The notes beneath the pieces are model-generated. The model saw nothing but the letters and a program-made list of their open reading frames with translations, was not told the origin of the DNA and made no database searches. This document shows positions 1-50,507 of a DNA stretch of 50,507 bases, one piece after another. Each line of letters opens with the position of its first letter. Position 1 is the stretch's first letter. The DNA lies in assembly GCA_036496425.1 (NCBI GenBank), contig DASXLG010000344.1, positions 1 through 50,507 on the forward strand. Direction: 5' to 3'. The DNA is from Terriglobia bacterium. GTDB lineage: Bacteria > Acidobacteriota > Terriglobia > 20CM-2-55-15. The position numbers were made by a program, and so were the translations under genes.

Positions 1-178
1 CCGCGGCCTGCCACCAATAGCCTTTCGGCTTCGCCAGCAGCTCATCGCTCAGCTCGCGGCCCATCAGCCGGAGAATGATGGTCTGCAGCACATCCTCGGC
101 ATCATCCGCGTTACCCGTGATCCTGAAGGCTGCGTTGTAAAAGGCTCCGTTCCGTCCTCCAGGCCGAGTACTTCCTCG
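1..178 (-). pseudogene. Broken ECF-type RNA polymerase sigma factor, region 2 fragment (partial at window edge)
   Basis: Read leftwards from 178 the frame gives FYNAAFRITGNADDAEDVLQ followed by TIILRLM and GYWWQAA, which is the sigma-70 region 2 helix that binds the core polymerase and melts the -10 element. An in-frame stop lies at 179-181, and no ATG, GTG or TTG occurs before the conserved helix, so this frame cannot start by itself. Plausible upstream residues (SEEVLGLEDGTEPF) sit in another frame and would join near the T-run at about 139-143, which looks like a one-base frameshift. The C-terminal half would lie left of the window. I cannot tell real decay from a base-calling error; the family assignment is firm. 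Confidence 0.6.
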
Positions 179-240
179 CTAATGCCCTCGGCAAGAAGTG
201 AACAATCGTCTCCCGCGCCCTGTAGGCGCCGGCTCTGGGG

Positions 241-657
241 TCAGCTCCGAATCGCCAGAGGAATGGAGGATCCGTCTGCGCGGCGCCACGTCGTTCGGAA
301 TTCCGAATCGTAGGTCCATAATTTCAGTTTCCGATTCCGTGTGGACAGCGCCGCCAGATATCCATCGGTCCAGTCCGGCTCGTGTTCGCTGTACTTGACA
401 AGCCAGCCAAAGACCTCGCTCCAAAACGAATGCGGGTCCTCCACAACTGCAGGCTGCATGTTCAACCGCCCGATCGCCTGCTGCAGCCGCATCCGTTGAG
501 ACGGCCCCGGCAAATGGAAGGCTGCCTCGGTCAGGACCGGCTCGCAAATAATCAGAGGAAATCTGGCGAGGCTTTTCAGGTGCCTAATCGCCGTTGGATT
601 TAGCGCATCACGAGGATCGCAAAGCGCCACTAGTGGGCCGGTATCGATCAGAATCAT
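241..657 (-). CDS. PIN-domain toxin (probable RNase), VapC-like
   Basis: A 138-residue protein beginning MILIDTGPLVALCD, the usual first strand and first catalytic Asp (D5) of a PIN domain. A central conserved Glu (in CEPVLTEAAF, near 39-48) and a C-terminal acidic patch (EPDWTDGYLAAL) match the layout of the metal-binding residues. PIN toxins cleave tRNA or other RNA when released from their antitoxin. The start overlaps the stop of the antitoxin gene by four bases (ATGA at 654-657), so the two are translationally coupled. The exact RNA target cannot be read from the sequence. Confidence 0.85.
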   Translation of the reverse strand: MILIDTGPLVALCDPRDALNPTAIRHLKSLARFPLIICEPVLTEAAFHLPGPSQRMRLQQAIGRLNMQPAVVEDPHSFWSEVFGWLVKYSEHEPDWTDGYLAALSTRNRKLKLWTYDSEFRTTWRRADGSSIPLAIRS

Positions 658-944
658 TTCCGCTTACGGTGAAGATTGCGCAGGATCCCTCGTCTGGCCT
701 CATTCCGGTTGTGGACATTGTAGTCTCTCGCAGGCAAGCCGGGCGGGTCGGGGTATTCTTTGTGGATCTCCCGTATTATCGCCTCCGCATCAGCCTGCCG
801 CGGCGACTCGATCAACTTCTCATAGCGCTCGTCGATGGCCTCGCGGACTAAATCCGACAGGGTTATCCCCTGCGAACGAAGCCGCTGGGCTTTTTTGAGC
901 CGTTTGTCGTCAAGACGGACATTCACGAGCCGGACATTCATCAT
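654..944 (-). CDS. Ribbon-helix-helix (CopG/Arc-type) antitoxin
   Basis: A 96-residue protein whose N-terminus (VNVRLDDKRLKKAQRLRSQG then ITLSDLVREAIDERYEKL) has the strand-helix-helix pattern of ribbon-helix-helix repressors. The second half is charged (EAIIREIHKEYPDPP) and probably wraps the toxin. It is the first gene of the pair and overlaps the PIN gene by ATGA. Such antitoxins normally repress their own promoter. Two successive ATG codons (942-944 and 939-941) could serve as start; I see no clear Shine-Dalgarno sequence for either. The AT-rich stretch 945-960 just upstream is a plausible operator, but I could not define one. Confidence 0.85.
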   Translation of the reverse strand: MMNVRLVNVRLDDKRLKKAQRLRSQGITLSDLVREAIDERYEKLIESPRQADAEAIIREIHKEYPDPPGLPARDYNVHNRNEARRGILRNLHRKRK

Positions 945-1100
945 GTAAATATACCACGTCTTTACAGGCGTCTCTATTTCTCAAGACAAAAGCAATTCCA
1001 GATTCTCGCGGCTCCGGCTGGCCGGAACACCACAAGACAGGTGTTCATTTGGCCCCGCCACTGCGCGTAACGTTCTACAATTCGAGTAATTCCGTTAAGA

Positions 1101-1106
1101 TATAAT
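1101..1106 (+). promoter_or_regulatory. Possible -10 element for the 1125 gene
   Basis: A perfect TATAAT lies 19 bases before the ATG at 1125. No good -35 hexamer is present at 16-18 bp spacing, so the promoter call is weak. Confidence 0.3.
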
Positions 1107-1124
1107 CCGGAAACCATCAAAAAC

Positions 1125-1694
1125 ATGCTGGCACAAATTCTCATATCCATTCTCCTGGCGTCCATGCCCGTGACCGTACAGAGCGAGCAGGCAGCAGCAA
1201 ATCCGCCGCTCATTCCCGCGCCTCAGACCAGACTGGAAATGTTTGCGGCCCAGAGCGGAGCCCTGCTCGCCAGTGAAAGCTATTCGCTGGCGCGTATCTC
1301 CGGCGGGGACGCGTGCAGTGTCCGTCTGCAGGTCGTCATCATGTATCAGGTCGGACGGGAAGCGGAAAAGCTCGAAGGCCTCCGTCTCGACATGTCCGGT
1401 GTGCCCCACCCGGTGACCAGCTACATCGACTTCGACGAGTTGGGAACTCTATCTCAGTCGATCAATGCGATGCTGGACATCAACCAGAAAGGCACTTCGT
1501 TTACGAATCCATCGTCGAAGGAACTATTTTTCTCTTCGCGGGGCGGGCTCAAGATTTCGATGGTTCAGACAGACACGGAAAAAGAAATGACCATCACACA
1601 CACTTATTCCGGAAGCTCCTGCACGATCAAACGCGATACATCGGTCGTCGAATTGAAAGGCGCGCTCGACAAGGTTCTGCAGGATCTGCGATAA
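1125..1694 (+). CDS. Secreted hypothetical protein, 189 residues
   Basis: The first ~22 residues (MLAQILISILLASMPVTVQS) form a signal peptide, so the mature protein is probably periplasmic. The rest is a small mixed alpha/beta protein with two Cys residues (C63 and C163), which could form a disulfide. I do not recognise the family. A perfect TATAAT lies 19 bp upstream. The next gene, a small membrane protein, begins 19 bp after the stop with its own RBS, so the two are likely co-transcribed. Function unknown. Confidence 0.7.
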   Translation: MLAQILISILLASMPVTVQSEQAAANPPLIPAPQTRLEMFAAQSGALLASESYSLARISGGDACSVRLQVVIMYQVGREAEKLEGLRLDMSGVPHPVTSYIDFDELGTLSQSINAMLDINQKGTSFTNPSSKELFFSSRGGLKISMVQTDTEKEMTITHTYSGSSCTIKRDTSVVELKGALDKVLQDLR

Positions 1695-1713
1695 CGTTAG
1701 TGCAGAGGAAAAC

Positions 1714-1983
1714 ATGAGGACCACCACGAAATTTCGCATTGTTATGTGGGCAAGCGCCGGCTTTCTCGTCGCCGCCGGATGGGGAGTGTATTTCGCAGCC
1801 GCAGACAAGGCCCTGCCCATCGACCCGAACTTGTACACGCTCGCGAGCGTCACGCAGCCGATTGTCTGGCTCTTTCATCGGCCGCTCGGTCTCTCAGCGG
1901 TCACGGTTGCAAATGCCGCTACCTACGCCTTGGCCGGCCTGATTGTGGAAGCGGTTCGCAAACAACTGCATCACAGAAGCTGA
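1714..1983 (+). CDS. Small membrane protein, 89 residues
   Basis: Two hydrophobic segments are visible: about residues 9-30 (IVMWASAGFLVAAGWGVYFA) and 57-80 (LGLSAVTVANAATYALAGLI). The ATG follows the sequence GAGGAAAAC, a fair Shine-Dalgarno site. It lies 19 bp downstream of the secreted protein and probably shares its transcript. No catalytic motif is visible and I do not recognise the family. Confidence 0.65.
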   Translation: MRTTTKFRIVMWASAGFLVAAGWGVYFAAADKALPIDPNLYTLASVTQPIVWLFHRPLGLSAVTVANAATYALAGLIVEAVRKQLHHRS

Positions 1984-2010
1984 TTCTTATGCAGTGGACG
2001 AGTTGCCCGG

Positions 2011-3474
2011 CTAGCGTAGCAACTCGAAGTCGATAAACCCGCGCTCGGGATTCACCGACTCCAGACGCACACGAACCCGGTGGCCGATGTCCAGGTGTTT
2101 TGCTTCGCCGATCAGCTTGCCTTCGACGGGAGGATGCAAAAGGCGGACCCACATTCCGCTGGCATTGATACCCGAAACGAGGGCGTCGAACTCCTGACCC
2201 AGTCGTGGACGCAGCATGGCCGCGGCGGCGCATTTTTTAACCTGGCGTTCGACCTTGTTGGCATCGTTTTCTTTTTCGGTGCAGCGCGTAGCCAGATCGC
2301 GCAGTTCGTCTCCCGAATAAGGCGAATTTTTGCCGGCGAAGGCGGCTTTGAGCAGACGCTGGGTCAGAAGATCGGAGTAGCGGCGGTTGGGAGCCGTCGA
2401 GTGCGAATAGTTCTCGACGGCCAGCCCGAAATGGCCGGGCGCATCGCCGCCGGGCATCTTCACCATGTATTCGCCGCGGCCTAGCAGCTTAATGACCGAA
2501 AGCGAGAGCTCCGGAAAATGCGCCGGATTCGAGTGTTGCTGTTGCTTAAGGAATTCCTCGAGGCTTCGGGCCTCCGGTTCGGGCGAAAGATTGCCGCCCA
2601 AGGCTGCGGCGAGCGCGCGGATGCGGTCCCATCGCTCAGGAATTTTGACCACCCGCCGGATGCTCGGCAGACCGCGCTGCTCGAGGAAGGCCGCGGTCGT
2701 CTGGTTGGCCGCGATCATGAAATCTTCGATCAGCAGCGTCGCCCGGTTGTGCTGTTTCGACGCCAGGTCCACTACCGTGCCTTCCGGCGACATGACCGGC
2801 TGCAGTTCTATCGTCTGGAACGTCAGCGCGCCGGCTTCGTGACGCCGCTGGCGCAGGCATGCGGCTGCCCGGTCCTGCAACCTCAGCTGGTTCTGCAGAT
2901 CGCGGTTGCGCTCCACCTTCTCGGGGGTCTTTCCATCGGCCTGCTGATCCAGCCATGCCGCAACGGAGTTGTACGCCAACTGCGCCTTGTTCTCTACCAC
3001 GGCAGCATAGAGCGAAGGCTCCGTGATCTGCCCGTCGCGGGACACCAGCATCTCGGCCACGATTGCCAGCCGCTTCTCTCCCTCGTTGAGAGAGCTGAGA
3101 TCGGTCGAAAGCTGCTCGGGCAGCATCGGGAACGTGCGGACACCTGTATAGATGGATGTCGTGTTATGAGCGGCCGCCAAGTCGATCGGAGAATGCGCGG
3201 GAACAAACCAGTCCACCTCCGCGATGCCGACATAGATACGGATGCCGCCGGATTCTTCCACGGCGTATTCGATCTGATCGAGGTCTCGCGAATCATCGTT
3301 GTCGATGGAGGACCATAACCATGAGGTAAGATCGCGCGCCTTGACGGTTCGGAAGTCCGGCTCGGCTTCCTTTTTCAGTTCAGCCTGGGCTTCCGGAGGA
3401 AAATCGACGAGAAAACCGCGGTCAAGCATGGCCCTGCGGGCGATCGCACGGAGATCGGGATGACGGACAGACAT
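2011..3474 (-). CDS. RNB-domain (RNase II/R-like) 3'-5' exoribonuclease, short form
   Basis: The 487-residue protein contains the RNB catalytic core. SIDNDDSRDLDQIE at about residues 56-69 carries the Asp cluster that binds Mg2+, and YSHSTAPNRRYSDLLTQR near residue 375 is the RNB signature. The last ~60 residues (from GQEFDALVSGINASGMWVRL) look like an S1 RNA-binding domain. Unlike E. coli RNase II or R, there is little room for N-terminal cold-shock domains: only ~50 residues precede the catalytic core. I took the ATG at 3472-3474 because the residues before it (a longer open frame to 3654) are low-quality and overlap the divergent gene at 3530. Expected role: processive degradation of RNA. 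Confidence 0.88.
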   Translation of the reverse strand: MSVRHPDLRAIARRAMLDRGFLVDFPPEAQAELKKEAEPDFRTVKARDLTSWLWSSIDNDDSRDLDQIEYAVEESGGIRIYVGIAEVDWFVPAHSPIDLAAAHNTTSIYTGVRTFPMLPEQLSTDLSSLNEGEKRLAIVAEMLVSRDGQITEPSLYAAVVENKAQLAYNSVAAWLDQQADGKTPEKVERNRDLQNQLRLQDRAAACLRQRRHEAGALTFQTIELQPVMSPEGTVVDLASKQHNRATLLIEDFMIAANQTTAAFLEQRGLPSIRRVVKIPERWDRIRALAAALGGNLSPEPEARSLEEFLKQQQHSNPAHFPELSLSVIKLLGRGEYMVKMPGGDAPGHFGLAVENYSHSTAPNRRYSDLLTQRLLKAAFAGKNSPYSGDELRDLATRCTEKENDANKVERQVKKCAAAAMLRPRLGQEFDALVSGINASGMWVRLLHPPVEGKLIGEAKHLDIGHRVRVRLESVNPERGFIDFELLR

Positions 3475-3529
3475 CGTAAGGATATTAACATCATTGCCAA
3501 AACCGTGCTGTTGTGCGACGGTAAGCATT

Positions 3530-3817
3530 ATGTTTCGACGAATTATCCTGGGTTGTCTTGTTCTGATGATGGCCGGCACTGTGTCCGGATACGCGCGGAC
3601 ACAGCAAACCGCGAAGGTCGTCAAACCGAAAAAGGTGAAGCCGGCAAAGATCAAGAAACCGAAGACGCCGAAAGCTGCGAAGGCGGCAAAAAAACTGACG
3701 CCAAATCAGAAGGCCATCCAGAAAGCCAACACAAAGAATATCAAGGCACAGCAAAAGGCGTTCAAGAAGCAGATTCAGCAGCAGAATAAAGCCGTCAAAC
3801 AGGCGAAGAGCAAGTAG
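3530..3817 (+). CDS. Secreted lysine-rich basic protein, 95 residues
   Basis: The frame starts with a signal peptide (MFRRIILGCLVLMMAGTVSG). The mature part is almost only Lys, Ala, Gln, Pro and Asn, with repeats such as KPKKVKPAKIKKPKTPKAAK and many KxxK spacings, and ends QNKAVKQAKSK. It should be disordered and strongly basic. The longer frame from 3494 adds a Cys-rich stretch with no signal, so 3530 is preferred. It is divergent from the RNB gene (56 bp between starts). Binding to nucleic acid or acidic polysaccharide is a guess from charge alone; no family recognised. Confidence 0.6.
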   Translation: MFRRIILGCLVLMMAGTVSGYARTQQTAKVVKPKKVKPAKIKKPKTPKAAKAAKKLTPNQKAIQKANTKNIKAQQKAFKKQIQQQNKAVKQAKSK

Positions 3818-3826
3818 GGAAGAAAC

Positions 3827-3909
3827 TTATTGCACGATTGCATCATCTGAAGTTTTTGCAGTTCTAAATTTGAAATGCAGAAACCTCTAATGATGCAATG
3901 GTGCAATAA
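3827..3909 (+). terminator. Long imperfect palindrome, likely bidirectional terminator
   Basis: TTATTGCACGATTGCATCAT at the left edge pairs with ATGATGCAATGGTGCAATAA at the right edge with one mismatch. The interior (GAAGTTTTTGCAG to CTGCATTTC on the other strand) also pairs imperfectly, so nearly the full 83 bp can fold. A run of T follows at 3911-3916 on the plus strand. It lies between two converging genes (stops at 3817 and 3915), which fits termination of both. It is AT-rich compared with its surroundings and could also be a dispersed repeat. Confidence 0.65.
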
Positions 3910-3914
3910 ATTTT

Positions 3915-4619
3915 TTAGTCTTTGGGATTTGTAGCAAACACCGTCAATTCCGGCGTAAACCCACGGTCGTCCATCTCCAGGGCGGCTTTGATCATGTGCG
4001 CGATGTCTTCGCCGCGGAGCTTCGTCGGGTTCTCCTTTTGAGTCAAGCCCGCTGCGGCGCCGAAGTTTGTCAGCACTTCGCTCGGATTCGCGAGAAAAAC
4101 CCGGATGTTGAATTGCCGGAGTTCGCCGCGCCAGCACTCCGTCATGCCGCGAAGCGCAAACTTGCTGGCGTAATAGGCGGTGCCGTTCGGAGCGCCGCGC
4201 AGGCTGGCCGTTGAACAGATGTTCACGATATTTCCGGTATTGCGCTGGATAAAGTGTTTCGCTGCTTCGCGGCCCATCAGCATAGCGCCGGTGACGTTGG
4301 TGGCGAAGACAGCCTCGAAGCTGGATTTATCCATATCGACGAGCTTCTTGAAAACGCCGAAACCAGCATTGTTGATCAGGATATCGAGGTGATCGAACGC
4401 CTGCAGCACTTCGCGCATTGTCCGCTGGACGTCGGCTTCATTCGAGACGTCGGCGCGGATCGGAACGGCGTTCAACACTTCCGCCGCCTTGTAGAGTTTC
4501 TTTTCGTCGCGGCCGGTAATGGCGACCTGCGTCCCGGCCTCAATCAGAGTCTTCGCGATGGAAAATCCGATGCCGCTGCTTCCACCTGTCACAAGCGCCG
4601 TTGCGTTTTGTAGTTTCAT
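3915..4619 (-). CDS. Short-chain dehydrogenase/reductase (SDR)
   Basis: Classical SDR of 234 residues. TGGSSGIG at 11-18 is the NAD(P)-binding loop, NNAG at 83-86 stabilises the sheet, Ser136 or Ser139 lies in ICSTAS, and Tyr149 with Lys153 (YYASK) complete the catalytic set. TGRDEKK after the second strand suggests NADP(H) preference. The start overlaps the stop of the channel gene by ATGA and has GGAAGGA as RBS, so the two are translationally coupled. The substrate cannot be inferred; the family covers 3-oxoacyl, sugar and alcohol substrates. Confidence 0.9.
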   Translation of the reverse strand: MKLQNATALVTGGSSGIGFSIAKTLIEAGTQVAITGRDEKKLYKAAEVLNAVPIRADVSNEADVQRTMREVLQAFDHLDILINNAGFGVFKKLVDMDKSSFEAVFATNVTGAMLMGREAAKHFIQRNTGNIVNICSTASLRGAPNGTAYYASKFALRGMTECWRGELRQFNIRVFLANPSEVLTNFGAAAGLTQKENPTKLRGEDIAHMIKAALEMDDRGFTPELTVFATNPKD

Positions 4620-5635
4620 GCTTCCTTCCCGATTTCCTGGTCAAGCCGTTTCAGTTTAGGACGTTCACCCATGGCGATGAGTACATCGCCTGATTGTATC
4701 TGCAGATCCGCCGCCGGATTGAATCGCATTACGCCATCTTTGTGCCGTACGGCCAGAACGATGACGCCATATTCGTTCCCGAGACGCAACTCTTCCAGTG
4801 TGCGCGACACCAGACTGCTCGACGCTCCGATCGGAAGTTGCTCGATTTCCAGATCCAGATCCGAGGGCTGCCGGAATGCCGAAGCGATATCCATAAAGCT
4901 CGTGACGTGCGGCCGGAGCAGCGACTGCGCGAGGCGGTGCCCGATAAAAGAGTACGGCGTAAATACAGTGGTTGCGCCCGCGCGGCGAAGCTTCTCTTCC
5001 GCCTGGTCGTCGCTGGCGCGCGCGGCAATCAGCAATTTAGGATTGAGAACTTTCGCGGAAAGCGCGACGTAGACGTTCTCCGCGTCGCTGGCGATGGCCG
5101 CGACGAGGCCTTTCGCCGTCTCCACGTGCGCCTGGCGCAGGACTTCGTCCTTCGTGGCGTCGCCGACAAGCGTGATCACGCCTTTGTCGGTCGCCCAGCG
5201 CGCGCGTTCAACCCGATTGTCGATCAGAACGACCGTCGATTCGCTGCGCAGCAATTCCTGAATCACGCTGCGGCCGACGCGGCCGGCGCCACAAACGATG
5301 TAATGTCCCGAAGTATCTCTAAGCATGCGGTCCCTCCGCCTGCGCCCGAAGTAGTCCGTCATTTCGAGCCGCAGCAAAGTGTCGCCAAGAATTGCGATGC
5401 AGACGAAAACGGTCGTAACGCCGATCAACATGAGAAAAGAAATAAAGACACGGCCGTGGAAGCTGAGCGGATGAACCTCGCCTCCGATGGTGGTCAGCGT
5501 GAGAAGCGTCATGTAAAAGCTGTCGAAGGCAGGCCAGCCCTCGATCAGCATGAATCCGGCGGTGCCGATCAGGATGACGCCGCCAAACAGCGCGGCAATG
5601 AGGAGAAGACGTTTCATAAAGCGCCAATCCCGCAT
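4616..5635 (-). CDS. Two-TM K+ channel-like protein with RCK (TrkA-N/TrkA-C) domains, altered filter
   Basis: The 339-residue protein has TM1 (about 8-30), a pore helix, a filter region (TLTTIGGEVHPL, TTIGG at 48-52), TM2 (about 63-88), a Rossmann RCK domain with GAGRVG at 116-121, and a TrkA-C domain from about 255 to the end (SGDVLIAMGE). This is the MthK-type layout for a ligand-gated K+ channel. The filter reads T-T-I-G-G-E instead of T-V-G-Y/F-G-E: the aromatic position is absent. The nucleotide sequence supports this reading. Start 5635 is the longest; an ATG at 5617 is also possible. It lies 39 bp after the oxidoreductase gene and overlaps the SDR gene. Confidence 0.85.
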   Translation of the reverse strand: MRDWRFMKRLLLIAALFGGVILIGTAGFMLIEGWPAFDSFYMTLLTLTTIGGEVHPLSFHGRVFISFLMLIGVTTVFVCIAILGDTLLRLEMTDYFGRRRRDRMLRDTSGHYIVCGAGRVGRSVIQELLRSESTVVLIDNRVERARWATDKGVITLVGDATKDEVLRQAHVETAKGLVAAIASDAENVYVALSAKVLNPKLLIAARASDDQAEEKLRRAGATTVFTPYSFIGHRLAQSLLRPHVTSFMDIASAFRQPSDLDLEIEQLPIGASSSLVSRTLEELRLGNEYGVIVLAVRHKDGVMRFNPAADLQIQSGDVLIAMGERPKLKRLDQEIGKEA

Positions 5636-5674
5636 ATCACGCGGCTGGATTTCCGGAATTGGCGCTATGTGCCG

Positions 5675-7786
5675 TTATGCCAGATCCTCAGGCCGGATCG
5701 GCAGCTTGCGAATGCGTTTGCCTGTCGCGGCGAAGATGGCGTTCGTGACGGCGGGAGCGATGGCCGGCGTGCTGGCTTCGCCGATGCCGCCGGGCGGATT
5801 GGTGCTCGGCACGATGTAGGTCTCGATCACCGGCATTTCGTCGATCCGGAGCGGTTCGTAGTTGTTGAAGTTCGTCTGCTGAACACGGCCGCGATCAATC
5901 GTGATTTCACCGCGAAGCGCCGCGCTCAAACCATACACGATGCCGCTTTCGATCTGCTGGACGACAATCGCCGGGTTGACGACATGGCCGCAATCCACGG
6001 CGCAAACCACGCGGTGAACGCGCAGTTTTCCCTTGTCGATCGAAACCTCCGCAACCTGCGCGTTGAAGCTGCCGAGGTTATCCACGACCGAAATCCCGCG
6101 ATGCCTTCCGGCCGGCAACGGCTTGCCCCAGCCTGCCTTCTCCGCCGCCAGGTTCAGCACCCCGAGCAGCCGGGGCGCCTTCGTCAACAGCTTGCGCCGG
6201 AACTCGAGAGGATCCTGTTTCGCCGCTACCGCAAGCTCGTCCATGAAGCTCTCGGTGAAGAAAGTATTATGCGAATAACCGACGGATCGCCAGTAGCTGA
6301 CCGGTATTCCGACTTCCGGGGGATGGTAGTCGACGAGGATATTCGGAATGTCGTACTGGATTTCCGCGATGCCTTCGACTCCGGTTCGATCCACTCCGTT
6401 CCGCAGTCCCGCAAACGAGGGACAGACGACGCGGACGTTCCAAACCAGAGGCTTACCATTCGCGTCAAGCACGGATGCGAACTTCGTGTAAGAGGCCGGA
6501 CGGTAAGTGTCATGTTGGATGTCATCCTCGCGCGTCCATTGCAGCTTCACTGGAACGCCGGCAGCCTTCGATATTTCCACTGCTTCGCCGATGAAATCCG
6601 CTCCGCCGCGCCGTCCGAATCCGCCGCCGAGATAGACCGTGTGGATCTGGACTTTCTCGGGCGCAAGACCGGAAACAGCAGCCGCAGTCTGCCGCGCCAC
6701 GCTCTGGATCTGCATGCCGCTCCAGACATCGCATCCATCGGGCCGCACATGCGCGACCGCATTCAACGGCTCCATCGGCGCATGCGAAAGATACGGCACT
6801 TCATAGACGGCCTCGATCGCATGGGTGGCGCCGGACATCACCGACGACACATCGCCTTCCTGGCGCGCAACCGCGCCGCGCTTCTCACCGAGATCCGCGA
6901 AGGTTTTACGAATCGTGGCGCTGGTGCTGTTGGCCAGCGGGCCTTCATCCCACTCGATGACGAGCGCCTTGCGGCCTTCCATCGCAGACCATGTATTGTC
7001 CGCAAGCACGGCGACGCCGTTCGATATCTGCACAACCTGTTTCACGCCGGGAACGGTTTTCGCCTTAGCCGCGTCGAAACTCTTCGGCTTGCCGCCGAAC
7101 ACCGGACAGCGCTGAAGCGACGCGTACAACATGCCGGGCACTCTGAGATCGATCCCGAACGTGGTTTTTCCGCTGACCTTTCCGGGCGTATCCAGCCGCT
7201 TCTGGGATTTGCCGACGAGTTTGAATTGCGTCGGATCTTTCAACGCCACATTCTGCTGCGGCACCGGCAGCTTCGACGCTGCTTCGGCCAGGCTGCCGTA
7301 GCTGAGGCGAGCTTTGGTATTGAGATTCAGAACCGTGTTGTTCTCGGCGCGGCATTGCGACTTTGGAACATTCCACTTCTGGGCGGCCGCCTGTACCAGC
7401 ATCTCGCACGCGGTGGCCCCGGCCTTCCGCAGCGGTTCCCAGGAGGTGCGGATGCTCATGCTTCCGAAAACACCTTGCATCGGACCGAATGCGACGGGAT
7501 CGACACCGGGGAACTCGGTCCGGATCTTCTTCCAGTCGCATTCGAGTTCTTCGGCGAGCAGCATCGAAAGCGACGTCACGGTTCCCTGTCCCATCTCGGC
7601 TTTGTGGATAAAGAGTGTGACACTGTCGTCTGTTCCGATTTGAATGTATGCGTTCAACTTCCCGACGGCGCCCTGGGCTTCCAGTTTGCTTTCCGGAAGA
7701 TAGAAACCGATCACCAGTCCGCCCGCCGCAGCGGCGCTTGTCTTGAGGAACGATCGCCGGTTGAGTTTCTGGATGGTCGTGCTCAT
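5675..7786 (-). CDS. Molybdopterin-binding large subunit of an isoquinoline 1-oxidoreductase/aldehyde dehydrogenase-type enzyme
   Basis: The 703-residue protein belongs to the xanthine oxidase family as a separate large subunit. The N-terminus has a twin-arginine signal ([16 protein letters not shown]), so the folded, cofactor-loaded enzyme is exported. [12 protein letters not shown] and the C-terminal [19 protein letters not shown] are cofactor-contact segments of this family. The start at 7786 was chosen because it begins the TAT signal and overlaps the stop of the small-subunit gene (ATGA). It hydroxylates an N-heterocycle or aldehyde with water as oxygen source and passes electrons to the small subunit. 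The true substrate is unknown; IorB is the closest type I recognise. Confidence 0.9.
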
Positions 7787-8277
7787 TTGCCACCTCCAGT
7801 GGAGCCGGCCTTGGGCTGCGCGGCATATCGCGCAGCGAGATGAATAGCCTGGCGGATGCCGGAGTATGTGCCGCAGCGGCAGATATTGCCTCGCATGGCC
7901 TGATCGATATCGGCATCGGTGGGATTCGGTTTGCGGGCCAGCAGCGCCGAGGCGGACATGATTTGTCCGGACTGGCAATAGCCGCACTGCGGCACATCGA
8001 CCTCCATCCAGGCGCGCTGGACGGGATGGCTGATGTCCGGCGAAAGCCCTTCAATCGTCGTGATGTTCTTTCCGGCAACAGTCGAAATCGCCGTGCCACA
8101 CGCACGCGTCGCAATCCCGTTGATGTGCACCGTGCACGCGCCGCAAAGCTGCATGCCGCAACCGAACTTGGTCCCGGTCATTCCCAGCGTGTCTCGCAGG
8201 ACCCATAAGAGAGGCATCTGCTGCGGGACGTCCACGCTCTGTCGTTTCCCATTAAGGGTAAACTCAATGGCTGGCAT
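7783..8277 (-). CDS. 2Fe-2S small subunit of the molybdenum hydroxylase
   Basis: A 164-residue protein with two iron-sulfur clusters. The plant-type ferredoxin cluster is held by C40, C45, C48 and C60 ([16 protein letters not shown]). The second cluster is held by C98, C101, C133 and C135 ([15 protein letters not shown]). It carries electrons from the molybdenum subunit encoded next. The start at 8277 ([10 protein letters not shown]) follows GAGGAGG; the in-frame ATG at 8292 lies within that RBS region and is less likely. It has no signal, so it probably travels with its TAT-exported partner. First gene of the likely operon 8277-3915. Confidence 0.92.
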
Positions 8278-8290
8278 TGGAATCCTCCTC

Positions 8291-8354
8291 AATTCTGGCT
8301 GCGCGCTATCGCGCTTGCGCTTCGCGAATTCTGGCTACGCGCATGCGCTTCGCG
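8291..8354 (+). repeat. 36-bp repeat unit, one full and one shortened copy
   Basis: A 36-bp unit (AATTCTGGCTGCGCGCTATC then GCGCTTGCGCTTCGCG, 8291-8326) is followed by a 28-bp copy with an internal deletion (8327-8354). It lies just upstream of the RBS of the 2Fe-2S subunit gene. A closely related 36-bp unit is present three times at 29684-29790. Confidence 0.7.
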
Positions 8355-8416
8355 AAGAATTCCCGAAATTATACAACCTTGTTATACTGCGCGCGCTATC
8401 CTGTTCGGCCAAATAA

Positions 8417-8478
8417 TGAGCCGCAGATGACGCGGATGGCGCAGATTGATCTGCGTCATCCGCGTCATCTGCGGCTCA
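8417..8478 (+). repeat. Dispersed hairpin repeat, family 1, copy 1
   Basis: Two 30-bp arms (8417-8446 and 8449-8478) with one mismatch surround a 2-bp centre. The arms contain AGCCGCAGATGACGCGGATG, itself made of short GATGACGC-like repeats. The same element recurs at 17576-17633. It begins 6 bp past the stop of the minus-strand gene at 8484 and could form a strong terminator hairpin, though no T-run follows. Confidence 0.85.
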
Positions 8479-8483
8479 GGTTC

Positions 8484-10064
8484 TCAGTCCCCCTTCCCGA
8501 TATTCTTCAGAAGGTCCGCTTTTGTCACGTCACGATCGCCGCCACCGGGCTGATGCACAGAAATGATCGTGTTGACGTCGAGCTTCAACTCATCGAGTTT
8601 GGCGGCAAACAACTTCTCGAAGCCATTCACTTGCGCGGGGGGCGCGGCATTCGCGGCCGGCGGATTGAAAGCATCGGCTTCAAAGACCGCTTTGATCGAG
8701 GGCAGATATGCGATGAGCAGATCCTCCGAATGGGCAGCCTTGATGTGATACAGCTCGATCGTGTTCATGCTGTCTTTCAGGACTTTCTTCTCGCCGATGT
8801 ACTCAAATTTGGCCTTTTTTTCGGACTGCGAGAGTTTGTCGGGCATCAGGAGCGTCCGGGAGTTGGTGAACCACTTGTCATAAAGCGGTTTGTTCGATTC
8901 TTGCGTGATGATGATCTCGCCGTCAGCCGCCGCCGCCCGCAGGCCGCCGGAATGGTCGGAGTGCGTGTGCGTGTTGACGACATATTTGATCGGCTTGTTC
9001 GGGATCGCTTTTTTGACTTCGGCGATGATGGCCGTGGCCGTCATTTCGCTCTGCGGAGCTTCCAGAAGAACGATGTGATCCTTCATCTCGACAGCGATGC
9101 TGCGATAGCCGCCGGTGATCAGGTAAATGCCGTCGCCCAGTTTCTTCGACGTGACTGCAGCCGCAGCAGGCGCTCCGCCTCGTCCCGCGCCGGCTCCGCC
9201 GCGTCCTTCGGCAGCAGGCGCGCCACGGCTTCCGCGGCCGGCGGCCTGGCCGCGGCCGGCAGGTGCGGGACCAGAGCCACCGCCGCCTCGTCCGCCTCGT
9301 CCGCCGGCCGCGGGAGCGGCAGGAGCCGCAGCGTTGGGCTTCACGTCAGAGACGGTCAGATCCGTCCATGCCAGGCCGGCGCGAGTCTGTACAATCTTCG
9401 TGGGGAATTTAACGCCGCCGAAGTCCTTGTATCCGGAGTAGTCCTGCTCGACGAGCATATCGCCTACAACGGCGTCTTCCACCTTCGTTTCGACTTTGGC
9501 AATCATGTTCTGGGAGTCGATGTATCCGCTCACGGTGTACGGAACACCCGACGGAGCTTTCTGTTCCACTGGGAATGAGACGACGGTGTATTTCTTCCCA
9601 TTCATGTTGCGCTGCGAAACCGTGGCGTTAGATGCCGTGGAAGCGAGTTTCAGGAATCCCGGCGGGGAGAGCGCCACATCGAGCTTCGCATTCCAGCCCG
9701 CATTGGCTGCAATGACCGTCGTGTTCTGGGCTTCGGGAGTCGGATTGAGTCCGCCGCCGCCGGCAAGTTGTCCATCCGGCTCTGCCGGGCGGGAGCGCAG
9801 CGCGGTCTGCTGGCCCGTGCCGGCATTCACGTCGATGTAGCGGGTGTAGGTTTTAAGCGTGAAATGCGGCCAGCCCTTGGCGGCGCTTTGCGCCTGTCCC
9901 ATGGCCGTACCTTCAACTCCGGTACCGGAGTATTCGATGGACTTCAGCTGATCGTAGCCCATGGCCTTCGACGCGTTGTCGATAACGGTCTTCGCGTCCT
10001 GGACCGCCGCCCAGGACGTAACCGCTACGGCCAGAATCAAAGCAGCAACCGGCTTCTTGAACAT
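8484..10064 (-). CDS. Secreted metallo-beta-lactamase-fold hydrolase with Gly/Arg/Ala-rich linker
   Basis: A 526-residue protein. Residues 1-20 are a signal peptide. Residues 21-243 form an N-terminal domain of outer-membrane or periplasmic type that I do not recognise. Residues 244-303 are a low-complexity linker of Gly, Arg, Ala and Pro (GGRGGRGGGGSG, AGRGQAAGRGSRG). From about 305 a metallo-beta-lactamase fold follows, with the metal motif HTHSDH at 366-371 and a second conserved segment AAHSEDLLIAYLP. A later Asp (FEADAF) and His (SVHQPGGGD) can complete the di-zinc site. AGGAGG precedes the ATG. The substrate is unknown. The hairpin at 8417-8478 follows the stop. Confidence 0.82.
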   Translation of the reverse strand: MFKKPVAALILAVAVTSWAAVQDAKTVIDNASKAMGYDQLKSIEYSGTGVEGTAMGQAQSAAKGWPHFTLKTYTRYIDVNAGTGQQTALRSRPAEPDGQLAGGGGLNPTPEAQNTTVIAANAGWNAKLDVALSPPGFLKLASTASNATVSQRNMNGKKYTVVSFPVEQKAPSGVPYTVSGYIDSQNMIAKVETKVEDAVVGDMLVEQDYSGYKDFGGVKFPTKIVQTRAGLAWTDLTVSDVKPNAAAPAAPAAGGRGGRGGGGSGPAPAGRGQAAGRGSRGAPAAEGRGGAGAGRGGAPAAAAVTSKKLGDGIYLITGGYRSIAVEMKDHIVLLEAPQSEMTATAIIAEVKKAIPNKPIKYVVNTHTHSDHSGGLRAAAADGEIIITQESNKPLYDKWFTNSRTLLMPDKLSQSEKKAKFEYIGEKKVLKDSMNTIELYHIKAAHSEDLLIAYLPSIKAVFEADAFNPPAANAAPPAQVNGFEKLFAAKLDELKLDVNTIISVHQPGGGDRDVTKADLLKNIGKGD

Positions 10065-10259
10065 GTTTGCCTCCTGGAATTCCCGAAACCGGGATACTTA
10101 TACTTAAAAAGAAGGCTTTCCGCCAGAATGAAGGTAATCATCGACTACCTCCACGGGAATCCGCGAAACAGCCACGCAACCATTGTGGCCATTACAAACC
10201 ACCCGCCTTTCACAAACCACTGCCATCGCTCCAGAGTCGAAACGGTATGTTGTTCTCCT

Positions 10260-10323
10260 GGTGAAATCGGGGACGGATTCGAAACGGCAAACGGGTGCCG
10301 GCGTGTCCGTCCCCAAGGTCACC
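10260..10323 (+). repeat. GC-rich inverted repeat
   Basis: GGTGAAATCGGGGACGGA at 10260-10277 pairs with TCCGTCCCCAAGGTCACC at 10306-10323 with three mismatches around a 28-bp loop. It has the design of a dispersed hairpin element, but no second copy is visible in the window. Confidence 0.55.
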
Positions 10324-10342
10324 TGCCAGGCGCAGATGAAGG

Positions 10343-10420
10343 TCACCGAGTCAAAATGCGATCGAAGCAGGGCGGCACACCGTGGATCCGATCCGCGTAC
10401 TTGTCGACGAATTCCCTCAT
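10343..10420 (-). pseudogene. N-terminal remnant of an uncharacterised multi-copy family
   Basis: An ATG at 10418-10420 opens a frame of 25 codons: MREFVDKYADRIHGVPPCFD then RILTR and a stop. The pattern GVxxxFDRxL after a short charged helix resembles, from memory, the start of a several-hundred-residue uncharacterised protein family found in many copies in Acidobacteriota and Planctomycetes, where FDR is followed by LxFRG. Here the frame stops at once, so only the start survives. The family's function is unknown to me. Confidence is limited by the short length. Confidence 0.35.
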
Positions 10421-10531
10421 GCTTCCTCCAGCGCCAAACGATTTACTACATCGCTCAACGATAGTGGGGGCAGGGACAGGACTGGACTCTCGCGGCGTTC
10501 CCGTTTCTACTTGGTTGCGGCCTTGGCCGCG

Positions 10532-10927
10532 TTAGGAGATTTTTTTAAACAGGTACTCATGGCACTGCTTCGTATCGATTCCGCCTTTGATCATTTCAAT
10601 GACGTCGACGCGGTCCTTGCGCCGCGGCGACTTGAGCTTCAAGTAGACAAGCGGCGCGGCTTCCATCATGCTTCCCGGCGGTGAGGCGAGCGTTGCTTCG
10701 AGGAAGTCTTCACCTGCTTCCGGAGACAGCAAGGCCACGGCGACTCCCTTGACCTGGAATGGGATCTCCGGCCGCATCGTAACGAGACCGTTGGCATGAT
10801 GATTGAAGGCTTCGGCGCCGACAGCGAGCCCGCCAACGACAACATGCCGTACCTTCGCGAGAGCCAGTGCCTCGGAGGCCAGCTTCAACGCTTCGAGCAC
10901 CCTGGGGGCGACCACGTCGGCCAGCAA
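10532..10927 (-). CDS. Nucleotidyltransferase-like protein lacking the catalytic Asp motif; possibly a degraded gene
   Basis: The 131-residue frame starts with LEALKLASEALALAKVRHVV followed by VGGLAVGA, the first helix and Gly-rich loop of a minimal (MNT/AbiEii-type) nucleotidyltransferase. The C-terminal half (FQVKGVAVALLSP, LVYLKLKSPRRKDRVDVIEM) also fits that family. Intact relatives have about 20 residues after the GGLA loop that contain the catalytic Asp pair (D-x-D). Here the sequence jumps from VGGLAVGA to EAFNHHANGLVT, so the active site is missing. The only available start is TTG (10925-10927), with a stop just upstream. The repeat array begins about 70 bp upstream. It may be a dead gene, or a catalytically dead protein. 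Confidence 0.6.
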   Translation of the reverse strand: MLADVVAPRVLEALKLASEALALAKVRHVVVGGLAVGAEAFNHHANGLVTMRPEIPFQVKGVAVALLSPEAGEDFLEATLASPPGSMMEAAPLVYLKLKSPRRKDRVDVIEMIKGGIDTKQCHEYLFKKIS

Positions 10928-10996
10928 TGCCGGATCGGGTCAGGCTCAATTCTTACAACGCCTTACAGCCAAACCGAACGCGCCGCGCTGGAAATG

Positions 10997-11509
10997 GATT
11001 CATTTCCGAAAAAATCGGTCCATAAATCGCAAATTTGGATTCGTTTGCCGGAAAATGGATCCAGTTTTTAAAAAACGAATCCACACATGCCAAAACTGGA
11101 TCCATTTTTGGAGAAATGGATCCAGTTTCCGAGAAATGAATCCACAAACGGCAAATGTGGATTCATTTTCCAGAAAATGGATCCAGTTTTTAAAAAATTG
11201 CATCCACAAATCGCAAACATGCATCCATTTTTGGAGAAACCGATTCGCTTTCAAGAAAATCGATCCATAAATGGCAAATTTGTATTCCTTTTCTGGAAAA
11301 TGCGTCCACAAATGGCAGACGTGCATTCATTTTTGGAGAAATGGATGCCATTTTTGAAAAAGTGATCCATAAACCGCAATTCTCGATCCATTTTCTGGAG
11401 AAATGGATCCAACTTTTAAAAATGTGCATCCATAAATGACAAAACTGGATTCATTTTCCGCGACATGAATCCAGTTTTGAAAAAATCAATCCATGAATGG
11501 CAAATCATG
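10997..11509 (+). repeat. Higher-order tandem repeat: ~25 monomers of 20-21 bp in A-B-C order
   Basis: The unit starts are marked by (G/A/C)AT(C/T)CA and fall at 10997, 11018, 11038, 11058, 11078, 11099, 11119, 11139, 11160, 11180, 11201, 11222, 11242, 11262, 11283, 11303, 11324, 11344, 11364, 11385, 11406, 11427, 11448, 11468 and 11488. Three monomer types recur in order: A like ATCCATAAATGGCAAATTTG, B like ATTCATTTTCTGGAAAATGG, C like ATCCAGTTTTTAAAAAATCG. The A-B-C set is 61-62 bp and repeats about eight times, with one C missing between 11283 and 11303. The block is AT-rich in GC-rich DNA. Many monomers are partly palindromic (ATCCATTTTTGGAGAAATGG). The 20/21 spacing breaks reading frames, so it is not a coding repeat. 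Confidence 0.92.
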
Positions 11510-11524
11510 ATGCGCGCGTTGAAG

Positions 11525-11659
11525 TTATCGCTCACATTCCGTTCTTCCTGTCAGTACTGCCGCGCGGTGCTGAAGCGTCCATCCGGCCGCTTCGAGCTGA
11601 CGGTCGATCTCGATGCGGGCCGTGGCTTCAGGTGTATTTGCGCTTCCTGCGGGAGCCAT
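11525..11659 (-). pseudogene. Truncated start of an HsdR/DEAD-box-type restriction or helicase protein
   Basis: The ATG at 11657-11659 follows GAAGG and lies 6 bp after the stop of the 309-residue gene on the same strand. It encodes 44 residues: MAPAGSANTPEATARIEIDR then QLEAAGWTLQHRA and a stop at 11525. The motif EAxARxxIDxxLExAGWxxQ is characteristic of the N-terminus of type I restriction R subunits and related helicases. The similarity fades after about residue 33 and the repeat array begins 16 bp past the stop. The remaining gene is not visible on the far side of the array. It is therefore a remnant; assignment rests on a short but distinctive motif. Confidence 0.5.
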
Positions 11660-11665
11660 ACGCCT

Positions 11666-12595
11666 TCAATGGCCGGCTGATTTCGCCTGGGTCATTCTAA
11701 GCGAGTGTTCGCCGATTGGGGTCATCCTGAAATATTGCTTGCCGGCAAGATGCGGATACTCGACAGGATCGGGAAACCAGGTAAATACGGCGTAGCGCGC
11801 CTCCAGGCTGCTGAGGGTCTCGAATACCGAAATCACAGAGATGTCGCGACCGGACAGCAACTGCGCCATCGCAGCTATGCCTTCGGCATAGCGCAGGCGC
11901 CCGAGCATGAGCTCTTCCATGGCTTCGAGTACGAGTTGTTCGAACGGACTCAACTGCAGAATCGTTTTGTCCGAGATACCTTCCTTCTGGCGCCGGAGAA
12001 TTTGGGCTGCGTAATTCATGCTGCCGGAAGGGAACTCCTCTTTTTCATCGTCATCGTACGGCAGCTCCTCTTCGTCGTCCACTTCCGGCCCTCGGCTAAG
12101 GCGCTCTTCCAATTCATCTCTGAAAGATGGGTTTAAATAGGGCGTATCGAATGGAAACTGCGGCAGCCGGGAAAAGACCTCTTTCAGTGAGGCCGGGCTG
12201 GGCTTCTCGCGGTCTTGCTTGAAGAACTCGACAGCGAAGGCTCGCGCGATCAGCTCGACGGCTTCTTGGCGGGAAACGCCTTCACGAATCAGCCGCTCGA
12301 GCGTTTCTTTCATGATCGGCGGCTCGCCTGTCCGGATAGCGGCAGCCACTCCACATTCCAGAACAAGTGCGTCGATTTTCGCCTCGTGCGCCAGCACCCG
12401 CTCGGCCGTCACCACCTCGTCTATCATGGCGAGCATGGCAACCCTGTAACCGGTTTTGTACGTGAAAAGAAACGCATCCAGCTCGGTCCGGGGAGGCGCA
12501 AGCTCGGCGGACGCCTTCCTCAGATCGTGCTGAGCCGTGCGCGCCGCATTGATCGGCAGTGTGAACGGTTTCAGAGGTGCTTTTACAGTGGTCAT
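11666..12595 (-). CDS. Hypothetical protein with acidic linker and winged-helix-like C-terminus
   Basis: A 309-residue protein that I do not recognise as a whole. Residues 1-165 are mostly helical (IDEVVTAERVLAHEAKIDAL). Residues 171-189 are strongly acidic (EVDDEEELPYDDDEKEEF). Residues 214-302 (LSPFEQLVLEAMEELMLGRL, then VFETLSSLEARYAVF and YFRMTPIGEHSLRM) have the pattern of a PadR-like winged helix, where a TPxG segment closes the wing. The ATG at 12595 was chosen for its GAGGAG site; the frame continues upstream to 13030 without coding character. It is followed 6 bp later by the hsdR-like remnant, so it may have been part of a defence operon. This role is inference. Confidence 0.6.
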   Translation of the reverse strand: MTTVKAPLKPFTLPINAARTAQHDLRKASAELAPPRTELDAFLFTYKTGYRVAMLAMIDEVVTAERVLAHEAKIDALVLECGVAAAIRTGEPPIMKETLERLIREGVSRQEAVELIARAFAVEFFKQDREKPSPASLKEVFSRLPQFPFDTPYLNPSFRDELEERLSRGPEVDDEEELPYDDDEKEEFPSGSMNYAAQILRRQKEGISDKTILQLSPFEQLVLEAMEELMLGRLRYAEGIAAMAQLLSGRDISVISVFETLSSLEARYAVFTWFPDPVEYPHLAGKQYFRMTPIGEHSLRMTQAKSAGH

Positions 12596-12896
12596 CCACT
12601 CCTCGCCTGAAGGTTGCTGCTTGCAATCAATCGCCGGCAGATATCTGCCCTCCCACTGCCAGATGGAGGCGACCAGCGTGATGGATTCGGAATCCGATTC
12701 GCCCATGGCGCGCACTCTACCGGAATCGGTAGCCAAAATCCAGGGATGCAACAAATCATCGCTTAGGCACGCGTTGGATCGCTTTCGATCGTTATTCAAA
12801 CCGACGGTCCCCCTCAAGCCGCCGGCCCTATGCCGGTATTGACGCTGATGGTTATCCATGATCGAATTTCGGACAAACAACATTCGGGAGGTCGGC
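12596..12896. other. Intergenic region between divergent genes
   Basis: Contains the RBS of the minus-strand gene at its left edge and the RBS (GGGAGGTCGGC) of the plus-strand hydrolase at its right edge. TTGACG at 12839-12844 with a poor -10 (TCGAAT, 17 bp later) is a weak promoter candidate. I see no RNA gene or repeat in it. Confidence 0.4.
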
Positions 12897-14393
12897 ATGA
12901 AAGCGTTCGGAAAGATAACTCTCAGTCTGGTTGCAGGAGCGATTCTCTTCTGCTTTCCTGGAATCGGCTTGGCGCAGACTGCGGTCACGCCGGCGAAACT
13001 TACGGGACCGGTGCCGTCCACGAAAGACAACTATGCGTTTCTTTCCGCAAATCGCGTTCAGTCCGTGGTTGACCTGCAAAAAGTGGGATATATCGAAGAG
13101 GAATACATCGTCAGCGGGAGGGCCAATGTTTACGACTGGACGGCGGATGGCTTGAAAGTCAGAACGCCGAATGCGCCGTACACCTCGCGCATCCTGATTC
13201 GACGTCCGGCCGATGCGGCGAAGTTCAGCGGTAACGTGATCATCGAGCCTGTGGATACCGCACGCGTATTCGACTGGTCCTTCATGTGGGCGGTGTCACA
13301 CGAATACTTCACCGAACACGGAGACGCGTGGGTCGGCGTGACGCACACAGCCGCCTCCATCGCCGCACTCAAGAAGTTTAATGCGCAACGCTACGCAGCG
13401 CTGTCATTCGCGAATCCCACGCCAGACGAAGCGTGCGGGCCCGCGAACGCGAAGTCGCCAAACGAAGACGGATTGAAATTCGACATGCTTGGCCAGATCG
13501 CCAGCGCACTGAAAAGCGCGAACGGCCCGATCGCCGGCTTCCGCGCGCAGCGCGTGTATGCCACATCGCATGGCGGAGAGATCGTCACGTATGCGCAGGC
13601 CATTCAGCCTCAGTCGAAGGCGTTCGACGGCTTTGTCTTCGAATCGAACGCCGGCCCGGCCGCGATCAGCCGTTGCGCAGCGGCCGTGGGCGCGAACGAT
13701 CTGCGCCGCATAACGCGAAACGTCGGCGTCCCGGTCATCCGCATGGTCCCGGAGGGCGATGTACCGCAGGCGTACGCGCTCCGGCGCGAGGATAGCGATG
13801 CGCCGAACGATCGTTTCCGATGGTATGAAGTGGCCGCGGCCCCGCGGATGGACATTCGTTATTACCAGCACATGCCGGCGATGGAGGATCAGACCAAGTC
13901 GGGCGAGAGCGCGCTTCCCGGTAACTGGCCGTTTGCGTACACATGCGGCAATCCCGTGATTGGTCTGGAAGACTTGCCGGTGTTTCAGGTTGCGATGAAC
14001 TCCGCCTTCTACAACATCGACCAGTGGGCGCGCAACGGTACGGCGCCGCCCCGCGCCGAACGCATGGCGGTGAAAGATGCGGGCACGCCCCAGGCTACCG
14101 TCGCCGCGGACCAATACGGAAACGGCCTCGGCGGTGTGCGCAGCCCGCACGTTGAGGTACCCGTCGCGACCTATTACGCGCATTCTCCCGGACAGGCCAC
14201 GTGCCGCAATATCGGATACAAGGTTCCGTTTGATTGGGCGCGCCTGGAGAGCTTGTATGGTTCATCAAAGACCTACGCATCGAAAGTGAACGCGGAAATC
14301 GATAAGTTGGTCGAGGAGAAGTGGCTCCTTCCCGCCGATGCGAAACGCCTTCGGGAAGAGCTGCTGTCACCATCGAAGCCCGGAAGCAACTAG
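12897..14393 (+). CDS. Secreted alpha/beta-hydrolase domain protein (~500 residues)
   Basis: A 498-residue protein with a signal peptide (residues 1-26, ending GIGLAQ). The body matches the long extracellular alpha/beta-hydrolase group (Abhydrolase_10 type, as I remember it): EEEYIVSGRANVYDW near the start, then TSRILIRRP, GNVIIEPVDTARVFDWSFMW, and the nucleophile region YATSHGGEIVTY with Ser in TSHGG. Several Cys residues suggest disulfides. ATG at 12897 follows GGGAGG; the frame extends 13 codons further without signal character. Substrate is probably an ester or a small molecule, not known. The beta-propeller gene follows 29 bp later. Confidence 0.75.
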   Translation: MKAFGKITLSLVAGAILFCFPGIGLAQTAVTPAKLTGPVPSTKDNYAFLSANRVQSVVDLQKVGYIEEEYIVSGRANVYDWTADGLKVRTPNAPYTSRILIRRPADAAKFSGNVIIEPVDTARVFDWSFMWAVSHEYFTEHGDAWVGVTHTAASIAALKKFNAQRYAALSFANPTPDEACGPANAKSPNEDGLKFDMLGQIASALKSANGPIAGFRAQRVYATSHGGEIVTYAQAIQPQSKAFDGFVFESNAGPAAISRCAAAVGANDLRRITRNVGVPVIRMVPEGDVPQAYALRREDSDAPNDRFRWYEVAAAPRMDIRYYQHMPAMEDQTKSGESALPGNWPFAYTCGNPVIGLEDLPVFQVAMNSAFYNIDQWARNGTAPPRAERMAVKDAGTPQATVAADQYGNGLGGVRSPHVEVPVATYYAHSPGQATCRNIGYKVPFDWARLESLYGSSKTYASKVNAEIDKLVEEKWLLPADAKRLREELLSPSKPGSN

Positions 14394-14422
14394 TGTAGTG
14401 TGTCTGAAAGGAGCGAACGATC

Positions 14423-15451
14423 ATGAGCAGAATTCGAATCCATACCTGCATAGTCTTCATCCTTGTGGGACTGGCCGTGATACCGGCGATCGCGGCCCTG
14501 CTCGATCCGAACAATCCGACAGGAACGAGCGGCCTGATCATGATCGACAAACGCGGTGGACTTGTGCGCTTCTTCGATCCGCGCACCTTGGATGAGACAG
14601 GAACTCTGAAACTCGATGCCCCGCCTCACGAACTGGCAATCGCGCCGGATCACAGAACCGCCTACGTGCCGCTCTATGGCGATGGCGTGTATGGGGCGAA
14701 TCCGCACCCCGACCACAGGATCGTCGCAATTGACCTTGCCGGACGCAAGGTCACCGGCACCGTCGATGTCTCGCCGTATCAAGCGCCTCACGGGCTTCAG
14801 GTGGACAACAACGGCACGCTGTACGCGACCTGCGACCTCAGCCGCAAGATCCTGATCATCGATCCGAAATCGCTCAAAGTGCAGGCCGCGATCGATACGG
14901 AAGGAACAGGTCATTGGGCAGCCATTCTGCCCGATGGCAGCAAAGCATATGTCGCCAATAAAGACGACCGGATGTTTGTCAGCGTGATCGACTTGAAGGC
15001 GCGCAAAATGATCGGCCGCGTCCCGATGCCGAAGGGCACTCAGGGAATCACCGCGTCACCCGACGGCAAGCGGGTTCTGGCAATCGACTACGCGGATCCG
15101 AAGTTTTATGTGATCGACACTGCAACCGACAAGATCATCGACGCCGTCGCTGTGGAAAGGAACACGGTCGGCCCATTCCGGGCGCGATATTCACCGGATG
15201 GCTCTACGCTCCTCACGGTAAACCATATCGACGCGGTAGCAAATGTCTTTGACGTCCGCAATCTTCACGCGCCTCAGAAGATTGTGCGTGTCGGCCCGCA
15301 GGCATTCGGCATCGCATACTCCGCCGACGGCAAGACCGCCCTGGTGTCCAATCACGGAGACGGGACCATCACGGTTATCGATTTGACGACAAATCAGGCT
15401 GTCCGCACATTCAAAGCAGGGACCGGAATCGAGACGCTGGCGTATTACTGA
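14423..15451 (+). CDS. Secreted YncE-like seven-bladed beta-propeller protein
   Basis: A 342-residue protein with a signal peptide or N-terminal anchor (residues 9-25). It consists of repeated ~45-residue blades with the YVTN/NHL-like pattern: AYVPLYGDGVYG, GTLYATCDLSRKILIIDP, KAYVANKDDRMFVSVIDL, KRVLAIDYADPKFYVIDTAT, KTALVSNHGDGTITVIDLTT. Such proteins bind ligands or partner enzymes in the periplasm and have no conserved catalytic residues. It sits between a hydrolase and a PQQ dehydrogenase on the same strand, which points to a shared periplasmic oxidation pathway. RBS AAAGGAG is clear. Confidence 0.82.
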   Translation: MSRIRIHTCIVFILVGLAVIPAIAALLDPNNPTGTSGLIMIDKRGGLVRFFDPRTLDETGTLKLDAPPHELAIAPDHRTAYVPLYGDGVYGANPHPDHRIVAIDLAGRKVTGTVDVSPYQAPHGLQVDNNGTLYATCDLSRKILIIDPKSLKVQAAIDTEGTGHWAAILPDGSKAYVANKDDRMFVSVIDLKARKMIGRVPMPKGTQGITASPDGKRVLAIDYADPKFYVIDTATDKIIDAVAVERNTVGPFRARYSPDGSTLLTVNHIDAVANVFDVRNLHAPQKIVRVGPQAFGIAYSADGKTALVSNHGDGTITVIDLTTNQAVRTFKAGTGIETLAYY

Positions 15452-15589
15452 CAGGCAGGCGCAGGTGGCCTGCAACGGGCGCAATGTGACACCTGCAGGC
15501 ATTGTTCCGCACGCACAGAAAAGGGATTTTAAAGCCCACGGGACAGCGCTAGAATGCTGGCCTCCATTGATCCAAGGAGGAGCTCGTCA

Positions 15590-17542
15590 ATGTCCTATAG
15601 GAACGCCATTCTAATCCTGTCGGCTGCGGTGCTTATTGCCCTTCAAATCCCGGCCATGACAGCGCAGCAGGCCATCAGACCACCCAATCCCGCCACCGAC
15701 TGGCCCATGTTCAGCCACGATCTGTCGGGAACGCGGTACTCCCCGCTCAAGCAGATCACCGCGGCAAATGTCTCCAGGCTCAAGCTGGCGTGGAGCATGC
15801 CGTATCGCGCCGACCGGAACAGCGCGGCGGCCGGCGGCCTTGGCGGTCTGACGGAGGTCACACCGGTTGTGATCAACGGAGTCATGTATCTGCCGGCCGA
15901 GAATCGAGTGCTGGCACTCGATGCAGCGACAGGAAAGGAAATCTGGAAGTTTGATGTGCCGCCCGGCCAGGGAGGAGCTCTTTCGAAACGCGGCGTTACC
16001 TACTGGCCGGGTGAACCCAACATTCCGGCTCGCATTTTTGTGACGGCCGGGCGAAAGCTCATCGCTCTGAATGCGACAACCGGTGAATCGGTACTCGGGT
16101 TCGGCGACAAAGGCGAAGTCGATCTGGTTGTCCCGTACAACTCTCCTCCGAGCATCTATAAAAACCTGTTGTTCGTCGGCGCCAACGTTCCGGAGCAACC
16201 CGCGACGGGACAGCCTGGAAACACCCGGGCATACGACGCGCGCACCGGCGCCAAGGTCTGGGAGTTCCATTCCGTCCCGCAACCCGGAGAAACCGGTCAT
16301 GAGACATGGCCCGAGGAGGGCTGGAAAGATCGCACGGGCGTGAACAATTGGGGTTTCTATATGACGGTGGACACTGAGCGGAACATGATCTACACCGTCT
16401 TCGGAGCACCGGCGAGCGACTATTACGGATTCGACCGGAAAGGAAACGATCTCTTCGGCAACTCCGTGGTGGCTCTGGAAGCATCGACAGGAAAGCTGAA
16501 GTGGTATTTCCAGGTTGTCCACCACGATCTCTGGGATATGGATCTGCCTCCGGCGCCCATCCTGATGGACATCACGGTCAACGGAAAGAAAATCCCGGCG
16601 CTGATCCAGACGGGAAAGCTCGGTCTCGTTTTCATTCTGAACCGCGTGACCGGTGAGCCGGTCTTCGGGGTTGAGGAAAGACCTGTTCCTCAAAGCGATG
16701 CTCCGGGCGAGTTCACCTCCCTGACCCAGCCATTTCCCGTGAAGCCGCCGATGCTTGGCAAACATAACTACAAACCGGAAGACCTGGTCACAGCGGCCGA
16801 CACGAACGAGGCTCATGCGAAGGCGTGTCGGGACCTGGTCGAAAAGAGCGGCGAGCTGATCAACAGAGGCCCATATACGCCGTGGGCGTATCGCGCTCCT
16901 GACGCGCCGCCCCGAACAGCCATCAATTTCCCGGGCGATATCGGTGGAACAGATTGGGGCGGAATCTCTGCCGATCCGACCAACGGATACGTCTTCGTGA
17001 ATACGCTGAATTACGGGAGTCTCGGCTGGATCGAAAAGCGGCCGCCGAATGCGCGCGTTCCATACGACCGTGCCAGCGTCTATGGAAATCCTGTGGCCTC
17101 GAAGTTCTGGGACCGCAAAGTCAACGCGCAAGGCCAGTTGCTCGGCGAACAAAGCTGGCCCTGCCAGAAACCGCCCTGGGGGCAGTTCTCCGCGATCAAC
17201 GCGAACACGGGCGACATCGTCTGGCAGGTGACCTTCGGTGTCACCGACGAACTGCCGGAGGGAAAGCAGAACACCGGCCGCATCAATATGGGCGGCTCGA
17301 TTGTTACCGCGGGCGGCGTGGTCTTCATCGGCGCAACCAATGACAAGCGTTTTCGCGCATTCGATGAAAAGACGGGCAAAGAACTGTGGGTCACGAAGCT
17401 CTCCAACAGTGCGATAGCGGTGCCGATGACGTATGAGGCGAAGGGCAAACAGTACGTCGCGATCACGGCGTCGGGAGGAGGCGGAATCACGGATCCGGAT
17501 CCTACGAAAAACGAATCGCTGTATGTGTACGCGTTGCCGTAG
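15590..17542 (+). CDS. Periplasmic PQQ-dependent dehydrogenase (quinoprotein)
   Basis: A 650-residue protein with a signal peptide (SYRNAILILSAAVLIALQIP). Eight-bladed propeller motifs are visible: LALDAATGKEIWKFDV, AYDARTGAKVWEFHSV, ALEASTGKLKWYFQVVHHDL and AFDEKTGKELWVTKL. DIGGTDWGGISADPTNGYVF is typical of the glucose/alcohol dehydrogenase-like group. No CxxCH heme motif occurs, so electrons must go to a separate acceptor; the cytochrome c gene at 18887-19492 is a candidate. ATG at 15590 has the strong RBS AAGGAGGAGC; an earlier in-frame ATG at 15554 lacks one. The oxidised alcohol or sugar is unknown. A family 1 hairpin follows the stop. Confidence 0.9.
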   Translation: MSYRNAILILSAAVLIALQIPAMTAQQAIRPPNPATDWPMFSHDLSGTRYSPLKQITAANVSRLKLAWSMPYRADRNSAAAGGLGGLTEVTPVVINGVMYLPAENRVLALDAATGKEIWKFDVPPGQGGALSKRGVTYWPGEPNIPARIFVTAGRKLIALNATTGESVLGFGDKGEVDLVVPYNSPPSIYKNLLFVGANVPEQPATGQPGNTRAYDARTGAKVWEFHSVPQPGETGHETWPEEGWKDRTGVNNWGFYMTVDTERNMIYTVFGAPASDYYGFDRKGNDLFGNSVVALEASTGKLKWYFQVVHHDLWDMDLPPAPILMDITVNGKKIPALIQTGKLGLVFILNRVTGEPVFGVEERPVPQSDAPGEFTSLTQPFPVKPPMLGKHNYKPEDLVTAADTNEAHAKACRDLVEKSGELINRGPYTPWAYRAPDAPPRTAINFPGDIGGTDWGGISADPTNGYVFVNTLNYGSLGWIEKRPPNARVPYDRASVYGNPVASKFWDRKVNAQGQLLGEQSWPCQKPPWGQFSAINANTGDIVWQVTFGVTDELPEGKQNTGRINMGGSIVTAGGVVFIGATNDKRFRAFDEKTGKELWVTKLSNSAIAVPMTYEAKGKQYVAITASGGGGITDPDPTKNESLYVYALP

Positions 17543-17575
17543 CATGGGCTTGCCAACGCGTTTGAGGGAGTAATC

Positions 17576-17633
17576 AGCCGCAGATGACGCGGATGACGCA
17601 GATTGATCTGCGTCATCCGCGTCATCTGCGGCT
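17576..17633 (+). repeat. Dispersed hairpin repeat, family 1, copy 2
   Basis: Perfect 28-bp arms (17576-17603, 17606-17633) around a TG centre. The sequence is the same as at 8417-8478 except for one base in the left arm and the outer 1-2 bp. It lies between two converging genes (stops 17542 and 17648), where it can act as a two-way terminator or mRNA 3' end protector. Confidence 0.88.
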
Positions 17634-17647
17634 CAACTCCCCGCTGG

Positions 17648-18043
17648 TTAAATCTTTGTAAAAATCTTCTCCGGCAGGATCTTGTAAATCACGCGCACTT
17701 CGCCGGGACGACGGTTGGGGTAAACGTCTTTTCCGGTGTACTTCTTCGACAGCTTATCGATGTGGGAGTCCGCACCGTTCTCCGTAATTTCAACGACCTT
17801 TCCCTGCAGGGAGAGATGCCGGTACGGATTGTCGGGGTCCTGGATGCTGAGGGCAACAATCGCATTTCGGCGCATGTTGCGATCCTTGGTGCGGCCCTTC
17901 GCGCTGTTGATGACAACGTACTTGCCGTCGTATTCACACCAGACCGGCGTCACCTGCGGCGAACCATCGCTCATGAGAGTCGCCAGCTGAGCGAACGATT
18001 TCTTGTGAAACAAGTCAGCGAAGTTTTCGGGAATGGTGCTCAT
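17648..18043 (-). CDS. Pyridoxamine 5'-phosphate oxidase-family (PPOX, F420/flavin-type) protein
   Basis: A 131-residue split-barrel protein: FAQLATLMSDGSPQVTPVWC then EYDGKYVVINSAKGRTKDRN and RNAIVALSIQDPDNPYRHLS. This is the pattern of the small PPOX class (TIGR03618-like) that uses FMN or F420 to reduce small molecules. It lacks the C-terminal part of true PdxH. Its start overlaps the upstream lipoprotein stop by ATGA, and it is the last gene of the minus-strand set 19492-17648. Which cofactor it binds cannot be decided here. Confidence 0.82.
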   Translation of the reverse strand: MSTIPENFADLFHKKSFAQLATLMSDGSPQVTPVWCEYDGKYVVINSAKGRTKDRNMRRNAIVALSIQDPDNPYRHLSLQGKVVEITENGADSHIDKLSKKYTGKDVYPNRRPGEVRVIYKILPEKIFTKI

Positions 18044-18879
18044 TGTTTCTCGGGCTCCTTTGTTGGCCGCAAGGCCATGTCGAAATTCACGACGGTCTCG
18101 CCGTTGGCGGTTACTGTTACATCCTGCGTGATCTCATAGGGCTCTTCGTACTCATAACGCTGGAGGGCTTTGATGTTCCGCGTCATCCGCACGCCTTCGT
18201 GCCACATCTTGATCTTGTAGGTTCCGGCAGGGACACCCTCAATCACGAACTGGCCGTCATCACCTGTGACACTGACAAAAGGATGGTCCGCGACGAATAC
18301 ATATCCGTTCATCCACGGATGCCCTGCCTCGCACGTCAAAAACACGATGCCGGGAGTCGTCAAAGGCGATTCGACCGTGGTTCTCTGCCCACGTACAGGC
18401 TGCGCGATGTTGAATAGGGTCTTCGATCCCTCGCCGGTGATCTGCTGGCCGTGAACGTTATGCAGAATCGGATCGCTGTTGGTGATATCGATTTTGCCGC
18501 CGACTGGAACGATCAACGAGTGCGGCGCATACTGACAGTTCTTCTGGTCGACCAGTAAAGACTCGCGCGAACGGAACTTTTCATCGCTCTTGACGCCGTC
18601 CAGGTACACGAACGCGCGTTGCACACCTTTGTCTTTACCGAGTGCGAGACGGGACAACGCCACGCGATCCCCGCACGTGCTCTGGTTTTCTGTGACCGGT
18701 TCGAACGTGGCGGGGGGTGCGTCGCCCTGGAAACGAACGACGCCGCGGATGCGTCCGACGGGACCTGCAGGGGCCTGTGTCGCCGCTTTGTCCGCAGCGT
18801 CCGAAATTCCTTTTCCCTGCTCGCTGCCGCAGCCACATAGGAACAATGTGGCGGCCAGGAGTACGACTACTTTTCTCAT
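18040..18879 (-). CDS. Lipoprotein with cupredoxin-like and carboxypeptidase-regulatory-like domains
   Basis: A 279-residue lipoprotein (LFLCGCGS lipobox, Cys near 17). Residues ~45-100 hold GVVRFQGDAPP and a conserved Cys (STCGDRV). Residues ~120-205 (SLIVPVGGKIDITNSDPILH then NVHGQ and LTCEAGHPWMNGYVFV) resemble a cupredoxin fold with possible copper ligands His140/His143 area, C188 and H191. Residues ~208-235 (VTGDDGQFVIEGVPAGTYKI) are a carboxypeptidase-regulatory-like beta-sandwich. It lies between cytochrome c and PPOX genes, suggesting an electron-transfer or metal role in the periplasm. The metal ligands are inferred from spacing only. Confidence 0.7.
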   Translation of the reverse strand: MRKVVVLLAATLFLCGCGSEQGKGISDAADKAATQAPAGPVGRIRGVVRFQGDAPPATFEPVTENQSTCGDRVALSRLALGKDKGVQRAFVYLDGVKSDEKFRSRESLLVDQKNCQYAPHSLIVPVGGKIDITNSDPILHNVHGQQITGEGSKTLFNIAQPVRGQRTTVESPLTTPGIVFLTCEAGHPWMNGYVFVADHPFVSVTGDDGQFVIEGVPAGTYKIKMWHEGVRMTRNIKALQRYEYEEPYEITQDVTVTANGETVVNFDMALRPTKEPEKQ

Positions 18880-18886
18880 CTTCTTC

Positions 18887-19492
18887 TTACTGTGGAATCT
18901 TATCCGGAGGAAGCGGGTCAGGGATAGGATTGTTCACCGGCGGAAGCGATTGCAAATATGCGAAAATCGCCTTCAGATCGTCATCCGTCATGTTCTTGTA
19001 CCAATACCACGGCATTGGGGGAAGGATCGCCCGGCCGGTCCCCTGGTGTTTTCCTGTTCGAATAGCTGCAATAAATATCTCGGGCGTCCAGCTTCCAAGC
19101 CCTGTGGCCTTGTCGGGCGTTAAATTCATGGCAAAGCTGACGCCCCATGGTCCCGCCCATGCCGTCAAGTTGCTGCTTGCTACAGTACCCCATTTAGCAA
19201 AAATGTCTTTTCCACGCATGGGCAGTGAGGCAACTTTGTCTGTCGCAGGATTACCGCTCAATTCCCGGCCCATGTCCGCTTCAGGACCATTCGGTCCTAT
19301 CTTCTTTGGAGTGTGGCAGTCATTACAGCCGCCGACCAGCGTCAGGTATTTGCCCCGTTCGACGGGAGACTGAGCTGAAGCCGCAGCTGGAGCTGCCGCT
19401 GTTTTCGTTTCGGCAGGCGGCGTATTGTTGGCGCAACCGGCCACGAAAGCCACCATTGGTATAAGTCCCACAACTCCGCGCATGAACCGCAT
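18887..19492 (-). CDS. Membrane-anchored mono-heme cytochrome c
   Basis: A 201-residue lipoprotein-type precursor (VAFVAGC lipobox, Cys at 20) with an Ala-rich linker and a single heme motif CNDCH (after LVGG). The distal ligand is probably a Met in ILPPMPWYWYKNM. The C-terminal helix DDLKAIFAYLQSLPPVNNP is typical of class I cytochromes c of this size. It is the first gene of a minus-strand operon with the cupredoxin-like lipoprotein (7 bp gap) and the PPOX protein. It may take electrons from the PQQ dehydrogenase encoded nearby. An alternative ATG lies at 19483. Confidence 0.88.
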   Translation of the reverse strand: MRFMRGVVGLIPMVAFVAGCANNTPPAETKTAAAPAAASAQSPVERGKYLTLVGGCNDCHTPKKIGPNGPEADMGRELSGNPATDKVASLPMRGKDIFAKWGTVASSNLTAWAGPWGVSFAMNLTPDKATGLGSWTPEIFIAAIRTGKHQGTGRAILPPMPWYWYKNMTDDDLKAIFAYLQSLPPVNNPIPDPLPPDKIPQ

Positions 19493-19588
19493 AGCCTCTC
19501 CTTTATCGTCTGATGTGCAGGGCGTTGATTATGCGTTTAGCCCTTGCGCACGGTCAAGAGCGCAACTTGAAGTACGCGCAAGGTTCTG

Positions 19589-19616
19589 TTGGATTTGTAC
19601 GCTGCTGTACTACAAT
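19589..19616 (+). promoter_or_regulatory. Possible sigma-70 promoter for the 19642 gene
   Basis: TTGGAT at 19589-19594 and TACAAT at 19611-19616 are separated by 16 bp. The start codon follows 25 bp later, after a strong RBS (TAGGAGG). Confidence 0.4.
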
Positions 19617-19641
19617 CCCATGGGTTCTAGGAGGAACGTGA

Positions 19642-19956
19642 ATGTCTGACATTCTGCATGCCCTTGCGATTTCCGGGGGCCTTCTTTTACTGGTCGTCAT
19701 TCTGACCGTTATTGTCAGTATCGTTACCGTCAATCGTGGCGCTGCAGAAATGGCCGGAGGCGGGCATGAACATGGGGCCGTGGCCGTGGCCGTGGCCCAT
19801 ACGGAGTCTGCGCCCGTTGCAGCGAAACCAGCCGCGAAACCGGCTGCACCGGCCCGCGATGAGATCAACGTTCTTCAGATACTCGCCCTCGGTACCGGGT
19901 TGTTTGTTCTGGCCGTACTGGGCCTCTTCGCGCTGAGCCTGATCGAACACATGTAG
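19642..19956 (+). CDS. Small two-TM protein with His- and Ala/Lys-rich loop
   Basis: A 104-residue protein with hydrophobic segments at about 9-30 (AISGGLLLLVVILTVIVSIV) and 79-101 (ILALGTGLFVLAVLGLFALS). The loop between them is rich in Gly, His, Ala and Pro (GGGHEHGAVAVAVAH, then KPAAKPAAPA). Histidines in the first part could bind metal. The RBS TAGGAGG and a possible promoter support a real gene. I do not recognise the family. It is divergent from the cytochrome c operon. Confidence 0.65.
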   Translation: MSDILHALAISGGLLLLVVILTVIVSIVTVNRGAAEMAGGGHEHGAVAVAVAHTESAPVAAKPAAKPAAPARDEINVLQILALGTGLFVLAVLGLFALSLIEHM

Positions 19957-19978
19957 ATCCCGAAATAGCCGGGACAGA

Positions 19979-20042
19979 ATTAGCCACAAAAGGCACAAAA
20001 GGGAGCGAGAGATCGTTCCCTTTTGTGCCTTTTGTGGCTAAT
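19979..20042 (+). repeat. Dispersed hairpin repeat, family 2, copy 1
   Basis: Perfect 26-bp arms (19979-20004, 20017-20042) containing TTAGCCACAAAAGGCACAAA, with a 12-bp centre. It starts 22 bp after the stop at 19956. The remaining bases to 20295 hold only the RBS (GTGGAGG) of the next gene and nothing else I recognise. A relative lies at 23094-23160. Confidence 0.85.
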
Positions 20043-20295
20043 TCCTTAGCTTTTCGCATAGTTATAGATCCGAAGGTATTTACGAAGGGACGGGAAAGGA
20101 TCCGGCGACGAACGCTGCGCGCTGGTGAAAAGAACCAGAAGGAAATTCTAACGAGTCGGAGTGGTGCCCGAATACGGGACGGACCGTCAAATAGAGAACG
20201 GTGAGCAGGATGTACCACGCCGGCCTCCGGAATTCAGCCTGCATTCCGCTTGCTCCCGCAATGACAGCGTCATTAAATTAACCGTGGAGGTCTTT

Positions 20296-21510
20296 ATGGC
20301 CTTGAAGGTTCTGACAACTGCCCTAGCGCGTTTGGGAGCCATCCCCCTGCTGTTGTTGCTGCTTCTGCAACCCAGTGCGGTACGGGCGCAGGCTCCAACT
20401 CCTCCCCCTCCAGATCAGGCATTTACACCGGACCAGCTCAATAACCTTGTAGCGCCAATCGCTTTATACCCGGATCCGCTTTTGAGCCAGATCCTGGTGG
20501 CGGCGACATATCCGCTCGAGGTTGTGCAGGCGTATCAATGGCTGCAAAGAACCCCGGGGCTGACCGGCCCGGCATTGACCGAGGCGGCGCAGCAACAGAA
20601 TTGGGATGCGAGTATTCAGGCGCTGGTTGTCTTTCCGGATGTCCTGAAGCGTCTGAATGATGACGTCAACTGGACGACCAACCTGGGCAATGCATTTCTG
20701 GCACAGCAGCAGGACGTCATGGACGCCGTGCAACGCATGCGGACGAGCGCGCAGCAGGCAGGCAAACTGCAATCGTCACCCCAGGAGACCGTAACCGCAA
20801 CCAGTCAAAACGGACAGGCCTACGTCGAGATCGAACCGGCAGAGCCCGACGTCATTTACGTCCCCGACTATGATCCTGTTTGGATCTGGGGGCCGGCAGT
20901 CTGGTATCCCTATCCCCGATGGCATTGGCCGGCACGCACCATTGTGGCGCCGGGCCTCTTTTTCGGATTCGGCGGACCGATCCGGGTCGGTCTCTTTTTT
21001 GGCGCCGGGTGGCATGGATGGGCCGGCTGGGGCTGGCATCCCGGCTGGGGCAACCGCACCATCGTTGTGAATAACACATTCATCCACCAGCACAACTTCA
21101 ACGCCACACACGTTGAAAAAGTTCACGGCACGGCAGTATGGGTTCACGATCCTTCTCACCGTGCCGGAGTCCCGTACGCGAACACAAAATTGCAGCAGCA
21201 ATTCCGCGGCAACGTGCGGCAGAACGTGGCACCCCGGGCTATCCCGGAACAGGCGCGCGGGCCGCAGCCGGCGGAACGGTTCGGTAATCGCCAGATTCCG
21301 AAAAACGTTCCGCCGGCGCAGAATCGCGGCATGTTCAGCGGGATACAGAATGGAGGGGCCGCGCGTACTCACGAGGAGCATGGCTTTTCAAGCCTCGGCG
21401 CAGCAAGAAGCATGCCGCGCCAGTCCGCCCCGGCGTCAAGACCAGCTCCAGCTCCAAGAGCAGCGCCGGCTCCAAGACCAGCTCCGGCGGCTCGCGGCGG
21501 GAGGCGATAA
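20296..21510 (+). CDS. DUF3300-family secreted protein
   Basis: A 404-residue protein with a signal peptide (LLLLLLLQPSAVRAQ). The family core is clear: TPDQLNNLVAPIALYPDPLL, then SQILVAATYPLEVVQA, WDASIQALVVFPDVL, and the aromatic segment VIYVPDYDPVWIWGPAVWYP. The C-terminal third is Trp/Gly-rich and then low-complexity (Ala/Pro/Arg). DUF3300 proteins are envelope proteins of unknown function that are often encoded beside DUF2950. ATG at 20296 is chosen for the RBS GTGGAGG and the signal; the frame extends 45 codons further. The DUF2950 gene starts 7 bp downstream. Confidence 0.9.
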   Translation: MALKVLTTALARLGAIPLLLLLLLQPSAVRAQAPTPPPPDQAFTPDQLNNLVAPIALYPDPLLSQILVAATYPLEVVQAYQWLQRTPGLTGPALTEAAQQQNWDASIQALVVFPDVLKRLNDDVNWTTNLGNAFLAQQQDVMDAVQRMRTSAQQAGKLQSSPQETVTATSQNGQAYVEIEPAEPDVIYVPDYDPVWIWGPAVWYPYPRWHWPARTIVAPGLFFGFGGPIRVGLFFGAGWHGWAGWGWHPGWGNRTIVVNNTFIHQHNFNATHVEKVHGTAVWVHDPSHRAGVPYANTKLQQQFRGNVRQNVAPRAIPEQARGPQPAERFGNRQIPKNVPPAQNRGMFSGIQNGGAARTHEEHGFSSLGAARSMPRQSAPASRPAPAPRAAPAPRPAPAARGGRR

Positions 21511-21517
21511 AGACACT

Positions 21518-22423
21518 ATGAGAAAAGAAATCAAAGCCGCAGTGGCAGCGATCGCTCTCACGGCCTTATCCGCTTTTGCTCAGACTTCAGCCCGGTCTTT
21601 TGCCACGCCTCAAGAGGCCGCGCAGGCCCTGATCGATGCCACCGAACATAACGATACAGCAGCAATGCTCAGGCTGTTCGGCCCGGAGGGGAAGGATATC
21701 GTCGAATCGGGTGATACCGCCGAAGACCAAAGCGGACGTGCGGAATTCGCGCGCCGTGGCCATCAAAAGCTGACGATCGAGATCGAACCGTCCAATTCCA
21801 ACCGCGCCACGATCATTGTCGGCGCGGAGAACTGGCCCTTCCCTGTTCCATTAATCAAGAAAAACGGGCAATGGCGCTTCGACCCTTCCGAGGGACGTAT
21901 AACCATCCTCGCCAGGCGCATCGGACGCAATGAATTGACGGCGATTGATGTGTGCCGTGCTTATGTCGAAGCACAACTCGAATACGCCACCCGGGACCGG
22001 CTTTCCAGCGGGGTCCTGGAATACGCGCAAAGCATCAAGAGCACTCCGGGAAAGAAAGATGGACTATATTGGGAAGGAGAGTCCGGCACGCTCGTTCCTA
22101 AAGCGTTTGCCGACGCCGCTGCAACATTCGCGGCCAGTGCCAAGCCTGTCCCTTATCACGGATATCACTTCCGGATTCTGAAAGCGCAAGGCCCGGATGC
22201 CCCCGGCGGCGCAACGGACTACGTCGTCAAAGGGAAAATGATCGGGGGATTCGCCCTGGTGGCCTTCCCGGAGGAATACGGCGTCTCAGGCGTGAAGACG
22301 TTCATCGTGAACCACGATGGGATTGTTTTCGAGAAGGATCTGGGTCCGATGACGGGTACGCTGGCGCGGCAGATGACGCGCTTCAATCCCGACAAAACCT
22401 GGAAACGGATCGAGGGCGAGTAG
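21518..22423 (+). CDS. DUF2950-family secreted protein
   Basis: A 301-residue protein with signal peptide MRKEIKAAVAAIALTALSAF. Family hallmarks: FATPQEAAQALIDATEHNDT, GQWRFDPSEGRITILARRIG, NELTAIDVCRAYVEAQLEYA, and PYHGYHFRILKAQGPDAPGG. Function is unknown, but it is nearly always paired with DUF3300, whose stop lies 7 bp upstream, so the two very likely work together in the envelope. The frame is open upstream to 21113 inside the DUF3300 gene; the signal peptide fixes the start at 21518. Confidence 0.9.
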   Translation: MRKEIKAAVAAIALTALSAFAQTSARSFATPQEAAQALIDATEHNDTAAMLRLFGPEGKDIVESGDTAEDQSGRAEFARRGHQKLTIEIEPSNSNRATIIVGAENWPFPVPLIKKNGQWRFDPSEGRITILARRIGRNELTAIDVCRAYVEAQLEYATRDRLSSGVLEYAQSIKSTPGKKDGLYWEGESGTLVPKAFADAAATFAASAKPVPYHGYHFRILKAQGPDAPGGATDYVVKGKMIGGFALVAFPEEYGVSGVKTFIVNHDGIVFEKDLGPMTGTLARQMTRFNPDKTWKRIEGE

Positions 22424-22428
22424 GGATC

Positions 22429-23079
22429 TCACCGCTTTTCGACAGAACCGGACCCGATGATTTGTTTCGTTATGGCCGGAGCGCCGCTGTACCGGATATC
22501 GCCCGACCCGGTGATGTTCGCGTCCAACGTCTCGCTGGCATCCAGTTCGGCGTTCCCGCTGCCCATAATGCTGATCGTCGCAGTCTTGCTTTTCAGGCTG
22601 CTGCCTCTGTAGGCTCCGGAACCGGCGATCGTGACCTCCTGTACGTCCGCCGCTCCAGCGGCCGACAGGCTGCCGGATCCGGCAACCAGCATTTTCAGCC
22701 GGCCGGTATGGATACCTTTAGCATCGGCGGAACCGCTCCCGGCAACCGTGATGTTGTTGAGATCTTTGACGGTGAGTTTGTATACGACATCTTTCGAAGG
22801 ACTGATGCCGGTTTGGTCCTTTGTGCCCAGCGTCAGCTGGCTGCCGCTGACCTCGGACGTCAGGTAAGGAAGAAGATTGTCGTCGGCGGTAATTGTCAAA
22901 GATTCGGTACCGGTTTGATCGATCGTGAGCTGGCCCGTTCCGTTCAACTTCACTTCCGTAAACCCGCTGACGTCTCTGGGCTCGCTGACGACGTTCCCCG
23001 ATCCGCGGATACCGGACAGACCGCAGCCGGCCGTCAACACCGCACAGAAACCTATCAGCAAAATCGGCATTCTTCGCAT
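22429..23079 (-). CDS. Head-GIN (DUF2807) lipoprotein
   Basis: A 216-residue lipoprotein (VLTAGCG lipobox). Residues 28-90 form the conserved start (GSGNVVSEPRDVSGFTEVKL, then GTGQLTIDQ). From about 108 to the end there are ~20-residue rungs marked by GSG: VAGSGSADAKG, VAGSGSLSAAG, IAGSGAYRGSS, IMGSGNAELDA, ITGSGDIRYSG, IIGSGSVEKR. These make a single-stranded right-handed beta-helix. Head-GIN proteins are envelope adhesion-like proteins of unclear function. It converges with DUF2950 (5 bp between stops). An upstream TTG at 23085 is an alternative start. Confidence 0.88.
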   Translation of the reverse strand: MRRMPILLIGFCAVLTAGCGLSGIRGSGNVVSEPRDVSGFTEVKLNGTGQLTIDQTGTESLTITADDNLLPYLTSEVSGSQLTLGTKDQTGISPSKDVVYKLTVKDLNNITVAGSGSADAKGIHTGRLKMLVAGSGSLSAAGAADVQEVTIAGSGAYRGSSLKSKTATISIMGSGNAELDASETLDANITGSGDIRYSGAPAITKQIIGSGSVEKR

Positions 23080-23093
23080 ATTCAAGAAAAAGA

Positions 23094-23160
23094 TTAGTCA
23101 CAAAACGGACAAAAAGCACAAGAGGGTGGATCGCCTTTTGTGCTTTTTGCGCCTGACTGA
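23094..23160 (+). repeat. Dispersed hairpin repeat, family 2, copy 2 (diverged)
   Basis: TTAGTCACAAAACGGACAAA followed by AAGCACAAG pairs imperfectly with CTTTTGTGCTTTTTGCGCCT followed by GACTGA. The plan is the same as at 19979-20042 (GTCACAAA..GCACAA). It lies in the divergent gap between 23079 and 23269, so here it is upstream of both genes. Confidence 0.7.
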
Positions 23161-23174
23161 TCCTTCCGATCATC

Positions 23175-23203
23175 TTGACGCGCCGGTGGGCGCGGGGTAG
23201 CAT
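23175..23203 (+). promoter_or_regulatory. Possible sigma-70 promoter for the 23269 operon
   Basis: TTGACG at 23175-23180 and TAGCAT at 23198-23203 with 17-bp spacing. It precedes the start at 23269 by 65 bp. No riboswitch-like structure is visible in the leader. Confidence 0.45.
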
Positions 23204-23268
23204 TTCGGGTTCACGGACAGAAAAGAAACGTCATAAACAGTTACTCGCCATCGAAGGAGTACTCCAAC

Positions 23269-24378
23269 ATGCCCAGAAAGATTGTCGAGACCATTTTACC
23301 GACCACCATGGTTGGCTCTTTTCCAAGACCACAGTGGTACAAACATCAACTGCTTGGCCGCGATATTCGAGTCGCGTTCAAGGAAGTCCAACACGAAGAG
23401 GCGTATACCGACGCCGTCGCAACCGTTATCCGGGATCAGGAAGAAGCCGGCCTCGACATCGTCACCGACGGCAACATGTGGTACGACGACTACGTCGGCG
23501 TGATCGGGTCGTTCTGCTGGTACATGTATGAGCGGATCGGCGGCTTCGAACACGCGCGCGACCCGCATCCTTCGATGGTCAACTCCGGCCCCAGCCAGGG
23601 TAAGGAGATTCTCGACGATTGGGGCGGCGTCGTGAACAGCGGCCCCGTATCCCGAGGACCGATCCGTCTCGCCGACCTGTATTCCATTGCCGCCAGGCAC
23701 TCCACAAAACCGATCAAGGTGTCGGTTGGAGCCGGACCCGCCAACCTTGCCTGGCACGTTTACTTCAAGCACTACAAGAACGCGAAGGAATTGAGCTTCG
23801 CGCTGGCGCCGATCTTCAACGCCGAGATGAAAGACCTTGTCAAAGCCGGCGCCAAGTACCTTCAATTCGAAGATCTCGGGGCATGGCTGCCGCTCTTCAC
23901 AAACGACAAAGACGACTACAAGTGGATCCGGGAAGTCGTCGAACAGTGCTGCGATGGCGTGGACGCGAAAATCGGATGGCACTTCTGCTTCGGCAACGCC
24001 TGGGGCAACGACATTCTCAGTGCTTCGTATCCCAACGGGTATGAAACAGTCCTGCCGCACTTCTTCGAGACCAAGGGTATCGATCAGTTCGTGCTCGATT
24101 ACGCGAACCGCGCAATGGCCGGCGTCGAGTTCCTGAAGAATCTCCCGAAGGACAAAGACGTGCAGGTTGGCGTGTTGGATATCCGCACGAACGCGATCGA
24201 GACGCCGCAGAAGGTTGCGGAACGTATCCGGAAAGTCATCGCCGCTGTTCCACCGGATCGCGTGACGTTGAGCACCGACTGCGGTATGAAGCCCCTCGCA
24301 AGAATGATCGCAAAAATGAAATTGAGAGCACTCGCTGAAGGCGCGGCGATCGTCCGCAAAGAAGTCATGGGCAAGTAG
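23269..24378 (+). CDS. MetE C-terminal-like (cobalamin-independent methionine synthase superfamily) protein
   Basis: A 369-residue TIM-barrel protein. TTMVGSFPRPQWYK near the start is the hallmark of MetE-like C-terminal domains, and HFCFGNAWGN (around 239) and TDCGMKPLAR (around 345) supply the His/Cys zinc ligands that activate a thiol. It lacks the N-terminal half of true MetE, so the methyl donor and thiol are probably different; such short homologues include coenzyme-M-type and uncharacterised methyl or alkyl transferases. The RBS is GAAGGAG. It is followed by NmrA and pirin genes on the same strand at short spacing. Confidence 0.85.
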   Translation: MPRKIVETILPTTMVGSFPRPQWYKHQLLGRDIRVAFKEVQHEEAYTDAVATVIRDQEEAGLDIVTDGNMWYDDYVGVIGSFCWYMYERIGGFEHARDPHPSMVNSGPSQGKEILDDWGGVVNSGPVSRGPIRLADLYSIAARHSTKPIKVSVGAGPANLAWHVYFKHYKNAKELSFALAPIFNAEMKDLVKAGAKYLQFEDLGAWLPLFTNDKDDYKWIREVVEQCCDGVDAKIGWHFCFGNAWGNDILSASYPNGYETVLPHFFETKGIDQFVLDYANRAMAGVEFLKNLPKDKDVQVGVLDIRTNAIETPQKVAERIRKVIAAVPPDRVTLSTDCGMKPLARMIAKMKLRALAEGAAIVRKEVMGK

Positions 24379-24403
24379 AAACTAGCAATTAAAGGAGAAA
24401 TAC

Positions 24404-25381
24404 GTGGCTGATAAGAAGATCATTGCAGTAATTGGTTCGACCGGTTCACAAGGCGGCGGTCTGGCTCGGGCGATTCTGAGCGATCCGAACGGCGGTTTTG
24501 CGGTACGCGCAATCACACGCGATCCCGGCAAAGATAAGGGGAAAGCACTCGCCGACAAGGGAGCGGAAGTCGTCAGCGCGAATCTCGACGACGTGGAAAG
24601 CCTGAAGAAGGCTTTCGCCGGCGCCTACGGGGTGTACGCGGTCACGAATTTCTGGGAACACTTCTCGGCGGAAAAGGAGAAAGCTCAAGCCAAGAATATC
24701 GCCGACGCCGCAAAAGCGGCTGGTGTGAAGCACATCATCTGGTCGACGCTCGAAGATACGCGGAAACTGATGCAGCCCGATGACAAGCGTATGCCGATGC
24801 TTCAGGAGAAGTATCGCGTGCCGCACTTCGACGCCAAGGCCGAAGCGAACGCCTATTTTTCAGGTCTGCCGGTCACATACCTTGTAACTTCCTTCTACTG
24901 GGACAACATGTACTTGTTCGGACTCGCACCGAAAAAAGGCGATGACGGCGTTTACAGCTGGACGTTCCCGATGGGAGAGGCGAAGCTGTCGGGAATCGCG
25001 GCAGAAGATATCGGCAAATGCGCATACGGGATCTTCAAGGGCGGCCAGCAGTACGTTGGGAAAACGGTCGGCATCACTGGAGAAAACCTGACGCTTAACG
25101 AAATCAGTGGCAAGGTAGCCAGTGGTCTCGGTATCGGGCCGGTCAAGTACAATGCCGTTGATGCGAATACTTACCGCGGGTTTGGTTTCCCGGGCGCCGA
25201 TGAAATGGGCAACATGTTCCAGGTCTATCGCGATTTCGAAAAAGAGGTTGTCGCCGCGCGGAGTGCGGATGTCGCCCGTCAATTGAATCCTCAGTTACAG
25301 ACATTCGATCAGTGGCTCGCGAAGAACAAACCCGCCGTCAGCACGGCTGCGGGTATCGAACCTTCTAAAGCATCGGTGTGA
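24404..25381 (+). CDS. NmrA-like NAD(P)-binding protein
   Basis: A 325-residue atypical SDR starting from GTG, with RBS AAAGGAG. IAVIGSTGSQGGGLARAIL is the NmrA-type dinucleotide-binding loop (GxTGxxG), followed by VRAITRDPGKDKG, which suggests NADP(H). The Tyr/Lys catalytic pair of classical SDRs is not evident, as usual for NmrA proteins, which may sense NADP or reduce small substrates. The central part, ADAAKAAGVKHIIWSTLEDT, fits the fungal HSCARG/NmrA group. Its stop overlaps the next start (GTG at 25378), so it is coupled to the pirin gene. Confidence 0.88.
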   Translation: MADKKIIAVIGSTGSQGGGLARAILSDPNGGFAVRAITRDPGKDKGKALADKGAEVVSANLDDVESLKKAFAGAYGVYAVTNFWEHFSAEKEKAQAKNIADAAKAAGVKHIIWSTLEDTRKLMQPDDKRMPMLQEKYRVPHFDAKAEANAYFSGLPVTYLVTSFYWDNMYLFGLAPKKGDDGVYSWTFPMGEAKLSGIAAEDIGKCAYGIFKGGQQYVGKTVGITGENLTLNEISGKVASGLGIGPVKYNAVDANTYRGFGFPGADEMGNMFQVYRDFEKEVVAARSADVARQLNPQLQTFDQWLAKNKPAVSTAAGIEPSKASV

Positions 25382-26088
25382 TCCAGCTGCGAAAAGCCGA
25401 AGATCGCGGCCACGCGGATCGCGGATGGTTGAATGCGAACTTCTCGTTCTCGTTCGCCGACTACCGCGATCCGCGCCACATGGGCTTCCGCGTCCTGCGG
25501 GTGCTCAATGACGATCGCATCGCCGCGGGCAAAGGCTTCGGCCCGCACGCGCATCGCGATATGGAAATCGTTACCTATGTCCTCGAGGGCGGCTTGCTGC
25601 ATCGGGACAGTACCGGCGAACAGCACATCCTCAGGCCGAACGAAGTTCAGACGATGTCCGCCGGAAGCGGCATCATCCACAGTGAGTTCAACGCTTCAGA
25701 AACGGAACCGGTGCATTCGATCCAGATCTGGATCGAAACCGCACAGGAAGATCTGCCTCCTTCTTACCAGCAAATCGCTTTCTCCCCCGCGGAACGGCGG
25801 GGACGGTTCCGGCTGCTGGCCGGACCGAAGGTGAGCGGGAGCGAACTTGCAACGACCATCAATCAAGACGCGAGTATCTATGCCGCCGAACTCGCGCCCG
25901 GCGAAAACTTGAAGCGGCCTCTGACTGCCGGCCGCTATAGCTGGATCCAGGTGCTTCGCGGTAATCTGGAAATGAACGGACATGAATTGAAGGAAGGCGA
26001 CGGGGCATCGGTGAGCGCTGAACGGGAGTTATCCTTCGAAGGCGCCGGATCCACGGGCTCCGAATTTCTTTTCTTCGATTTGCCGTAA
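25378..26088 (+). CDS. Pirin-family protein (YhhW/quercetinase-like)
   Basis: A 236-residue bicupin. The N-terminal cupin carries the metal ligands in GPHAHRDMEIVTYVLEG, and SGIIHSEFNASETEPVHSIQ supplies the further His/Glu. Length and start (IQLRKAEDRGHADRGWLNAN) fit the YhhW type, which in E. coli has quercetin 2,3-dioxygenase activity. The GTG start overlaps the NmrA stop. A second, different pirin gene follows 19 bp later. Substrate is not known. Confidence 0.9.
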   Translation: MIQLRKAEDRGHADRGWLNANFSFSFADYRDPRHMGFRVLRVLNDDRIAAGKGFGPHAHRDMEIVTYVLEGGLLHRDSTGEQHILRPNEVQTMSAGSGIIHSEFNASETEPVHSIQIWIETAQEDLPPSYQQIAFSPAERRGRFRLLAGPKVSGSELATTINQDASIYAAELAPGENLKRPLTAGRYSWIQVLRGNLEMNGHELKEGDGASVSAERELSFEGAGSTGSEFLFFDLP

Positions 26089-26107
26089 CACCAAACCAAG
26101 GAGGCAC

Positions 26108-27124
26108 ATGAGCAGCGACATCCTTGCCATCCGTCCGCTGGGAATTCCGTGGGAAACGTCAGACCCGTTTCTTTTCTGCATGTATCACAACGATGCGTAT
26201 CCCGCAGGCAACGAACATCTGGGCCCCGCCGCTTCGCTTTCCGGCCGCAACATCGGTCAGGATTTCGAAGGCAAGGATGGATGGCGGATGTATCACGGCG
26301 ACATCGTTCCGGGTTTTCCGCAACACCCGCATCGGGGATTCGAAACAGTGACCATCATGCGCCACGGATTCATCGATCACTCCGACTCGCTCGGAGCGAC
26401 GGCTCGCTTCGGTCCCGGGGACGTGCAGTGGTTGACCGCCGGTAAAGGCATCGTCCATTCGGAGATGTTTCCACTGCTGCGCTCCGACGCCCCCAACCCG
26501 CTCGAGCTGTTTCAAATCTGGCTGAATCTTCCCGCCACGGACAAGTTCGTCGAACCGCACTTCGGAATGTTGTGGGATCAGGCCGTCCCTCGGGTCACGG
26601 TCCGCGATGCGGCCGGACACGTAACCGAAGTCGTCGTCGTTGCCGGACACATCGGTGATGTCGACGCTCCTCCGCCGCCGCCGAAATCATGGGCCGCGAG
26701 GCCGGATACGGATGTCGCCATCTGGACCATCCGGATGGAACCGGGAGCCCGCTTCACGCTGCCTGCGGCACACGGCACTTCGAGCCGGGCGATCTATTTT
26801 TTTGCCGGAAGCAAAATTCATGTTGCAGAGCAGGCCGTCTCCAGGAATTCCCGAGTGGTGCTCCGTCCCGACGCTGAAGTTGCCATACAAAACGGCCAGG
26901 ATGAAGGTCAGTTGTTGCTGTTGCAGGGCAGGCCGATCGCCGAACCCGTCGTGCAGTACGGGCCATTCGTCATGAATTCCCGCACGGACATTCAGCAGGC
27001 CTTCGACGATTACCGCAGGACCGGCTTCGGCGGATGGCCATGGGCAAGCGACGGTCCCGTTCTGCCGCGCAGCATGGGCCGATACGCCAAACACGCCGAC
27101 GGCCGCGAAGAACGCATCGCGTAA
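26108..27124 (+). CDS. Pirin-family protein, long form
   Basis: A 338-residue bicupin. FPQHPHRGFETVTIMRHG carries the iron ligands of the N-terminal cupin, and KGIVHSEMFPLL completes the site. The C-terminal cupin (ALYFFAGSKIHVAEQ-like region, read as AIYFFAGSKIHVAEQAV) has no metal ligands visible. It is longer than the YhhW-type neighbour and closer to the class with an extended N-terminus. RBS is GGAGGCAC. It is the last gene of the 23269-27124 set; a hairpin terminator follows. Confidence 0.88.
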   Translation: MSSDILAIRPLGIPWETSDPFLFCMYHNDAYPAGNEHLGPAASLSGRNIGQDFEGKDGWRMYHGDIVPGFPQHPHRGFETVTIMRHGFIDHSDSLGATARFGPGDVQWLTAGKGIVHSEMFPLLRSDAPNPLELFQIWLNLPATDKFVEPHFGMLWDQAVPRVTVRDAAGHVTEVVVVAGHIGDVDAPPPPPKSWAARPDTDVAIWTIRMEPGARFTLPAAHGTSSRAIYFFAGSKIHVAEQAVSRNSRVVLRPDAEVAIQNGQDEGQLLLLQGRPIAEPVVQYGPFVMNSRTDIQQAFDDYRRTGFGGWPWASDGPVLPRSMGRYAKHADGREERIA

Positions 27125-27146
27125 AGAAGAAAAATGTTTTTCGAGC

Positions 27147-27181
27147 GCGAACTCCCCTCCTGTGTCAGGAGGAGAGTTCGC
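27147..27181 (+). terminator. Hairpin between convergent genes
   Basis: GCGAACTCCCCTCCT (27147-27161) pairs with AGGAGGAGAGTTCGC (27167-27181) with one mismatch and a 5-base loop. On the minus strand a short T-run (27130-27142 region) follows. It sits between the stops at 27124 and 27202 and can serve both. Confidence 0.7.
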
Positions 27182-27201
27182 CTCACTTGAGCAGTCCGCT
27201 C

Positions 27202-28953
27202 TTACGTCAGGTTCAGCTGGCGCACCAGAGGATCCCGATCATCCTCATACACCAAGCCGATGAGCCGGTCCCGCGTCTGGCGGCGATAGAGCGAAATTAA
27301 GATGAGCGTGACGATCACCTCCGCAAAAAACATTCCGATACGTCCCCAGCTTTGCCCAACCCAACGCTCAAGGTCTGCCATCATGGATGTATAAATCGTA
27401 AAACCATACAGGTACGCACCGCCGAGAAACGCGAGATGAGACTTGGCAGGCAGGTACGAGCACGTGAATGGGACCTTATTGAAATTGAAAAAGAGCGCCT
27501 CCGTCAGCAGTGCCGCGACGGCCAGGCCGAACAGTAAGCGAAAGGCGGCCTCGACAGGATTCAGAAAGTAAAATTCCAGCGGCACCAGCACGAGATACAT
27601 TGGAATCACACCGCGCAATAAAACCCAGCGCCGGGTTGCTGCCAGATATTCTCCCGCACCGTATCCTGATGTGATCTGAAACATCCAGTTCGCGCCAAGT
27701 TCGTAGGGAAGATTAAAGGTCGCTCGCAGTCCCGAAACGACAAAAAACGACAGAATTAATGGCGCCTCAAGCAACCCCGTTCGTGAAATTGCGAGCGTCA
27801 GGTGCGAATCTCGCCTCAGCACAAACAACGACGACAGTATCAATGCCAGCCCGATTCCGCTGTACATCGCAATAAAGAGGCGATGTTTCGCGCTTCGGCC
27901 AAATATCTTCCCGATGAAATAAAAGGAGGCTCGCTGAAACGCATGGCGCAGGAGGAGAACGTTCAGGAGTGAGGCGGCGGCACGTTCGTGCCAGGGCTGC
28001 AAGAAGGTTTCGGATTCCACCCCTTCAAGAATCTTTTTCGAATATCGCCGGTAGCTGACAAGGTACGTCAGGAGGAATACGAGACCGGCGGCGAGCATGG
28101 CCTCGACAGCCGTTCGCGCCCAGATCGTCGATGAGCCGATAAGGGTGCCCTCCGGATTCAAAACCTCATAAATGCCCTGAAACCAGAACAATGGGATGAA
28201 GTCGAGAACCCTGCTCTTGCTTTCAGCCAGCAGCTGCATATTCGCCGATATGCCGGGCGTGATCAGCAGGATGGTTACCAGAATCGTCATCGAGACCATT
28301 TGAATCCACGGCGAGATCCGGCGAAACATCGACGGGCTCATCAGGTTGATCAGCACGCCTTGCAGGCCGGCGAAAAACAGGGCCGTGAATATGGAAGCAC
28401 CCAGAACTGCCGAGGCATGGGCAATCAATGCGGGAAAGAAAATGCTCCACTTGTTGTCCCGCACGACAAATGCATACGGGACCATGACGGACGAAAACAC
28501 GTTGATCGCGATACCGAACAACAGCAGGAATCCGCAGAGTGAAATCACCTTGGCTGCGAAAAATTCCCGGAGTGAAATCGGCAGCGTCGTCAGGATCAGG
28601 TAGTCGCGGCGATCCGGAAACAGCGAATCCCATTTGAACGTCATCACGAAGCCCATCACGGTCATCGCATAACAAATGAAGACGTACCTATCCCCGGATC
28701 TGAGCCACTGCCGCGTCAACTCCGACCGGATCAACGGATGATCGAAAATCATGAACAACGAGAGAATCGCTCCCGGCAACGCCAGCATCGCGACCAGTTG
28801 CACGACATTCGCGCGCTCGTCGGCATCCGGCGTCAGAGAGTCTTTATCGAAGAATCGCTCGAAGAAATGAACGACCAGAGTCCTGAAGCGTTCAGGCAAC
28901 TCCGCGGCGAATGGCTTCTGCAATGTCTTTCGCAACCAATTCCATATCTTCAT
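27202..28953 (-). CDS. Large ABC-exporter membrane protein
   Basis: A 583-residue integral membrane protein with about 12 hydrophobic segments, including VVQLVAMLALPGAILSLFMI, ISLCGFLLLFGIAINVFSSV, MVSMTILVTILLITPGIS and LFGLAVAALLTEALFF. No domain beyond the membrane part is visible. It follows the ATPase gene and its ATG at 28951-28953 lies inside the ATPase frame (62-bp overlap). The frame extends 32 codons further upstream, but those codons are shadow of the ATPase gene. It is probably the permease of the exporter; the family is recognisable only as ABC-2-like. Substrate unknown. Confidence 0.75.
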   Translation of the reverse strand: MKIWNWLRKTLQKPFAAELPERFRTLVVHFFERFFDKDSLTPDADERANVVQLVAMLALPGAILSLFMIFDHPLIRSELTRQWLRSGDRYVFICYAMTVMGFVMTFKWDSLFPDRRDYLILTTLPISLREFFAAKVISLCGFLLLFGIAINVFSSVMVPYAFVVRDNKWSIFFPALIAHASAVLGASIFTALFFAGLQGVLINLMSPSMFRRISPWIQMVSMTILVTILLITPGISANMQLLAESKSRVLDFIPLFWFQGIYEVLNPEGTLIGSSTIWARTAVEAMLAAGLVFLLTYLVSYRRYSKKILEGVESETFLQPWHERAAASLLNVLLLRHAFQRASFYFIGKIFGRSAKHRLFIAMYSGIGLALILSSLFVLRRDSHLTLAISRTGLLEAPLILSFFVVSGLRATFNLPYELGANWMFQITSGYGAGEYLAATRRWVLLRGVIPMYLVLVPLEFYFLNPVEAAFRLLFGLAVAALLTEALFFNFNKVPFTCSYLPAKSHLAFLGGAYLYGFTIYTSMMADLERWVGQSWGRIGMFFAEVIVTLILISLYRRQTRDRLIGLVYEDDRDPLVRQLNLT

Positions 28954-29671
28954 GCTGCACCAACTGGGTAAAAATCTCCTCGAGCGACGGCAGATGCATG
29001 AGATCGCGAAGATGCCCGACGGTGTCTTCCGCCTTGATCTGACCGCCATAGATGATGATCACCTTCGAGCAGATGCGTTCAACGACTTCGAGGACGTGCG
29101 AAATGTAGAGAACAATCTTTCCACGAGACGCGAGTTCCGCCACCAGGTGCTTGAAAAGGAGCGCCGATGAAACATCCAGGCCGGATAACGGTTCGTCGAA
29201 GATGAGGATGTCCGGATCGTGCAGCAGCGCAGCGGAAATGAGCACGCGTTGCTTCATGCCCTTCGAATAGGAAGCCAGGGGCGCATGGCGATGCAAATGA
29301 AGGGAGAAGAGTTTCAACAGGTCTGTTGCCTTTTCATTGACGACGCGCTCAGGAAGTTCGCGAAGCCTGCCCATCAGCTGCAGGTATTCCATACCGCTCA
29401 ATGACGGATAAACGTGGGCCTCTTCAGGAACATATCCGAGAATGCGTTTGAAGCCGATAAGGTCCCGGCGGATATCGGCTCCGTCGAGCAAGATCTCGCC
29501 TTGAGACGGCTCGACAAGGCCGGCGAGCATCTTCACTGTGGTCGATTTGCCGGAGCCGTTCGGGCCGAGATAGCCGGTGATCTCCCCGGACTTGACACTG
29601 AAATTGACGTCATTAACGACGGCAACCCTGCGATAACGCTTGGTCAGTTTGCGCACTTCGAGCGTCGGCAT
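28892..29671 (-). CDS. ABC transporter ATP-binding protein
   Basis: A 259-residue nucleotide-binding subunit. Walker A is GPNGSGKST (about 37-45), the signature is YSKGMKQRV, and Walker B is DILIFDEPLSGLD. The ~45-residue C-terminal tail (RDLMHLPSLEEIFTQLVQHE) matches the CcmA-type export ATPases. RBS AAAGGA precedes the ATG at 29671, after the 36-bp repeats. It is the partner of the membrane protein encoded next (62-bp overlap) and is likely controlled by the PadR gene upstream. Confidence 0.92.
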   Translation of the reverse strand: MPTLEVRKLTKRYRRVAVVNDVNFSVKSGEITGYLGPNGSGKSTTVKMLAGLVEPSQGEILLDGADIRRDLIGFKRILGYVPEEAHVYPSLSGMEYLQLMGRLRELPERVVNEKATDLLKLFSLHLHRHAPLASYSKGMKQRVLISAALLHDPDILIFDEPLSGLDVSSALLFKHLVAELASRGKIVLYISHVLEVVERICSKVIIIYGGQIKAEDTVGHLRDLMHLPSLEEIFTQLVQHEDMELVAKDIAEAIRRGVA

Positions 29672-29683
29672 CCGATAATCCTT

Positions 29684-29790
29684 TCTTGAGGCTGCTCCCT
29701 ATCGGGCTTGCGCTTCGTCTCTTGAGGCTGCTCCCTATCGGGCTTGCGCTTCGCCTCTTGAGGCTGCTCCCTATCGGGCTTGCGCTTCGC
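29684..29790 (+). repeat. 36-bp tandem repeat, three copies
   Basis: The unit (CTTGAGGCTGCTCCCTATCG then GGCTTGCGCTTCGCCT) starts at 29685, 29721 and 29757, with one base change between copies 1 and 2. On the minus strand it encodes an open 12-residue repeat in frame with the preceding gene, but that gene's stop comes first. It lies between the small membrane protein and the ATPase. Related to 8291-8354. Confidence 0.9.
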
Positions 29791-29793
29791 GAC

Positions 29794-30276
29794 TTATGCG
29801 GACAATTTCACCCACAAACGGACGGTTGGACGCAGTTTCGTGATCACCAGTGAGGCAACAACTGCCAGGCTGCCCAGTGCAATGGAAAAGAAGCCGGACG
29901 TCATGACGAATTGATCCATGGGAATCGAGACTCCGCCTCGCACGAGAAGAGTCAGCACAGGCCCCAGCACGAGAAGGTTTATGGAAACAATAATGGGAAT
30001 GAGCGTCAGATCGATGATTCCGACCAGCGGATGATCCACATCGAGCGGCCCCATGACTTCCCGCCGCCGCTCGCGCAAAACGGAACATAGCAGGTCGCGT
30101 CCTGCGGAGACCCAGAACGTCACGAGGAAGGCAACTTCGCCTTTTTCCAGCGCGTCGTGGCAGCAATCGCGGAAAAGCTGCTTCATCTCCGGAGCGAACC
30201 GCACCCGGAATCGGAAGGGATACAAGGACAACAGCGCGCTATAAACACGTTCGGCATACTGGACGCTCAAATTCAT
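29794..30276 (-). CDS. Small membrane protein of the PadR-linked ABC operon
   Basis: A 160-residue protein. The N-terminus (YAERVYSALLSLYPFRFRVR then FAPEMKQLFRDC) is the conserved start seen in many acidobacterial MacB-type permeases and related small proteins encoded beside PadR genes. Two TM segments follow: about 86-113 (GIIDLTLIPIIVSINLLVLG) and 127-148 (SGFFSIALGSLAVVASLVIT). The RBS GGGGAG lies upstream. It is encoded 12 bp after the PadR gene and before the ATPase. It probably acts with the transporter or as its sensor; the exact role is unknown. Confidence 0.75.
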   Translation of the reverse strand: MNLSVQYAERVYSALLSLYPFRFRVRFAPEMKQLFRDCCHDALEKGEVAFLVTFWVSAGRDLLCSVLRERRREVMGPLDVDHPLVGIIDLTLIPIIVSINLLVLGPVLTLLVRGGVSIPMDQFVMTSGFFSIALGSLAVVASLVITKLRPTVRLWVKLSA

Positions 30277-30288
30277 ATCTACTCCCCG

Positions 30289-30669
30289 TTAGGCGTGCTT
30301 CAACTTTCGGATGACTTTTGTCGATCGAGCTGCGCGCACAAGACCCGCGAGCCGTTCGGTTTCCGCCGCAAGAACGCGGCCGCCGAAATTCGTTAAACGG
30401 TAGTAACGCCGGCGCGTATCATCCATCTCCGGATCCGGCCGGTCAGCGGATTCCTCAATCAGTCCCTCTTCGAGCAGCCGGCTGATCGCTCCGTATAGTG
30501 TGCCCGGCCCGAGTCGAACGCTTCCGCCGCTCCTGCGCGACACTTCCTGCATTATGGCGTAGCCATGGGTTTCTCCGTCCGCAAGCGCAATCAAGATATG
30601 AAACACAGCCGGCGTCAACGGCAACAAACTGTCCGCCGGCGGTTCTGTGACTTTTCCACGTACAGTCAT
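30289..30669 (-). CDS. PadR-family transcriptional regulator
   Basis: A 126-residue winged-helix repressor: LTPAVFHILIALADGETHGY, AIMQEVSRR, LGPGTLYGAISRLLEEGLIE and RRYYRLTNFGGRVLAAETER. The second half is a helix for dimerisation. Such regulators release DNA upon ligand binding and usually control their own operon, here the ABC exporter. ATG at 30669 has the RBS AAAGGA; the frame continues 21 codons without coding quality. A promoter and a TATG-CATA dyad lie upstream. Confidence 0.92.
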   Translation of the reverse strand: MTVRGKVTEPPADSLLPLTPAVFHILIALADGETHGYAIMQEVSRRSGGSVRLGPGTLYGAISRLLEEGLIEESADRPDPEMDDTRRRYYRLTNFGGRVLAAETERLAGLVRAARSTKVIRKLKHA

Positions 30670-30693
30670 GTTCTGTCCTTTAGCGATATAACG

Positions 30694-30732
30694 TATGCCG
30701 ACATAGTCATACCTTACGCGCCCGGTTGTCAA
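30694..30732 (-). promoter_or_regulatory. Possible PadR operon promoter and operator
   Basis: On the minus strand TTGACA (30727-30732) is followed by TATGAC (15-bp spacing), and TATGTCGGCATA (30694-30705) forms a TATG/CATA dyad just downstream. PadR operators often contain ATGT...ACAT-like dyads, so self-repression is plausible. The spacing is short for a standard promoter. Confidence 0.4.
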
Positions 30733-30893
30733 GAGGTTTTGAAAAAAGCCAGCGGGCTACCTGTGTGTGACCTTCCATTCTCTGCACTGAATCATGCTTC
30801 CTCGCCGGCCTCCCGTAGATTTTCGGACTCAAAACCCGCCACGTCGAGATGCAAGTGATTGACACGACGAACACTTGCTCTGGATTTGCCGCG

Positions 30894-30910
30894 TGGCAGC
30901 CGGTGTGCAA
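30894..30910 (+). promoter_or_regulatory. Possible sigma-54 promoter of the exopolysaccharide cluster
   Basis: TGGCAG-CCGGT-GTGCAA matches the -24/-12 pattern TGGCAC-N5-TTGCA with two deviations. It lies 24 bp before the first gene (30934), leaving a leader of about 15 bases that includes the RBS GGGGAGG. No sigma-54 activator gene is in the window. A sigma-70-like TTGACA at 30859 is an alternative. Confidence 0.35.
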
Positions 30911-30933
30911 GAACGGCGGGGAGGAAAGTGGTA

Positions 30934-31578
30934 ATGAGAACATCAGGAGCGGCAGCGCTGATCATCATCCTGGCCGGAATGCTTGCCGGGCAGGAGCCCG
31001 GTTTCCAGCAACGGCACCCCCGATATCGGATCGAAATCGGGGATGTGGTGGCTTTCACATTCACGTTCACTCCGGACTACAATCAGACAGTCACGGTCCA
31101 GCCCGACGGCTACATTACTCTCCGCGAGGCCGGCGACATTCAGGTTCTCGATAAAACAACGCAGGAAGTCGTCGACATCGTCCGCTCGGCCTACGGCAAA
31201 GTACTCCACGAACCCGAGATCACTATAGAGCTTAAGGATTTCGAGAAGCCCTACTTTGTAGTCGGCGGTGAAGTGCAGCATCCCGGCAAATTCGACCTGC
31301 GCGGCGACACCACTGTCGTTCAGGCCGTGACCCTGGCCGGCGGACTTAACGACCGCGCGCTGAACTCGCAGATCTTACTGTTCAGACGCGTATCCAAGGA
31401 TCTGGTCGAAGTAAAAAAAGTCGATATGAAGCATATGGTCAACAGCGGAAACCTGTCCGAAGACATGCATCTGCAGCCGGGCGACATGATTCTGGTCCCC
31501 CGCAACAAGATGTCGAAAATCAGCCGCTTCATACCCTTCCCCAGTCTCGGGATGTACTTCAGCCCTTCGATTCCTTGA
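30934..31578 (+). CDS. Outer-membrane polysaccharide export protein (Wza-like, short)
   Basis: A 214-residue secreted protein (signal AAALIIILAGMLAGQEPG; no lipobox Cys). The poly-export domain is seen in YRIEIGDVVAFTFTFTPDYN, followed by QPDGYITLREAGDIQVLDKT. An SLBB domain follows (YFVVGGEVQHPGKFDLRGDT then AGGLND). The protein is shorter than E. coli Wza, which has further domains, but fits the export proteins of Wzx/Wzy-type exopolysaccharide systems. It forms the channel across the outer membrane. ATG at 30934 follows GGGGAGG; the frame continues 25 codons upstream. First gene of the cluster. Confidence 0.9.
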   Translation: MRTSGAAALIIILAGMLAGQEPGFQQRHPRYRIEIGDVVAFTFTFTPDYNQTVTVQPDGYITLREAGDIQVLDKTTQEVVDIVRSAYGKVLHEPEITIELKDFEKPYFVVGGEVQHPGKFDLRGDTTVVQAVTLAGGLNDRALNSQILLFRRVSKDLVEVKKVDMKHMVNSGNLSEDMHLQPGDMILVPRNKMSKISRFIPFPSLGMYFSPSIP

Positions 31579-31596
31579 GCAAAAAGGAGAATACGT

Positions 31597-33060
31597 ATGA
31601 AGCAGCTACCAGTCTCATCATTATCGACAGTAAAACCTCCAACCGCGCGCGACTGTGCGGCAGTCGGTTTCCGGCATGTGCACCTCATGGCGTGGTCTTT
31701 CATCTTCATCTTCGGTGGCGTCGTGCTCGCCACGATGCTAATGCCGCGGCAATACGAAGCTGAATTCAAGATATTGGTAAAAAACGAACGCGCCGACCCC
31801 CTCGTCACTACGGATAAAGACCATTCGGCGGCGGCCCCCGAGGTGACGGAACAGGATCTGAACTCCGAAGCCGAACTGCTCAAGAGCCGGGATCTTCTCG
31901 AGAAAGTTGCTGTGGCGGCGGGCACGTCTTCAGCCGAGGAAGCGGCATTGTACCGGGCCACGCTGGACCTGGAGAAAAAGGTAATCGTTGAACCGATCAA
32001 GAAAACAAAACTGATCCGGGTAACGTACCGCTCGACCAGTCCCGACCGGGCCCGCAGTACCCTTCAGATTCTAAGCCGGCTGTATTTCGAGAAGCATCTC
32101 GAGGTCCATCGTGTGGCCGGCGCGGCCGGCTTCTTCCAGGCACAGACCGAGCAATACAACAGGCAACTCCACGACACCCAGGCGGCAATGTCGCAGTTTG
32201 CGGCGGACACCGGCGTTGTTGAGGCGCCGCTCGCCAAAGAAATTACCGTACGGAAGCTGAATGAGTCTGAAGCGGACGTGAAGCAGACCCGCGCCGCCAT
32301 AGCAGAGACGGAACAACGCATCGCAGCTCTCGAAAACGAGGAGGCGGCCACCGGTCCGCGCCTGACAACTCAGGTTCGCACGGCAACCAATCCTTACTTG
32401 ATGCAGCAGCTCAAAACGACCCTTCTGAGCCTGGAGCTGAAACGCACGGAGCTGTTGACCAGGTTTTCACCCGGCTATCGGACAGTCCAGGAGGTGGAAA
32501 CCCAGATCTCGCAGGCTCGCGAAGCTCTGTCAAATGCCGAAAACAATCCGGTTCGTGAGGAAACTACCGACCGTGACGCCACTCACGAGTGGCTGAAATC
32601 GGAATTGGCAAAATCTCACGCGGATCTCCAGGGCTTGCAGGCCAAGGTCGCGGCCACCACGCAGATTGTCGAATCCTACCGCGAGCAGGCCCGCAAGCTG
32701 AACGACGCAGACATCGCCGAGCAGGAGCTTGCTCGTAAACAAAAGACCGCCGAAGAAAACTACCTTTTGTATTCACACAAGCAGGAGGAGGCACGCATTT
32801 CAGATGCGCTGGACCGTCAACGCATCGTAAACGTCTCGATCGCAGAACCTCCAATGCCGCCGCAATCGCCCGCCGGTCCCTCGAGGCTTTTGAATCTGGG
32901 ATTGGGCCTTTTGCTGTCCATCCTGGCGAGCCTGACGATTGCGATTGCCGCCGACTGTCTGGATCGTTCGTTCCGGACTCCACGTGAAGTCGAAATCTTA
33001 TTGAACGTTCCCGTTCTGGCGGCATTACCGGCCGAATGCGGAGCAGGAGAATACATATGA
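31597..33060 (+). CDS. Wzz-type polysaccharide chain-length/co-polymerase protein
   Basis: A 487-residue inner-membrane protein. TM1 is about 31-50 (MAWSFIFIFGGVVLATML) and TM2 about 441-463 (LLNLGLGLLLSILASLTIAI). The large periplasmic part between them is coiled-coil-rich (QTRAAIAETEQRIAALENEE, ELARKQKTAEENYLLY). The Pro-rich segment PPMPPQSPAGPSR before TM2 is typical. It sets chain length with the polymerase and the cytoplasmic ATPase encoded next. The start has RBS AAAGGAG, 19 bp after the export gene. The stop overlaps the next start. Confidence 0.9.
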   Translation: MKQLPVSSLSTVKPPTARDCAAVGFRHVHLMAWSFIFIFGGVVLATMLMPRQYEAEFKILVKNERADPLVTTDKDHSAAAPEVTEQDLNSEAELLKSRDLLEKVAVAAGTSSAEEAALYRATLDLEKKVIVEPIKKTKLIRVTYRSTSPDRARSTLQILSRLYFEKHLEVHRVAGAAGFFQAQTEQYNRQLHDTQAAMSQFAADTGVVEAPLAKEITVRKLNESEADVKQTRAAIAETEQRIAALENEEAATGPRLTTQVRTATNPYLMQQLKTTLLSLELKRTELLTRFSPGYRTVQEVETQISQAREALSNAENNPVREETTDRDATHEWLKSELAKSHADLQGLQAKVAATTQIVESYREQARKLNDADIAEQELARKQKTAEENYLLYSHKQEEARISDALDRQRIVNVSIAEPPMPPQSPAGPSRLLNLGLGLLLSILASLTIAIAADCLDRSFRTPREVEILLNVPVLAALPAECGAGEYI

Positions 33061-33794
33061 GCAACGAAATCGATGTTTTCCCAACCTATAAACAGGCGTT
33101 TTTACTCAAGGTAAAGCATGCCGGATCTGCGCTGCCTGCGGCAAAGGTGCGCGACCGCCTCAGGCAGCAGAGGGCTCACCGGGAGCTGGTCCATCTCGTG
33201 CAGCGCCTGTTTCTCAACGGCCCCCAGAGCCCGCAGGCCGTGGTCTTTTCCGCCGCCGAGTCCGGAAGCGGCTGCACGTTTGTGTGCACCCGGACGGCGG
33301 CCATCCTTGCCAGTCAGCTGGAAGAGCCGGTGTGCGTGGTGGATGCGAACTTCTGGTCGTCCGGCATCGGGCAACAATTTGCATTCGAGGACGGCGCCAA
33401 CACCACCCAGTACGCGGAATGGACGCTGATGCCGGTCGGAATGAATTACTCCGATGCAAAGACGTCCAACTTGTGGCTGGCTTCCTGCAAATCTGCGATG
33501 ACGGACCGTCGCCGCCTGGTGAACCTGGAGCACTTTCAAACACTCATCGAGGATCTGCGAAAAGATTTCAATTACATCCTCGTCGATGCCCCGCCCCTGG
33601 CCGAGAGCTCCGAGGCTGCAGGGTTCGCCCGAGCAACGGATGGTCTCGTGCTGGTGTTGCAAGCCCACGACACACGCCGTGAGGTCGCACAGCGGGCAAA
33701 AGAACTGCTCGACGCCGGAAGCATTCCCGTTCTCGGCGCCGTTCTGAACAAGCGCACATACCCGATTCCAGAATTCATCTACCGGAGGTTGTAA
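33057..33794 (+). CDS. BY-kinase-like ATPase with altered Walker A (Lys replaced by Cys)
   Basis: A 245-residue protein in the place of the CapB/CpsD-type tyrosine kinase. Walker A' (VCVVDAN, about 92-98) and Walker B (YILVDAPPL) are present and the ParA/MinD-like fold is evident. Walker A, however, reads AESGSGCT (67-74): the Lys that contacts the ATP phosphates is Cys, and codon TGC supports this. Only two Tyr remain near the C-terminus, so the usual Tyr cluster is absent. It probably has no normal kinase activity and may instead regulate Wzz. ATG at 33057 overlaps the Wzz stop; RBS is GCAGGAG. Confidence 0.85.
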   Translation: MSNEIDVFPTYKQAFLLKVKHAGSALPAAKVRDRLRQQRAHRELVHLVQRLFLNGPQSPQAVVFSAAESGSGCTFVCTRTAAILASQLEEPVCVVDANFWSSGIGQQFAFEDGANTTQYAEWTLMPVGMNYSDAKTSNLWLASCKSAMTDRRRLVNLEHFQTLIEDLRKDFNYILVDAPPLAESSEAAGFARATDGLVLVLQAHDTRREVAQRAKELLDAGSIPVLGAVLNKRTYPIPEFIYRRL

Positions 33795-33796
33795 CA

Positions 33797-34936
33797 ATGA
33801 AAGTCTCTTTCATGGATTTGAAAAAAGAACACGATGCGATACGAGGCGCGCTGCTCGACAGGTGGGCAACAATCCTGGACAGCTCCGCGTTCATCGGCGG
33901 AGCCCCCGTCGAACGATTCGAACAGGCGTTTGCGGATTTCTGCGGCGTTCGCCACGGCGCCGCGGTCGGCAACGGCACCGACGCATTGACCCTGGCGCTG
34001 ACTGCATCGGGTATAGGTTCAGGCGATGAGGTTATCCTGCCGGCAAACAGCTTCGTAGCCACGGCCGAAGCCGTGGTGCACGCCGGTGCAATTCCCGTAT
34101 TCGCCGATATCAATCGGCTCACCTATACGATCGACGTCGACCGGATTGAAAACCTCATCACTTCCCGAACGCGGGCGCTTATCCCCGTTCACTTGTACGG
34201 CCAACCGGCGGATATGGACCCGATTGTCGAGATCGCACGCCGCCGCGGGCTTCGCATCATCGAAGACTGCGCCCAGGCTCATGGCGCCCGTTATCACGGC
34301 CACAGAGTCGGATCCTTTGGAGACGCCGCATGCTTCAGCTTTTATCCGGCCAAAAATCTGGGTGCCTGTGGCGACGGCGGCGCTGTCGTGACGAACGATC
34401 CGGAGATAGCGGAAAGCCTTCGCAAACTGCGGGATCACGGCGGTCTTCGTAAATACGAGCATGACGTCATCGGTTACAACAGCCGTCTGGATGCCATGCA
34501 GGCGGCTGCCCTTGAACTCAAATTGAAGGGCCTGGATGCGAGAAACGCACTGAGGCGCAAACACGCCGCGGCTTATCGCGAGCTTCTTTCCGGCATCGAT
34601 GGCGTAGTGACGCCGTTCGAGCCTGAAGGCTTCGAAGGTGTCTATCACCTCTATGTAATGCGCATAGAACGCGGAAGCCGGGACATGCTGCAGAAATTCC
34701 TCACCAAAAGCGACGTGCAAACCGGGATTCACTACCCGCAGCCGATTCACCGCACTCCGGCATTCGCGTCGTTCAGCGGTGCAACCTGCCCTGTCGCAGA
34801 AAAGTATTCGACGGAGATTTTGTCACTCCCGATGTACCCCGGCCTCGAGCGGCAACAACTGGAGCATGTCGCTTCTCTGGTCGGGAAATACGTCGAGTCT
34901 GAAACCCGAGAAGTGGCCGGAAGGAGTCAGCGATGA
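33797..34936 (+). CDS. DegT/DnrJ/EryC1/StrS-family sugar aminotransferase
   Basis: A 379-residue PLP enzyme. The Schiff-base Lys is in FSFYPAKNLGACGDGG (about 178-193), the cofactor contacts include GNGTDALTLAL near 57-67, and IEDCAQAHGA carries the PLP-binding Asp. It transfers an amino group from glutamate to a keto sugar nucleotide. It is coupled to an oxidoreductase (ATGA overlap) and an N-acetyltransferase, as in the WbpB-WbpE-WbpD (WlbA-WlbC-WlbB) pathway to 3-acetamido sugars. That the product is UDP-GlcNAc(3NAc)A is inference; the required UDP-GlcNAc dehydrogenase is not in the window. Confidence 0.9.
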   Translation: MKVSFMDLKKEHDAIRGALLDRWATILDSSAFIGGAPVERFEQAFADFCGVRHGAAVGNGTDALTLALTASGIGSGDEVILPANSFVATAEAVVHAGAIPVFADINRLTYTIDVDRIENLITSRTRALIPVHLYGQPADMDPIVEIARRRGLRIIEDCAQAHGARYHGHRVGSFGDAACFSFYPAKNLGACGDGGAVVTNDPEIAESLRKLRDHGGLRKYEHDVIGYNSRLDAMQAAALELKLKGLDARNALRRKHAAAYRELLSGIDGVVTPFEPEGFEGVYHLYVMRIERGSRDMLQKFLTKSDVQTGIHYPQPIHRTPAFASFSGATCPVAEKYSTEILSLPMYPGLERQQLEHVASLVGKYVESETREVAGRSQR

Positions 34937-35991
34937 TCAATATAGGTCTGATTGGCTGCGGATATTGGGGGCCGAACCTCATCCGGAATTTCACAAAACT
35001 CCGCGAATGCCGGATCGAGGCAATCGCGGATCAAAGGCAGGACCGGCTCGAAGCCGTGCTGCACCTCAATCCCGCGATGCGGGCGACAACCTCGGCCAGC
35101 GAACTCATCGAATCCAAATCCATCGATGCAGTTGTGATTGCCACTCCGATTTCAACTCACTTCGACCTTGCAAAAGCGTGCCTGCTCAACGGCAAGCACG
35201 TGTTCATCGAAAAGCCCCTGGCCCGGACAAGCAAGCAGGCGCATGAACTGGTCCGGCTTGCCGAGGCCGCGAAGCGGGTCCTGATGGTGGATCACACTTT
35301 CATCTATTCAGGAGCCGTGCAGAAGCTTCGCAGCCTGATCGATTCGGGGGAACTTGGCGAGATCTTTTATTACGACTCCGTGCGGCTCAACCTGGGTTTG
35401 TTTCAGCCGGACGTCAACGTGTTGTGGGACCTCGCACCTCACGATTTCTCCCTGCTTGCATATCTGATCAAGAAAAGGCCTGTGCGCGTCACCGCATCCG
35501 GAAGCTCTCCGGTCCGGTGGCATGACTGGCGGCGCGAAAGTATCGCGTACGTCACCGTCGAGCTGGAGGCCAACGCGATCGCGAACTTTCACCTGAACTG
35601 GCTCTCTCCAGTGAAACTCCGCCGGACGCTGATCGGAGGCAGCCGGAAGATGGTGGTCTATGACCATCTCGATGTCGAGAACCAGGTCAAGATCTTCGAT
35701 AAGGGCGTCGATCTTCTCGATAACGACGAAGAACGATACAAAGTTCTCGTGCAATACCGTACAGGCGACCTCCTCGTCCCCAAAGTGGATCAGACCGAGC
35801 CGCTGGAAATCGCGTGCCGTCATTTCATCGAGTGCATTCAAACCGGAGCAACACCCCTTACAGATGGCGTCGCCGGAACAGAGGTCGTCGAACTGTTGGA
35901 AGCAGCTGAAGACTCCATGAAGAAAGAAAGGATCGGAACACAGATATGGCAACCGGAAGCAATAAGAATACCTGTGCCTGCCGGCGCATAG
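34933..35991 (+). CDS. Gfo/Idh/MocA-family sugar nucleotide oxidoreductase
   Basis: A 352-residue two-domain protein. IGLIGCGYWGPNLIRNF is the Rossmann loop (GxGxxG), and HVFIEKPLARTSKQA carries the catalytic-site Lys of the family (EKP). In WbpB/WlbA-type pathways this enzyme oxidises C3 of UDP-GlcNAcA to supply the keto group for the aminotransferase encoded before it. It overlaps that gene by ATGA (RBS AAGGAGTCAG) and overlaps the acetyltransferase gene by 46 bp. Confidence 0.9.
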   Translation: MINIGLIGCGYWGPNLIRNFTKLRECRIEAIADQRQDRLEAVLHLNPAMRATTSASELIESKSIDAVVIATPISTHFDLAKACLLNGKHVFIEKPLARTSKQAHELVRLAEAAKRVLMVDHTFIYSGAVQKLRSLIDSGELGEIFYYDSVRLNLGLFQPDVNVLWDLAPHDFSLLAYLIKKRPVRVTASGSSPVRWHDWRRESIAYVTVELEANAIANFHLNWLSPVKLRRTLIGGSRKMVVYDHLDVENQVKIFDKGVDLLDNDEERYKVLVQYRTGDLLVPKVDQTEPLEIACRHFIECIQTGATPLTDGVAGTEVVELLEAAEDSMKKERIGTQIWQPEAIRIPVPAGA

Positions 35992-36488
35992 CGCCTGACG
36001 TCCGGGTCGGATCCGGCGTCAAGATCTACGACTTCGTGAATCTGTATGGCTGCACGATCGGCGATCGAACAAAGATTGGAACATTTGTCGAAATTCAGAA
36101 GGGCGCGACTGTCGGGCCTGACTGCAAGATCTCCAGCCACACCTTCATCTGTGAGGGCGTGACCATCGAGGACCGCGTATTCGTTGGACACAACGTTGTC
36201 TTTATCAATGACCGGTATCCACGCGCGACAACTCCGGACGGGGCGATGCAAACCGACTCGGACTGGAAAGTTCAAAACACGCTCGTCCGAAGCGGAGCTT
36301 CCATTGGAAGCGGCAGCGTCATCCTGTGCAACGTGACGATCGGACAGAATGCAATCGTAGGCGCCGGAAGCGTCGTCACCAAAGACGTGCCTGCAAACGC
36401 CATCGTTGCGGGTGTTCCCGCTCGACTGGTGCGATATGTCAACGAATCCTGCCTGAAAAACCCAGAGAAACTGAAAGAAGCCGCATAA
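35946..36488 (+). CDS. Hexapeptide-repeat sugar N-acetyltransferase (WlbB/WbpD-like)
   Basis: A 180-residue left-handed beta-helix enzyme. Repeats of the type [LIV]GxxxX run from APDVRVGSGVKIYDFVNLYG through IGDRTKIGTFVEIQKGATVG to IGSGSVILCNVTIGQNAIVG and VVTKDVPANAIVAGVPARLV. The insert near 88-105 (DRYPRATTPDGAMQTD) is typical of the UDP-2-acetamido-3-amino acyltransferases. It acetylates the amino sugar made by the two preceding enzymes. The 46-bp overlap and the RBS AAAGGATCGG before ATG 35946 support the start. Confidence 0.88.
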   Translation: MATGSNKNTCACRRIAPDVRVGSGVKIYDFVNLYGCTIGDRTKIGTFVEIQKGATVGPDCKISSHTFICEGVTIEDRVFVGHNVVFINDRYPRATTPDGAMQTDSDWKVQNTLVRSGASIGSGSVILCNVTIGQNAIVGAGSVVTKDVPANAIVAGVPARLVRYVNESCLKNPEKLKEAA

Positions 36489-36500
36489 GGAAAACACAAC

Positions 36501-37160
36501 ATGAGGAGTGGAGGTTCTGCATTTCCCGCGTGGAAGCGTGGGATGGACATTCTGCTGTCTTCGCTTGGACTCGTTTTGCTCTCTCCGGTTTTGCTGGCCG
36601 TCACAGTGATCATAAGAATCGTTTCACCGGGGCCGGCGTTTTTGAAACAAGAACGGATCGGGCTCTACAAAAAGCCGTTCCGGCTGTGGAAATTCCGAAC
36701 AATGCGGGTCGGGGCGGACTCCGCTGCCCATCAGAATCACCTGCGGGACCTGATTGCATCGAATACGCCGATGGTCAAACTCGACGCCGCCAGCGACCCG
36801 CGCGTCTTTCCTTTCGGAAAACTTTTGCGGCGCACGTGCCTGGATGAACTGCCCCAGTTGATCAACGTTTTCCGCGGCGAGATGAGCCTGGTGGGACCGC
36901 GCCCCTGCATGCCGTATGAAGTGCAGCACTACCAGGAATGGCAGAAAAAGCGCTTTCAGGCGATGCCCGGTATGACCGGCCTGTGGCAGGTCAGCGGAAA
37001 AAACAAAACGACGTTCACGGAAATGGTCCGGCTCGACATTGCTTACCTGGAAAGCGTGTCCTTCCCGCTGGATCTGAAAATAATCTGCAGAACCATCCCG
37101 GCCATCGCTTCCGATCCCTTGTGGGCAGCTGCCGTGAGGAGGAAAGCGAATGCCCAATAA
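36501..37160 (+). CDS. Priming sugar phosphotransferase (polyprenyl-phosphate glycosyltransferase, WbaP/PglC superfamily)
   Basis: A 219-residue membrane enzyme: an N-terminal re-entrant helix (ILLSSLGLVLLSPVLLAVTV), then SPGPAFLKQERIGLYKKPFR, KFRTM, RTCLDELPQL and MSLVGPRPCMP, all conserved in the PGPT family. It transfers a sugar-1-phosphate to undecaprenyl phosphate, which starts the repeat unit. It is a short form without the extra N-terminal domains of WbaP. RBS AAGGA precedes the ATG. It overlaps the following glycosyltransferase by 11 bp. Confidence 0.93.
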   Translation: MRSGGSAFPAWKRGMDILLSSLGLVLLSPVLLAVTVIIRIVSPGPAFLKQERIGLYKKPFRLWKFRTMRVGADSAAHQNHLRDLIASNTPMVKLDAASDPRVFPFGKLLRRTCLDELPQLINVFRGEMSLVGPRPCMPYEVQHYQEWQKKRFQAMPGMTGLWQVSGKNKTTFTEMVRLDIAYLESVSFPLDLKIICRTIPAIASDPLWAAAVRRKANAQ

Positions 37161-38028
37161 TCGCTATCTCCTCATTACCGCTGCCAGGAACGAGGAAGCC
37201 TACATCCGCAAGACGCTCGAGTCCGTCGTCAGCCAGACGCAATGGCCGGTCCGCTGGTTGATCGTCAGTGATGGTTCCACGGATCGCACGGATGAATTGG
37301 TTCTGGAGTTCGCCCTGCGTTACGACTTCATCCAGTTGCTCCACCTTGAAAACGGCAGCACGCGTTCATTCTCGAGCAAAGCATTTGCGCTGAATGCCGG
37401 CTACGATGCAATCAAGCACCTTGCATTTGATTGGCTGGGCTTTCTCGACGCCGACATTTCCCTCCCCGCCAACTACTACGAAGTATTGATGACGATGTTC
37501 AATACGCAGCCCGACCTGGGTTTGGCCGGAGGTACGATCGTCGAAAACCGCAATGGACAGTGGGAGGTTCGTGCGAGTCATTCGCTGACCGACGTTGGCG
37601 GACAGATGCAGCTATTCAGGCGCAAGTGCTACGACGACGTAGGGCAGTTTGTTCCCCTGCAGTGGGGCGGAGAGGATACCGTCGCGAATTTCCTGGCGCG
37701 CAGGCGGGGCTGGCAGGTGCATGTGTTCCACGACCTTCGCGTCTGCCATCACCGCCAAACAGGGACGGAGGGCGCCACTGTCTGCCGCGCAAGGTTCCGC
37801 AACGGCCTGTGTGATTACTACCTCGGGTATCACCCCATATTTGAACTTGCGAAATGCTTTCGCAGGCTGTTCGAACCCCCTTGGGGAATCGGAAGCCTGC
37901 TTCGCTTTTGCGGCTATACCTGGCCGGTCCTTCTCCAGCAGAAACCGTCGATGTCTGCCGATTTCGTGCGCTATATCAGGCGCCGCCAGATCCAGAAACT
38001 GCTGCTGCGCGCCGGAGGAGATGCATGA
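37150..38028 (+). CDS. Family 2 glycosyltransferase
   Basis: A 292-residue GT-A protein. LITAARNEEAYIRKTLESVV is the N-terminal strand, DGSTDRTDE carries an Asp of the nucleotide pocket, GFLDADISLP is the DxD-type motif, and GGEDTVANFLARRRGW is the acceptor-site segment. It should add the second or a later sugar to the lipid-linked unit on the cytoplasmic face. Start at 37150 follows GAGGAGG; the frame overlaps the priming gene by 11 bp and the next start by 4 bp. Confidence 0.9.
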   Translation: MPNNRYLLITAARNEEAYIRKTLESVVSQTQWPVRWLIVSDGSTDRTDELVLEFALRYDFIQLLHLENGSTRSFSSKAFALNAGYDAIKHLAFDWLGFLDADISLPANYYEVLMTMFNTQPDLGLAGGTIVENRNGQWEVRASHSLTDVGGQMQLFRRKCYDDVGQFVPLQWGGEDTVANFLARRRGWQVHVFHDLRVCHHRQTGTEGATVCRARFRNGLCDYYLGYHPIFELAKCFRRLFEPPWGIGSLLRFCGYTWPVLLQQKPSMSADFVRYIRRRQIQKLLLRAGGDA

Positions 38029-39071
38029 ACGTCACCCGCATCAATCCCCTGGAAGATCGGCGATGGAGCCTGTTGGTTCAGACGCATCCCCAAGCCTCGG
38101 TCTTTCACACACCGGCCTGGCTGGAATCGCTGCGGCGGACATACCGGTACGAACCTGTGGCTTATGTCCTGGAAGACAGCGGACATCTTTTCGCTGGAAT
38201 CCCCTTCTGCTCGGTGAGCAGCGTGTTCACGGGCAGCCGTCTCGTGTCGCTGCCGTTTTCCGATCATTGCCAGCCCCTGGTTGCCGATGCCGCTCAATTC
38301 GAAATGCTGTTGGCTGCCGCGGAACGTGACGCCACGCGCCAAAGCCTGAAGTATTTGGAAGTCCGGCCACTGCCGGCCGGCTTGAACATGGAAACCATAG
38401 GAGCGCTGGGTCCAAACAATGCCGTGGTTGTTCACAAGCTGGACATCAGCCGGACCGAAGAGCAGTTGCTCGCGAGTTTTCATTCCGATTGCATCCGCCG
38501 CAAAATCGGAAAAGCCGATCGGGAGCATCTGCATTACGAAGAAGGCAGGTCTGAAAAGCTGCTCCTGCAGTTCTACTCCATGCTTCTCATGACCCGCCGC
38601 CGGCATGGACTCCCGCCTCAGCCGATGAAATGGTTCCGGAATCTGATGGAGTGCTTCGGCGAGAACTTGAAGATCTGCCTGGCATCGAAGGACGGAACGG
38701 CCATTGCCAGCATTCTCACACTCTCGTTCAACAAAACGCTCGTATACAAGTACGGCTGTTCCGATCCCCGTTACAACTCCGCCGCCGGCTCTGTCTTTCT
38801 GCTTTGGCAGGCTATCCGGCGCGCCAAAGCAGCCGGACTGACTGAAATGGACATGGGACGCAGCGACTACAGCACTCCAGGTCTCATTACTTTCAAGGAT
38901 CGCTGGGGGGCGGCGCAGATACCGGTCAACTACTTCAGATCCGGCCCCAGGCGCAGGACGGCGACCGCCCCGAAATCCAAAATGAATGCGGCGGCGAAAC
39001 GGCTGCTGACGATTGTTCCGGATTCGATGTTCAGCGCGTTGGGAGGATTACTTTACCGCCATGTCGGCTAA
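38025..39071 (+). CDS. FemAB-like GNAT acyltransferase, first copy
   Basis: A 348-residue protein with two GNAT-like halves. HTPAWLESLRRTYRYEPVAY, LEVRPLPAGLNME and KIGKADREHLHYEEGRSEKL are the conserved segments. The C-terminal half (AIASILTLSFNKTLVYKYGC then FLLWQAIRRAKAAGLTEMDM) is the second GNAT half. Proteins of this type (FemAB-related, linked to PEP-CTERM/XrtA clusters) probably attach an aminoacyl or acyl group to a polysaccharide precursor. ATG at 38025 has the RBS GGAGGAG and overlaps the preceding stop; the frame continues upstream as shadow. A second copy is at 43738-44880. Confidence 0.8.
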   Translation: MNVTRINPLEDRRWSLLVQTHPQASVFHTPAWLESLRRTYRYEPVAYVLEDSGHLFAGIPFCSVSSVFTGSRLVSLPFSDHCQPLVADAAQFEMLLAAAERDATRQSLKYLEVRPLPAGLNMETIGALGPNNAVVVHKLDISRTEEQLLASFHSDCIRRKIGKADREHLHYEEGRSEKLLLQFYSMLLMTRRRHGLPPQPMKWFRNLMECFGENLKICLASKDGTAIASILTLSFNKTLVYKYGCSDPRYNSAAGSVFLLWQAIRRAKAAGLTEMDMGRSDYSTPGLITFKDRWGAAQIPVNYFRSGPRRRTATAPKSKMNAAAKRLLTIVPDSMFSALGGLLYRHVG

Positions 39072-40248
39072 TGTTCTCAGAGATCACTACCTGTGTCCGC
39101 AGAGTTACATTCTCGACATACCGTTCGATGCGGATCAGGTCATCGACAATTTGCGTATGGAACGGTACGCCAGTACAAAGCCAGGCTCCAGCCTTTGCCA
39201 TCAGATAGCACGAAAGATTTACTACGGCCTTCGTCCGCTGATGGGTGTCGGCATTCGCAAGCATATTCAAAGAGCCTATTTGAACGGATGGAAGGATCTG
39301 ACCTTTCCACATTGGCCTGTCGACCGGACCGTGGAGTCCATCCTTGAAAGCCTGGTGATGCTCTCCATCGAAACCGGAAGCCTGAAGGCAATGCCTTTTG
39401 CCTGGTTCTGGCCTTGGGGCTCTTCGGGCTGCCTCATCATGACGCACGACATCGAGACAGCCACCGGCCGCGACTTTGCCCCGAAACTTGCCGATATCGA
39501 TGCGTCGTTTGGATTCACGCCTTCTTTCCAGGTCGTTCCCGAAGAGCGTTACGAGGTCACTGAAGACTTTCTGGATTCTCTAAGGGCAAGACGGTGTGAG
39601 ATCAACCTGCACGGACTCAACCATGACGACCGCTTGTTCGAAAACAGACAAGCCTTCCGCCATCGTGCGGCGAAGATCAACGGCTACGCCCGGCGGTATG
39701 GGGCAGCCGGTTTCCGATCGCCAGTGCTGTACAGGGTTCTCGACTGGTTCGATGAATTCGATTTCTCCTATGACATGTCCGTCCCCAACTGCGGGCATCT
39801 CGATCCGCAACGCGGCGGGTGCTGTACGGTGATGCCATATTTCATCGGCAACATACTCGAACTACCGCTGACCATGTCTCAGGACTATTCCATCTTTCAT
39901 TTCCTCCGGCAGCATTCGATCGATCTATGGAAGCGGCAGATCGACCTTGTTCTTGAAAAACACGGCCTCATCAGCTTCAACGTGCATCCTGATTACATCA
40001 TCGAGGAGCCCTACCTCAGTCTCTATCACAAGCTGCTGGAGCATTTGGCCAGGGTGCGCGAAGAGCGCAATGTCTGGAGTGCTTTTCCCAACCAGGTGAA
40101 TCAGTGGTGGAGAGAGCGGCGCAACCGCCCCGAAGTCAATGCGCGCGCCCGGATCGAAAAGGGCCGCCTCGTTTATGAGATTGCCGGTTCTGCAGATTTA
40201 GGCCTAAGGAGCGCAGAATGGCAGACCTTCGCCCAGCACGCCGCTTGA
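39061..40248 (+). CDS. Polysaccharide deacetylase-fold protein (long form)
   Basis: A 395-residue protein. GCLIMTHDIETATGRDFAPK carries the HD-type metal residues (His-Asp), and EINLHGLNHDDRLFENRQAF carries the second metal His (HGLNHD). GFRSPVLYRVLDWF is the GFRxP segment of NodB-like folds. It probably removes an acetyl or acyl group from the polysaccharide or its precursor. ATG at 39061 overlaps the FemAB stop by 11 bp, while the longer frame from 39013 is within that gene. No signal is visible, so a cytoplasmic site is likely. Confidence 0.78.
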   Translation: MSANVLRDHYLCPQSYILDIPFDADQVIDNLRMERYASTKPGSSLCHQIARKIYYGLRPLMGVGIRKHIQRAYLNGWKDLTFPHWPVDRTVESILESLVMLSIETGSLKAMPFAWFWPWGSSGCLIMTHDIETATGRDFAPKLADIDASFGFTPSFQVVPEERYEVTEDFLDSLRARRCEINLHGLNHDDRLFENRQAFRHRAAKINGYARRYGAAGFRSPVLYRVLDWFDEFDFSYDMSVPNCGHLDPQRGGCCTVMPYFIGNILELPLTMSQDYSIFHFLRQHSIDLWKRQIDLVLEKHGLISFNVHPDYIIEEPYLSLYHKLLEHLARVREERNVWSAFPNQVNQWWRERRNRPEVNARARIEKGRLVYEIAGSADLGLRSAEWQTFAQHAA

Positions 40249-41426
40249 ACACGAAAAGCATGCACATCTGCATGATTACGCACTCGATTTACGAGGAAGA
40301 CTATCGGGTGCTGCGATACGCCGAATCTCTTGTCCGTCGCGGCGACACCGTCGAGGTCTTCTCATTGCGCTGGCGGCCCCAGCTTGCACATGAAGAAGTG
40401 ATCGCCGGAGTCAAGGTCCACCGCATACAGGACCGCTTCACGAAGAATGAAATCAGCAAAGCCCGGCTGGTTGGGCCGCTTCTGAAGTTCTTCATGCGTG
40501 CAGCATGGCAGGTGACCAGGCGACATTGGCGAAGGCCGTACGACATTGTTCACGTGCATAACATTCCGGATTTCCTGGTCTTTGCCGCGGCTTATCCAAA
40601 GCTTTCAGGCGCCAAGATAATCCTGGATGTACACGATATCGTACCGGAGTTCTTTGCAACGAGGTTCAACGCGCCGCTGGATTCCTTTACGGTTCAATGT
40701 CTGAAGTTGATGGAGCGAGTCAGCGGATGGTTTGCAGATCACGTCATCCTCTCCAATCATTTATGGTTGGAGAAATACGCCTCGCGCACTGCGCCGAAAG
40801 GCAAATGCTCGGTTTTCATCAATAACGTCGACCGGACGATATTCAGGCCTTCACAGCATGCCCATGGTGAGAACCCCATAGTTATCTTTCCAGGCGGCCT
40901 CCAGTATCACCAGGGGCTGGATATTGCCATTCGGGCATTTGCAAAACTGCTGCAGCGGATGCCGGGGGCGGAATTTCACATTTACGGCGACGGCCCGATG
41001 AAGGATCCGTGGATCGCCCTCGCGAAAGAACTCAGGCTTGATGGCCATGTTGTATTTCATGAACCGCTGAAGCTGAAAGAAATCGCGAAAGTCATGTCCC
41101 AGGCGGACCTCGGCGTCGTACCGAAGCGTGCCGACAGCTTCGGAAACGAGGCGTACAGCACAAAGATCATGGAATTCATGGCCGCCGGCATACCCGTCGT
41201 CGCCGCCAGCACCAGGATCGATCGTTATTATTTCGACGATTCCCTCCTCCGGTTCTTTCCACCGGGAAATGCCGATGCGATGGCGGAAGCCATGCACGCG
41301 GTGCTCAGTGATCGTGAGCTACAGCACCGGCTGGTGTCCAATGGGTCCGAGTACGCCGCCCGAAACGACTGGGAGTCCCGAAAGGCCGAATACCTCGATC
41401 TTGTCGATTCGCTGCGCGCGGCGTGA
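40218..41426 (+). CDS. Family 4 glycosyltransferase
   Basis: A 402-residue GT-B protein. HICMITHSIYEEDYRVLRYA starts the N-terminal domain, VHVHNIPDFLVF and DVHDIVPEFF are its acceptor-side motifs, and VVFHEPLKLKEIAKVMSQAD then KIMEFMAAGIPVVA carry the donor-site pattern (E-x7-E type). It should transfer a sugar from a nucleotide donor with retention. ATG at 40218 has the RBS AAGGAG and overlaps the deacetylase stop by 31 bp; an internal ATG at 40260 is possible. Confidence 0.92.
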   Translation: MADLRPARRLNTKSMHICMITHSIYEEDYRVLRYAESLVRRGDTVEVFSLRWRPQLAHEEVIAGVKVHRIQDRFTKNEISKARLVGPLLKFFMRAAWQVTRRHWRRPYDIVHVHNIPDFLVFAAAYPKLSGAKIILDVHDIVPEFFATRFNAPLDSFTVQCLKLMERVSGWFADHVILSNHLWLEKYASRTAPKGKCSVFINNVDRTIFRPSQHAHGENPIVIFPGGLQYHQGLDIAIRAFAKLLQRMPGAEFHIYGDGPMKDPWIALAKELRLDGHVVFHEPLKLKEIAKVMSQADLGVVPKRADSFGNEAYSTKIMEFMAAGIPVVAASTRIDRYYFDDSLLRFFPPGNADAMAEAMHAVLSDRELQHRLVSNGSEYAARNDWESRKAEYLDLVDSLRAA

Positions 41427-41432
41427 TGGGCG

Positions 41433-42281
41433 ATGAATATTACACTCGATCGCCAACTCACATTGTCCGTTTTCCGCTGGTTCCAACCCGCCGCCTCACA
41501 GCGCTGCGTCCCTCTGCTCATGTATCACAGCATCGCAGAGGAAGAGGAACACATTTCACCCTACTACCGGCTCGCAACAGCGCCTCAACGCTTCGCCGAA
41601 CAGATGCAATGGCTGAAGGAGGCGGGCTACGCCGGAGTGTCCCTCGACGAAGCCCTGCAAACTCTTGATGTTCTAACGCCGAAACCCCGCCAGACCGTGG
41701 GAATCACCTTCGATGACGGTTATCGAAATTTCTATACCTCGGCCTGGCCGATCCTTCGCCAATCTGGTTTCACCGCGACCATGTATCTGCCGACCGGTTT
41801 CATCGGCTCGAAAGGCAAATCATTGCTGGAACGGGCATCCCTGACCTGGCCTGAAATCCGCGAATTGCACTACCAGGGCATTCGCTTCGGCTCGCACACC
41901 GTCAGCCATCCCATGTTGCACGATGTATCGACCCGTAAACTCGAAACGGAGCTGAGCGCCTCCAAGCAGTCGATCGAGGACGAATTGGGATACGAGGTAA
42001 CGGGCTTCGCATATCCATACGCATTTCCCCAGGAAGATCGGGCATTCGCGAATCTCCTGACGGATCATCTGCGCCAATCCGGATATGAAACTTGCGTCAC
42101 CACCATGGTCGGACGGGTACACGCCGGCGACGACCGTTTGCTTCTCAAACGGCTGCCGGTGAATTCCTGTGATGACCGCGAGCTGTTTCTGGCGAAGCTG
42201 CGAGGGTGCTATGACTGGGTTGGTTGTGCCCAGGGCATGATCCGTCGCGTAAAACGCTTTGTAAGGACGGGCAAAATATAA
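41433..42281 (+). CDS. Polysaccharide deacetylase (NodB-type)
   Basis: A 282-residue protein with the NodB motifs: TVGITFDDGYRNFY (catalytic Asp and metal Asp), GSHTVSHPMLHDV (metal His pair) and GFAYPYAFPQE. The first ~20 residues (LTLSVFRWFQPAASQR) do not form a signal peptide. It removes N- or O-acetyl groups, as in biosynthesis of deacetylated exopolysaccharides. It begins 6 bp after the GT4 stop and has only a weak RBS. It is the last gene of the first co-oriented block; the next gene is on the other strand. Confidence 0.88.
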   Translation: MNITLDRQLTLSVFRWFQPAASQRCVPLLMYHSIAEEEEHISPYYRLATAPQRFAEQMQWLKEAGYAGVSLDEALQTLDVLTPKPRQTVGITFDDGYRNFYTSAWPILRQSGFTATMYLPTGFIGSKGKSLLERASLTWPEIRELHYQGIRFGSHTVSHPMLHDVSTRKLETELSASKQSIEDELGYEVTGFAYPYAFPQEDRAFANLLTDHLRQSGYETCVTTMVGRVHAGDDRLLLKRLPVNSCDDRELFLAKLRGCYDWVGCAQGMIRRVKRFVRTGKI

Positions 42282-42304
42282 GAATTCTTTCGACGAAATC
42301 GCGG

Positions 42305-43237
42305 TCAATCCAACGATTCCACGGGGTAGCCGAGTTCGCGCCAGGTTGAAAGACCGCCCTCAAGCGGTCTAACTGAAATTAAGCCCCTTTTTCTGAGCTC
42401 CGCGGCGACTTTGGCGCTCGTGGCTTCATTGGGGCAGGAACAGTAGAGAACGATGTCTCCGGTGCGTTTCATGTGTTCAAAGTCGATCTCGGCAAAATCC
42501 GGCAACATGTGAAATGCCCCGGGAATACGGACGCGATCGATGCCGCGATCGAGTTGGTTCCGGAGATCAACGATGGTGACGGGCCCCCCTTCATCCAATT
42601 TCGTCTTCAGCTCATCCGCCGTGATACGCGCGCCACGCAGCGCCCCCAGGAACTGACGCCGCTGAACGTACTTCACGCCGACGTACAGCGCCAAGCCTGC
42701 CACAATGACGGCTAAGAGCGAACCTCCAAGCCCGGAAAGACGGACGGCCAGTTCGATCTGCCTGCTGAAAACCCATCCTAACGAAACATAGAATGCCACC
42801 CAGGCCAGCAAGCCGAGGCCGTCGAATAGAAAAAATCGTACCGGTGGAATACGAATCATGCCCGAAAGAGGGACTGCTGCCGCATTGAGCCCCGGAACAA
42901 ACTTCACGAAAAGAAGACTCCAGACTCCATTTTGTGCAAACGTATCCTCCGCCCGCCGGACGCAGTGATCCGGCTCAAGTGAAATACGGCACATCAGATT
43001 GAGTACCGATCGGCCATAGCGGCGGCCGAGCTGATACCAGATCACATCCGCTAAAATCGATCCGGCGAACGACGCCACGACTGCGCCTGTAATCGAAAAC
43101 TGACCGGAGCGCGACAGCGCCCCTACTCCAATCAAGACCGGCACAGCGGGAAGAGGCAAACCCAGATGCTCAATGAAAGTGGCGCCGAAGATCAATGCAT
43201 AGCCGTACCGTGCCACAAGATTCAACAGATCCTGCAT
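42305..43237 (-). CDS. DedA-family membrane protein fused to a rhodanese domain
   Basis: A 310-residue protein. Residues 1-195 are a DedA (SNARE-associated) domain with about five TM segments, including EHLGLPLPAVPVLIGVGALS, YQLGRRYGRS and FVKFVPGLNAAAVPLSGM, which are the family's motifs. Residues ~215-310 are a rhodanese domain: TADELKTKLDEGGPVTIVDL and VLYCSCPNEATSAKVA, with the active Cys in CSC. DedA proteins move polyprenyl phosphates or other lipids across the membrane. Rhodanese domains carry sulfur or serve as a redox switch. It lies on the opposite strand, in the middle of the cluster. Confidence 0.88.
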   Translation of the reverse strand: MQDLLNLVARYGYALIFGATFIEHLGLPLPAVPVLIGVGALSRSGQFSITGAVVASFAGSILADVIWYQLGRRYGRSVLNLMCRISLEPDHCVRRAEDTFAQNGVWSLLFVKFVPGLNAAAVPLSGMIRIPPVRFFLFDGLGLLAWVAFYVSLGWVFSRQIELAVRLSGLGGSLLAVIVAGLALYVGVKYVQRRQFLGALRGARITADELKTKLDEGGPVTIVDLRNQLDRGIDRVRIPGAFHMLPDFAEIDFEHMKRTGDIVLYCSCPNEATSAKVAAELRKRGLISVRPLEGGLSTWRELGYPVESLD

Positions 43238-43320
43238 GACGGCATAGTAGCAGGCCACAACCAAATCAAGCTTTGGAACGAATCATTTCACTGGACGGGG
43301 CGAACGTGTATGTTGTCCCC

Positions 43321-43731
43321 ATGGGCGAAGATTCGGCCAGCGATCTTACAGGCCACACCGTTTCGAATTACCGCATTACCGGGAAACTGGGCGGCGGCGG
43401 GATGGGTTTGGTTTATAAAGCCGAGGACATCCGGCTTCAGCGTTACGTCGCGCTGAAGTTCGTGTCGGCGGAACTTGCTGCCGACCCCGAAGCCTTGAAC
43501 CGTTTCCGCCGTGAAGCGCGCGCGGCGTCTGCGCTGAATCATCCGAATATCTGCAATTTACGACATCGAGGAACAGAAGCCGCCGCCGAATTCACCAGGC
43601 TGCTGGCGCATCCCGGCCCGGCCGCGGGAGATCCGGTCGATGCCGCAGCCCGACGGCAGCTGGCGCACGCGCCCGTCTCCAGTAACCGATCCGCAACCCA
43701 ACTGATCGACTGGGGGCTCATCCTTGCGTAA
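43321..43731 (+). pseudogene. Ser/Thr protein kinase (Hanks type) with deleted core, fused to TPR end
   Basis: The frame holds a normal kinase N-lobe: [20 protein letters not shown] (Gly loop), [11 protein letters not shown] (ATP Lys), [18 protein letters not shown] (helix C). Then the usual HRD and DFG motifs never appear. The sequence jumps to [20 protein letters not shown] followed by RRQLAHA, which resembles the last TPR repeats of the long kinase-TPR proteins of Acidobacteriota. YDIEEQ, the expected next kinase residues, occurs in another frame. So a large internal part was deleted and a small frameshift added. It starts at ATG 43321; a TTG at 43273 is also in frame. Not functional as a kinase. 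Confidence 0.7.
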
Positions 43732-43737
43732 AACGCT

Positions 43738-44880
43738 TTATAAGTACCGGTAGATCCAATCCCCCGCTACGGCCGTTGCTTTAATCGGTACCTTTCGCCA
43801 GATCCGCTTCATCAGCTTTGCTGTGAGACTCGCGGACTGTTTTCCAGTCTCGAACTCCGGTGGCTTTGGGTAGTAATAGCGATATAGCCAGGTTTGCCGT
43901 GAGCTCCATTTACGCTTGAAATCGGCCAGTCCCTGGCAGCCGTCCGGCACTTCGCCCAGATCGAAGTAACGATACCCCTCCTTGCACGCATCGTGAACCG
44001 CGCGCCACTGAATCACATCGTTCGGACTCAAGGTGGTGTATTTCCGGCTTGCTCCGTTGAATGCGTAAAAGAATGTCGATCCGAAAGGCAGGAATATCGA
44101 GCCAGCCAGTAGTCTGGCCGGCTCGTGACCGGTAAGTTCTGCCAGCAATAACCGCAAAAATCCGCGCGGCCGCATCAGATCCCAGGCAGCCTGAAAGAAA
44201 CGATAGGGTCTGGGAGGGACAACGTGCCACCGCATGGTCTCCAGATAGAGTTCGTACCACGCCCGCAGGTCACTCTCCGATTCTGACTCTCGAACTCTCA
44301 AGTTGAGCGTTGAAGCCTTGTTCACGGTAGACCGGATGCGTGCATGGCTTCGGGAACTGCCGAGACGAAGGTCTTCGACGCGATCGGGCAGCTCCAGAAC
44401 ATAATGTTGTCTCCAGCGGCCTCCCATGACGTCATCCACAATCCCATCGAGGTCATTCGACTTCACCTTGATCTGCAGCCGAGTGCCGCGTATCGGTACG
44501 TAGTTTTTCGCAGCACGAATCAACGCAGCGGCTGCCTGCGCATCGCAAGCCAGCGGTCCGGCGACCGGAGTACGTGGCAGAGAAGAGACGCGGCGGCCGG
44601 CCAGTTGTCCACCGAAAGGCAGCCCTCGCGTCGGAAGCAGAGGCAGTATGCCGTACAGGCGGCCTGCGTCATCCTGGGATGCAAGGCAGATGGGTTTCCC
44701 GGGATTTTCACGGGTCAAAACCTCGAGCCACACGGGGTGATGGTAAATCAAAGCACTGGGATGGCTGTTTACGAACGCTTCGTAGCGCGAATCGCGAAGA
44801 TCGATTTCCACAATGCGGCGCTCTCCATGGAAGTGTGGTCTCGGTGGAAAAAGAATTTCGTCCTGGGCTGTATTCCTCAT
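43738..44880 (-). CDS. FemAB-like GNAT acyltransferase, second copy
   Basis: A 380-residue protein with the same two-half plan as the 38025 gene: YHHPVWLEVLTRENPGKPIC, SSLPRTPVAGPLACDAQ, RTRLQIKVKSNDLDGI-like (read GTRLQIKVKSNDLDGIVDDV) and YELYLETMRWHVVPPRPYRF. The C-terminal half (SPNDVIQWRAVHDACKEGYR then YFDLGEVPDGCQGLADFKRK) matches the FemAB/PEP-CTERM-associated group. It is encoded against the direction of the cluster. The ATG at 44880 has an upstream AGGA; a TTG at 44904 would add eight residues. Proposed role: transfer of an aminoacyl group to a precursor. Confidence 0.8.
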   Translation of the reverse strand: MRNTAQDEILFPPRPHFHGERRIVEIDLRDSRYEAFVNSHPSALIYHHPVWLEVLTRENPGKPICLASQDDAGRLYGILPLLPTRGLPFGGQLAGRRVSSLPRTPVAGPLACDAQAAAALIRAAKNYVPIRGTRLQIKVKSNDLDGIVDDVMGGRWRQHYVLELPDRVEDLRLGSSRSHARIRSTVNKASTLNLRVRESESESDLRAWYELYLETMRWHVVPPRPYRFFQAAWDLMRPRGFLRLLLAELTGHEPARLLAGSIFLPFGSTFFYAFNGASRKYTTLSPNDVIQWRAVHDACKEGYRYFDLGEVPDGCQGLADFKRKWSSRQTWLYRYYYPKPPEFETGKQSASLTAKLMKRIWRKVPIKATAVAGDWIYRYL

Positions 44881-44951
44881 CACGTGTCCTGAAAACGAGT
44901 GCAAGAGCAGGACCGCATCCGCACGGCAGGCAACTTGCTTTGGATACGCCC

Positions 44952-46286
44952 ATGACTTCGCTCACGCAAATGCGGTCTGGAGCGCACATTCTCTTGAAGC
45001 CGGGCGCGGCCTTTCTGGATCAGGCGATACTTTCGGGCACGAATTTCGTAGCTGCATTCATCCTCATAAAAACGGTGGCAAAGGAAGAATACGGCTACTA
45101 CTCTATCGCGCTCGCCGCTTCCCTCTTCCTCGTCTCTATCCAGAATGCCGTTGTAACAACGCCACTGGCCGTGTTGCTCGCCGGCAAACATGACGAAGAG
45201 AAGGACAGTTACGCGGGCTCTTTGTACTGGGGCCAGATGATGGCCCTTGTTCCTGCCGCGGCCGCGGGCCTGCTTTCCTCCGTCGCCCTTTATCTTTACG
45301 GATTCCACGGCATGAAAGTTGTCATGGCCGGATGCCTGTCTTTCGCGGCGGCCGGCCTGTTGTTGCGGGAGTTTGCGCGGGCGTATTACTTTGCCGAGCA
45401 ATCGCCTTATACGGTACTGCTCCTGGATTCGTACTACGCGGCGGCTTTTCTCGTGCTGATCGGTGTTGTCTACCGGTCATTTCGAATGACGGCGGCAACG
45501 GCATTTGTCGTGATGGGAATCAGCGCCCTGGTTGCCACCGCCCTCATCAAGAACCGCAACTGGATATTCTCCTGGCCGGCGATTCGCGAAAGTTACCGTG
45601 AACATTGGCCGCTCGCGAAATGGTCCCTTGCCGGTGTGCTGGTTACGCATCTCCAGTCTTACTGCACTTTGTATCTCACCGGCACAATGCTCGGCAGTTC
45701 TGCGGCCGGAAGTGTGGCGGCTTCGAGATTGCCTTTGACACCGATGACATTGCTCCAGACGGGATGGAATAAAGTCGCGATACCGCGGGGAGCTCATTTA
45801 CGTGAAGCAGGACGGTTGCGGCGGTTTCTAAGGGAGCAGGCACTCGTCGCGGGAGTCGTTGCAGCGGGTGTCGCCGCATATGCCGCGTTGTTATGGATGT
45901 CTGCGGGCTTCCTCAAAACATTCCTGTTCAACCGGGACTATGAGGGCGCCCTGGATTTCATTGGATTCTGGGCCGCGATCAACGTCGCAGTTTTCGCAGG
46001 ACTTACCGCAAGCGCGGGCCTTCAAGTCATGAAGGAGTTTGGCGCGATCACCAAAATCAATTGCGCAACGATGGCGGTCACACTCGTGTTCAATGTGATT
46101 TTCATCGGCCGGTACGGCATTAAAGGCGGGCTCGCGTCCTCACTGCTCGGAGAAAGTCTGCTGGCAGTGAGTCTGTGGTCATGCCTCGTGCGGCGGTTTC
46201 TTCAAGAGTCCCGTCTGGACGCCAACCAAACCGGCAAACCGCGCGCCTTGCGATTGTCTGTCGCCGGGAAGGAGGCCTCGCTGTGA
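44952..46286 (+). CDS. Wzx-type polysaccharide flippase (MATE/MOP superfamily)
   Basis: A 444-residue protein with about 12 TM segments (for example FVAAFILIKTVAKEEYGYYS, MALVPAAAAGLLSSVALYLY, AAFLVLIGVVYRSFRM, QALVAGVVAAGVAAYAALLW). The N-terminal pattern KEEYGYYSIA is typical of Wzx-like exporters. It flips the lipid-linked repeat unit to the periplasm. The ATG at 44952 lies 71 bp downstream of the divergent FemAB start (44880); the frame is open upstream from 44574 but only as a shadow. Its stop overlaps the next start. Confidence 0.85.
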   Translation: MTSLTQMRSGAHILLKPGAAFLDQAILSGTNFVAAFILIKTVAKEEYGYYSIALAASLFLVSIQNAVVTTPLAVLLAGKHDEEKDSYAGSLYWGQMMALVPAAAAGLLSSVALYLYGFHGMKVVMAGCLSFAAAGLLLREFARAYYFAEQSPYTVLLLDSYYAAAFLVLIGVVYRSFRMTAATAFVVMGISALVATALIKNRNWIFSWPAIRESYREHWPLAKWSLAGVLVTHLQSYCTLYLTGTMLGSSAAGSVAASRLPLTPMTLLQTGWNKVAIPRGAHLREAGRLRRFLREQALVAGVVAAGVAAYAALLWMSAGFLKTFLFNRDYEGALDFIGFWAAINVAVFAGLTASAGLQVMKEFGAITKINCATMAVTLVFNVIFIGRYGIKGGLASSLLGESLLAVSLWSCLVRRFLQESRLDANQTGKPRALRLSVAGKEASL

Positions 46287-47191
46287 TCTGTTCGGTGTGT
46301 ATTGCCACATATAAGCGGCCCGCACTGTTGCAGCAGTTACTGAGAAGCCTCGAAACGCAGTCACTTCCGGACGGCGTTTGCCTGCAGATCATAGTTGTCG
46401 ACAACGATTGCGACGGCAGCGCCGCCCACGTGGCCGCCGGCCGGTACAATACGAAAGAAATGACGTTTCAGTATCACATCCAACCTTTGAAAAACATCAG
46501 CCTGACCAGAAACATGGCGATGGCGAACGCCCGCGGCCGGTATCTGCTCTTTATCGACGATGATGAGATCGCTTCGCCGGATTGGGTGGCAACGCTGCTC
46601 GCAGCCGCGCTCAAGTATCGTGCAGATGCAGTCTTCGGGCCTGTATTCCCCGTTTTCGATAACGAAGCGCCGGAGTGGATAAAGCATGGGAGGCGCCTTC
46701 TGGATGACACGATTCCGTCTACGCCGACGGGAACCGAGGCCGCTTCGACCTGGACCGGCAACTGTCTGCTCAAAGCGAGCGCGCTGGCGCACATGCCGGT
46801 GCCTTTCGATCCGGAATATGGAAACACGGGCGGCGAAGACGAGGATCTATTCAACAGGCTGAAGCGGAATGGAGCCCGGCTTATCTACTGCAATGAAGCC
46901 CACGTTTACGAGTACTGGCCGCCGTCGCGAACGCGGCTGCCTTACCTCTTGCGTAGAGGCTTGAAGGGCGGAAATTCCCATACCCGCAGAGCGATTGATT
47001 TTTCCACTCGAAAGGGGCCGTTACGCCTTTTCATGTTGATAAAGGCGGTCGGTTTCGGGTCGCTGAGTCTTCTGCTATCCATCATTACACTTCCGAGCAA
47101 GGTCTGGAGAACCTACTGGCAAGTGAAGCTTGCCGCAAACGTAGGACGTTTTATGGCCGCTACCGGCCATCTCTATAAAAGTTACAAATAG
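46283..47191 (+). CDS. Family 2 glycosyltransferase
   Basis: A 302-residue protein starting from GTG (46283), which overlaps the flippase stop and follows the RBS GGAAGGAGG. CSVCIATYKRPALLQQLLRS is the N-terminal strand, YLLFIDDDEIASPDW carries the DxD motif, and GGEDEDLFNRLKRNGAR is the acceptor-site segment. It should add a sugar to the repeat unit. The end (FMLIKAVGFGSLSLLLSIIT) is hydrophobic, so it may associate with the membrane. The polymerase gene follows after 8 bp. Confidence 0.9.
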   Translation: MICSVCIATYKRPALLQQLLRSLETQSLPDGVCLQIIVVDNDCDGSAAHVAAGRYNTKEMTFQYHIQPLKNISLTRNMAMANARGRYLLFIDDDEIASPDWVATLLAAALKYRADAVFGPVFPVFDNEAPEWIKHGRRLLDDTIPSTPTGTEAASTWTGNCLLKASALAHMPVPFDPEYGNTGGEDEDLFNRLKRNGARLIYCNEAHVYEYWPPSRTRLPYLLRRGLKGGNSHTRRAIDFSTRKGPLRLFMLIKAVGFGSLSLLLSIITLPSKVWRTYWQVKLAANVGRFMAATGHLYKSYK

Positions 47192-47199
47192 GTGTTGTC

Positions 47200-48462
47200 A
47201 TGACTAATCCCGCCAATCTCATCCAGGAACGACCGCTGGTCTCGAAAATCTGCCGGGTGGCCTTCTGCCTCTATGTCGTCTTCATGCTTGCCGGATCCGC
47301 CATGCCTTTTCAGGACGATGACGCCGTCAGTGCGATGACCGTTTCCAACCCGATCAATCAGGTTGTGGACTCCGTCATTCCGCTGGTGTGCCTGGTATGT
47401 CTCTGGCCCAAAAGAAGGCAGGCGCTCGAAATTCTGAGTCAGAAAAAGTATTTCGTCCTGTTTTTGCTGTGGTGTGCGATCAGCGTGACCTGGTCGGAAT
47501 CTCCATTAATGTCGGTTAAGGCGTCCATTCGAATCATTGGATCCACGATCGTTGCACTGAGCTTCTTCGTTCATTCGGAGTTTTCTGAAGATGCGCTGAA
47601 ATACCTCAAAGCAGTCCTGGCGATATACGTCCCACTGACGATCCTCGCCATTGCGCTTGTTCCGGGCGCGACTCAGGAAGGGTCGGCGTGGCGCGGCCTG
47701 GCTTCGCATAAGAACACGCTGGGCGAGATCGCGCTTGTAAGCACCATCGTATGGGCGGCGGGAATATCGCATACCGGATCGAAGCGGAAGCTCTGGTGCG
47801 CGCTGTTTGCCGCAGCCTCGCTGGTTCTGGTGGCCGGTTCCAGGAGCACGACGTCATTCGTGACGCTGGCATTCATTGCCTTCCTCGGCTTATCTGTGTT
47901 CCTTGTCAGGCGGCTGGGAACCATGTTCACGGCTGTGGCGTTCAGCTTGTGTCTTGCGTGTGGAACATTGATCTTCGTCAATGTCGCGAGCGTCGACACG
48001 ATTTTCGCAGGCCTCGGTAAAGACGATACCTTCACGGGGCGGACGGATATATGGGATTCGATAATCCGGGAGGCGAAGCTCCATCCGCTCCAGGGCGCCG
48101 GATTCGGAGGATTCTGGACGCCTGAAAGAGATCTCGGCCTGTACACTCCGCAGGAATCGGTATGGCAGCCGAACGAAGGCCATGAAGGTTATCTCGACCT
48201 GCTGAACGAAACCGGCATGGTCGGCGTCTGCCTTCTTGCGTTGATGGTCATTTCCTGCTTCGTCCGGACCGTGAAGCTGAAAACCTGGAATCTATGGATG
48301 CTGCTCTTCATCGCCGTACTGATGGTCAACACGATGGAATCGACACTATTCCGGGCAGGCAGCTTCACCGGCTGGATCTTCCTCCTGGCGTATCTCGGCG
48401 TTCAAACACCTCAATTCAGACCGGACTCGAACGCGCCCAGGTCGGGAGCGCTGCCGGCATAA
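47200..48462 (+). CDS. O-antigen ligase/polymerase (Wzy_C) family protein
   Basis: A 420-residue protein with about ten TM segments and the family's large periplasmic loop: LQGAGFGGFWTPERDLGLYT and NEGHEGYLDLLNETGMVGVC, with the conserved H and E of Wzy_C (H-x-x-YL...E-x-G). It polymerises or ligates the repeat units in the periplasm, working with the Wzx flippase and the Wzz protein. It is the last gene of the cluster in the window. Its last 52 bp overlap the 3' end of the beta-helix gene on the other strand. Confidence 0.88.
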   Translation: MTNPANLIQERPLVSKICRVAFCLYVVFMLAGSAMPFQDDDAVSAMTVSNPINQVVDSVIPLVCLVCLWPKRRQALEILSQKKYFVLFLLWCAISVTWSESPLMSVKASIRIIGSTIVALSFFVHSEFSEDALKYLKAVLAIYVPLTILAIALVPGATQEGSAWRGLASHKNTLGEIALVSTIVWAAGISHTGSKRKLWCALFAAASLVLVAGSRSTTSFVTLAFIAFLGLSVFLVRRLGTMFTAVAFSLCLACGTLIFVNVASVDTIFAGLGKDDTFTGRTDIWDSIIREAKLHPLQGAGFGGFWTPERDLGLYTPQESVWQPNEGHEGYLDLLNETGMVGVCLLALMVISCFVRTVKLKTWNLWMLLFIAVLMVNTMESTLFRAGSFTGWIFLLAYLGVQTPQFRPDSNAPRSGALPA

Positions 48463-50507
48463 GGCAAATTGACACTGGCTCCCTTATCGATCACTGGCGA
48501 GCCCGTCTGGAGGTGGAAGTCGTGCCCGGCTGCATTGACATATTGCGGATTGACGTTCAGATCATGCGGCCCGATCTTGCTGCTTTGAACGTTATCGTTA
48601 TAGTCCCATTGAGCGTAGGTTCCGCCGTCTCTCGGCGAAGGAGTGTCGAAGATGTTGTTCAGAACATAGATCTGAACCTGGCTGACACTGCCCGAAGTCG
48701 AGCCGCCGAATACCCCGGTTGAATGGGCGTAGACGGTGTTGTTGTATACCCTGCAGGTTACGGGGCCGCCTTCAAACTCGCACTGAAATGCCGACGAGAT
48801 GTTGATGCCATAGACGATGTTTCGAATCCAGGTGACGTCGCCCGTATAGGCAGCCGTGTCGTTCTCGATATAAAACGCGTTTTCGTACTGTTGAATGCCA
48901 AGGCCGTCATGCACGACATTGCTGTCCACCAAGGCGCCCTGCGAATACTTCACATCGATGCAGTTGTGGGCGAAGCCATAACATTCGTTGCCCCGGATCA
49001 GCGGCCCGCCGGTGTCGCCGTGTATCTGGATGCAGTTGTGCCCATAACAGTTGCCGACTTTGTTGTTCAGAAATTTAGTGCCGTATGGATGACCGTAGTT
49101 GTACTCGGCGAACATGAGCTGGTTGTGGTAACCCGTATCGCCGTTTCCGGTATCGTGAATGTACGAATTTTGAACGACGATTCCCGCAGAACCGCTGGAA
49201 ACATCGACGAAAACAATGCCGTAGGCACTGGTGTAGCGGCATTCAAAACCATCAATGGTGAGATACGACATCTTCGTACCACTGCCGCCGATACACCATT
49301 GCCGGCCTCCGTTGATTGTGGTCCCGGCCGGCGTACCGCCGCCATCGATCACCGGCAGATTGCCGGATCCATAGTTGCCGAAAGTGATCTGCAGACCGGA
49401 AGCTCCGTTGACGTTGTTGACATCCAGTTCTTCGTACCAGATGCCGCCTCGCTGGAACAGGACGCTGTCGCCTGGCTTCAGGTTGCGAAGGAAGCTCTCC
49501 ACCTTGGCGATCGTCTTCCACGGACTGCTCTGCGACGTACCCGGATTGGAGTCATTCCCGGAGGTCGAAACGTAGTACGCCGCGCCTGCCGCCGGCGGCG
49601 TGGGTGGGGATGGCGGTGATGGTGGTTGAGTTGGAGGCGCCGGCGCGGCCGCAGCGGCCACCGTGATGACGACGTTATCGCTTGAGGAAAGCGCTCCGTC
49701 GGAGGCACTCATCTTGATGGTGTATGTTCCGCCGGCAGAGAACGAAACCTTCGTTGCCGTTGAACCGGCGTTGCTGAAGGTCACCGCAGCCGGACCGCTG
49801 ACCTCGGACCACTTTACGGTAAGCGTGCCGTTCAGCGGCAGGCCGTCATCGGGGGCGGCGCCGCTCAAGTTCGCCTGAGCAGGCAATGTAATGCTTTGAT
49901 CCGGACCCGCATTCACTACCGGCGGTTGATTCGCGGGGTATGCGCCTTTGGCCAGCAGGATCTTGACAACGTTGGAGGCGCCGTTGGAATTAGAAACCTG
50001 AATGAGGTGGACGCCTGAAACGAGATGTGAACCCGATAACGTGATCGCGAGGAGCGTAGAACGAATGAAGCTCGTGTTCATTGCTACTCCATCGTAGTTT
50101 ACGACCGAGCCGCGTGAAAAACCACTGCCGGAGATTCTGAGGTTCAACGATTTCAAACCACCGATCAGTGCCTGTGATGGCGAGACCGACGCGATGGCAG
50201 GCGCGCGGTTCGTTGAAGCCAGCGCAGCGGCGCTGCCAGACGTCCCTGGATCCGCGGGAACATTGGCGAGGAAACCTGGCGGGTTTGCCGAACCAAGAAT
50301 TTCCTGCGCAAATACCGGCTGGTCCGCGCTGACCCGGACGTACCCGCCGAGTTGATCGATGGGTTCCTGAAAAAGCTGATCGATGAGAACAGCCATGCGC
50401 TGATTTGGCGCCAGATCCAAAGATGTGGACGCCTGTATCGTGCCGGATTTATCGAACAAGTCCACCATCAACGTGGATGTATCGGGGTTCGGATTCAGAA
50501 GCGCCAC
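48411..50507 (-). CDS. Large secreted parallel beta-helix protein with IPT and PKD-type domains (N-terminus outside window)
   Basis: The visible 698 residues are the C-terminal part; the frame is open at the window edge, so the N-terminus and signal lie beyond. In order: ~1-95 a beta-rich domain with Gln/Asp (LAPNQRMAVLIDQLFQE), ~103-185 an IPT/TIG domain (PAIASVSPSQALIGGLKSLN), ~195-283 a PKD/Ig-like domain (NQPPVVNAGPDQSITLPAQA), a Pro-rich linker (~288-308), then a right-handed beta-helix (YYVSTSGNDSNPGTSQSSPW onwards) with Gly/Asn/His-rich rungs. It ends APDLGAFESGLN. It could be an extracellular polysaccharide-binding or lyase protein; catalytic residues cannot be picked out. Confidence 0.85.
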   Translation of the reverse strand: MALLNPNPDTSTLMVDLFDKSGTIQASTSLDLAPNQRMAVLIDQLFQEPIDQLGGYVRVSADQPVFAQEILGSANPPGFLANVPADPGTSGSAAALASTNRAPAIASVSPSQALIGGLKSLNLRISGSGFSRGSVVNYDGVAMNTSFIRSTLLAITLSGSHLVSGVHLIQVSNSNGASNVVKILLAKGAYPANQPPVVNAGPDQSITLPAQANLSGAAPDDGLPLNGTLTVKWSEVSGPAAVTFSNAGSTATKVSFSAGGTYTIKMSASDGALSSSDNVVITVAAAAAPAPPTQPPSPPSPPTPPAAGAAYYVSTSGNDSNPGTSQSSPWKTIAKVESFLRNLKPGDSVLFQRGGIWYEELDVNNVNGASGLQITFGNYGSGNLPVIDGGGTPAGTTINGGRQWCIGGSGTKMSYLTIDGFECRYTSAYGIVFVDVSSGSAGIVVQNSYIHDTGNGDTGYHNQLMFAEYNYGHPYGTKFLNNKVGNCYGHNCIQIHGDTGGPLIRGNECYGFAHNCIDVKYSQGALVDSNVVHDGLGIQQYENAFYIENDTAAYTGDVTWIRNIVYGINISSAFQCEFEGGPVTCRVYNNTVYAHSTGVFGGSTSGSVSQVQIYVLNNIFDTPSPRDGGTYAQWDYNDNVQSSKIGPHDLNVNPQYVNAAGHDFHLQTGSPVIDKGASVNLPYAGSAPDLGAFESGLN

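Follow-up and report, generated by a model that had tools for sequence, protein, structure and literature searches.

Current models hold that Wzc-type machines cycle via tyrosine phosphorylation. BY pseudokinases have already been published, namely EcpK of Myxococcus xanthus and, as cited in the same paper, HfsB of Caulobacter crescentus and those in the survey of Cuthbertson et al. (PMC12004946). In that paper, EcpK is a stand-alone, BY-kinase-like protein with none of the Walker motifs, Walker A included, and with a Lys/Arg-rich C-terminal helix without Tyr in place of a Tyr tail. Its partner EpsV is a co-polymerase without a kinase domain, whose short cytoplasmic tail was modelled as the helix 1 and strand 1 that are absent from EcpK, and the ecpK gene is not located beside epsV. 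HfsB and its partner HfsA are described there as a stand-alone pseudokinase and a kinase-less co-polymerase, and the model given for both pairs is binding without phosphorylation. Kinase and co-polymerase are also split in Staphylococcus aureus (CapB and CapA). In PMC3795738, CapB2 is an active kinase that has kept Lys55, the EX2RX2R motif and the Tyr cluster, CapB1 shows no activity in vitro despite intact motifs, and PtkB is named as an inactive BY-kinase. Wzc K540M serves as the inactive form of Wzc (PMC11986026), and it has been seen with ADP, both in PDB 9exo, by its title Wzc-K540M with MgADP, and in 3LA6, as described in PMC3795738. Further prior literature includes PMC6813494 and PMC8394532.

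We analysed a stretch of 50,507 nucleotides (hereafter the window) from a Terriglobia bacterium, in which a BY-kinase-like gene directly follows a Wzz gene. The features discussed below are as follows.

30859 to 31578, + strand: outer-membrane export protein (Poly_export, Wza-like; PF02563, PF10531)
31597 to 33060, + strand: Wzz-type polysaccharide co-polymerase without a kinase domain, 487 amino acids (PF02706 only; TIGR03007)
32950 to 33057, + strand: cytoplasmic tail of Wzz, ADCLDRSFRTPREVEILLNVPVLAALPAECGAGEYI (end of the second membrane helix judged by eye)
33057 to 33794, + strand: BY-pseudokinase gene, 245 amino acids (translation; TIGR01007, 61.6 bits; family of 89)
33177 to 33218, + strand: helix 41-54 (HRELVHLVQRLFLN), the place of the octamer motif EX2RX2R, which is not kept (motif counts)
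33258 to 33278, + strand: degenerate Walker A, ESGSGCT, with the Cys73 codon at 33273 to 33275 (translation, motif counts)
33330 to 33356, + strand: degenerate Walker A', VCVVDANFW, including Cys93 (counts of Asn98 and Cys93)
33570 to 33596, + strand: Walker B, NYILVDAPP, kept in the window protein (count of Asp177)
33744 to 33791, + strand: family tail LNKRTYPIPEFIYRRL, replacing the Tyr cluster (tail residue counts)
33797 to 42281, + strand: genes for sugar biosynthesis, an initiating transferase, glycosyltransferase, a FemAB-like protein and a deacetylase (Pfam, NCBIfam)

The pseudokinase gene thus belongs to a run that proceeds from the Wza-like and Wzz genes through sugar-biosynthesis genes, an initiating sugar transferase and glycosyltransferases to a deacetylase, with an O-antigen-ligase-like protein farther along. 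The ORF at 39013-40248 had no match in Pfam or NCBIfam, and neither Rfam nor a tRNA scan gave a hit in the window. The Wzz protein matched TIGR03007 with 151.5 bits, under the cut-off of 278.85, and ends about 36 residues past its last hydrophobic segment, as judged by eye. Its stop codon and the start codon of the pseudokinase gene overlap by four bases (ATGA). A longer ATG frame begins at 33036, but the start at 33057 is supported because most relatives open with MS(R/K)NFELL or a similar sequence. The predicted product is MSNEIDV...VVFSAAESGSGCTFVC...VCVVDANFWSS...NYILVDAPP...VLNKRTYPIPEFIYRRL, followed by the stop codon. A Pfam scan of this product gave general P-loop ATPase families only. 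The best NCBIfam match was TIGR01007 (polysaccharide tyrosine autokinase), below its cut-off of 108.05, followed by the models for EpsG and for the XrtA-associated autokinase; a sequence search of solved structures found CapB, VpsO and Wzc. The structure model, predicted from two sequences, was weak (mean pLDDT 55.2, pTM 0.60). Its top fold match was VpsO (Z 16.9, rmsd 3.9, 194 residues aligned), and its 19 best fold matches were BY-kinases, including VpsO, Wzc and CapB (Z 13.9-16.9), separated by a small margin from other ATPases of the wider fold (Z 13.8 or less).

To place the protein among its relatives, we searched 61 genomes (the window's own and 60 relatives), in which the best matches were stand-alone proteins well above the ordinary BY-kinases, with an overlap in E-value between these kinases and the weakest members. 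In a class-wide search that scored no more than six candidates per genome, at least 67 of 399 genomes had a match at an E-value of 1e-17 or better, and the family occurred in at least 26 of the 136 genera sampled. We took 92 loci (91 class-wide matches beyond the window's own, and L056), and left out an ordinary fused kinase (L152) and a weak relative with Val at the Lys position and the family tail (L154). Two further Lys-less proteins with another tail (L149 and L153) passed the 150-bit limit and were excluded by hand; the Lys count is unchanged if they are included. The resulting 88 loci and the window make a family of 89, and the counts below refer to 88 members, since L143 has no P-loop. 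Complete members scored at least 166.9 bits with the family profile, the incomplete L143 scored lowest (161.6) and ordinary kinases reached at most 107.0; the profile derives from 16 Lys-less members, tails included, which would lower the score of any member that had Lys and a different tail. For comparison, we used 22 ordinary BY-kinases from the same class (L003, L004, L023 to L041 and L152), which match the profile and were picked by similarity to the query, not at random; L008 and L010, without a profile match, stand outside this count. L012, one of two loci found in a single contig scan, was an Mrp-like ATPase by eye and was left out of all counts.

The preliminary description of this locus, made from the sequence of the window, had noted a P-loop Lys replaced by Cys, and residue 73 is indeed Cys (codon TGC) in ESGSGCT. 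We considered a sequencing error at this codon and rejected it: TGC has no base in common with either Lys codon at any of the three positions, which excludes a single-base error, and the relatives agree. Lys occupies this position in all 22 ordinary kinases and in none of the 88 members, which have Cys (55), Ser (17), Ala (6), Val (5), Gly (2) or Thr, Ile or Met (1 each). The same description took both Walker A' and Walker B to be kept. This is correct for Walker B (YILVDAPP) and incorrect for Walker A', which reads DANFW against the expected DxDxR; the first Asp remains, and the second Asp and the Arg are replaced by Asn98 and Trp100. Position 98 is Asn in 69, Asp in 10 and another residue in 9 of the 88 members, versus Asp in 22/22 ordinary kinases, of which 21 have the A' Arg. 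The octamer motif, as EX2[RK]X2[RK], was found in 0/88 members versus 14/22 ordinary kinases (3 of the 22 are gapped at its first position); the window protein has R42, V45 and V48 at these positions. A pattern one residue on, Glu43 with Lys/Arg46, occurs in 70/88 members (with Lys/Arg49 as well in 4), by which another helix contact may be kept, and Phe52 is invariant (88/88). Two cysteines are typical of the family: Cys77 in 80/88 and Cys93 in 82/88 members, versus 1/22 and 3/22 ordinary kinases. Cys77 lies four residues past Cys73, and Cys93 just ahead of Walker A'. The other observations of the preliminary description, the coupling of the gene to Wzz and the missing C-terminal Tyr cluster, hold as well: the window protein has two Tyr (235 and 242) past Asn231, compared with 3-11 in the ordinary kinases (n = 22).

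The role of the Lys might be supplied from elsewhere in an active kinase or ATPase, for example by the conserved Arg207, Arg208 and Arg233, as positions 207, 208 and 233 are basic in 84, 86 and 86 of the 88 members versus 1, 13 and 0 of the 22 ordinary kinases. However, the loss of the Lys is accompanied by that of the A' Asp, of the Tyr cluster and of EX2RX2R, and a conserved Lys near the P-loop was not found (in 8/88 members there is a Lys somewhere between residues 66 and 80, at varying positions). We regard this explanation as highly improbable. The fate of the remaining nucleotide-site residues is less uniform. The Walker B Asp177 is present in 57/88 members versus 22/22 ordinary kinases, and more often in members with Cys73 (44/55) than in the others (13/33). 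Gly72, Ser/Thr74, Asp96 and Asp177 occur together in 54/88 members regardless of Asp98, and together with Asp98 in three members only. The former number is higher than one would expect if the site had been given up altogether, which counts against the reading as a dead kinase that we favour below. Because the Wzc(K540M) structures contain ADP, absence of ATP binding must not be inferred from the loss of Lys, and by analogy the pocket may be occupied by nucleotide. These observations would suit a nucleotide-binding switch without phosphotransfer, in which occupancy by ATP or ADP changes the affinity for Wzz. Against it, the second A' Asp is gone in 78/88 members and the Walker B Asp in 31/88 while the rest of the protein is kept, and we consider such a switch rather unlikely.

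We then asked how the Lys-less proteins are related to each other. A FastTree phylogeny of 124 sequences with the tail columns removed placed all 97 Lys-less sequences, one from Thermodesulfobacteriota among them, on one side of a single split (local support 0.969); L166, whose P-loop is not covered, entered neither the tree nor the tail tally below. The split persisted when the columns of Walker A, A' and B and the tail were removed (169 columns; local support 0.874). On the tail-less tree, Lys versus non-Lys required one change, and the residue identity at position 73 required 18 (mean of 200 shuffles, 62.4). Since the 97 Lys-less proteins stay together even in the tree without the motif columns, the Lys was probably lost once. 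Across 22 close pairs (identity 61-98%), dN/dS was 0.03-0.26, with dS above 1 in 14 of them, and these pairs are under purifying selection. No internal stops were seen in any of the matches listed in the class-wide search. The degenerate motifs might be taken as the mark of a decaying gene without function; given these values and the conserved tail and operon, this idea has a negligible chance of being right. The family is real, stable and old. The suggestion in the preliminary description of a stable class of pseudo-kinases with GxGC(S/T) forms is well supported as regards one clade, a single loss of Lys on the tree, purifying selection and association with Wzz (83/89 loci, see below), but Cys is the commonest residue and not the rule. 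We found no description of the GxGC form or of the Lys-less family in the literature searched, in which coverage of subscription journals was thin.

Relatives were also found in the window's own genome and farther away. The window's genome has a second member of the family (L053, P-loop ERRSGCS), on another contig and beside its own Wzz. Outside its class but within its phylum, L155, L157, L159 and L161 have a tail of the family kind and no Lys, and L156, L158, L160 and L162 have the Lys and not the family tail; in a phylum-wide sample, 23/396 genomes had a match at an E-value of 1e-14, many of them ordinary kinases. L011, from Thermodesulfobacteriota, has a kinase-like domain fused to a co-polymerase, with Val at the Lys position and the tail LNKRKFYVPMWLYRTLS, and scored 132.0 bits with the family profile. 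A second gene of the same genome, L164, also has Val at this position and the tail LNRKKMYIPAWLYKLL. A plasmid collection gave two matches (E-value 1e-10), annotated as ordinary kinases and 24-25% identical.

The family has a C-terminal tail of its own, with the pattern LNxRx(F/Y)PxPxxxY. The preliminary description had proposed a survey of Tyr tails along with the Lys/Cys distribution among homologues; from residue 231 on, there are one or two Tyr in 88/88 members, and the length from this position to the C-terminus is 15 residues in 83/88. Arg233, Pro238 and Tyr242 are found in 86/88, 88/88 and 88/88 members versus 0, 3 and 15 of the 22 ordinary kinases. The tail was associated with the state of the Lys (95/0 versus 2/27; Fisher P = 2.8e-25) in a tally made by hand, in which the slightly different tail of L164 was counted as family-like and the kinship of the sequences makes the P value an overstatement. 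A query with the 39-residue tail gave one match only (E-value 0.51). The C-terminal INRRRFEVP of PslE from Pseudomonas aeruginosa (PDB 9v75, 9v6l) aligned to L011 (E-value 7e-4), and PslE was also matched by the C-terminal 84 residues of the window protein (E-value 0.002). PslE differs in that it is a co-polymerase of more than 600 residues, the P-loop half is unmatched and there is no Tyr at the position of Tyr242. The invariance of Tyr242 might suggest a phospho-acceptor on which a genuine BY-kinase of the cell acts in trans, and the window's genome does have two BY-kinase genes, L003 and L004 (P-loops GEGKS and QDGKS). Both are on other contigs, however, the similar tail of PslE has no Tyr, and the known BY-kinase substrate sites are Tyr-rich tails according to PMC12004946; a role of this kind seems very improbable to us.

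Compared through their published descriptions and not by sequence, EcpK and HfsB resemble the window protein in being stand-alone and in having a co-polymerase partner without a kinase domain. The window protein differs from EcpK in keeping Walker B and one A' Asp, in its tail and in the adjacency of its Wzz gene. Linkage to Wzz is conserved in the family. The flanks of 83/89 loci contained a same-strand Wzz match (weak in L085, 38 bits), which lies downstream of the pseudokinase in L080, L089 and L092; it was not found in the flanks of the other six, five of which are cut by contig ends (L108 is uncut). A Wza-like gene was present in the flanks of 72/89 loci. The Wzz proteins of the family have a C-terminal cytoplasmic segment of the type DYLDPSFRTPEEVxxxLxxPVLAxxP, which a loose regular expression found in 72/82; in 7 of the 10 remaining proteins the segment was recognised by eye, the sequence of L095 breaks off inside it, and L042 and L128 end ahead of it. 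From this motif, the Wzz tail ADCLDRSFRTPREVEILLNVPVLAALPAECGAGEYI is a likely candidate for the part that helix 1 and strand 1 play in BY-kinases.

The gene immediately upstream of the pseudokinase is an AAA ATPase in 59/89 loci and Wzz in 26/89, as in the window; two loci are cut by contig ends and two are apparent fusions. In 50 of the 59 loci of the ATPase type, Wzz adjoins the ATPase. These 59 loci, the three with a downstream Wzz and L108 weigh against the reading of the protein as a partner of Wzz given below. The apparent ATPase-pseudokinase fusions (L086 and L125) were not used, since each is a frame taken from stop to stop within which the usual start of the pseudokinase occurs. The sequence of L086 includes ambiguous bases, and in L125 the frame seems to be broken at the junction. 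An intact GxGK(T/S) P-loop was found by regular expression in 54/59 neighbouring ATPases. One that we checked was of the XrtA/PEP-CTERM type (TIGR03015, 246.3 bits, under the cut-off of 324.5); of three examined with Pfam, the first had PEGA domains, another had a LysM domain, and the third had neither of the two. Two weaker TIGR03015 matches in the window's genome are both on other contigs. In a Sphingomonas cluster, an AAA ATPase gene beside Wzz is required for the polysaccharide (PMC11340318). The window protein resembles the XrtA-associated tyrosine autokinase (TIGR03018) in its XrtA-type neighbours, with a TIGR03007-like Wzz and, in relatives, a TIGR03015-like ATPase, but it scored only 43.7 bits with that model against a cut-off of 230.65. 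One might imagine that the pocket has turned into a cysteine site (Cys73, Cys77 and Cys93), acting as a redox-sensing or metal-holding switch of Wzz, and that ATP hydrolysis has moved to the adjoining ATPase, which the window locus does not have at this place; we consider this improbable.

The loss of the Lys, the second A' Asp, EX2RX2R and the Tyr cluster and the conserved linkage to Wzz are properties of the family. We consider it probable that the protein is a stand-alone, catalytically dead cytoplasmic partner of Wzz that works like EcpK and HfsB. As such, the pseudokinase would be unable to transfer phosphate, and the RTPxEVxxxLxxPVLA segment of the Wzz tail, which would correspond to the part forming helix 1 and strand 1 in fused BY-kinases, would dock into it and complete the fold; a split of the fold between pseudokinase and Wzz tail as in EcpK/EpsV would be the simplest reading. 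The assembly state of Wzz, and through it presumably the polymer length and export, would then depend on binding and release and not on the phosphorylation of tyrosines. Regulation by binding, which the preliminary description had put forward, is plausible by analogy with these systems. The phosphorylation-independent principle is not new; the family described here is, as far as the literature searched shows.

The recognisable tail in most members makes the family separable from kinases in annotation, and the NCBIfam kinase models match the window protein only under their cut-offs. The pocket has decayed by degrees among the members, from GxGC(S/T) down to none, and this series could be used to test the purpose of the nucleotide. 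A clade in which the Lys was apparently lost once and the protein was kept supports phosphorylation-independent polysaccharide export beyond Myxococcus and Caulobacter.

Among the 88 family members with a readable P-loop, two cysteines of the pseudokinase, Cys77 (80/88) and Cys93 (82/88), are more highly conserved than the Walker B Asp (57/88). The corresponding codons in the window, together with that of the P-loop Lys position, are as follows.

33273-33275, plus strand, codon of pseudokinase residue 73
33285-33287, plus strand, codon of residue 77 (Cys77 in the family)
33333-33335, plus strand, codon of residue 93 (Cys93 in the family)

The window's genome also encodes another member of this pseudokinase family, L053 on contig C264, which is accompanied by a separate Wzz. 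Two Lys-less relatives outside the family, L149 and L153, differ at the C-terminal end and do not have the PxPxxxY tail.

Elsewhere in the window, irregular tandem repeats with periods of 20 to 123 bases and recurring GATCCA words occupy 11011-11484, and a 36-base repeat is present in three copies (98% matching) at 29684-29790, in the interval that separates an ABC transporter gene from a small minus-strand ORF. At 43273-43731 there is a short ORF whose match to a Ser/Thr protein kinase domain is confined to the first quarter of that domain.

In 59 of the 89 family loci (for example L044, L087 and L054), the pseudokinase gene is directly preceded by an AAA ATPase gene, which adjoins Wzz in 50 cases; the window's own locus does not have this upstream gene. 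The assignment of the upstream ATPase to the XrtA type comes from one ATPase tested. At two loci, L086 and L125, an open frame spans the ATPase and the pseudokinase with no stop between them, and these joined frames are probably sequence errors. The upstream AAA ATPase may serve as an energy source or a third partner.
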